A DNA stretch of 36,427 bases, from positions 1 through 36,427 of the forward strand of contig JALOTG010000056.1 of NCBI GenBank assembly GCA_025458005.1, given 5' to 3'. Below, piece by piece: positions 1-36,427 of the stretch (positions are counted from its first letter, which is position 1; every line of letters begins with the position of its first letter). The notes under the pieces are model-generated. The model made no database searches, had not been told where the DNA came from, and was given only the letters and a program-made list of their open reading frames with translations. Source of the stretch: Thiobacillaceae bacterium (GTDB lineage Bacteria; Pseudomonadota; Gammaproteobacteria; Burkholderiales; Thiobacillaceae). The position numbers and the translations under genes were made by a program.

Positions 1-677
1 CCGGCCTCCGGCAACTCGCCGTCGAGGGGGTCGGTCACCGACACGGCCACCACGTCGTGTCGTCGCGCCGCCGCCGCCAGGGGCAGGCGGAAATCGTCGG
101 CGAGGAAGTCCGACACCACGAACAGGATGCTGGCGCGCCGCAGCACCCGATCCAGGTAGCCCAGGGCGCCGGCCAGGTCGGTGCCACGCCCGACGGGCGA
201 TTCGCGCAGCAGTTCGGCGATCAGGCGCCGGGCGTGGCGGCTGCCCTTGGCGGGCGGCAGGTAGCCTTCCACCCGGTCGGTGAAGGTCAGCAGGCCGACC
301 CGGTCGTGGCTGCGCGCCGCGGCGAGGGCGAGCAGGGCGCAGGTCTCGGCCGCGACGCGGCCCTTCGCCCGGTGCGACGTGGCGCTGTCCAGCGAGGCGG
401 AGCAGTCGAGCAGCAGCATCACCGTCATCTCGCGTTCCTCCACGTACTGCTTGACGAAGGGCCTGCCCGCCCGGGCGGTCACGTTCCAGTCGATGCCGCG
501 CACGTCGTCGCCTGGCTGGTATTCGCGCACCTCCTCGAACTCGATGCCGCGGCCGCGGAACACGCTGCGATACTCGCCGGCGAAGATGCTGGTCACCAGC
601 CGCGCGGACAGGATCTCCAGGCGGCGGACCTCGGCGGCGGGCCAGGCCCGGTCCGGCCGATCGGGTGGCGTCGTCAC
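1..677 (-). CDS. DUF58 domain-containing protein, 3' part missing
   Basis: The reading frame runs from a GTG at 677 off the left edge of the window, giving the first 225 residues. The translation shows the DUF58 hallmark near residue 60 (DWNVTARAG followed by FVKQYVEERE), then a von Willebrand A-like core with LLLDCSASLDS and a later LFVVSDF strand. DUF58 proteins are usually about 290-310 residues, so roughly a quarter is missing. The GTG lies one base after the moxR stop, so the two genes are almost certainly co-transcribed and translationally coupled. MoxR-DUF58 pairs are a known combination, usually followed by VWA-domain membrane proteins (BatA/BatB type), and are thought to act in envelope protein maturation or stress. 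The exact substrate cannot be inferred here. Family assignment is confident; the GTG start is probable because no ATG fits. Confidence 0.88.
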   Translation of the reverse strand, partial: MTTPPDRPDRAWPAAEVRRLEILSARLVTSIFAGEYRSVFRGRGIEFEEVREYQPGDDVRGIDWNVTARAGRPFVKQYVEEREMTVMLLLDCSASLDSATSHRAKGRVAAETCALLALAAARSHDRVGLLTFTDRVEGYLPPAKGSRHARRLIAELLRESPVGRGTDLAGALGYLDRVLRRASILFVVSDFLADDFRLPLAAAARRHDVVAVSVTDPLDGELPEA

Positions 678-678
678 C

Positions 679-1671
679 TCACGGCACCTCGGTCTCGGCC
701 AGCAGGCGGGCGATGATCGCGTCGACGGTCATGCCTTCCGCGTCGGCCTCGTAGCTCGGGATGACGCGGTGGCGCAGGACGTCGGGGGCGACGTCCTTGA
801 CGTCCTGGGGCACGACGTAGCCGCGGCCGCGCAGGAAGGCCATGGCGCGCGCGGCGATCACCAGATTGATGCTCGCCCGCGGCGAGGCGCCGTAGGTGAT
901 GAAGCGCGCCAGGTCTTCGAAGCCGTGGCGCGCCGGCTCCCGCGTGGCGAACACCAGGTCGAGGATGTACTTCTCGATCTTCTCATCCAGGTAGACGGCG
1001 TCCACCAGGGCGCGCATGCGCAGGATGTCGTCCGGGTGGATCAGCGGGCCGAGGGCCTCGTCCCGCGCGATGCGCCCGGCGCGGCGCATGATCTCGCGCT
1101 CTTCCTCCCGCGCCGGGTAGGTGATGGCGACCTTGAGCATGAAGCGGTCCATCTGCGCCTCCGGCAGGGGGTAGGTGCCCTCCTGCTCGATGGGGTTCTG
1201 GGTGGCCAGGACCAGGAACGGCTCGTCCAGCGCATAGGTGGTCTCGCCGATGGTGACCTGGCGCTCCTCCATGGCCTCCAGCAGGGCGCTGTGCACCTTG
1301 GCGGGCGCCCGGTTGATCTCGTCGGCCAGGACGATGTTGGCGAAGATGGGCCCCTTGCGGGTCGTGAAGGCGCCCTCGCGGGGGTCGTAGATGAGGGTGC
1401 CGACCAGGTCCGCGGGCAGCAGGTCGGGGGTGAACTGTATGCGCTGGAAACGGGCGTCGATCAGCTGCGACAGGGTCTTCACCACCTTGGTCTTGGCCAG
1501 CCCAGGCACCCCCTCGATGAGCAGGTGGCCGTTGGTGAGCAGCGCCACCAGGATGCGTTCGACGAGCTCGCGCTGGCCGACGATGACCGTCTCCATGGCC
1601 GCGACCACGCGCTGGATCAGCGCCCCCTCCGCCTCGATCTCCCCGGCCATGCGTTCAACGTCTTCGCTCAT
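679..1671 (-). CDS. moxR: MoxR-family AAA+ ATPase
   Basis: A 330-residue cytoplasmic AAA+ ATPase of the MoxR branch. The Walker A motif GVPGLAKT is at residues 54-61 and Walker B VLADEINR is around residue 117. Sensor 1 appears as LATQNPIEQEGTYPLPEAQMDRF, a signature typical of MoxR. The frame stays open upstream to 1788, but the ATG at 1671 is preferred because GGAGAGAGCGAG sits directly before it and MoxR proteins begin close to this point. MoxR ATPases act as chaperones for metal-cofactor insertion or envelope complexes, usually with a DUF58 or VWA partner. Here the DUF58 gene follows after one base. The gene is divergent from the alcohol dehydrogenase gene. The particular client complex is unknown because the downstream genes are cut off. 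Confidence 0.95.
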   Translation of the reverse strand: MSEDVERMAGEIEAEGALIQRVVAAMETVIVGQRELVERILVALLTNGHLLIEGVPGLAKTKVVKTLSQLIDARFQRIQFTPDLLPADLVGTLIYDPREGAFTTRKGPIFANIVLADEINRAPAKVHSALLEAMEERQVTIGETTYALDEPFLVLATQNPIEQEGTYPLPEAQMDRFMLKVAITYPAREEEREIMRRAGRIARDEALGPLIHPDDILRMRALVDAVYLDEKIEKYILDLVFATREPARHGFEDLARFITYGASPRASINLVIAARAMAFLRGRGYVVPQDVKDVAPDVLRHRVIPSYEADAEGMTVDAIIARLLAETEVP

Positions 1672-1866
1672 CTCGCTCTCTCCGGACGGCCCGGCCCGCC
1701 GGGCGCGCCTGCGCCACGGGCGGCGTCCTGGCGCATAATGGAAGCTGCTCGCTGGCTGAGGATGTTGCCAGAACTCGGACATGTGCATCTACATACGTCT
1801 CGGATCGAGGCTCGGAACCCGCGCCCACGATGACCCAGCCCCACCCCTCGGGCGGTGCCTGATGGC

Positions 1867-2877
1867 ATGATCGGCATGGACCTGCCCGCCACCTACCTGG
1901 CCATGACCCTGCGCGCCCACGGCGAGGCGCTGGTCCCGGAGTCGCGCCCTGTCCCCGCGCCGGCCGCCGGTCAGCTGCTGTTGCGCGTCTCCGCTTGCGG
2001 CGTATGCCGCACCGACCTGCACGTGGTGGACGGCGAACTGCCGGACGTGCCCCTGCCCATCGTGCCCGGCCACGAGATCGTCGGCCGTGTGGCGGCCCTG
2101 GGCGCCGGCGTGGCCGGCTTCCGCCCCGGCGGGCGGGTCGGCGTCCCCTGGCTTGGCTGGACCTGCGGCGAGTGCGAGCACTGCCGGGCGGGGCGGGAAA
2201 ACCTGTGCGACCGGGCGCGCTTCACCGGCTACCAGCTGGACGGCGGCTATGCCGAGTACGCCTTGGCCGATGCCCGCTACTGCTTTCCCCTGCCCGAGGG
2301 CTACAACGACGCCGACGCCGCCCCCCTGCTGTGCGCCGGCCTGATCGGCCACCGCGCCCTCGCCATGGCCGGCGCCGGCGAGCGGCTGGGGCTCTACGGC
2401 TTCGGCGCCGCGGCGCACATCGTCGCCCAGGTAGCACGCTGGCAGGGCCGGCGGGTGTTCGCCTTCACCCGGCCGGGGGACGCGGCCGCGCAGGCCTTCG
2501 CACTGAGCCTGGGCGCCGAGTGGGCCGGCGATTCGGACACCGCGCCGCCGGAGCCGCTCGACGCCGCCATCCTCTTCGCGCCCGTCGGGGCCCTGGTCCC
2601 CGCCGCGCTCAGGGCCGTGCGCAAGGGCGGCACGGTGGTCTGCGGCGGCATCCACATGAGCGACATCCCGGCCTTCCCCTACGCGCTGCTGTGGGGCGAG
2701 CGGCAGCTGCGCTCGGTGGCCAATCTCACCCGCCGCGACGGCGAGGACTTCCTCGCCCTGGCGCCGCGCGTGCCGGTGCGCGCGGCCGTCGCGACCTTCC
2801 CGCTGGCGGCGGCCAACGAAGTTCTGGCCAGGCTGCGCGAAGGCCGCCTGACCGGCGCGGCGGTCCTCATCCCCTAG
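1867..2877 (+). CDS. Zinc-dependent alcohol dehydrogenase (MDR family, CAD2-like)
   Basis: A medium-chain dehydrogenase/reductase of about 336 residues. The catalytic zinc site is seen in CGVCRTD and GHEIVG. The four structural-zinc cysteines are in CGECEHC followed by a cysteine eight residues on. The nucleotide-binding glycines are unusual, reading GLYGFGAAAH instead of the common GxGxxG with a GLG core. That variant is characteristic of CAD2-type zinc alcohol dehydrogenases. The likely reaction is NAD(P)-dependent oxidation of an alcohol or reduction of an aldehyde; the substrate is not predictable. Starts at GTG 1855, ATG 1867 or ATG 1876 are all possible. 1867 is chosen because GGGCGG lies about 11 bases upstream, but this is weak. 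It heads a rightward run with the PEBP and dgkA genes. Confidence 0.93.
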   Translation: MIGMDLPATYLAMTLRAHGEALVPESRPVPAPAAGQLLLRVSACGVCRTDLHVVDGELPDVPLPIVPGHEIVGRVAALGAGVAGFRPGGRVGVPWLGWTCGECEHCRAGRENLCDRARFTGYQLDGGYAEYALADARYCFPLPEGYNDADAAPLLCAGLIGHRALAMAGAGERLGLYGFGAAAHIVAQVARWQGRRVFAFTRPGDAAAQAFALSLGAEWAGDSDTAPPEPLDAAILFAPVGALVPAALRAVRKGGTVVCGGIHMSDIPAFPYALLWGERQLRSVANLTRRDGEDFLALAPRVPVRAAVATFPLAAANEVLARLREGRLTGAAVLIP

Positions 2878-2886
2878 GAGACGACC

Positions 2887-3348
2887 ATGCGTATCACCTC
2901 CCCCACCTTCGACCACCTGGCCGAGATCCCCCGCACGCACACCTGCGACGGCGAGGATCGCTCGCCGCGCCTCGATTTCGCGGCGGTGCCGGCCGGCGCG
3001 CAGAGCCTGGCCCTGATCGTGCACGACCCGGACGTGCCCAGTCCGACGGCGCCCAAGCGCATCTGGGTGCACTGGGTGCTGTACAACCTGCCACCCGACT
3101 GCGCCGGCCTGCCGGAGGCGGTCGCGCAGCTGCCCGCCGGGACACGCGAGGGCCTCAACGACTGGAAGCGCACCGGCTACGGCGGTCCCTGCCCGCCGCA
3201 GGGGCGACACCGCTACTTCCACACCCTGTACGCCCTGGACTGCGTCCTGACCCAGCTCAACCACCCCACCAAGGCACTCCTGGAACAGACCATGCAGGGC
3301 CACATCCTGGCCCAGGCCGAGCTGGTGGGCACCTACCAGCGGGGCTGA
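2887..3348 (+). CDS. YbhB/YbcL-type PEBP (Raf kinase inhibitor-like) protein
   Basis: A 153-residue protein of the phosphatidylethanolamine-binding-protein family. The bacterial signature is clear: CDGEDRSPRLDF near residues 19-30, ALIVHDPDVPSP near 40-52, WVHWVLYNLP near 60, and GYGGPCPPQGRHRYFHTLYALD near 97-118. These form the anion-binding pocket of the family. There is no signal peptide, so it is cytoplasmic, and its physiological role in bacteria is poorly known. A strong AGGAG at 2876-2880 precedes the ATG and overlaps the end of the dehydrogenase gene, indicating co-transcription. The length matches E. coli YbhB (158 residues). Confidence 0.95.
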   Translation: MRITSPTFDHLAEIPRTHTCDGEDRSPRLDFAAVPAGAQSLALIVHDPDVPSPTAPKRIWVHWVLYNLPPDCAGLPEAVAQLPAGTREGLNDWKRTGYGGPCPPQGRHRYFHTLYALDCVLTQLNHPTKALLEQTMQGHILAQAELVGTYQRG

Positions 3349-3353
3349 AACGA

Positions 3354-3713
3354 ATGGCCGCCCCGCGCCGGGGGTCCTTCCTGATGGGCTTCGTGCATGC
3401 CTTCCGCGGCCTCGGCATGCTCGCCGCCACGCAGCGCAACTTCCGCGTGCATCTGCTGGCCACGCTCGCGGTGCTGCTGGCCGGCTGGCACTTCGGCGTC
3501 GGCGCGACGGAATGGGCCCTGCTCGCCCTGTGCGTCTTCTCGGTGCTGGCCATGGAGGCGCTCAATACCGCCGTGGAAGTGCTCGCCGACCGGGTCTGCC
3601 CGGAGCACGACGCGATGATCGGCCGGGCCAAGGACATCGCCGCCGCGGCCGTGCTGCTCGCGGCCATGGGCGCCGCGCTGGTGGGGCTGATCGTCTTCCT
3701 GCCGCGCCTGTAG
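3354..3713 (+). CDS. dgkA: Diacylglycerol kinase family protein (DgkA-like)
   Basis: A 119-residue integral membrane protein with three predicted hydrophobic helices, at about residues 33-48, 53-67 and 95-117. It carries the DgkA family motif EALNTAVEVLAD around residues 68-79 and the later AKDIAAAAVLLAA. In E. coli the corresponding glutamate and asparagine residues are part of the active site. Members phosphorylate diacylglycerol or undecaprenol at the inner membrane to recycle lipids released by envelope synthesis. The ATG at 3354 lies six bases after the PEBP stop, consistent with one operon; no strong ribosome-binding site is visible, so coupling is likely. Whether the substrate is diacylglycerol or undecaprenol cannot be decided from sequence. 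Confidence 0.93.
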   Translation: MAAPRRGSFLMGFVHAFRGLGMLAATQRNFRVHLLATLAVLLAGWHFGVGATEWALLALCVFSVLAMEALNTAVEVLADRVCPEHDAMIGRAKDIAAAAVLLAAMGAALVGLIVFLPRL

Positions 3714-3730
3714 GCCCGCCCTCGCCCCGG

Positions 3731-5650
3731 ATGTCCGAGCCGCTGACCCCCGCCCGCCTGGCCTTCGCCGCCGACGGCACGGCCTGGTCGGAGGCCTACG
3801 GCGACGTCTACCATTCCGCCGACGGCGGCCCGGGCCAGGCCCGCCACGTCTTCCTGGCCGGCAACGGCCTGCCGGAGCGCTGGCGGGGGCGGTGCCGCTT
3901 CGTCATCCTGGAGACCGGCTTCGGCACCGGTCTCAACTTCCTGGCCACCTGGGCGGCCTGGCAGGAGGATCCGCGCGCCTGTCGCGTCCTGCACTACCTG
4001 GCGGTGGAGAAGCACCCCTTCGCGGCCGCGGACCTGGCCCGCCTGCACCGGCAGTGGCCCGAGTTCGCCGACCTCGCCGAGCGGCTGCGCGCAACCTGGC
4101 CGGTGCTGACCCCGGGCTGCCACCGCCTGCACTTCGAGTCGGACCGGCTGCACCTCACCCTGCTGTTCGGCGATGTCGAGCGCACACTGGAGCGTCTGGC
4201 CGCCCGGGTGGACGCGATCTACCTGGACGGCTTCGCGCCGCCGAAGAACCCCGCCATGTGGTCGGCGGGCGTGTTCAGGCGTCTCGGCCGGCTGGCCGCG
4301 CCGGGCGCCACCCTGGCCACCTGGAGCGTGGCCGCGCCGGTACGCGACGGCCTGGAGGCGGCCGGCTTCCGCTGCGGGAAACGGCCCGGCTTCGGCCACA
4401 AGCGGGAGATGCTCGCCGGGATCGCCGCGACGACGGACGCCCCCCGCCCTGTCTCGCCGTCTCCCCCCGCGGACCGTCACGCCCTGGTGATCGGCGCGGG
4501 ACTCGCCGGTAGCGCCGCGAGCGCCCGCCTCGCGGCGCGCGGCTGGCGTATCACCCTGCTGGAGCGCCATGCCGGCCCGGCGCGCGAGGCCTCCGGCAAC
4601 CTCGCCGGCATCGTGCGGCCGCTGCTGTCCCTGGACGACAACATCGCCTCCCGCTTCACCCGCGCCGCCTACCTGCACGCCCTGCGCGCCTGGGCCGGCC
4701 TGTTCCCCGCCCCGCGCTGGTCGCCTTGCGGCGTGCTGCAGATCGCCCGCGACGCCGCACACGCCGAGCAGCAGCGCCGGGTGGTGGCGGCGCACGCCTA
4801 TCCGGCCGACTACGTCCGTTGGCTCGACCGCGACCAGGCCGCCAGCCTGCTCGGCCTCGCGCCGGCTGAGGGCGGCTGGCTGTTCCCCGGCGGCGGCTGG
4901 GCCAACCCGCCCAGCGTCTGCGCGGCCAACCTGGCCGCCTGCGCGGATCGGCTGGAGGCGCGCTACGGCGCGGACGTCGCGCGCCTGGAGCGGAGCAATG
5001 GCGCGTGGCGGGCGATGGACCGGCAGGGTCGCGTGATCGCCGCCGCCCCCGTGCTGGTGCTGGCCGGCGGGGCGGACGCCCTGCAGGTCCTGCGCACGGG
5101 CCATCTGCCCATGAAGCGGGTGCGCGGCCAGGTCACCCATCTCCCGGCCGATCGGCTGCCGCCGCTGCCGCTGGCCGTCTGCCGGGAGGGCTACGTCGCG
5201 CCGGCCGTGGACGGCCGCGTGTGCGTCGGCGCGTCCTACGACTTCGACGCGGAACCCGCGCCCCGGCCGGAGGAGAATGCCGGCAACCTGGTCCGGCTGG
5301 AGCAGATCCTGCCCGGCGCGGCCGCCGGCCTGGACCCTCTGGACCTGCAGGGACGGGTGGGCTTCCGCGGCGTGCCGCCCGACCGCCTGCCGGTGGTCGG
5401 CGCGCTGCCCGCGGCGGCGCCCGTCGGGCTAGACCGGGAGGCGCGCCTGGCCGACATCCCTCGCCTGGAGGACTGCCACGGACTGCTGGGCCTCGCCTCG
5501 CGCGGCCTGGTCTGGGCGCAACTGGCCGCCGAGCTGCTCGCCAGCCGCCTGGAGGGCGACCCATGGCCCCTGGAAACGGACCTCGCCGACGCCCTCGACC
5601 CGGCCCGCTTCATCCTGCGCCGCCTGCGGCGCGGTCGTCCGCCGGAATGA
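3731..5650 (+). CDS. mnmC: Bifunctional tRNA mnm5s2U biosynthesis protein MnmC
   Basis: A 639-residue two-domain enzyme, close in length to E. coli MnmC (668). The N-terminal SAM-dependent methyltransferase domain has ETGFGTG at residues 61-67 and YLDGFAPPKNPAMW near 164. The C-terminal FAD-dependent oxidoreductase domain starts with the dinucleotide fold VIGAGLAGSAASARLA near residue 253, followed by a LLERH strand. The oxidoreductase converts cmnm5U34 to nm5U34 and the methyltransferase then makes mnm5U34 in the wobble position of several tRNAs. The ATG at 3731 is chosen because the protein family starts here; no good ribosome-binding site is present, but the dgkA stop is only 17 bases upstream. 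The gene converges on the exported-protein gene to its right. Confidence 0.97.
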   Translation: MSEPLTPARLAFAADGTAWSEAYGDVYHSADGGPGQARHVFLAGNGLPERWRGRCRFVILETGFGTGLNFLATWAAWQEDPRACRVLHYLAVEKHPFAAADLARLHRQWPEFADLAERLRATWPVLTPGCHRLHFESDRLHLTLLFGDVERTLERLAARVDAIYLDGFAPPKNPAMWSAGVFRRLGRLAAPGATLATWSVAAPVRDGLEAAGFRCGKRPGFGHKREMLAGIAATTDAPRPVSPSPPADRHALVIGAGLAGSAASARLAARGWRITLLERHAGPAREASGNLAGIVRPLLSLDDNIASRFTRAAYLHALRAWAGLFPAPRWSPCGVLQIARDAAHAEQQRRVVAAHAYPADYVRWLDRDQAASLLGLAPAEGGWLFPGGGWANPPSVCAANLAACADRLEARYGADVARLERSNGAWRAMDRQGRVIAAAPVLVLAGGADALQVLRTGHLPMKRVRGQVTHLPADRLPPLPLAVCREGYVAPAVDGRVCVGASYDFDAEPAPRPEENAGNLVRLEQILPGAAAGLDPLDLQGRVGFRGVPPDRLPVVGALPAAAPVGLDREARLADIPRLEDCHGLLGLASRGLVWAQLAAELLASRLEGDPWPLETDLADALDPARFILRRLRRGRPPE

Positions 5651-5675
5651 AAAAGGCCCCGCGCGGCGGGGCCTT
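5651..5675 (-). terminator. Rho-independent terminator of the exported-protein gene
   Basis: A perfect 10-bp GC-rich stem (AAGGCCCCGC and its complement) with a 3-base loop occupies 5653-5675. Read leftwards it is followed by TTTTT, so it is a classical terminator for the gene at 5693-6571. The T tract corresponds to the A run right after the mnmC stop. In the rightward direction only TT follows, so termination of mnmC transcripts here would be less efficient. Confidence 0.85.
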
Positions 5676-5692
5676 GGCTGGGCAAGCGCGGG

Positions 5693-6571
5693 TCAGTCCG
5701 GGGTGTTGCCGGCCACGCGCATGAGCGTTTCGCGGATGATGCCGGGCGCCTCCACGATGCGCATGAAGGTGCCCATGCCCACCTCCGGCCAGCCCAGGGC
5801 GATGCGGTAGCGCGCAAACAGGGCGTTGGCGCGATTGTTCACCACGTAGATCTCGTACGGCAGGGCGGCGATGTTCTCGGTGCCAATGGTCTTCACCCAC
5901 CAGCCCTCGCCCTCCTTGGGATCGTTCAGCGCCACGCCGAACACGGCGATCTGCTTCTCCGGGATGATGATCTCGTAGACCTTGGCGGTCCGGCCCACCC
6001 CCTTGGCCAGGTTTTCCTGGATGCTCTTCACCGCGTCGTCGAACTCGAGGTGCTCCATGAGCAGGTTCTTGTCCGACTCGAAGCCCTCCATGCCGAACAT
6101 GTACTGGTACTCGGGCAGGTCCGTCTTCGCCACGTCGCCGCCGAACGGCTTGCCGCCCCCCAGGGCGCGTGTCAGCCGCCCCTGCACGCCGCGCAGGGTC
6201 TTTTCCGCGAGGCGGAACTGCTTGCGCAGATAGGAGCGGTACCAATAGTCCGGGTTCATGTAGGACACCGTGCCGTCGCTCTTCACACCGACGCGGAGGG
6301 CGGCCCCGACGATGCTGGCCCCGCCCATCTGGCCGATGACGCGCAACAGGTCCTTGTCGGTGGCGATCACCACGCCATGACCCGGCAGCCCGGTCGGTAC
6401 ATGCCGACCGATGACCTGGAAGCCGGACTTGGCCAGCTTGGCCTCCACCTGCCCCATGGCGGTGGCCAGGTCGCCGCCACTGGCGACGCGGTCGCCGTAG
6501 AAATAAGGGGAGATCGCCCAGGCCAGGGGGCTGATCAAGAGGAGCGCCAGAGCGCCCAGGAGCTTGCGCAT
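5693..6571 (-). CDS. Exported protein of unknown function
   Basis: A 292-residue protein that I do not recognise. It has a convincing signal peptide: MRKLLGALALLLISPLAWA, with the predicted cleavage after residue 19. The mature part is soluble and mixed alpha/beta. It is rich in aromatic residues (for example YMNPDYWYRSYLRKQF near 100-115 and EGWWVKTIGTENIAALPYEIY near 217-237) and has no cysteine pattern or metal motif. The overall layout faintly recalls DUF302-type domains, but no diagnostic motif is visible. The ATG at 6571 is preferred over the in-frame TTG at 6586 because GGGAGAAGG precedes it. It lies downstream of the FadL-type channel gene in the same orientation, yet a terminator separates them, so it is probably also transcribed from its own signals. 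Confidence 0.85.
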   Translation of the reverse strand: MRKLLGALALLLISPLAWAISPYFYGDRVASGGDLATAMGQVEAKLAKSGFQVIGRHVPTGLPGHGVVIATDKDLLRVIGQMGGASIVGAALRVGVKSDGTVSYMNPDYWYRSYLRKQFRLAEKTLRGVQGRLTRALGGGKPFGGDVAKTDLPEYQYMFGMEGFESDKNLLMEHLEFDDAVKSIQENLAKGVGRTAKVYEIIIPEKQIAVFGVALNDPKEGEGWWVKTIGTENIAALPYEIYVVNNRANALFARYRIALGWPEVGMGTFMRIVEAPGIIRETLMRVAGNTPD

Positions 6572-6590
6572 CACCTTCTCCCTCAACGCA

Positions 6591-6620
6591 TAAAAAAACG
6601 GGGCTGGTCGCCCAGCCCCG
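6591..6620 (-). terminator. Rho-independent terminator of the fadL-type gene
   Basis: A perfect 9-bp stem (CGGGGCTGG pairing with CCAGCCCCG, 6599-6620) with a 4-base loop. In the leftward direction it is followed by seven Ts (6592-6598 read on the minus strand). It sits 23 bases after the fadL stop. Confidence 0.9.
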
Positions 6621-6643
6621 CGATTCTACTACGGTTCAGCCGC

Positions 6644-8068
6644 TCAGAACCTGTGGCTGTACATCAGTTGGGCGTTGGTCTGGCTGTGCGTGATCTTGTC
6701 GCCCGCATAGAGGCCGCCGGCGGAAACGGTCTCGGACACCTCGGGCGCGTAGGTCAAGGAGAAGTTCACATCGGAGGCCGGGCTGAAGGCATAGCCGAAT
6801 CCGATGGTGTAATGCTCCTCGACGATGGCCGGGAACAGCGGGTTCAGCTGCTGATCCGGGATCGGGTTGTCGGCGAGGCTGACGCCAGCGCGCAGGGTAA
6901 GGGCATCGGTGGCCTTGTAGGACACGCCGATCTGCAAAACGTCCTGGTCATCCCAGTTCTGGGCCAGGGTCATATTCAAATCTGCGCCCGAAAATCCAGC
7001 CGCCATGGGGTTGGCTTGCACGGCATCGGCGACAAAAGTCATCTTGAAGTCCTTCATGACGTCGGACCAGTTGATGCGCTTGTAGTCGGCGGCAACCATC
7101 AGCCGGTCCGTCGCCTGCCAGGACACGCCGACACCGTAGGTCTCAGGCCACTGGAAATCCTTGATCTTCACTTCTCCTGTCACCGGAATGGTTGCATTGC
7201 CCATGCCATTGATGTCCACATTCATGGACACAGTGGCATCGCCCTCCAGGTCATCGAGATCTGTCTCGCTGTGATAGGTGGCTCCAACGCTGAACGTGGG
7301 GCTGACCTTGTATACGAAACCAATCTTGCCCGCCCAACCGGTAGCCTTGGATCTACCCGTGTAATCACTGTTATCAGAAAAATCGAAATAGGCCCAATAG
7401 GGACCGGGCGGAGCAATCTGGCCTGGACCCAGACCGATGTTGTTGATCAGCCCCGTCACGAGACCTCCCGTTGCCGAACCAACATTAGGATTTTGCACAA
7501 TGAAATTGCCGAATTGTTGGCCACTTACCGCCCACTGCAAGTCAAGCATGGCCCAGACGTAATCGATGGAGCCGCCGATGCTCAGGTCAGGCGTGGCCTG
7601 GTAAGCCAGGGGCAGGATGACGCGGCCGACGCCCAGTTCCGAACGCTGGTCCAGCTGTCCACCACTGGGATCAACAGAGTCCCCCTTGTCGTATTCCGTG
7701 CCCATGCCGCCCTGGGCGAAGACGCCGACGCCGTAGGTGAAGGCGCCCTGCTTGCGGGTATAGCCGAAGGCGGGCATGAAGTAGGCATCGCCGCCAGAGT
7801 TGGAGGCATCGCCACCGTCCTTCGTTTCCACGTCCGGGCCGAGGAAGCCCAAAGCCACATCGAGGCGCGCGGGGCCGGTCATGAGTCCCAGCGTCGCCGG
7901 GTTGTTCATCATGGCCGCCGTGCCGTTGTCGTAGGCGAAGGAGGCGCCGCCCATGCCGGTGGCGATGGGGCCGTAGCCTTCCATGTTCATGCCGTTGGTG
8001 GCCCACACGGTGGCGGGAGCGGAGATGCCGGCCAGGGCGAGGGCCAGGACGTGTCGCTTCAGTTGCAT
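6644..8068 (-). CDS. OmpP1/FadL/TodX-family outer-membrane channel
   Basis: A 474-residue outer-membrane beta-barrel of the FadL family. A signal peptide of about 23 residues (ending TVWA) is followed by the family N-terminus TNGMNMEGYGPIATGMGGAS. In FadL this segment forms the luminal hatch, and the next motif, AAMMNNPATL, is also conserved. The C-terminus ends in phenylalanine (YSHRF), as expected for BAM-dependent insertion. These channels import hydrophobic molecules such as long-chain fatty acids or aromatic hydrocarbons; the substrate is not inferable. A GAGGATAAG ribosome-binding site supports the ATG. The neighbours are sulfur-transfer genes upstream and an unknown exported protein downstream, each separated by a terminator. 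The gene looks like a single transcription unit. Confidence 0.95.
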   Translation of the reverse strand: MQLKRHVLALALAGISAPATVWATNGMNMEGYGPIATGMGGASFAYDNGTAAMMNNPATLGLMTGPARLDVALGFLGPDVETKDGGDASNSGGDAYFMPAFGYTRKQGAFTYGVGVFAQGGMGTEYDKGDSVDPSGGQLDQRSELGVGRVILPLAYQATPDLSIGGSIDYVWAMLDLQWAVSGQQFGNFIVQNPNVGSATGGLVTGLINNIGLGPGQIAPPGPYWAYFDFSDNSDYTGRSKATGWAGKIGFVYKVSPTFSVGATYHSETDLDDLEGDATVSMNVDINGMGNATIPVTGEVKIKDFQWPETYGVGVSWQATDRLMVAADYKRINWSDVMKDFKMTFVADAVQANPMAAGFSGADLNMTLAQNWDDQDVLQIGVSYKATDALTLRAGVSLADNPIPDQQLNPLFPAIVEEHYTIGFGYAFSPASDVNFSLTYAPEVSETVSAGGLYAGDKITHSQTNAQLMYSHRF

Positions 8069-8096
8069 CGCTTATCCTCGAAAAAAGTTGCAGACC

Positions 8097-8125
8097 ATTA
8101 TCGGCAGGCCGCCGTAAAACTTCAG
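8097..8125 (-). promoter_or_regulatory. Possible sigma-70 promoter of the fadL-type gene
   Basis: On the minus strand CTGAAG (8120-8125) and GATAAT (8097-8102) are separated by 17 bases, about 29 bases upstream of the start codon. The -35 match is moderate. Confidence 0.4.
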
Positions 8126-8154
8126 GGGGCTCGTGTCGGTTGATCCATCACGAC

Positions 8155-8174
8155 CGTCGCATCCCGGTGCGACG
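8155..8174. other. Perfect 7-bp dyad upstream of the fadL-type gene
   Basis: CGTCGCA and TGCGACG face each other across six bases. The dyad lies 87 bases upstream of the fadL start and about 30 bases upstream of its candidate -35 box. It has no T tract, so it is not an intrinsic terminator. It could be a regulator site or chance; the surrounding 8069-8265 spacer otherwise shows no coding potential. Confidence 0.35.
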
Positions 8175-8265
8175 ACGCCTCATGGTATATCCGGCCCCCG
8201 CCGAACTGGTTTGAATATCGGCAGCCGCAGGACCACCATCTGACCAGGCGCGGAATTCTTGCAAC

Positions 8266-8295
8266 AAAAAGGCCCGCTTGGGCAAGCGGGCCTTT
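8266..8295 (-). terminator. Rho-independent terminator of the rhd-tusA-dsrE2 cluster
   Basis: A perfect 12-bp stem (AAAGGCCCGCTT and its complement, 8268-8295) closes a 4-base loop. Leftward transcription meets TTTTT at its end. It lies 17 bases after the dsrE2 stop and ends the sulfur-transfer operon. Confidence 0.92.
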
Positions 8296-8312
8296 CCGGT
8301 CGGAACGCCTGA

Positions 8313-8822
8313 TCAGATGAACAGGCAGATGTCGGATTCGCCGGCGAACTCGAAGAAGGTGGCGGCGCCGCCGTACTCCAGGCCGTCGATGAAATCGCTG
8401 TGCTCGAAGCCGAACAGCTCGACGGTCATCTGGCAGGCAATGAACTTCACGTCCGCCTCCCGGCACAGGTCGCGCAGTTCGGGGATGGTCGCCACGCCGT
8501 TGTTCTTGATGGTCTGCTTCATCAGCACCGTGGCCAGCGACTCGTAGCCCGGGACGATGGACTGAATGGCGTTGGGCATGTTCCAGTTGATGTCGCGGAA
8601 CCACTTGGGTCCGAACGGCATCTTCATGGGCATGCCCGGGTTGCCCAGAGGGCTCACCTTGAGGCCCGAGGTGTCCTTGCGGACCAGCTGCAGGCCGTAG
8701 AAGGTGAAGAAGATCTGGGTCTCGTAGCCCAGGGCGGCCGCCGTGGAGGCCAGGATGAAGGGGGGGTAGGCCCAGTCCAGGGTACCCTTGGTCGCGATTA
8801 TGGCCAGCTTTTTCTCGTCCAT
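8313..8822 (-). CDS. dsrE2: DsrE2-type sulfur carrier (DsrE/DsrF/DrsH-like family)
   Basis: A 169-residue protein of the DsrE/DsrF/DrsH-like (DrsE_2) family. It starts with KKLAIIATKGTLDWAYPPFILAS, contains LGYETQIFFTFYGLQLVRK near residues 31-49, and ends with cysteine-containing strands LCREADVKFIACQMTVELFGF. Cys120 and Cys130 are the candidate persulfide-carrying residues, and a third cysteine is at 166. DsrE2 proteins with rhodanese and TusA form a sulfur-transfer relay in dissimilatory sulfur oxidisers such as Allochromatium vinosum. The gene order rhd-tusA-dsrE2 is the same here. The hydrophobic segments (about 20-45 and 150-169) suggest membrane contact. GGCGGAGAG precedes the ATG. A terminator follows. 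Confidence 0.93.
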   Translation of the reverse strand: MDEKKLAIIATKGTLDWAYPPFILASTAAALGYETQIFFTFYGLQLVRKDTSGLKVSPLGNPGMPMKMPFGPKWFRDINWNMPNAIQSIVPGYESLATVLMKQTIKNNGVATIPELRDLCREADVKFIACQMTVELFGFEHSDFIDGLEYGGAATFFEFAGESDICLFI

Positions 8823-8879
8823 CTCTCCGCCTATCTTTAACTGGTTGTCAGGTCGCCTGCTCGGGCCGGGCCGGGCAAA

Positions 8880-9107
8880 TCACTTCTTCTTGATCAGGAA
8901 GGTGTACTCGCCGCCACCCTCGGCGGAGGACAGCAACTCGTTGCCGGTCTGCTTGGCGAAGGCGGCGAAGTCCTTCACGGAACCGGGATCGGTGGCGATG
9001 ATCTTGAGCACTTCACCGGAACCCATCTCGTTGAGGGTCTTCTTGGTGCGCAGGATCGGCAGGGGGCAGTTCAGACCACGCGCATCGAGTTCTTTATTGA
9101 AATTCAT
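8880..9107 (-). CDS. tusA: Sulfurtransferase TusA
   Basis: A 75-residue TusA/SirA-family sulfur carrier. It shows the defining CPxP motif as Cys14-Pro-Leu-Pro17 within ARGLNCPLPILRTKK, followed by the two-layer alpha/beta fold with a conserved IIATDPGSVKDF segment. The cysteine carries a persulfide that is passed between rhodanese and acceptors. The open frame extends upstream, but the ATG at 9107 has GAAGGAGAACC directly before it and gives the normal family length. In this context it most likely serves sulfur trafficking in sulfur oxidation; general TusA roles in tRNA thiolation and molybdenum-cofactor synthesis cannot be excluded. It lies 123 bases downstream of the rhodanese gene, with a GC hairpin and a possible private promoter between them. 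Confidence 0.95.
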   Translation of the reverse strand: MNFNKELDARGLNCPLPILRTKKTLNEMGSGEVLKIIATDPGSVKDFAAFAKQTGNELLSSAEGGGEYTFLIKKK

Positions 9108-9154
9108 CTGGTTCTCCTTCAACAAATTAGGAAGTGCTGAAAAAAGCGAGCGAA

Positions 9155-9182
9155 CATTAAACCAGTTGCCTTCAGTTTGCAA
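9155..9182 (-). promoter_or_regulatory. Possible separate promoter for tusA-dsrE2
   Basis: Read leftwards, TTGCAA (9177-9182) and TTAATG (9155-9160) are 16 bases apart, about 47 bases upstream of the tusA start, in an AT-richer stretch than the surrounding DNA. This fits a weak sigma-70 promoter that would let tusA-dsrE2 be expressed apart from rhd. Confidence 0.35.
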
Positions 9183-9187
9183 CCGGC

Positions 9188-9214
9188 CCGGCCCGGCGCG
9201 GCACGCCGGGCCGG
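9188..9214. other. All-GC hairpin between rhd and tusA
   Basis: A perfect 10-bp stem made only of G and C (CCGGCCCGGC and its complement) closes a 7-base loop, 17 bases after the rhd stop. It lacks a T tract, so it is better viewed as a transcript-stabilising or partial-termination hairpin than a full terminator. Confidence 0.6.
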
Positions 9215-9230
9215 ATGCCGCCGCAAGCAA

Positions 9231-9560
9231 TCAGGATGGATAGGCGATCGGCTTGCCGGAGCGCGCCCAGGCCATGATGCCGCCAGCCAGGTTGTGCATG
9301 TTGCCGAAACCCTTGGCGGACATGAAGGCGCAGGCCTGGGCGGAGCGCGCCCCGGAGTTGCAGTAGATGACCACCGGCTTGTCCTGGGGGATCTCGTCGG
9401 CGCGCAACGGCAGCAGGTGCAGGGGGATGTGGATGGCGCCGTCGATCACTCCTCGGGATACCTCGGCCTCGGTGCGCACGTCGATGAGGTGGATGGCGTC
9501 CTTGTTGTTGCCGTCCAGGAAGTCCACGCCGACCTCCTTGAAGTTGTACATGCCGTACAT
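9231..9560 (-). CDS. rhd: Single-domain rhodanese sulfurtransferase (rhd of rhd-tusA-dsrE2)
   Basis: A 109-residue single rhodanese domain without a signal peptide. The entry strand HLIDVRTEAE is at residues 24-33. The active-site loop CNSGARS starts at Cys67 and has the expected six-residue length of sulfur-type rhodaneses. The C-terminal NLAGGIMAW is also typical. The enzyme would load sulfane sulfur (for example from thiosulfate or glutathione persulfide) and pass it to TusA and DsrE2. A second cysteine (Cys77) follows the loop. GAGGAGAGG precedes the ATG. It is first in the sulfur-transfer cluster and its promoter overlaps an AT-rich palindrome, pointing to dedicated regulation. Confidence 0.95.
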   Translation of the reverse strand: MYGMYNFKEVGVDFLDGNNKDAIHLIDVRTEAEVSRGVIDGAIHIPLHLLPLRADEIPQDKPVVIYCNSGARSAQACAFMSAKGFGNMHNLAGGIMAWARSGKPIAYPS

Positions 9561-9578
9561 GTTCCTCTCCTCAAAAAA

Positions 9579-9598
9579 ATATTAGCATTGGCTAATAT
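9579..9598. promoter_or_regulatory. AT-rich palindromic operator candidate at the rhd promoter
   Basis: ATATTAGC and GCTAATAT form a perfect 8-bp dyad across four bases. One half overlaps the -10 hexamer of the rhd promoter on the minus strand. AT-rich dyads of this kind are typical operators for ArsR/SmtB-type winged-helix repressors, but the regulator is not encoded in the window. The site stands out against the high-GC surroundings. Confidence 0.65.
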
Positions 9599-9621
9599 AC
9601 AGATCCTTCGATGATTTTCAA
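9594..9621 (-). promoter_or_regulatory. Sigma-70 promoter of the rhd-tusA-dsrE2 cluster
   Basis: Read leftwards, TTGAAA (9616-9621) and TATATT (9594-9599) are separated by 16 bases. This is the best promoter match in the block and it lies about 35-60 bases upstream of the rhd start codon. Confidence 0.65.
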
Positions 9622-9724
9622 GTAGTTTGCTCGGGTATTCGGAGGCGGGTGCGCAACAGCAGCGCCCCCGGAAGCGATGGCATGCCGGCGCGCCGGAATC
9701 GTCGCACCCGCGGGCCCGACCGGC

Positions 9725-9730
9725 TACAAT
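9725..9730 (+). promoter_or_regulatory. Candidate -10 box of alaS
   Basis: TACAAT lies 33 bases upstream of the alaS ATG. No convincing -35 hexamer is seen. If it is used, the leader is about 27 bases with no Shine-Dalgarno sequence. Confidence 0.45.
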
Positions 9731-9763
9731 GCCGAACGCCTCAATTTTCAAGTACTTCCCACC

Positions 9764-12382
<2,619 letters not shown>

Positions 12383-12406
12383 CCGAGAGCGAGGGCCATC
12401 AGGCGC

Positions 12407-13948
12407 ATGTTCGGCTTCTTCAAGAGGAACAAGGACAAAGAAGACCCGCTGAGCGATCTGCGCACGGTGTCGCGCTGGATGGGCAACCTGCCCGCCGGGG
12501 ACATCTACTCGGCCCAGGAGCAGGTGGTGCAGAGCCTGATCCAGTTCAACCACGCCAAGCTGCCCATGTCCAAGGAGCGGCTCGCCGTGCTCATGCACCT
12601 GGACGAGCAGGCCCGCGACATGCAGTACTCCCTGTGCAGCCAGTACCTGCGCAACCCGCGCATGTCCAAGGTGATCGAGTCCCGACTGTGGACCGCCATC
12701 CATGCCTTCTACTGGGAGCTGACCCGGGGCTACCACGCCTTCCTCATGGATTTCGTCTCCAATCCCGGTGGCAGCCGCATCCAGGCAACGGTGCCACTGA
12801 TTGCCGCGCGGGCCATCCGCGGCTTCGCGGACATCTTCAAGTGGCGCTATTTCCGTTACGAGAAGATCGACGAGCGGCTCTGGCTCAGGCAGCACAACCT
12901 CTACCGCATTGCCGAGTTCGACGGCTTCCAGGGCAGCAAATTCAAGCTCTACGCCAATGAAGCCCAGGCCTCCAGCTGCGAGGTGGAGTATCTGCACGCC
13001 CTGCTGCTCTCCCCCCTGGGCGCCGGCAGCCTGACGCCCCGGCAACTGGAGATGGTGGATCATTGGCTGGACAACTGGTCCCATCTGCTCAGCCTGGATA
13101 ATCTCCACGACCCGGCACGACACCATTTTTCGGTGGACACCGCACGCGGCCAGGGGTTGCGCCGGGTCGGCGAGGAGAACGATCCGACCTGCCGCTTCAT
13201 CTCCACGGAAAAGCTCCTGGAGCACTTGGAGGTGGTCAAGCGTTCCCTGAAGACCGGGGCCACCGCCGCTTCCCTCGGCCTGGGCGAGGAATTCCGCCTC
13301 CCCGACGGCTACGATCTGCTCGAGTTCGTGAGCGGCGAATGGTCCGCGGTCAGCGAGCGTGACCGCCGCCGCGCGCCCCGCAATCAGGAACAGAGCCGCT
13401 GGGAGGTGATCCGCGACCTGGCCAACATCTGCCTGCGCATCCAGGCCGACAGCGAATTGGCCTCCGGCTCCAGCGTCCGGGAAGGGCTGAGCCCGGAGGA
13501 GATCCTGGACATCAAGCTGTACGGTTTCGTCACCGAGCGCACCAAGTCCGCCCTGCACCAGCGCACCCTGAGCACGGGCCGCCACGACGCCTACGAACGC
13601 TGGCGCCTGGGCGTCGTGCGGCGCATCACCCGCGTCGACCAGGAATGGCGCAAGATCGGCGTCGAATTCATCAGCGACCGGCCGCGTCTGGCCCACATCG
13701 ATCCCGAGGCCATGGCCAGCATGAGCTACAGCGTGGACGACGCCGGCCTGCTGCCCAGCGGCCAGTCCGCCACCGTCCTGCTGGTACCCATCGGCGACGC
13801 GGAACTGATCCTCATGGAGAGCGCGAAATACGCCCACGGCAAGACCTATCGCCTGCAGCACGACGGCGACACCGCGCACATCCGTCTCGACACCGTGCGC
13901 GACAAGGGCGACGGCTGGCTGCTGTCCACCTACAGCGTGGTGGGCTGA
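12407..13948 (+). CDS. Conserved hypothetical cytoplasmic protein
   Basis: A 513-residue protein that I cannot assign. It begins MFGFFKRNKDKEDPLSD, has no signal peptide or membrane segment, and is largely alpha-helical for the first 300 residues (for example YSAQEQVVQSLIQFNHAK near 34-51). The C-terminal third has a segment RWRLGVVRRITRVDQEWRKIG near 395-415. It is followed by short strands rich in glycine, valine and leucine, reminiscent of a small beta-barrel of PilZ type. The diagnostic PilZ RxxxR and D/NxSxxG pair is not clearly present, so that is only a hint. It starts 24 bases after alaS and ends 51 bases before the sigma-54 regulator, so the three may be one transcript. A signalling role is conceivable from its neighbour but unproven. 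Confidence 0.85.
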   Translation: MFGFFKRNKDKEDPLSDLRTVSRWMGNLPAGDIYSAQEQVVQSLIQFNHAKLPMSKERLAVLMHLDEQARDMQYSLCSQYLRNPRMSKVIESRLWTAIHAFYWELTRGYHAFLMDFVSNPGGSRIQATVPLIAARAIRGFADIFKWRYFRYEKIDERLWLRQHNLYRIAEFDGFQGSKFKLYANEAQASSCEVEYLHALLLSPLGAGSLTPRQLEMVDHWLDNWSHLLSLDNLHDPARHHFSVDTARGQGLRRVGEENDPTCRFISTEKLLEHLEVVKRSLKTGATAASLGLGEEFRLPDGYDLLEFVSGEWSAVSERDRRRAPRNQEQSRWEVIRDLANICLRIQADSELASGSSVREGLSPEEILDIKLYGFVTERTKSALHQRTLSTGRHDAYERWRLGVVRRITRVDQEWRKIGVEFISDRPRLAHIDPEAMASMSYSVDDAGLLPSGQSATVLLVPIGDAELILMESAKYAHGKTYRLQHDGDTAHIRLDTVRDKGDGWLLSTYSVVG

Positions 13949-13999
13949 GCACCCGTCCGGCTCGCGCGCGGTCCGACAGGCTAGACAAGAGGAACAGCA

Positions 14000-15427
<1,428 letters not shown>

Positions 15428-15431
15428 TGGC

Positions 15432-15504
15432 GGTGAGGAGTGAGGAGTCAGGCGTGAGGGGTAACACCCAAAACAGACCTGCGCCTCACCCCTCACCCCT
15501 CACC
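15432..15504. repeat. Iterated GTGAGG inverted repeat
   Basis: The 23-base left arm (15432-15454) is built from GTGAGGA/GTGAGGAG units. The right arm (15482-15504) is the complement of GGTGAGG/GGTGAGG/GGTGAGGCG units. The arms match at 20 of 23 positions around a 27-base loop. It fills the whole space between the regulator and the ATPase gene, ending five bases before the ATG. It looks like a dispersed palindromic (REP/MITE-like) element rather than an ordinary terminator, since there is no T run. Confidence 0.75.
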
Positions 15505-15508
15505 CTCG

Positions 15509-17206
15509 ATGGCCCACTATCCCGATCCCCCCAAGCTAGGCGAGTGGCTGCTCGGCCAGGGCCTGATCAGCCATGACCAGCTGCGCATCGCGCTCACCGA
15601 GCAGGGCGCCAGCGGCCTGCCCCTGGGCCGCCAGCTGATCGCCCTGGGCTTCGTCACCGAGGGCACCATGCGCGACGTGCTGGCGCAGAACGCCGGCGAG
15701 TCGAGCATCGACCTGTCGCATGTGGTGGCCGACCCGGAGGCCGTCCAGCTCGCCCCCGAGCAGCTTGCGCGGCGCCACGGCATGCTGCCCCTGGCGGTGG
15801 ATTTCGACGCGCGGCTGCTCACCGTGGCGGTGCCGGACCTCTACAACCTGGTCGCCCTGGACCAGCTGCGCGCCCACCTGGAGGGGCGCTTCGAGATCCG
15901 GCCCATCCTGGCCGCGGAGGCGCAGATCCTCGAGTGCCTGGACAAGTTCTACGGCTTCGACCTGTCGGTGGACGGCATCCTGCGCGAGATCGAGACCGGC
16001 GAGCTGGACTACGTCTCACTGCAGAGCGGCGGCGGCGAGTACACCCAGCCGGTGGTGCGCCTGGTCAACGCGCTGCTGGCGGACGCCGTCAAGCGCGGCG
16101 CCTCGGACGTGCACTTCGAGCCGGAGGCCGGCTTCCTGCGCATCCGCTACCGCATCGACGGGGTGCTGGAGCAGACCCGCAGCCTGCACCGGAAATACTG
16201 GCCGGCCATCGCCGTGCGCCTGAAGGTGATCTCCGGCCTGAACATCGCCGAATCGCGCGCCGCCCAGGACGGCCGGCTGTCCCTGACCCTGTACGGCCGG
16301 CCGATCGACTTCCGGGTGTCGGTGCTGCCCACCCTGCATGGCGAGAACATCGTGCTCCGGGTGCTGGACCGGGAGAAGTCGATCATCCCCCTGGACCGCA
16401 TGGGCCTGCCGGAGGACACCCTGGAGGGGCTCAAGTCGGCGATCAGCCGCCCGGAGGGCATCCTCATCGTCACCGGGCCGACCGGCTCGGGCAAGACCAC
16501 CACCCAGTACTCGCTCATCTCCCACCTCAACCGGGAGGACGTCAACATCATGACCCTGGAGGATCCGGTGGAATACCCCCTGCCCCTGATCCGCCAGACC
16601 TCGGTCAGCGAGATGGTCAAGGTGGACTTCGCCGGCGGCATCCGCTCCATCCTGCGCCAGGACCCGGACATCATCCTGGTGGGCGAGATCCGCGAGCGGG
16701 AGACCGCCGAGATGGCCTTCCGCGCCGCCATGACCGGGCACCTGGTGCTGTCCACCCTGCACACCAACTCCGCCCTGGGCGTCTTCCCCCGCCTGCTGGA
16801 CATGGGCATTCCGCCCGGCATCCTGTCCGGCAACGTGATCGGGGTGATCGCCCAGCGCCTGGTGCGCCGCCTCTGCCCGCACTGCAAGGAGGCCCACGCG
16901 CCCGACGAGGCCGACCGGCGCTGGCTGGGCATGGACGCACAGGGAACCGTCTACCGGGCGGTGGGCTGCGTGCATTGCGCCTTCAAGGGCTATCGCGGCC
17001 GCCTGCCGCTGATGGAACTGCTGCTCATCGACGAGGAACTGGACGCCGCCCTGGGGCGCGGCGCCACCGCCCGGGAACTGGCCGACCTGGCCGCCGGCAG
17101 GGGTTTCCGCCCCCTGGCCCTGGACGGCATCCGCCGCGTCCTCTCGGGCGAGACCTCGCTGGCGGAGGTGGCCCGGGTGGTGGACCTGGCGCGGCGCTTC
17201 GGATGA
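15509..17206 (+). CDS. GspE/PilB-family assembly ATPase with MshEN-type N-terminus
   Basis: A 565-residue secretion/pilus extension ATPase. The N-terminus holds two 24-residue motifs (residues 9-32 and 38-61) separated by five residues, matching the MshEN cyclic-di-GMP-binding pattern; the first residue is Lys instead of Arg. The catalytic part has Walker A GPTGSGKT at 323-330, Walker B IILVGEIR near 388 and a His box STLHTNSA. A tetracysteine zinc site (CPHC and CVHC, about 30 residues apart) marks it as an extension-type GspE/PilB/MshE ATPase rather than a retraction PilT. It would power pseudopilus or pilus growth at the inner membrane. The start ATG has no ribosome-binding site, because the GTGAGG repeat lies immediately upstream. 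First gene of a five-gene operon. Confidence 0.95.
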   Translation: MAHYPDPPKLGEWLLGQGLISHDQLRIALTEQGASGLPLGRQLIALGFVTEGTMRDVLAQNAGESSIDLSHVVADPEAVQLAPEQLARRHGMLPLAVDFDARLLTVAVPDLYNLVALDQLRAHLEGRFEIRPILAAEAQILECLDKFYGFDLSVDGILREIETGELDYVSLQSGGGEYTQPVVRLVNALLADAVKRGASDVHFEPEAGFLRIRYRIDGVLEQTRSLHRKYWPAIAVRLKVISGLNIAESRAAQDGRLSLTLYGRPIDFRVSVLPTLHGENIVLRVLDREKSIIPLDRMGLPEDTLEGLKSAISRPEGILIVTGPTGSGKTTTQYSLISHLNREDVNIMTLEDPVEYPLPLIRQTSVSEMVKVDFAGGIRSILRQDPDIILVGEIRERETAEMAFRAAMTGHLVLSTLHTNSALGVFPRLLDMGIPPGILSGNVIGVIAQRLVRRLCPHCKEAHAPDEADRRWLGMDAQGTVYRAVGCVHCAFKGYRGRLPLMELLLIDEELDAALGRGATARELADLAAGRGFRPLALDGIRRVLSGETSLAEVARVVDLARRFG

Positions 17207-17213
17207 GCTGACC

Positions 17214-18419
17214 ATGCCCTACTACCGCTACAAGGCTGGCGACCTGGCGGGACACCAGGCCAGCGGCGAGATGTACGCCGCCAACGAGGTGGACGTGGAG
17301 TTGCGCCTGCGGCAGATGGGCCTGGTCCTCATCCGCCTGCGCGCGCAGACGGGCCTGCGCTGGCTGCCCTGGCGGCGGCGCGTGACGCGCCGCGAACTGA
17401 TCGGATTCTGCTTCCACATCCAGCAACTGGCCCGGGCCGGGGTGCCGCTGCTGGACGGCCTGCGCGACCTCATCGCCGTAACCGGCAAGTCCCATTTCCG
17501 CGACGTGCTGTCCCTGGTGGCGGACGACCTGGAGGGGGGCAAGCTCCTGTCCGAGGCCCTGGCTGCCCATCCACGGGCGTTCGACGAGGTGTTCGTCGCC
17601 CTGGTGCAGGCGGCCGAGGCCAGCGACCAGCTGAGCTACGTGTTCGCCCAGCTCGAGGAGCGCCTCAAGGCCCAGGAGGAACTGGAGGCCGAATTCGCCC
17701 GCCTGCTGATCTATCCCGCCGTGGTGGCGCTGGCGGTGCTGGCCGCGGCCGGCGTGCTGCTGTTCTACCTCACCCCCAGGCTCGCCCTGCTGGTGCACAG
17801 CCTGAACATGCCGGTGCCCGCCGTCACCCGCTGGCTGATGACCCTGTCCCTGGGGCTGCGGGACCACCTGCCCTGGCTGGTCGTCGTCCTCGCCGCCCTG
17901 GGACTGGCCGGCGCCCTGGCCTGGCGGCGGATGGCATCCCTGCGGGACACCCTGGACAGCCTCTGGCTGCGTCTGCCCGCCATCGGCGAGGCGGCCAGGA
18001 AGCGGGCCCTGGCGCGCTTCACCAGCCTGCTCGCCCTGCTCACCCAGTCGGGCCTGAACATCCTCGAAGCCCTGTCCGCCTGCGAACACAGCGTCGGCAA
18101 CCGTCACCTGGCCCGGCGGATCGCCCAGGCCGGCCAGCTCATCGCCGCCGGCGAGACGGTCAGCGCCAGCTTCCGCGACATCGACCTGTTCCCGCCCCTG
18201 GTCCTGCGCATGATCCACACCGGGGAGAGGAGCGGCGCCCTGGCGGAGGCCCTCAACAACGCGGCCTGGTTCTTCGCCCGCGATGCGCGCGAGACCGTCG
18301 CCCGCGCCCTCAAGCTGCTGGAACCCGCCCTGGCCCTGCTGCTCGGCGGCCTGCTGGCGTTCCTGCTGCTGGCGGTATTTCTGCCGGTCTATCAGATCAT
18401 CGGGGAGATCCGGCTGTGA
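17214..18419 (+). CDS. GspF/PilC-family inner-membrane platform protein
   Basis: A 401-residue polytopic protein, the normal GspF/PilC size. It begins YYRYKAGDLAGHQASGEMYA, as in the family. It has two T2SSF domains, one starting near LIGFCFHIQQLARAGVPLLDGL (residues 63-84), the other near FTSLLALLTQSGLNILEAL (about 269-287). Membrane segments fall around residues 165-188, 207-241 and 373-394. It would be the rotary platform that converts ATPase motion into pilin extraction. It starts eight bases after the ATPase stop, and its TGA overlaps the GTG start of the next gene. No second copy is in the window, so this is the platform of the orphan system. Confidence 0.95.
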   Translation: MPYYRYKAGDLAGHQASGEMYAANEVDVELRLRQMGLVLIRLRAQTGLRWLPWRRRVTRRELIGFCFHIQQLARAGVPLLDGLRDLIAVTGKSHFRDVLSLVADDLEGGKLLSEALAAHPRAFDEVFVALVQAAEASDQLSYVFAQLEERLKAQEELEAEFARLLIYPAVVALAVLAAAGVLLFYLTPRLALLVHSLNMPVPAVTRWLMTLSLGLRDHLPWLVVVLAALGLAGALAWRRMASLRDTLDSLWLRLPAIGEAARKRALARFTSLLALLTQSGLNILEALSACEHSVGNRHLARRIAQAGQLIAAGETVSASFRDIDLFPPLVLRMIHTGERSGALAEALNNAAWFFARDARETVARALKLLEPALALLLGGLLAFLLLAVFLPVYQIIGEIRL

Positions 18420-19903
18420 TCGGCCGACCGCGCCGGCTGCTGCTCTATGTCTCCAGTGCCGGGGCCAGCTGCGCCTTCCAGGATGGCCAGGCCCTGCGTG
18501 AGGTACGCGCCCTGGCCGCCGACGCGGAGGGCTGGGAACAGCTCAATCGCCTGATCCTGGCTCATCCCCGCGTCCCTCTTTCCATCGTCGTGGACTCCGT
18601 GGAGGAGCTCTATCGCAGCGAGGCCCTGCCGCGCGCGTGGGGACGCGACCGCCGCGACATGCTCGGCCGGCGGCTGCGCCAGGCCCTGCACCAGACCCCC
18701 TATCGGGCCGTGTTGCGCCAGGGGCCGGCCGATCCCGGCCAGGTGGGGCGGCGCTACCTGTTCATGGGACTCACCGCGCCGGAGATCCTGCGCCCCTGGC
18801 TGGACGTGATCCGCCTGCGCGGCGCCCCGCTGGCCGGCATCTGGCTGGCCCCGCTGCTCAGCCGCACCCTGCTGCCCCGCTTCGGCCTGACGGCGGCCAA
18901 GCTGCTGCTGGTCTCGGAACAGACCGGCGGTCTGCGCCTGTCCTATTTCGAGGCGGGCCAGCTGCGCTTCTCGCGGCTGGCGCCGGTGGACAGCGCGCTG
19001 TACGAGAACCCCCTGGAGGGCTACGGGGAGGAAATCGAGCGCACCCGCCAGTTCCTGCTCTCGCAGCGTCTGCTGACGCGGGAGGAGCTCCTGCCGACCT
19101 ACCTCGTCGACCCCCTCGACACCCTGGACGAACTGCGCGGCATCCTGCCCGCGTCCGCCGGCTTCCGCTGCGAAACCATCCCGCGCGGCCGGATCCTGAG
19201 CGAGTTGCGGCTGCCGCCAGGTCTGCTGTCCGAATCGAGCGACGCCCTGTTCCTCGCCCTGCTCGGCGACGCGCCGGGCGAGGCCAACCTGCTGCCCGAG
19301 GAACTGCGCCGCGCCTATCGGCATTTCCGCCTGCGCCGCTGGCTGTACGCCGGCGCCGCCCTCTGCCTGAGCGCCACGACCCTCGCGAGCCTGGCCTTCC
19401 TGGCCGATGCCTGGCGCCACGACCGCGCCGCCCAAGCGTATCGCGAGCAGGCCGTCGAGGCCCGTCGGCAGGCCGGCGCCCTGCTGGCCAGGGCGGGGGA
19501 CGCCGCCCGCTTCGCGCAGGTGGAGGCCACGGTGCGAGCCTGGCGGCGGGTCACGGACCAGGCCGCTGATCCGGCCGCCGCCCTGAGCGGCGTGCTGGCC
19601 GTCTGCCAGGCGCGTCCCGGCATCCGCGTCACCAAGCTCGACTGGACCGGACAACGGTCGAACACCGGCGAGACCGTGCTGGCGCAGGGCGAGGTGCAGC
19701 CCTTCCTGGGGGATTACCAGGCTGCCCACCAGGCTGTCGGTGAACTGGTCGCCGCCCTGGAACGGGCCGGCTGGCGGGTGGTGGTGGAACGCTGGCCGGC
19801 GGATCCCGCCTCGAGCCGCGACCTGCGGGGCGAATTCGGCCGCGTGCAGGGCAACCAGATCGCCGCCTTCCAGCTTCGCCTGGTGCGGGAAGGCAGGCCA
19901 TGA
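18416..19903 (+). CDS. PilM/PilN-like or GspL-like assembly protein
   Basis: A 495-residue bitopic protein. Residues 1-300 are cytoplasmic and show the alternating strand and helix pattern of an actin-like (PilM/GspL) domain. One transmembrane helix follows at about 309-331. The remainder is periplasmic with an alpha-helical stretch (about 335-380) and an alpha/beta end, as in PilN or the C-terminal part of GspL. The assignment rests on architecture and position, between the platform gene and a PilO/GspM-like gene, not on strong motifs. It would link the ATPase to the periplasmic alignment complex. It starts with GTG overlapping the previous stop, and its TGA overlaps the next ATG, so the genes are translationally coupled. 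Confidence 0.75.
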   Translation: MIGRPRRLLLYVSSAGASCAFQDGQALREVRALAADAEGWEQLNRLILAHPRVPLSIVVDSVEELYRSEALPRAWGRDRRDMLGRRLRQALHQTPYRAVLRQGPADPGQVGRRYLFMGLTAPEILRPWLDVIRLRGAPLAGIWLAPLLSRTLLPRFGLTAAKLLLVSEQTGGLRLSYFEAGQLRFSRLAPVDSALYENPLEGYGEEIERTRQFLLSQRLLTREELLPTYLVDPLDTLDELRGILPASAGFRCETIPRGRILSELRLPPGLLSESSDALFLALLGDAPGEANLLPEELRRAYRHFRLRRWLYAGAALCLSATTLASLAFLADAWRHDRAAQAYREQAVEARRQAGALLARAGDAARFAQVEATVRAWRRVTDQAADPAAALSGVLAVCQARPGIRVTKLDWTGQRSNTGETVLAQGEVQPFLGDYQAAHQAVGELVAALERAGWRVVVERWPADPASSRDLRGEFGRVQGNQIAAFQLRLVREGRP

Positions 19904-20457
19904 GCCTCCTGCCACCGAGACCCCTGTGGCTGCCCCTGGCCAGCCTGGTCGTGGCCCTCGTCCTGGGCGCCCTGTCCTACGGCGTGACGCGGCACCTGCG
20001 CCATGAGGCCGCCGCGGAACGGGCACGGGCGGAGCTGGAATGGCGCGCGGCCAGCGCGGACCTGGCGCGGATGCCGGCGCGGATCGAACTGGTGAAGGGG
20101 GCCGCCACCCTGCACGCGGATCTGCAGCGGCGCGGCTTCCTGGGCCCCGAGCGCAGGCTGGAGTGGCTCTCCGCCCTCGCCAGGGTGCATGCCGGCATGG
20201 GCCTGGACAGCCTCGCCTGGCGGCTGGGACCGCGTGCCCCCGACCCCCGCCTGCCCGGCCTGGGTTGGTCCAGCCTGGAGATTCGCGCCGCCCCGCTGGA
20301 CGCCGCCGGTCTGCGGACCTTCCTGACGCGGCTAGCCGACGAGTCCCCCGGCCTGTTCACGGTGCGGCGCTGCACCCTCCTCGGCGATCACGGCGGCGGC
20401 CAGGCGGAGTGCGTGCTGGACTGGTGGACCCTGGCCCACGCGAGGCCCGCGCCGTGA
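19900..20457 (+). CDS. PilO/GspM-like assembly protein
   Basis: A 185-residue bitopic inner-membrane protein. One N-terminal transmembrane helix spans about residues 9-28. It is followed by a charged helical stretch (to about 65) and a small alpha/beta periplasmic domain that ends in DWWTLAHARP. This is the standard PilO/GspM layout, and such proteins share little sequence, so the call depends on size, topology and gene order. It would pair with the upstream protein to form the alignment subcomplex. It overlaps the preceding stop by four bases (ATGA) and its own stop overlaps the next GTG. Confidence 0.7.
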   Translation: MSLLPPRPLWLPLASLVVALVLGALSYGVTRHLRHEAAAERARAELEWRAASADLARMPARIELVKGAATLHADLQRRGFLGPERRLEWLSALARVHAGMGLDSLAWRLGPRAPDPRLPGLGWSSLEIRAAPLDAAGLRTFLTRLADESPGLFTVRRCTLLGDHGGGQAECVLDWWTLAHARPAP

Positions 20458-21194
20458 CCATCGCCTGCCGCGGCTTCACCCTGATCGAACTGGCCATCGT
20501 CCTGTTCATCCTGACCCTGCTCATGGCCGGGGTGATGACGCCCCTCACCCAGCAACTGACGGCGCGCCAGGAGGCGGACACCCGCAGGGCGCTGGAGGAG
20601 GCCCGCATCAGCCTGCTCGGCTATGCCATCAGCCACCGCGACGCCGGCCAGCGCCCCTATCTGCCCTGCCCCGACCGCCGCGACGGCGCCGGCCCCGGCC
20701 AGGCCAACGACGGCCTGGAAGACCGCCTGCCGGACGGCCGCTGCGCGACACTCGCCGGCAATCTGCCCTGGCTCGGCCTGGGCCTGGCCGAGACCGACGC
20801 CTGGGGCAACCGGCTCACCTACGCGGTGGCGCCGGGTTACGCCCACGGCGCCGAGGGCATCCGTCCCCACCCCGCCCCACCCGCCACCCTGAAGATCTGT
20901 CTGGATCGGGACTGCGCCCGTCACGCCCTGGTCGCCGCGGTGCTGCTGTCGCATGGCCGCAACGGGCTGGGCGCCCGGAACGCCGCGGGCGGACGCAACC
21001 GACCGCCCAACGGACAGGACGAACTGGAGAACGCCGACGCGGACGAGGTGTTCATCTCCCGCGCCATGGCGGCGGCGGACCGGCCGGGCGGCGAATTCGA
21101 CGACCAGGTGGTCTGGCTCTCGCCCAGCCAGCTGTTCGGCCGCCTGTGCGGCGAAGCGGCCGCCTGCGGCGCCGGGACGGGCGGCGCCGACTGA
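20454..21194 (+). CDS. Type II secretion/pilus-like pseudopilin
   Basis: A 246-residue prepilin. The short leader MTIACRG is followed by FTLIELAIVLFILTLLMAG, giving cleavage after Gly7 and glutamate at +5. The globular part is large for a pilin and carries YLPCPDRRDG near 63-72, DAWGNRLTYAV near 117-127 and a C-terminal EFDDQVVWLSPSQLFGRL near 215-232. Several cysteines could form disulfides. The DxWGN motif resembles the major pseudopilin GspG, but here it is the only pilin in the operon. It starts with GTG overlapping the previous stop. No secretin or prepilin peptidase gene is in the window. It converges with the SPOR gene after 33 bases. Confidence 0.9.
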   Translation: MTIACRGFTLIELAIVLFILTLLMAGVMTPLTQQLTARQEADTRRALEEARISLLGYAISHRDAGQRPYLPCPDRRDGAGPGQANDGLEDRLPDGRCATLAGNLPWLGLGLAETDAWGNRLTYAVAPGYAHGAEGIRPHPAPPATLKICLDRDCARHALVAAVLLSHGRNGLGARNAAGGRNRPPNGQDELENADADEVFISRAMAAADRPGGEFDDQVVWLSPSQLFGRLCGEAAACGAGTGGAD

Positions 21195-21227
21195 CGCGCG
21201 CGGCGACTCATCGCGCAACCGGCCGGA

Positions 21228-21911
21228 TCACGGCGGCGCCGGGCAGGCGCGCTCCTCCAGTCCTGGCCTGTCCTTGAGCAGGGCGCGCAGTCGTTCGATG
21301 CGGACCGGGTCGGCCCCCGCGGCGAACAGGATCAACTCGCCCACCCCCGGCCGGGGCCCGTATTCCAGCTTGTCCAGCCCCTTGCCGCGCAGGAACTCGC
21401 GATGGGCGCGGGCGTCCGCCTCGCTGGCGAACATGCCGAAGGAGATGGCGCGCGCCATCGGCCCGCGCCGTATCGGCGCCACGTCCCTGACCCCGGCCTT
21501 GCCGATGGCCGCCAGCACCTGGACCTGCTCGACGGGATCGCTGATCGGCGGCCAGTACACCCACCAGCCGAGCCGCTCGTCCACGCGCAACTCCACGCTG
21601 TCCAGGCCGGCATCCCGGAGGGCCTGGCGCAGGGTCGTGTAATCGGCGGCGCCCCCCAGGGCGGCGACCAGGCAGAGCGGGCCGGCACCGGGACTTTCCG
21701 TCGGGGTCGCCGCGTCCGCTGTCTTGGCCGCCGGGCGCTCCGCCGTTCCCGGCCCCGGCTGGCCAAGCAGCCGCACCTTGTCGGCGTTGTAGCCCGCCAG
21801 CAGCCTGGGCTGGCCCTGCCAGCGCTGCAACGCGAGGCCCGCCGCCAGCAGCAGCACGTTCGCCAGCAGCAGCCACAGCACCACGCGTCCGCCCCGACCC
21901 ATGTCGGTCAT
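21228..21911 (-). CDS. SPOR domain-containing membrane protein
   Basis: A 227-residue bitopic protein with one N-terminal membrane helix (about residues 9-28) and a low-complexity linker rich in Pro, Ala and Thr near 50-75. The C-terminal region carries SPOR-like motifs (ISFGMFASEADARAHREFLRGK near residues 157-178). SPOR domains bind denuded glycan strands at division sites. The chosen ATG at 21911 overlaps the coaX stop as ATGA; the frame is open for ten more codons, but those overlap coaX. The birA-coaX-SPOR order is a common arrangement in beta- and gammaproteobacteria. A division or envelope role is inferred from the domain. Confidence 0.88.
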   Translation of the reverse strand: MTDMGRGGRVVLWLLLANVLLLAAGLALQRWQGQPRLLAGYNADKVRLLGQPGPGTAERPAAKTADAATPTESPGAGPLCLVAALGGAADYTTLRQALRDAGLDSVELRVDERLGWWVYWPPISDPVEQVQVLAAIGKAGVRDVAPIRRGPMARAISFGMFASEADARAHREFLRGKGLDKLEYGPRPGVGELILFAAGADPVRIERLRALLKDRPGLEERACPAPP

Positions 21912-22660
21912 GCCTGTCCCGGTTCTTCCCATGCCATCCACCGCAAACCCTCCAGCACCAGATCCTCCACCCTGACCAGCGGCCCGGCCAGCAGGCCGGC
22001 CAGCAGCGTGGCATCGCCGCCGGTCAGCACGACACGCGCCGGCCCGCCGGCCCGTCGCGCCAGCCGGCCGCGCAGGTGCTCGACGGCGCCGGCCAGGGCG
22101 GCGCGGATGCCGGTCTCCACCGCGTCCCCCGTGCGGCGGGGAAAGTCCCGCGCCTGGCCGTTCACGTCGCTCACGCCGGCCGTGCCCTCGCCCAACGCCC
22201 GCCGCATCAGGGCCACGCCCGGCAGGATCAGGCCGCCGAGGAATTCGCCGCCGGCGTCCAGGGCGTCCACCGTCAGCGCCGTGCCCGCCCCGACCACCAC
22301 GCAGGGCGCCAGCCCCAGGCGCAGGGCGCCCACCAGCATGGCGTAGCGGTCGGCGCCCAGCCGATCGGGCGGATCATAGCGGTTGCGCAGGCCGTGGCGG
22401 TGGGCTTCGGGCCGCAGCCAGTGGACCTCCCCGCCCAGGTCCCGGACTACCCCCGCCAGCCGCTCGCGCAGGTCGGCCGAGGCCACGGAGCTCACGCCGA
22501 TCCAGCCGGGGGCCTGGCCGGCCAGGCGTCCGGCCAGCGCGTCGCCGAGCCGCTCCACCTCGGCGGCGGGCAGCCAGCCCCTGGCCAGCCAGTCGCCCCG
22601 CCCCGCCGGGCAGATGCCCCATTTGAGGCGGGTATTGCCCAGGTCCAGCAGCAGGATCAT
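21908..22660 (-). CDS. coaX: Type III pantothenate kinase
   Basis: A 250-residue enzyme phosphorylating pantothenate in the first step of coenzyme A synthesis. Phosphate-binding DLGNTRLKWG is at residues 6-15. GADRYAMLVGA (102-112) contains the catalytic aspartate, and GAGTALTVD (124-132) is the second nucleotide-binding segment. The frame is open upstream, but ATG 22660 is where CoaX proteins begin. It overlaps the end of birA (whose stop is at 22698) only in the extended form; with this start there is a 37-base gap. CoaX enzymes are insensitive to CoA feedback. The stop overlaps the SPOR start. Confidence 0.96.
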   Translation of the reverse strand: MILLLDLGNTRLKWGICPAGRGDWLARGWLPAAEVERLGDALAGRLAGQAPGWIGVSSVASADLRERLAGVVRDLGGEVHWLRPEAHRHGLRNRYDPPDRLGADRYAMLVGALRLGLAPCVVVGAGTALTVDALDAGGEFLGGLILPGVALMRRALGEGTAGVSDVNGQARDFPRRTGDAVETGIRAALAGAVEHLRGRLARRAGGPARVVLTGGDATLLAGLLAGPLVRVEDLVLEGLRWMAWEEPGQA

Positions 22661-22697
22661 GTCGGCGTACCCCTCGCGTCGCTTGCCCGGCGCAGGC

Positions 22698-23534
22698 TCA
22701 CCCCTGCCAGGCATGCAGCTCCTGCCAGGCCCGCCGGAAGGGGGCGAAGCCCTCCTGGTCGAAGGCCGGCAGGACCTCGCCCAGTTCGGTGGCCAGGGCG
22801 GCGAGGAGCTCGTTGCGGTCCACCGCGCGGCCGAGGGCGGACTCCAGGTCGGCCACCGGCTGGCCCACCTCGGCGGCCAGCCGATCGGCGGCGCGCAGGT
22901 TGACGCCGACGCCGATCACCGCCGCCGCCGGTCCGAGCATGTCGCCGGACAGCTCGATGAGGATGCCGGCCAGCTTGGCGTCGGCCCGCAGCAGGTCGTT
23001 GGGCCACTTGAGCCGGAGGTCGGCGGCGCCCAGCCGGGTCATGGCGCGCGCCAGGGCGACGCCCACCGCCAGGCTCAGGCCGGACAGCATGGACAAGGGC
23101 CGCCTGAAGCGCCAGAGCAGGGAAAAGGTCAGGCTGCCGCCGAGCACGCCGCGCCACTCGCGACCCCGGCGGCCGCGGCCGCGGCTCTGCCATTCGGCGG
23201 CCAGCAGGGTGCGGTGGGGGGCGCCGGCCTCGGCCAGCTGCTGCAGCCTCAGGTTGGTGGAATCGGCCTCCGCGAGGCACAGCACGTGGAAGCCCGCGGG
23301 CGCCAGGGCGGTGGCCAGGCGGCCCTCGTCGAGCAGATGCAGGGGTTCGGCGAGCCGGTAGCCGCGGCCGCGCACGGACTGGACCATCACGCCCAGATCG
23401 GCGGCCTGGCGCGCCAGGCCGTGCACGCTGGCGCGGGACAGGCCGAGGCGGTCGGCGATGCGCTCTCCGGAACGGAAATCGTGGTGATCGAGCTGCCGCA
23501 GGAAGGCGAGCAGCCGGGGATGCAACGCGCCCAA
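22698..23534 (-). CDS. birA: Bifunctional biotin protein ligase / biotin repressor
   Basis: A 278-residue BirA. Residues 1-60 form an N-terminal winged helix (IADRLGLSRASVHGLARQ), so it can act as a repressor as well as a ligase. The ligase core has EADSTN near 89, GRGRRGREW at 119-127 and the KWPNDLL motif near 176. It attaches biotin to acetyl-CoA carboxylase. The likely start is TTG at 23534, eight bases after the pilE stop, with GGGGG just before it. Another TTG three codons on (23525) has better spacing to that run. No ATG is available. Its place behind the pilin genes suggests read-through from the minor-pilin operon. Confidence 0.95.
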   Translation of the reverse strand: MGALHPRLLAFLRQLDHHDFRSGERIADRLGLSRASVHGLARQAADLGVMVQSVRGRGYRLAEPLHLLDEGRLATALAPAGFHVLCLAEADSTNLRLQQLAEAGAPHRTLLAAEWQSRGRGRRGREWRGVLGGSLTFSLLWRFRRPLSMLSGLSLAVGVALARAMTRLGAADLRLKWPNDLLRADAKLAGILIELSGDMLGPAAAVIGVGVNLRAADRLAAEVGQPVADLESALGRAVDRNELLAALATELGEVLPAFDQEGFAPFRRAWQELHAWQG

Positions 23535-23542
23535 GCCCCCGG

Positions 23543-23965
23543 TCAGCGCTGCCAGCAGTCGGCCACGTTCCCCGAGCTCACGCCCTGAACCCCGGTATGC
23601 GTCAGGGTCAGGTCCCCGCAGTCGGCGCCGGTCTGGGCGCCGGTAGGCCTGGCCCGCAGGGTATAGCTCTGGGCGCCGATGGCGGACACGGTGATGTTGT
23701 AGCGCGCCGCGCCGGACTTGGGCGCCTGGGTGACCGGCAGGGCGGGTGGCGTGGTGCCCGCGGCGTCGGTTGAATAACGGCCATTGGTGGTGTAGTAGCG
23801 TTCCATCCAGCTGGCCAGTTCCATCAGCACCGCCTTGGCGTCGGCCCGCGCCGAGCGCTGGATGTGGTCCTGGTAGGACACCGCCGCCACGCTGACCAGG
23901 ATGCCGACGATGGCGACCGCCACCAGCAGCTCGATGAGGGTGAAGCCCCCTTGCCGTCGATTCAT
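23543..23965 (-). CDS. pilE: PilE-type type IV minor pilin
   Basis: A 140-residue type IV pilin. The leader MNRRQGG is followed by FTLIELLVAVAIVGILVSVA, with cleavage after Gly7 and glutamate at +5. The middle contains SARADAKAVLMELASWMERYYTTNGRY, a typical PilE stretch, and two cysteines near the C-terminus (in GADCGD and VADCWQR) that should form the D-loop disulfide. GGGAGGCAAC precedes the ATG. It is the last pilin gene of the fimT-pilV-pilW-pilX-pilY1-pilE operon; in this position PilE is usually a minor tip subunit rather than the major pilin. Confidence 0.95.
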   Translation of the reverse strand: MNRRQGGFTLIELLVAVAIVGILVSVAAVSYQDHIQRSARADAKAVLMELASWMERYYTTNGRYSTDAAGTTPPALPVTQAPKSGAARYNITVSAIGAQSYTLRARPTGAQTGADCGDLTLTHTGVQGVSSGNVADCWQR

Positions 23966-24043
23966 TGTTGCCTCCCTATGCAGAATCGCAGAATCCGCTG
24001 GCCGGGAACATACCAGATGACGCCGCCCGCGGGTACCGCGCCG

Positions 24044-27000
24044 TCAATCGATGATCTCCCGCCAGGAGACCCGGCCGGTGGCGCCGGTGCCGGCCTTCTC
24101 CTTGATCGCCTCGACCTTGGCTTCCTCCGATCCGCTGCCCAGCTTGTACTCCTCGCCGACCGCGCCGGTGACCACGGCTATCCCCTTGATGATGCCGACG
24201 TCGGTTTGCACGCCCGACACCGGCACCCTGACGGTCGTGTCACCCACCTGGTACTCGATGTAATCCCATCCCGCGACGCCATCCACGTCGAATACCGCCT
24301 CGTTGGCCCCGCCGGTGGTGGCGACGAACTCCATGATCCAGCTGTCGCCACCCGCCTTGCAGGGGTCATCGGAAGGAATCATGGTGGTGAAGACCACCCG
24401 ACCATGGCGCAGCAAGGGAATGCTGACCACCCGTTCACCCGCCGCGTTGCCGTATAGGAGGTCCATGAACCAGCCCCGCTTGCTCGAGTAATCGACGGCA
24501 TTGTTCCCGGTGGCGCGCACCCTCCGGCTGCCCAGGGTGCCTTCATAGACGATCGACTGCTGCTGCAGGGTGCTGCGGTTCGTCTCGGCGATGGCCGAGC
24601 CGCTGTCCAGCACGCCATAGAGGGTCTGAACCGTCTTGTCGACCTTGTCGCCCGTGGCGACGAAGCGGCCGGTGCCGAAATAGACCATCACACCGGACAG
24701 GCCGGGCGGCGGACCACCGAGTTCCAGGGGCGCGGAGATGGACTGGCTCTGGTCATTCGCGTTGCGGGCAACGAACAGGGGTTGCTGATTGTAGGCCACC
24801 GCCCATTTGGCTGTATCAGCAGGATTATAGTTCGGGTCGTTCGGGCCCAATTCGTCGGTCAGCCTGAACTTCCAGATGTTGCCCTCGTTGTCGCCGGCGT
24901 AGACGTAGTCGGTCACCCCGTCGCCGTTGGCGTCGTAGAGGGCCGGCGCGGCGAGGCCGTTGTCGAGGTTGCCCTGCCCCTGGTTGACGTCGAACTTCTT
25001 GATCACCCCCCCCGTTTCCAGGTCGACGACGAACAGCACGCCATGCCCCTGGGCGCTGTTGTAGCCGTTGCCGAACACCGCCGCCCATTTCCCGTTGTTC
25101 AGCCGCGCGATGACCGGCAGGCCGATGCTGTAGCCGAGGTCGGCGTCGTCCGCGGCGCTGAATTCCCACATCACCTTGTCGGCGTCGAAATTGTCCGGAT
25201 CGGTGACGTCCAGGGCGAACACCGCCCGCCCGCCGGCGCCGGTGGTGCCGAGCAGAATGGTCTTCCAGGCCTTCCCGGCGCCGTTCAGATCCAGGTAGGC
25301 ATCGCCCGCGTAGGGGGCGCCGTCGACATAATAACGGTGGGCGTAGCCTGGATTGCTGAGCCGGGCCAGCTCGGGGATGACGGCGTCGGGCACGTAGGCG
25401 AACCTCTCCTGTCCGGAATCCGCCTGGCCGGTGTCGGCGCGGAAGGCGTGCAGCATGCCGTCGTTGGCCCCGACGTAGAGCATCTTGGTGCGCGCCTTGT
25501 TGGCGTTGAGGAAGGTCTTGTAGGGCTTGGCGGCGGTGTCGGCCCCCTCGGGCAACCGCGAGTAGCCGTAATCGGTCGCCGACACATAGACCGGGTCGGA
25601 ATTGACGATGTCGCCCAGCAGCGCGCCGCGCGTCCGGTACTTGCCGAGCGTGGCGCCGCCGACCACCCGCTGCTCCTGGCTGCGATCGCCGCGCAGGTAG
25701 GCCAGCACCGCCTGGGCCTCGGCGGCGTTGTCCACCTGGCCGTCCTGCGCGTTCGGCGTGGCATCGTCGATGTCGTCGTCGATGGCGATCTTCTGGGCCG
25801 CGCTCAGGCCATCCCAGGTGAAGGCGCTGCCATCGGCGCCGTTCCAGGTGAAAAGGTTGCGGCTGCCATGCTCGGGGATGCTGGCCGTCCAGAGCAGATT
25901 GCCGAGCGTGCCGTCGGCTTTCACCTCGGTGGCGGTGAGCTCGCCGTGCCAGTCGCCGGTGTAGAAGGTGGCCTGGAAGATCGCCGTGCCGGTGTCCAGC
26001 CGGGTGGAGTTGGCGGCCAGCGCGGCGGCGCTGGACTTGCGTTCCTCGATGCGGTTGAACACGTTGGTCAGGGCCTCGACCACCTCATTGGCCTTGTCGA
26101 CCGGGAAAAACTGGCCGCGGCTGCTGATGGCCATGTGCCAGTAGTCGTAGACGCGCCCGGCCGCCGTGTCGATGCCGGGCCAGGGTTTATCGCCCCTGGC
26201 CTGCGGGCCGGAGTAGGTATCGCCGGTCCAGTCGGCGCCCAGGGCGGTGGTCATGCCGCTGCCGATGACGTAGTTCACCATGTGCTGCCAGCTGGCCGGA
26301 TCGTTCCTGGGGTTCCAGAAGCGATCCGCCGGCGCGCCGGTCTTGTCGGGCGTGTTGCCGAACACGTTGTTGTCCAGGGTGTTGACGAGATCATTCACCC
26401 AGTAGTGCATGGCCAGATCGGCCAGGCTGCGGATGTTCGCATCCTGGTAGGGGGCTCGCGGCGTGTAGCTGCCGGGGTTGAAGGTGGCCGCGCTGGCCGG
26501 CGTGGGCAGGGCCACGGTGCAATCGTCGACCCTGCCCCCGCAGGCCAGGGGCAGGGCATTGATGGTGACGACGTCGGGGGTCTTCCACTGACCGTCCGAC
26601 ACCATGATGTGGAAATTGTCCCGGCAGGAATAGGCCGTGCTTTGCGCGTCCAGCGGATTCTGGCGATAGGCGGCGGTGGTGGAGAAATAATCGCCGGCGC
26701 GCATCATCGCGCTGCGCATGGCGGAGTTGACCGGCCCGGTGCCCACGCGGGTCAGCCAGTTGAGGAAACTGGCCTTGTGCGCCCCGCTGAAGGGCTTCAG
26801 CCGGTTGTCGTAGCGAGACTGATCCCAGCCCCAGCAGTTGTTGCCGGTCAGGTCCTTGCAGAAGTATTCCCCGCAGCCCCCCGCGCAGGTGTCCTTGCAG
26901 GCCTGCACCTCGTCCGCCGTGCCGCCTCTCAGGTCGCAGTCGGCGATGCAGTTATCGAAACACCCCGGCACATCGCTCGGCGCCGACACCCCCTGCCAGG

Positions 27001-27721
27001 CCAGGCGGATCTTGCCGTCCATCCCGGGCAGGACGTGCATCAGCGCGGTGACCGCGGCCAGGTTGCGGGTGCGGTAGTAGGAATACCAGTTGGCGAAGTT
27101 CTGCTGCGCGGCGGCGCCATCATCGGTAATCCTGCGATAGGTGTAGCAGGCCTGCGTCGTCTTCTGCCCGTCGCAACCGGCGTTGTTCGGGTCATGGCGA
27201 TAGTAGTAGGCCGGGCCTTCCTGGAAGGCGGTGTCGAACTTGCAGTCGGCAATACAGGTGCCATTGGGGGCCGACACGTCGATCTTCGGGTGCACCATGA
27301 AGCTGTTCCTGTCCTGGCGCGGCCCATAGCTGGCCGTCGGCCGGTACCTGGTGCTCAGATCGAGGGTCCGCGTGCAGCTGTATCCGTTCAGGCAGGCCGC
27401 GGCGAAGTTGCTGTTGGCGTAGCCCGGCGGGGGAGCATAGGTGATCGCGGGATCGTAATAGAGCGGGTTGTAATGCGCGGCGAAGTCGTATCGATAGCTG
27501 CCGGTGCTCGCCGAATAGTTCCGGTCCGACGGATAGGCATAGGCCATGGTGGTCGAGTCATCGAGGGTCAGGATGACGTTAGGCGCCAACGGCGCGGGCA
27601 CCGACTGGGGGGTGGTGGCGAGGTCCAGGGCGCGCACCGGCATGATCGTCAGCAGCCCGCAGACGGCCAACCATCCCCATCCGAGTCCGCGCTGATGTCG
27701 TGTGTCGTGTCGCTTGCTCAT
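24044..27721 (-). CDS. pilY1: PilY1/PilC-type pilus tip adhesin
   Basis: A 1225-residue exported protein. A signal peptide ends near residue 31. The N-terminal half is a von Willebrand A-like domain with a MIDAS-like LDDSTTM at 53-59 (DxSxT, so the second serine is threonine). A cysteine-rich segment at 254-296 has eight cysteines. The C-terminal half is the PilC beta-propeller with repeated KMLYVGANDGMLHAF near 735-749 and a calcium-loop motif DANGDGVTD near 927-935. PilY1 sits at the pilus tip, primes assembly, mediates adhesion and relays surface sensing, with calcium controlling retraction in Pseudomonas. GAGGACGGATC precedes the ATG. It lies between pilX and pilE in the operon. Confidence 0.97.
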   Translation of the reverse strand: MSKRHDTRHQRGLGWGWLAVCGLLTIMPVRALDLATTPQSVPAPLAPNVILTLDDSTTMAYAYPSDRNYSASTGSYRYDFAAHYNPLYYDPAITYAPPPGYANSNFAAACLNGYSCTRTLDLSTRYRPTASYGPRQDRNSFMVHPKIDVSAPNGTCIADCKFDTAFQEGPAYYYRHDPNNAGCDGQKTTQACYTYRRITDDGAAAQQNFANWYSYYRTRNLAAVTALMHVLPGMDGKIRLAWQGVSAPSDVPGCFDNCIADCDLRGGTADEVQACKDTCAGGCGEYFCKDLTGNNCWGWDQSRYDNRLKPFSGAHKASFLNWLTRVGTGPVNSAMRSAMMRAGDYFSTTAAYRQNPLDAQSTAYSCRDNFHIMVSDGQWKTPDVVTINALPLACGGRVDDCTVALPTPASAATFNPGSYTPRAPYQDANIRSLADLAMHYWVNDLVNTLDNNVFGNTPDKTGAPADRFWNPRNDPASWQHMVNYVIGSGMTTALGADWTGDTYSGPQARGDKPWPGIDTAAGRVYDYWHMAISSRGQFFPVDKANEVVEALTNVFNRIEERKSSAAALAANSTRLDTGTAIFQATFYTGDWHGELTATEVKADGTLGNLLWTASIPEHGSRNLFTWNGADGSAFTWDGLSAAQKIAIDDDIDDATPNAQDGQVDNAAEAQAVLAYLRGDRSQEQRVVGGATLGKYRTRGALLGDIVNSDPVYVSATDYGYSRLPEGADTAAKPYKTFLNANKARTKMLYVGANDGMLHAFRADTGQADSGQERFAYVPDAVIPELARLSNPGYAHRYYVDGAPYAGDAYLDLNGAGKAWKTILLGTTGAGGRAVFALDVTDPDNFDADKVMWEFSAADDADLGYSIGLPVIARLNNGKWAAVFGNGYNSAQGHGVLFVVDLETGGVIKKFDVNQGQGNLDNGLAAPALYDANGDGVTDYVYAGDNEGNIWKFRLTDELGPNDPNYNPADTAKWAVAYNQQPLFVARNANDQSQSISAPLELGGPPPGLSGVMVYFGTGRFVATGDKVDKTVQTLYGVLDSGSAIAETNRSTLQQQSIVYEGTLGSRRVRATGNNAVDYSSKRGWFMDLLYGNAAGERVVSIPLLRHGRVVFTTMIPSDDPCKAGGDSWIMEFVATTGGANEAVFDVDGVAGWDYIEYQVGDTTVRVPVSGVQTDVGIIKGIAVVTGAVGEEYKLGSGSEEAKVEAIKEKAGTGATGRVSWREIID

Positions 27722-27750
27722 GATCCGTCCTCGTGTTCGTGCCGGCTGCC

Positions 27751-28305
27751 TCAGCTACCGCTCTGCAACTTCACGGTGCTCTGGACCAGCACCACCGTGC
27801 TGTCGCTGGTGCCCACCCCGCGCGCCGTGATCCGGTAGAAGGTGTAGGTGGTCGACGGCACCGGTTTGCCCACCTGTGCGCTGCCTTCCGTGAACGTGCC
27901 CAGCTGCTCGGCGATGCAGCGCGGCTGGTCGTCCAGCAGCGTGAGGCAGGTGGCGCCGGCGCAGGGACGCTCAATGGAGTTGTTGCCGGTCCAGACGTTG
28001 GCCGCCTCCCAGCGCGGCGCCTGCCCCGCCGCCGCCGGCTGGTAGAGGCCGTTGGCGTTGGTGAACAGGGTGGTCGGGGTGACCACCGACTCGCAATGGC
28101 GCAGCGCCGCCTCGGCGGCCTGGAAGGCGCGGATGCGGTCGCGGGCGTTGGCCGCCATGCGCTCCTCCAGCAGGCTGGTGCCCACGGTGGCGAGCCCCAG
28201 CAGGGTGATCATGACCAGGAAGATCATGCCCATCACCAGGGCCGCGCCGGCCTGTCGGCGGGACGGGCCGGCGGGCGGGAAGGGGGTTCCAGTCAACTTG
28301 TGCAT
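27751..28305 (-). CDS. pilX: PilX-type minor pilin
   Basis: A 184-residue minor pilin. After a basic leader (PSRRQAG) comes GAALVMGMIFLVMITLLGLA and the PilX_N signature SLLEERMAANARDRIRAFQAAEAALR near residues 44-69. As is normal for PilX, there is no glutamate at +5. The C-terminal domain has cysteines near GATCLTLLDDQPRC. ATG 28305 is chosen because CTGAGGAACCC lies before it; the frame is open further upstream, but that part overlaps pilW. It works with PilV, PilW, FimT and PilY1 in the tip priming complex. Confidence 0.95.
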   Translation of the reverse strand: MHKLTGTPFPPAGPSRRQAGAALVMGMIFLVMITLLGLATVGTSLLEERMAANARDRIRAFQAAEAALRHCESVVTPTTLFTNANGLYQPAAAGQAPRWEAANVWTGNNSIERPCAGATCLTLLDDQPRCIAEQLGTFTEGSAQVGKPVPSTTYTFYRITARGVGTSDSTVVLVQSTVKLQSGS

Positions 28306-28315
28306 GGCGGGTTCC

Positions 28316-29314
28316 TCAGCGCAGCCGGTTGCGCAGGCCGATGGTGCTGGTGAAGACATAGCGCAACCGCCGATCGTTGGCGGTGACCGCGTCGTCCAGC
28401 GCGCCGTCGTTGTCGGTGTCCCAGACATAGGTCTGGGCCTGGGTGGCGACGTTGTTCTCCGGGCTGACCAGCAGCAGGCTCACGCGCACCGCCAGCACGC
28501 GCGACCAGTCGGCCACGTTGTTGGCCGTCACATAGGCGTTCACCGCCCCGTCGGCGTCGGTGTCCTCGCCGTAGGTGATCTGCAGATCCTCGACGTTCTC
28601 CACCACCTCCTGGTCGGTGCCGTTCAGCCGGCGGTAGAGCGAGGAATTGCCAGCTGGGTTGTTGCCGAGGTGGTATTCGATCGCCTCGAAGGGATACACC
28701 ATGGCGTCCGGCCCGTAGGCGACGCTCAGGTTGCCGCTGTCGTTGTTCGCGGCGGCGTGCTGGATGTCGGTGGTCCCATCGGCGATGGCCACGGAGTTGC
28801 GGAACACGTCCGCGTTGGTGCAGTTGGCGATCAGGAACATCGAGCCAACGGCAAAGTTGCGGGCGCTGGCGGGAATCGGCACGGCTGCCGCCGGACTGGC
28901 CATGGCGGCGGTGAGGAACTCGCCCGATCCGGTCGTCTTGTAGACGGTCAGGGTGACCGGGCCCTGCGTGCCGGTCAGGACCGTGGCCGGCGTGAGGCTG
29001 GCGATGGGGCCGCCGCCGGCATCGGGGTTGGGATTGGCGGTCAGCGCCGGCGTCACGGAGGTCAGGCTGCCGCAGCCGACGAAGCCCGTCACGCGCAGGT
29101 CCTGGCCCATCACCTCGAGGGCGTAGCGGCCGTTCTCCTGGATGCGCGCCACGCTGTCCTGGACGCGGAAGGACTGCCGGCTGCCCATGTAGAGATAGCC
29201 GAAGGCCACCATCACCAGCAGGCCGACGGCGATGCTGATGAGCAGCTCGACCATGGTGAGGCCGGCCTGGGAAGAGCCGGGGCGCGACGGGGGGCGGGCC
29301 TCGCTCGGGCTCAT
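28316..29314 (-). CDS. pilW: PilW-type minor pilin
   Basis: A 332-residue minor pilin. The leader ends SSQAG with cleavage after Gly18, followed by LTMVELLISIAVGLLVMVAFGYLYMGSRQSF and glutamate at +5. The region VQDSVARIQENGRYALEVMGQDLR near 50-73 is typical of PilW. The large C-terminal domain contains an acidic TDADGAVNAY segment near 253. ATG 29314 overlaps the pilV stop as ATGA. A downstream neighbour, pilX, starts ten bases after its stop. It forms part of the minor-pilin priming complex. Confidence 0.95.
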   Translation of the reverse strand: MSPSEARPPSRPGSSQAGLTMVELLISIAVGLLVMVAFGYLYMGSRQSFRVQDSVARIQENGRYALEVMGQDLRVTGFVGCGSLTSVTPALTANPNPDAGGGPIASLTPATVLTGTQGPVTLTVYKTTGSGEFLTAAMASPAAAVPIPASARNFAVGSMFLIANCTNADVFRNSVAIADGTTDIQHAAANNDSGNLSVAYGPDAMVYPFEAIEYHLGNNPAGNSSLYRRLNGTDQEVVENVEDLQITYGEDTDADGAVNAYVTANNVADWSRVLAVRVSLLLVSPENNVATQAQTYVWDTDNDGALDDAVTANDRRLRYVFTSTIGLRNRLR

Positions 29315-29760
29315 AGCACTGAGTCGATGGTCAGCTTGGCGGCGGCCATGGGGTTCGGGTCGGCCTCCACCGCCGCCTCGCTCCAGTACAGGTCGATGGT
29401 GACCTTGCCGTTGGCGACGCTGATCGCGGCATCGCCGCTGGGCAGGCTGGCCACCTGGGCGAGCCACTCCGCCCGGTCGCGGTCGGCCAGGGTCGCGCCG
29501 GCCGGGGCGCTGGCCGCCTGGGCCAGGTCGTAGCCGCCGGCCAGGGCGACCGCGCGGTTGGCGCGCATGCGATCGGCCATGTCGTAGGCGTACTGGGCGG
29601 CCTGGGCGCGCAGGAAGGCGCTGTAGCTGTTCTTCAGCCCGGTCATCTGCAGGCCGCTGACGCCCAGCAGGCCGAGGGACAGGACGACGACGGTGACCAG
29701 CACCTCCAGCAGGCTGACGCCGCGTTGTGCATCTAGGCTTTGTCTCTGCATGCCCCTCAT
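29311..29760 (-). CDS. pilV: PilV-type minor pilin
   Basis: A minor pilin of about 149 residues. The leader ends DAQRG and is followed by VSLLEVLVTVVVLSLGLLGVSGLQ with glutamate at +5, the standard PilV start. The rest carries RAQAAQYAYDMADRMRANR near residues 52-70. Three starts are possible: GTG 29769 directly after the fimT stop, ATG 29760 and ATG 29751. 29760 is preferred for a GAGTGA seven bases upstream, but this is uncertain. The stop overlaps the pilW ATG. Confidence 0.93.
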   Translation of the reverse strand: MRGMQRQSLDAQRGVSLLEVLVTVVVLSLGLLGVSGLQMTGLKNSYSAFLRAQAAQYAYDMADRMRANRAVALAGGYDLAQAASAPAGATLADRDRAEWLAQVASLPSGDAAISVANGKVTIDLYWSEAAVEADPNPMAAAKLTIDSVL

Positions 29761-29769
29761 GGCGATCAC

Positions 29770-30339
29770 TCAGGGATTGGTGCAACTGGTAATGTTGGTT
29801 GACACGCCGTTCACATCCTTTTCGGGTATGCCGTCATTGCCGGTGTCATTCCCACTGCGCGGCCTCCCCGTTACCGAAATGGTGATCGATTTGGCGCCAA
29901 CCAGGGCAGCGTCGTAACAGATGGCGAATGAGCCGAAGTTGTTGATCCTGCCCGTCGGCAGATAACTCAGAAAGTTGGTGTAGTTGTTGTTGCCATAGAG
30001 CGTGAGCGGCGCGTTGAGCGCCTGCCCGACCCTCAGCACGGATGCCGCCGCCTCGTCGGCGCAATCCCCATCCGAATCGGTATCGACGCACATGGTCCAG
30101 CCGTTGCTCCAGTTCCTGGCGCCAGTCGGATTGTGCATGGTGACGCGCGCGCCGCGCCGGATCGCCTCGCTGCGGGCGTAGTTGAGGTTGACCATGAAGT
30201 CGCTGGCGGCGCTGTCGACGCGGTTGCGGGCGAGGAAATCGCGGAAGGAGGGCACGGCGACGGCGAGCAGGATGGCGGCGATGCTGATGGTCACCAGCAG
30301 TTCGATAAACGTGATGCCGTGCTCTCTGTGTACGCGCAT
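29770..30339 (-). CDS. fimT: FimT/GspH-type minor pilin
   Basis: A 189-residue pseudopilin of the GspH/FimT family, first gene of the minor-pilin operon. Leader MRVHREHG is cleaved before ITFIELLVTISIAAILLAVAVPSF, with glutamate at +5. The segment NRVDSAASDFMVNLNYARSEAIRRG near 39-63 is the FimT hallmark. Asp-rich DTDSDGDCADE near 86-96 may bind a cation or form a loop. The start has no strong ribosome-binding site. Divergent from thiO with a shared intergenic region. Confidence 0.95.
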   Translation of the reverse strand: MRVHREHGITFIELLVTISIAAILLAVAVPSFRDFLARNRVDSAASDFMVNLNYARSEAIRRGARVTMHNPTGARNWSNGWTMCVDTDSDGDCADEAAASVLRVGQALNAPLTLYGNNNYTNFLSYLPTGRINNFGSFAICYDAALVGAKSITISVTGRPRSGNDTGNDGIPEKDVNGVSTNITSCTNP

Positions 30340-30371
30340 GATGGTGGCGGCTTGCTGTCGTCCAGGCCTTG

Positions 30372-30377
30372 ATTCTA
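30372..30377 (-). promoter_or_regulatory. Candidate -10 box of the fimT operon
   Basis: TAGAAT on the minus strand, 32 bases upstream of the fimT start. The -35 region (TTTAGG at 18 bases spacing) is weak. It is part of an 8-base inverted repeat shared with the thiO promoter. Confidence 0.45.
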
Positions 30378-30427
30378 GCGGCCCGACCGCGTTCGCCTAA
30401 AGGGCGATCGACAAGTGGTCGTATTGC

Positions 30428-30433
30428 TAGAAT
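30428..30433 (+). promoter_or_regulatory. Candidate -10 box of thiO
   Basis: TAGAAT lies 27 bases upstream of the thiO ATG. The -35 region is weak. The leader would be only about 20 bases and has no Shine-Dalgarno sequence. Confidence 0.4.
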
Positions 30434-30460
30434 GACCGGCGTTTCCCCTTCATTCCCTCC

Positions 30461-31570
30461 ATGTCCCCGGAAGTCCTGATCATCGGCGGCGGCGTCAGCG
30501 GCCTCGCCACCGCGCTGTCCCTGGCGTCGGCCGGCCGCTGCGTCGGCCTCGTGGAGCGGGGCCCCGTCGCCCGCGAATCCAGCTGGGCGGGAGCCGGCAT
30601 CCTGTCCCTGCTGCTGCCCTGGCACTACCCCGCCCCGGTCCGGGCCCTGGCCGAGCACGGCCGCGACCTCTGGCCGGCCTGGGTAGAGCGGTTGCGGGCC
30701 CTGACCGGCCTGGCGGCCGACTACCGGGTCAGTGGCATGCTGGTGGCGGACGGCGCCGAGTGGGCCGCGGCCGAAGCCTGGGGGCGGGCGCATGCGCGAC
30801 GCGTCGAGCGGCCGCCGGCGGAGTGGGCGGCCCGGTGCGCCCTGGACAGGGGCGGCATCTGGCTGCCCGAGGTCGCCCAGGTGCGCAATCCGCGCCTCGG
30901 CCGCGCGCTGGAGTCCGCGCTGCGGGAACTGGGCGTGACGGTCATGCCCCACACCCGGGTGATCGGCCTGGACATCGTCGCGGATCGCGTCGTCGCGCTG
31001 CGCACCGACCGGCAGGCGCTGGGATGCGAGCAGGCGGTCGTCTGCGCCGGCGCCTGGAGCCAGTCCCTGCTCGGCGAGCACGCCCTGGGCGCGCGGGTCT
31101 TCCCGGTAAGGGGACAGATCCTGTTGCTGGCGGGGCCGCCCGGCCTGCTGCCCGGCGTGGTCTACCGCCAGGGACGCTACCTCGTCCCCCGCGCGGATGG
31201 CCGCGTCCTGGTGGGCAGCACCCTGGAGGAGGCGGGCTACGACAAGTCGGTGACCGAGGCGGCGCGAGCGGACTTGCTGCGCTTCGCCCTCGACACTTGT
31301 CCGCGACTCGCGGTGTGCTCGGTCGAGGGGCAATGGGCCGGCCTGCGACCGGGATCGCCCGGCAACCTGCCCGCCATCGGTCGCCACCCACGCCTGGCCA
31401 ACCTGTACATCAATAGCGGGCACTTCCGCTATGGCCTGACCATGGCCCCGGCCGCGGCGGAACTGACGGCGGACCTGATGCTGGGCAAGATCCCCTGCCT
31501 GGATGCCGCGCCTTATGCCTGGACCGTATCGCCGAGGCCGTCGCCCGGAGCAGAGTTAGACGAAGTTTAA
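30461..31570 (+). CDS. thiO: Glycine oxidase ThiO (FAD-dependent)
   Basis: A 369-residue D-amino-acid-oxidase-family flavoprotein. The FAD-binding fold VLIIGGGVSGLATALSLAS starts at residue 5 and ends in a VER strand near 31-33. ESSWAGAGILS follows at 40-50. The late motifs VFPVRGQILLL near 210-220 and the C-terminal WAGLRPGSPGNLPAIGR and GHFRYGLTMAP (near 290-325) are typical of ThiO. It oxidises glycine to iminoglyoxylate for thiazole synthesis in thiamine biosynthesis. No thiS or thiG is nearby. Divergent from the minor-pilin operon. The upstream sequence is pyrimidine-rich without a Shine-Dalgarno sequence. Confidence 0.94.
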   Translation: MSPEVLIIGGGVSGLATALSLASAGRCVGLVERGPVARESSWAGAGILSLLLPWHYPAPVRALAEHGRDLWPAWVERLRALTGLAADYRVSGMLVADGAEWAAAEAWGRAHARRVERPPAEWAARCALDRGGIWLPEVAQVRNPRLGRALESALRELGVTVMPHTRVIGLDIVADRVVALRTDRQALGCEQAVVCAGAWSQSLLGEHALGARVFPVRGQILLLAGPPGLLPGVVYRQGRYLVPRADGRVLVGSTLEEAGYDKSVTEAARADLLRFALDTCPRLAVCSVEGQWAGLRPGSPGNLPAIGRHPRLANLYINSGHFRYGLTMAPAAAELTADLMLGKIPCLDAAPYAWTVSPRPSPGAELDEV

Positions 31571-31585
31571 TTTTCTGCCTACAAT
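31556..31585 (+). promoter_or_regulatory. Sigma-70 promoter of the Fur-family gene
   Basis: TTAGAC (31556-31561) and TACAAT (31580-31585) with an 18-base spacer, partly overlapping the thiO stop. Local sequence is AT-rich for this genome. Confidence 0.5.
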
Positions 31586-31627
31586 GAGCTAACCCCCTGA
31601 GTCGTCGACTTAATTATTTCGTCACGC

Positions 31628-32092
31628 ATGCTAGACCACGACCCCAAGATCCCTCCCTGCTCGCGCGAGGAAGTCGCGGATCTGCTGCGCCTGCATGGCG
31701 TGACGCCAACCCACCAGCGCATCGAGATCGCCCACGCCCTGTTCTCCCGGGGCGAACACCTGTCGGCGGACCAGGTCCTGTCCATCGTCAACATGCGTCA
31801 CAGCGAGACCTCCAAGGCCACGGTCTACAACACCCTCAAGCTGTTCCTGGAGAAGAGGCTGGTGCGCGAGGTCATCGTTGATCCGAGCAAGGTGTTCTAC
31901 GACCCGAACACCCGTCCGCATCACCATTTCTACAACCTGGAAAACGGCCAGCTGATCGATGTCGCCATCGAGGACATGCGGGTCATGGACCTGCCCCAGC
32001 CACCCAGCGGCATGGTGGCCGAGAGCGTGGACATCATCATCCGCATCCGTCCCGAGCGGATGCTCGAAACCAACCCGGCGGGTTTGCTATAA
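31628..32092 (+). CDS. Fur-superfamily regulator (Irr/PerR-like, lacking CxxC motifs)
   Basis: A 154-residue Fur-family winged-helix regulator. The DNA-binding part has LRLHGVTPTHQRIEIAHALFS near residues 20-40 and ETSKATVYNTLKLF near 60-73. The metal region has RPHHHFYNLENGQLIDV near 97-113. The only cysteine is Cys11, so the two CxxC structural-zinc motifs of Fur/PerR are absent. The HHH motif resembles Irr-type members of the family. It could respond to iron, heme or peroxide, but the ligand is not certain. No strong ribosome-binding site is seen. It has its own promoter candidate; the tRNA-Thr promoter overlaps its stop codon. Confidence 0.92.
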   Translation: MLDHDPKIPPCSREEVADLLRLHGVTPTHQRIEIAHALFSRGEHLSADQVLSIVNMRHSETSKATVYNTLKLFLEKRLVREVIVDPSKVFYDPNTRPHHHFYNLENGQLIDVAIEDMRVMDLPQPPSGMVAESVDIIIRIRPERMLETNPAGLL

Positions 32093-32093
32093 T
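32064..32093 (+). promoter_or_regulatory. Promoter of tRNA-Thr
   Basis: A consensus TATAAT (32088-32093) with TCGAAA 18 bases upstream (32064-32069). The tRNA begins 12 bases after the -10 box. The -10 box overlaps the stop codon of the Fur-family gene. Confidence 0.7.
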
Positions 32094-32105
32094 TTGCGGC
32101 CGTTC

Positions 32106-32181
<76 letters not shown>

Positions 32182-32279
32182 GAATTCCCTGACCAGACGC
32201 CATCACCCCTTACCCGCCGCCCCGGCCAGAAGTCCAATGACTGCCTCGCGCCCGATCGAACCGAACCGCTCCAGCGCCG

Positions 32280-32296
32280 CCGCCTACCCGAGGCGG
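32280..32296 (+). other. Short hairpin upstream of ispB
   Basis: A 6-bp stem (CCGCCT and AGGCGG) with a 5-base loop lies just ahead of the ispB ribosome-binding site, in the 130-base spacer after tRNA-Thr. It could be a weak tRNA terminator or a leader hairpin; no T tract is present. Confidence 0.35.
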
Positions 32297-32311
32297 GGCG
32301 GGAGCTGAACC

Positions 32312-33280
32312 GTGGCGCAAACCGCAATGCAATCCCTGCTCGCGGACGACATGGCCGAACTGGACCGGGTCATCCGCGCCCGGCTGCATTCGGAGGTGGT
32401 GCTGGTACGTCAGGTCGCCGAATACATCATCCACAGCGGCGGCAAGCGATTGCGCCCGGCGGTGGTGATGCTGGTGGCCAAGGCCTTCGGCTACCAGGGT
32501 TGTCATCATCACGAACTGGCCGCGGTGGTGGAATTCATCCACACCGCCACCCTGCTGCACGACGACGTGGTCGACGATTCCAAGCTGCGTCGCGGCCAGG
32601 ACACCGCCAATGCCCGCTTCGGCAACGCCACCAGCGTGCTGGTCGGCGATTTCCTCTACAGCCGCGCCTTCCAGATGATGGTCTCGGTGCAGAACATGCG
32701 CGTCATGGAGGTTCTCTCCGACGCCACCAACGTCATCGCCGAGGGCGAGGTGCTGCAGCTGATGAACTGCCACGACCCGGAGGTGACCGAAGAGGCCTAC
32801 ATGCGAGTGATCCGCTACAAGACGGCGCGCCTGTTCGACGCCGCCGGCCGCCTGGGGGCCATCGTCTCCGGACAGGACCGGGCCACCGAGGACGCCCTGG
32901 GGGCCTACGGCATGCACCTGGGCACCGCCTTCCAGCTGATCGACGACGTGCTGGACTACTCCGGCGACAAGGAGGCCACCGGCAAGAACGTCGGCGACGA
33001 CCTGGCCGAGGGCAAGCCCACCCTGCCCTTGCTGCACGTCATCCGGCACGGCGTCCCGGAGCAGGCGGAGCGGGTGCGCCAGGCCATCGCCAACGGCGGC
33101 AGCGAGGACTTTCCCGCCATCCTGCAGGCCATCCGCGACACCGGCGCCCTGGAATACACCCGCCGGCAGGCCGAGCGCGAGGCGCAGCTCGCCGTGGACG
33201 CCCTGGCCTCGCTGCCGCATGGCGTTTATCGCGATGCTCTGATAGAATTGCCGGCCTTTGCGGTCAACCGCAACTACTGA
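32312..33280 (+). CDS. ispB: Octaprenyl-type (polyprenyl) diphosphate synthase
   Basis: A 322-residue trans-prenyltransferase. The first aspartate-rich motif DDVVDD is at 84-89 and the second, DDVLD, at 211-215. HSGGKRLRPA (41-50) is the conserved substrate-binding segment. Small residues (Ala79-Thr80) upstream of the first motif agree with a long-chain product. It makes the side chain of ubiquinone. The start is GTG at 32312 with GGGAG eight bases before it; ATG 32327 is an alternative. Placement between tRNA genes and beside tRNA-Pro is common in beta- and gammaproteobacteria, though the usual rplU-rpmA neighbours are absent here. Confidence 0.95.
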   Translation: MAQTAMQSLLADDMAELDRVIRARLHSEVVLVRQVAEYIIHSGGKRLRPAVVMLVAKAFGYQGCHHHELAAVVEFIHTATLLHDDVVDDSKLRRGQDTANARFGNATSVLVGDFLYSRAFQMMVSVQNMRVMEVLSDATNVIAEGEVLQLMNCHDPEVTEEAYMRVIRYKTARLFDAAGRLGAIVSGQDRATEDALGAYGMHLGTAFQLIDDVLDYSGDKEATGKNVGDDLAEGKPTLPLLHVIRHGVPEQAERVRQAIANGGSEDFPAILQAIRDTGALEYTRRQAEREAQLAVDALASLPHGVYRDALIELPAFAVNRNY

Positions 33281-33305
33281 GGGTCCGACCGGATCCTCGA
33301 AACTT

Positions 33306-33382
33306 CGGGGTGTAGCTTAGCCTGGTAGAGCGCCACGTTCGGGACGTGGAGGCCGGAGGTTCGAATCCTCTCACCCCGACCA
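33306..33382 (+). tRNA. tRNA-Pro (CGG anticodon)
   Basis: A 77-base cloverleaf with acceptor stem CGGGGTG/CACCCCG, anticodon stem CCACG/CGTGG around loop TTCGGGA (anticodon CGG, reading CCG) and an encoded CCA. It starts 26 bases after the ispB stop, probably on the same transcript. Confidence 0.97.
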
Positions 33383-33434
33383 ATACTTTCAAGCACTTAC
33401 ACAGCATCTCGTCTGTGTTCGTACTCCCCGGTGC

Positions 33435-33472
33435 GACCGGAATGTGACTTGCGACGCATGCAGCTTCCGGTC
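33435..33472. other. Inverted repeat between tRNA-Pro and yceI
   Basis: GACCGGAA (33435-33442) and TTCCGGTC (33465-33472) form a perfect 8-bp dyad around 22 bases. It lies in the space between the convergent tRNA-Pro and yceI genes, so it may aid bidirectional termination. No T tract is present. Confidence 0.35.
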
Positions 33473-33491
33473 AGTCGCGCCAAGCCGACAT

Positions 33492-34055
33492 CTAGTCCCG
33501 GAAGCCCTCCACCTCGATGGCCAGCCTTACCTCGTCACCGATCAGGGTGGGCAGGCCGAAGGTCATGCCGAAGTCGGAGCGGCGGATCGTCGTGTGGACG
33601 TCGGCGCCGCACAGCGGGATGCGCCGCAGGAAGTGGGTGGTGCAGGTGAAGTCGCGGATCTCCAGGGTCACCGGGCGGGTGACGCCCAGCAGGGTGAGCT
33701 GGCCGGTCGCCTCCACCGGCTTGCCGCCCTCATAGCGGATGCGGTCGGAGACGAAGCGGATGTTCGGATGCGCGGCGGTGTTGAAGAAGTTGGCGCCCAG
33801 CAGCATGCGGTTCAGGCCGTCGTGACCGGTGTCCGCCGAGGTCGGGTCGACGTCCACCTCGATGCGCCCGCCGCCCTGCTCCGCGTCCAGCAGCGCGCGG
33901 CCCTGGCTGCGGTTGAACTTGCCGCGCAGGGTGGACACGCCGTGATGACGGATCTCGAAGCTGGGGAAGGTGTGGGTAGGGTCCAGGGTATAGCTGTCGG
34001 CGGCCAGGGCCGGGATGGCCAGACTCAGGGCGGCGACGAGCAGATGGGCTTGCAT
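33492..34055 (-). CDS. yceI: YceI-family periplasmic protein
   Basis: A 187-residue protein with a short signal peptide (cleavage after AALA near residue 19). It contains the YceI lipocalin-like signatures YTLDPTHTFPSFEIRHHGVS near 22-41, FFNTAAHPNIRF near 90-101 and DFGMTFGLPTLIGDEV near 161-176. YceI proteins bind isoprenoid-like lipids in the periplasm. Two cysteines (TCTTHF, PLCGAD) could form a disulfide. AAGGAGCAAGC precedes the ATG. It is last in the yjdF-folE-yceI run. Confidence 0.94.
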   Translation of the reverse strand: MQAHLLVAALSLAIPALAADSYTLDPTHTFPSFEIRHHGVSTLRGKFNRSQGRALLDAEQGGGRIEVDVDPTSADTGHDGLNRMLLGANFFNTAAHPNIRFVSDRIRYEGGKPVEATGQLTLLGVTRPVTLEIRDFTCTTHFLRRIPLCGADVHTTIRRSDFGMTFGLPTLIGDEVRLAIEVEGFRD

Positions 34056-34151
34056 GCTTGCTCCTTCATGGTGGGGCGCCGAAGTTCCACCGGCGCGGGA
34101 TGGATGTGTCGTTCGGATGATAGCCTCGGGTGAATGGTTCCGGACACCCGT

Positions 34152-34796
34152 TCACCTCGGGCCGCCACCGGACAGGGCGCGCAGGAACTCGTTGCGGTAC
34201 TGGGCGTCGTCGCGGAAGCAGCCGGTGAAGGCCTGGGTCACCACCCGCTCGTCGCCGCGCCGGTCCTCCCCCAGCAGCAGGCAGAGCTGTTCGGCCTCGA
34301 TGACGCAGGCCGCGCCTCGTGCCCGGCCGTGGACCACCAGGGCCTCGGCGATGTCGCGGGTCATCCATTCCTGGTAGGTGAAGCGGTGGCCGATGGCGTC
34401 CACCATGCGGGCGATGCGCCCGAAGCCGTGCAGCCGCCCGCCCGGCACGTAAGCCACGTGGGCCACGCCGCGGAACGGCACGAGGTGATGGGGGCAGACG
34501 CCGTGGATGGCGATGCCGCGCACCACCACCATGTCGTCCCGTTCGTCGGCGAAACCATCGCCCAGGGCCTCGCCGGGGTCCATGGCGTAGCCGCCCAGCA
34601 GCCGCCGTTCCCAGAGTTCCCGCACGCGCCGGGCGGTCCGGCCGGTGTGCACCGAGTCCGGCGACACCCCGCAGGCGACCAGCAGGTCGTTGACCGCCCG
34701 TTCGAAGGCGACCGGGTCGAAGCGGCCCACCTGGGGGATGCCCAGGCCGCCGGAGGCGTGCGGGGCGGGGCAGTCGTGATCGCAATGCTCGGACAT
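34152..34796 (-). CDS. folE: Divergent GTP cyclohydrolase I homologue
   Basis: A 214-residue GTP cyclohydrolase I-type protein. Zinc ligands are Cys101, His104 and Cys172 (CPHH at 101-104). The ending QYRNEFLRAL matches the E. coli NTRHEFLRAV region. The residue equivalent to the essential E. coli His179 is Gln170 (EQLC). The substrate loop reads GFGRIAR where E. coli has GLSKINR. Mutation of His179 in the E. coli enzyme is known to stop the reaction after imidazole ring opening, so this protein may make a different product or be a paralogue. The N-terminus is rich in Cys and His (MSEHCDHDCP). ATG 34796 matches family length; the frame is open upstream. Confidence 0.85.
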   Translation of the reverse strand: MSEHCDHDCPAPHASGGLGIPQVGRFDPVAFERAVNDLLVACGVSPDSVHTGRTARRVRELWERRLLGGYAMDPGEALGDGFADERDDMVVVRGIAIHGVCPHHLVPFRGVAHVAYVPGGRLHGFGRIARMVDAIGHRFTYQEWMTRDIAEALVVHGRARGAACVIEAEQLCLLLGEDRRGDERVVTQAFTGCFRDDAQYRNEFLRALSGGGPR

Positions 34797-34859
34797 GGAG
34801 ACCTTTCCGGATAGGTTTGCGTGACGCCGGCGGCGCATCCGCGCCCGGATGCCAGCCGC

Positions 34860-35486
34860 TCAGCCATGGCCCGCCCGGCGCAGTTGCCGGTCGTGGAGCC
34901 TGGACAATAGCAACAGCGAGGCGATCGCGCCAAGCAGGGCGAGGAACATGTCCCACTGGGTGTCCCAGACGTCGCCCTGGGTGGCGAGGAAGGCCACCGC
35001 CTCGTCTCCGGAGGCCACCGCCACCCACCATTCGATCATTTCGTAGAAGGCGGAGATGGCCAGGCACACGCAGACCACCAGGAAGGTCAGCCACCCGCCG
35101 GGCCGCAGCGGCGAGGCGCGCACCAGGATCTCGCGGGCGACGATGGCCGGGAAGAAGCCCTGGGCGACATGGCCGACCCGGTCGTAATGGTTGCGGGCGA
35201 GGTCCAGGGTGTCGCGCAGCCAGTTGAACAGCGGCATCTCGGCATAGGTGTAGTGGCCGCCCACCATCAGGACCACCGCGTGCAGCGCGATCAGGACATA
35301 GGCCAGGGGCGTGAAGGGGAAACGCCGCCAAGTGGCCAGGAGCAGCGGCAGGGCGATGAGCACCGGCACGACCTCCAGGAACCAGACGAACCGATCCCTC
35401 GGCAGCCAGCCGGACCAGGCGAGGACTCCCAGCACCAGCGTCAGCAGGCCGTAATGAAATGCCGCCGGCCTGACCACGGCAGTCAT
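34860..35486 (-). CDS. yjdF: YjdF-type (DUF2238) inner-membrane protein
   Basis: A 208-residue polytopic membrane protein, the size of E. coli YjdF. Five to six hydrophobic helices are visible. The conserved loop GGHYTYAEMPLFNWLRD near residues 76-92, NHYDRVGHVAQGF near 99-111 and FYEMIEWW near 147-154 identify the DUF2238 family. Its function is unknown. The downstream folE start is 63 bases away, so the genes may be co-transcribed. Confidence 0.93.
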   Translation of the reverse strand: MTAVVRPAAFHYGLLTLVLGVLAWSGWLPRDRFVWFLEVVPVLIALPLLLATWRRFPFTPLAYVLIALHAVVLMVGGHYTYAEMPLFNWLRDTLDLARNHYDRVGHVAQGFFPAIVAREILVRASPLRPGGWLTFLVVCVCLAISAFYEMIEWWVAVASGDEAVAFLATQGDVWDTQWDMFLALLGAIASLLLLSRLHDRQLRRAGHG

Positions 35487-35834
35487 GCCCCCGCGCCACC
35501 CCGCCCGGACCAGCGCGACGGGCCAAGGAGGTCATCACGCCGGGGGGCAGGGGCAAGCTGGGTCGGTCCGCTCGCCCGGACGACACGGCAAGGCCCGGGG
35601 AACGGCCCAAGGAATGAAGAAGGATCAGGCGTCACCAGGGCGGGAACGGTAATCGGGAAAGGTCGATTATCCGCGGCTCCCACCGCTTCCACCACCCGCA
35701 CCACGACCGTGCCATGGCCGAGTGTATGGGTGTGGCCGCCAGCAATGCCCCGAACCGGCGCGGGGCGGTATGTGGCGGTGGCCGTCACGAACTGCCCCTG
35801 TCCCCGGCCGGCGCGGCGATCGAGGCGAGCCCTG
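35487..35834. other. 348-base stretch without a supported gene
   Basis: No frame on either strand gives a convincing protein; the open frames are low-complexity and lack ribosome-binding sites. No clear hairpin with T tract, repeat or RNA gene was found. It presumably holds the yjdF promoter, but no good -10/-35 pair stands out. Confidence 0.5.
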
Positions 35835-36275
35835 TCAGCGACCAGCGGTGACCGGTGACGGATGGGGCCGTTCCCGATCTGCCCGACCGTATTGGGCCAG
35901 CACCGAAAGGGGCGCGCCCCGAGCGGCTGGATCAGGGCGCTTACCCTGCACCCGGCACTCGATTTTCTTGAGGCTTCCATCGCAGGGCAGCGGGTCTTTG
36001 TGCGCCCGCGACATCATCTTGTCCGGCACGGCAATGGCCAATCCGGCCAGCAGGAAGACCACCAGAAGCGCCAAGCTGGCGCGGGCTCGCGGCTCAACGG
36101 GTGGCGGCGGCCTGTTTCCGGCAGCCGGGTCGCCCCCCGCCTGGAGACGCACTCGCCAGGAGGTCCACGACTCGGCATGGGGCAGGCTGACCAACCGGGC
36201 CGGCGTCACCCCCAGAGGGGAATCCCCGCCCTCCGGTCGACCCGTATCCCTGCCCTGGGATGTCGTGATGTCCAT
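35835..36275 (-). CDS. Small single-pass membrane protein of unknown function
   Basis: A 146-residue frame I do not recognise. It is supported by a strong ribosome-binding site, GGGAGGT, eight bases before the ATG. The N-terminal 60 residues are hydrophilic and Pro/Gly-rich. One transmembrane helix (about 66-83) follows. The C-terminal tail has two cysteines (98 and 107) ten residues apart with lysines around them. The tail is presumably periplasmic; no heme or metal motif is complete. Composition is less typical than in the neighbours and there is no homologue I can name, so it could be a lineage-specific gene. Confidence 0.55.
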   Translation of the reverse strand: MDITTSQGRDTGRPEGGDSPLGVTPARLVSLPHAESWTSWRVRLQAGGDPAAGNRPPPPVEPRARASLALLVVFLLAGLAIAVPDKMMSRAHKDPLPCDGSLKKIECRVQGKRPDPAARGAPLSVLAQYGRADRERPHPSPVTAGR

Positions 36276-36364
36276 GTTGTTATACCTCCCTGACCCGCCG
36301 ATGCGCCGCCGGACCCGCCCCGCTCGGTTCGCGGACGAAGGCGGAGGATCCGTCGGCGCGTCAG

Positions 36365-36427
36365 TCAGAGGGCCAGCCTCATCCCCGCCCGATCGTTACC
36401 CACCACCAGGGCCGGGATGGCGCCCTG
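36365..36427 (-). CDS. C-terminal 20 codons of a gene running off the window
   Basis: Reading leftwards from the right edge, 20 codons end in TGA at 36365-36367 and give QGAIPALVVGNDRAGMRLAL. The mix of hydrophobic strand residues looks like real coding sequence, but the fragment is too short to assign. It lies 89 bases upstream of the small membrane protein gene in the same orientation. Confidence 0.45.
   Translation of the reverse strand, partial: QGAIPALVVGNDRAGMRLAL

Follow-up and report, generated by a model that had tools for sequence, protein, structure and literature searches.

The five-gene block A-E at the centre of the window, a 36,427-nucleotide stretch of DNA from a Thiobacillaceae bacterium, is predicted from its sequence to be a variant derived from the MSHA type of filament system and not a new kind of system. 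The original prediction had proposed a self-contained, separate kind of system; the block instead corresponds in synteny to an MSHA-type operon, of which it is a reduced form. The five ORFs all lie on the plus strand where they had been placed, and the block contains no secretin, prepilin peptidase or second pilin. The first gene, A (15509..17206), encodes a 565 aa MshE-like assembly ATPase with an MshEN domain and is followed by B (17214..18419), which encodes a GspF/PilC/MshG-type platform. The next gene, C (18416..19903), encodes a GspL-like protein with a PilM-like cytoplasmic domain, a transmembrane helix and a PilN/GspL-like periplasmic domain. The last two genes, D (19900..20457) and E (20454..21194), encode a PilO/GspM-like small bitopic protein and a 246 aa type IV prepilin with a GTG start, respectively. 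The tight packing with overlapping stops and starts described earlier holds for B/C, C/D and D/E, which overlap by 4 bases each, and does not extend to A/B, which are separated by a 7-base gap. Two further plus-strand genes precede the block. U (12407..13948) encodes a 513 aa, weakly PilZ-like protein and is always found 5' of R (14000..15427), which encodes a sigma-54-dependent response regulator composed of a receiver, an AAA+ and a Fis-type HTH domain. U and R are constant companions upstream of A-E in all 19 secretin-less loci and form part of the same conserved unit. Minus-strand genes with prepilin-type N-termini, at 23.9, 29.2, 29.7 and 30.3 kb, fit the minor-pilin operon reported to the right of the block. 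Three minus-strand genes, coaX, birA and one for a pilE-like pilin, lie 3' of the block (window 21908-23965), an arrangement seen in some 12 of the 19 loci without a secretin.

The gene product of A exhibits matches to the Pfam families T2SSE (E=3e-121) and MshEN (E=2e-14), and both the P-loop and the tetracysteine motif are present. Against the NCBIfam model of the MshE-type c-di-GMP motif it scores 58 bits, above the cut-off of 38, and it falls under the equivalog cut-offs of GspE (498 vs 630 bits) and PilB (494 vs 676 bits). The c-di-GMP-binding MshEN domain consists of two 24-residue RLG...Q motifs (PMC5013675). In the window's A, motif I is kept (K9, L10, G11, G18, L25, L29 and Q32), as are L39, G40, G47 and L58 of motif II, which has P at position 38 and N at position 61. 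The binding of c-di-GMP by A is unsure because of this altered second motif. The gene product of B contains two repeats of the T2SSF domain identified by Pfam (E=1e-43) and falls under the GspF equivalog cut-off (266 vs 424 bits). A and B have their orthologues in the ATPase and platform of MshL-bearing operons.

Neither C nor D exhibits any match above cut-off in Pfam or NCBIfam. An AlphaFold2 model of C, built on an alignment of 19 orthologues (pLDDT 84), consists of a cytoplasmic actin-like domain, a long transmembrane helix and a small periplasmic domain. The cytoplasmic part is structurally similar to PilM (2ych, Z 16.6) and cyto-EpsL (1yf5, Z 15.6), with FtsA tying, and the periplasmic part to XcpY, a GspL (5n7l, Z 10.9, 80/80 residues, rmsd 2.5). 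Because of these matches to PilM/EpsL and XcpY, C is predicted to be GspL-like, that is, a PilM-PilN fusion. D has one N-terminal transmembrane segment with the rest of the protein in the periplasm, and is called PilO/GspM-like from gene order and topology only; no profile match was obtained for it, alignment-based searches included. PDB profile searches with D and with U likewise returned no match.

The prepilin E was identified by the Pfam N_methyl domain (E=4e-6) and possesses Glu5, and an alignment of 21 sequences shows six Cys residues conserved within the secretin-less clade. Its AF2 model (pLDDT 89) features a helix at residues 10-60 and a beta-rich head. Foldseek gave no significant match of this fold in the PDB, and VIA-align placed type IV pilins as the best matches, weakly (Z 3.5-4.1) and with no functional clue. 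E is thus a pilin, yet it matches no MshA-specific model. It had been regarded as an unusual pilin, yet it is not peculiar to the orphan block: complete operons, too, end with an E orthologue.

The position of U is kept in 19/19 secretin-less loci, and in Thiobacillus-type genomes U lies between alaS and R. A PilZ domain (PF07238) was matched in 4 of 12 U orthologues, with a best E-value of 2e-4; the window's own U has no Pfam match. For R, Pfam identified PF00158 (E=6e-64), PF00072 and PF02954, and the protein falls below the cut-offs of the PEP_resp_reg and ntrC models. In the complete operons R is the gene preceding mshM. An apparent frameshift near the end of R occurs in one MAG locus (L069:7449-8962; also L179) and is possibly a sequencing error.

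The window's assembly is a draft of 3.19 Mb in 329 contigs, approximately 90% complete. Its type IVa pilus (T4aP) genes are located elsewhere, with pilB/C/D on contig C305, pilT/U on C203 and pilQ on C8, and it has two T2SS-like clusters, on C43 and C229. The block is accordingly distinct from the main T4aP and from the T2SS-like clusters, as had been proposed. The possibility that A and B are the genome's only PilB/PilC or GspE/GspF, which would have made the system an ordinary one, was looked at and is not the case; as the only PilB/PilC they are rejected by the pilB/C genes on C305. The T2SS-like clusters on C229 (L009) and C43 (L010) encode GspG-like pilins, and their secretins carry a fused TPR lipoprotein part at the N-terminus. 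MshL was not found among the genome's three secretins at the curated cut-off (best match 140 vs 250 bits). The block is not self-contained, because the only prepilin peptidase found in this genome is PilD on C305, outside the block. It is not a type IVa pilus system, as A is under the PilB equivalog and PilT and PilMNOPQ are encoded elsewhere in the genome, nor a T2SS, as GspD, GspC and several pseudopilins are absent from the block and A and B lie under the GspE/GspF cut-offs.

The P0001 search found relatives in 80 genome loci; with P0003, relatives were found in 146 of the 300 genomes from the order and in 80 of the 117 from the family. Among the loci in which secretin presence can be decided, 19, including the window, have the arrangement U-R-A-B-C-D-E with no secretin and 54 carry MshL in the operon; another 7 end too early for this. 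Conservation of the exact five-gene block, one of the points raised at the outset, is therefore observed in 19 distinct loci with a single pilin each, and the same gene order in all of them argues against a chance arrangement. In the literature searched, no study describing the operon in Hydrogenophilales or Rhodocyclales was found. The order in the secretin-less loci is alaS-U-R-[A-B-C-D-E], or ATPase-platform-GspL-like-PilO-like-pilin. Thiobacillus-type genomes of the window's family (G350 and G345, which we take to be T. denitrificans ATCC 25259) have the order alaS-U-R-mshM-mshL-mshN-A-B-C-D-mshK-like-E with no tip pilin. The Rhodocyclales operon is ordered R-mshM-mshL-mshN-A-B-C-D-mshK-like-giant tip pilin-E, and its secretin scores above the cut-off of the MshL equivalog (268.9 vs 250.2 bits). 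The giant tip pilin of these operons (L093:14568-17690) is 922-1041 aa in the two that were read and has no Glu5; its N-terminal part is homologous to E and the remainder appears lectin-like by eye. Compared with the complete operons, mshM-L-N are gone between R and A in the secretin-less loci and the mshK-like gene is gone between D and E. Within the secretin-less loci no residual similarity to MshL, MshM, MshN or MshK was found, and mshM is absent in 19/19.

A tree of the concatenated A-E proteins (76 rows, 1886 columns; a quick tree with no mixture model, drawn at midpoint) places the secretin-less loci in one clade with a support of 100, sister to complete operons of the same family, and complete operons from other families fall outside both. 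Because the secretin-less loci form one fully supported clade that is sister to complete operons, the outer-membrane module of mshM-L-N and the mshK-like gene is predicted to have been lost once. The direction, loss rather than gain, follows from the shared alaS-U-R locus and from the complete operons on all other branches; ancestral absence of the secretin is rejected by the same locus and tree. The reduction looks stepwise, with the tip pilin going first and the outer-membrane module next. A secretin hidden in an assembly gap is rejected, since R directly precedes A and D is adjacent to or overlaps E; the block also lies inside long contigs of 354 kb (L060) and 235 kb (L059). Relocation of MshL in trans is rejected too, as the MshL clusters of sister genomes at L193 and L201 are complete separate MSHA operons, and several block-bearing genomes have none. 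The separate operons at L193 (G088:C35) and L201 each encode a protein of more than 1000 aa beside the pilins.

The mandatory genes of the MSH model are mshA (as a loner), mshE, mshG, mshL and mshM (Denise et al. 2019, PMC6668835). Under this model the block does not count as an MSHA system because mshL, at the locus and in the genome at the cut-off, and mshM, at the locus, are missing. It does have what characterises a generic type IV filament system, an ATPase, a platform and a pilin in one cluster (PMC6668835), and would fall in the 'generic' class of Denise et al. The likeness to MSHA lies in the MshEN domain of A and in the orthologues of A-E, which in Rhodocyclales and in Thiobacillus-type genomes share operons with MshM, MshL, MshN and an MshK-like protein. 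The block differs in the absence of the mandatory mshL and mshM as well as of mshN and mshK, in the GspL-like PilM-PilN fusion and in the single pilin.

Two near-complete genomes carry the block, G310 (L178, 100% complete) and G312 (L179, 98% complete). Their single secretin is PilQ (the pilM...PQ cluster was read in G310), and their only T2SSE proteins besides A are PilB, PilT and PilU, as assigned by place and score, PilB being the one other assembly ATPase. From this gene content the block does not depend on MshL or on a T2SS secretin, so that it would work either without a secretin or else through PilQ. Of these two readings a periplasmic endopilus of the single pilin E, linked to c-di-GMP and sigma-54, is favoured at roughly even confidence, because connector and secretin were lost together. 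Following the shedding of the outer-membrane module by an MSHA-type filament operon, PilD would process prepilin E in trans, and the MshE-like A would dock on C and D and act through platform B. E may then be polymerised into a short, inner-membrane-anchored filament which, with neither a secretin nor a PilP/MshK connector, would not leave the periplasm and would form an endopilus. Judging by its position, R would control transcription of the block. The activity of the block may be under the control of c-di-GMP, acting on the MshEN domain of A and perhaps on the PilZ-like U, as suggested by the MshE-type N-terminal domain of A and the weak PilZ signal of the U proteins. Possible roles of such a filament are envelope remodelling or bracing, or the moving of a periplasmic substrate. 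Meningococcal filaments can be assembled by a set of eight proteins, PilD, E, F, G, M, N, O and P (Goosens et al. 2017, cited in PMC10191384), and filaments made without a secretin remain periplasmic (PMC10191384).

The second reading, in which a second pilus exits through the T4aP PilQ with PilP as connector, rendering the MSHA-type outer-membrane genes redundant, is a plausible but lesser candidate. At least one secretin occurs in every block-bearing genome inspected (PilQ in G310 and G312), PilD is already shared, and the co-option of secretins is reported to be common in the superfamily (PMC6668835). In about 12 of 19 loci the block also has the T4aP minor-pilin operon as its neighbour, although this adjacency reflects genome position, with coaX and birA intervening on the other strand. 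A borrowed secretin is further opposed by the loss of the connector MshK along with MshL and by the docking on PilP/PilQ that it would demand of the GspL-like C. It is unlikely that the block instead feeds or modulates the T4aP, with E as an extra minor pilin and A as a second extension ATPase. The neighbouring minor-pilin operon, the c-di-GMP-linked ATPase and the PilZ-like neighbour would suit such an accessory, but its own platform, C and D would be superfluous, and the block descends from a complete, separate system that had its own secretin.

Selection on the retained genes bears on whether the block could be the decaying remnant of a lost pilus. Pairs within the secretin-less clade exhibit dN/dS values of 0.06-0.13 for A, 0.09-0.15 for B, 0.14-0.24 for C, 0.23-0.47 for D and 0.19-0.33 for E, and all five genes are under purifying selection. 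The periplasmic domains of C and D show no relaxed constraint: with R as the reference, their rate of change does not exceed that in Thiobacillus-type operons. Purifying selection and the absence of faster change in C and D therefore argue that the block is not a decaying remnant. Several genes have been lost, R is seemingly frameshifted in one MAG (L069) and dN/dS is somewhat above that of Sulfuritalea-type complete operons, yet the five ORFs are intact across a deep divergence (approximately 50% identity in C), dN/dS stays within 0.06-0.47 and selection is not relaxed relative to Thiobacillus-type operons, which makes decay quite improbable. Use of a T2SS-like secretin of the same genome (C43 or C229) is very improbable indeed, since G310 and G312 keep the block with neither cluster, even though two TPR-secretin clusters with GspG-like pilins are present in the window's genome.

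Returning to the endopilus, a close parallel is the minimal T4aP of Neisseria meningitidis, which resembles the block in the extension ATPase, the platform, PilM/PilN (fused in C), the PilO-like D and one pilin, and also in a peptidase acting in trans and the lack of a secretin. The block has no counterpart of PilP, one of the eight minimal proteins, and the meningococcal set was engineered whereas the reduction of the block is natural and old. The monoderm Com pilus (ComGA/ComGB/ComGC) is alike in having core components with no secretin; the block differs in its diderm host, in keeping C and D, and in having one pilin and no competence minor pilins. The T2SS shares the order of ATPase, GspF, GspL-like and GspM-like proteins and the idea of an endopilus, but the block has no GspD, GspC or minor pseudopilins, and its A and B are under the GspE and GspF cut-offs. 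Secretin loss has been tied to monoderms, in which the outer membrane itself is gone (Denise et al., PMC6668835); here the secretin module was lost once in a diderm lineage, with the inner-membrane motor and pilin intact. The block may represent a dedicated, naturally evolved diderm periplasmic filament machine, the secretin-free inner-membrane half of an MSHA system with a single cysteine-rich pilin, a description offered tentatively and just short of even confidence. Genomes like G310 and G312, with only a T4aP and the block, provide a simple natural test of whether a type 4 filament has a role without leaving the cell or, alternatively, of the takeover of one system's secretin by another.

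Two minor observations concern the region of R. R (window 14000-15427) and the MshM of complete operons (L093:3935-5503) give their best scores, below cut-off, against the XrtA/PEP-CTERM regulator and ATPase models, hinting at a possible shared ancestry with exosortase gene clusters. The intergenic region between R and A (window 15428-15508) is an inverted repeat with units GTGAGGAGT... and CCTCACCCC. The word CCTCACCCCTCACC from this region also occurs in the window's genome at C43 (L010:7950) and C226 (L013:3828), and the region therefore belongs to an interspersed repeat family.
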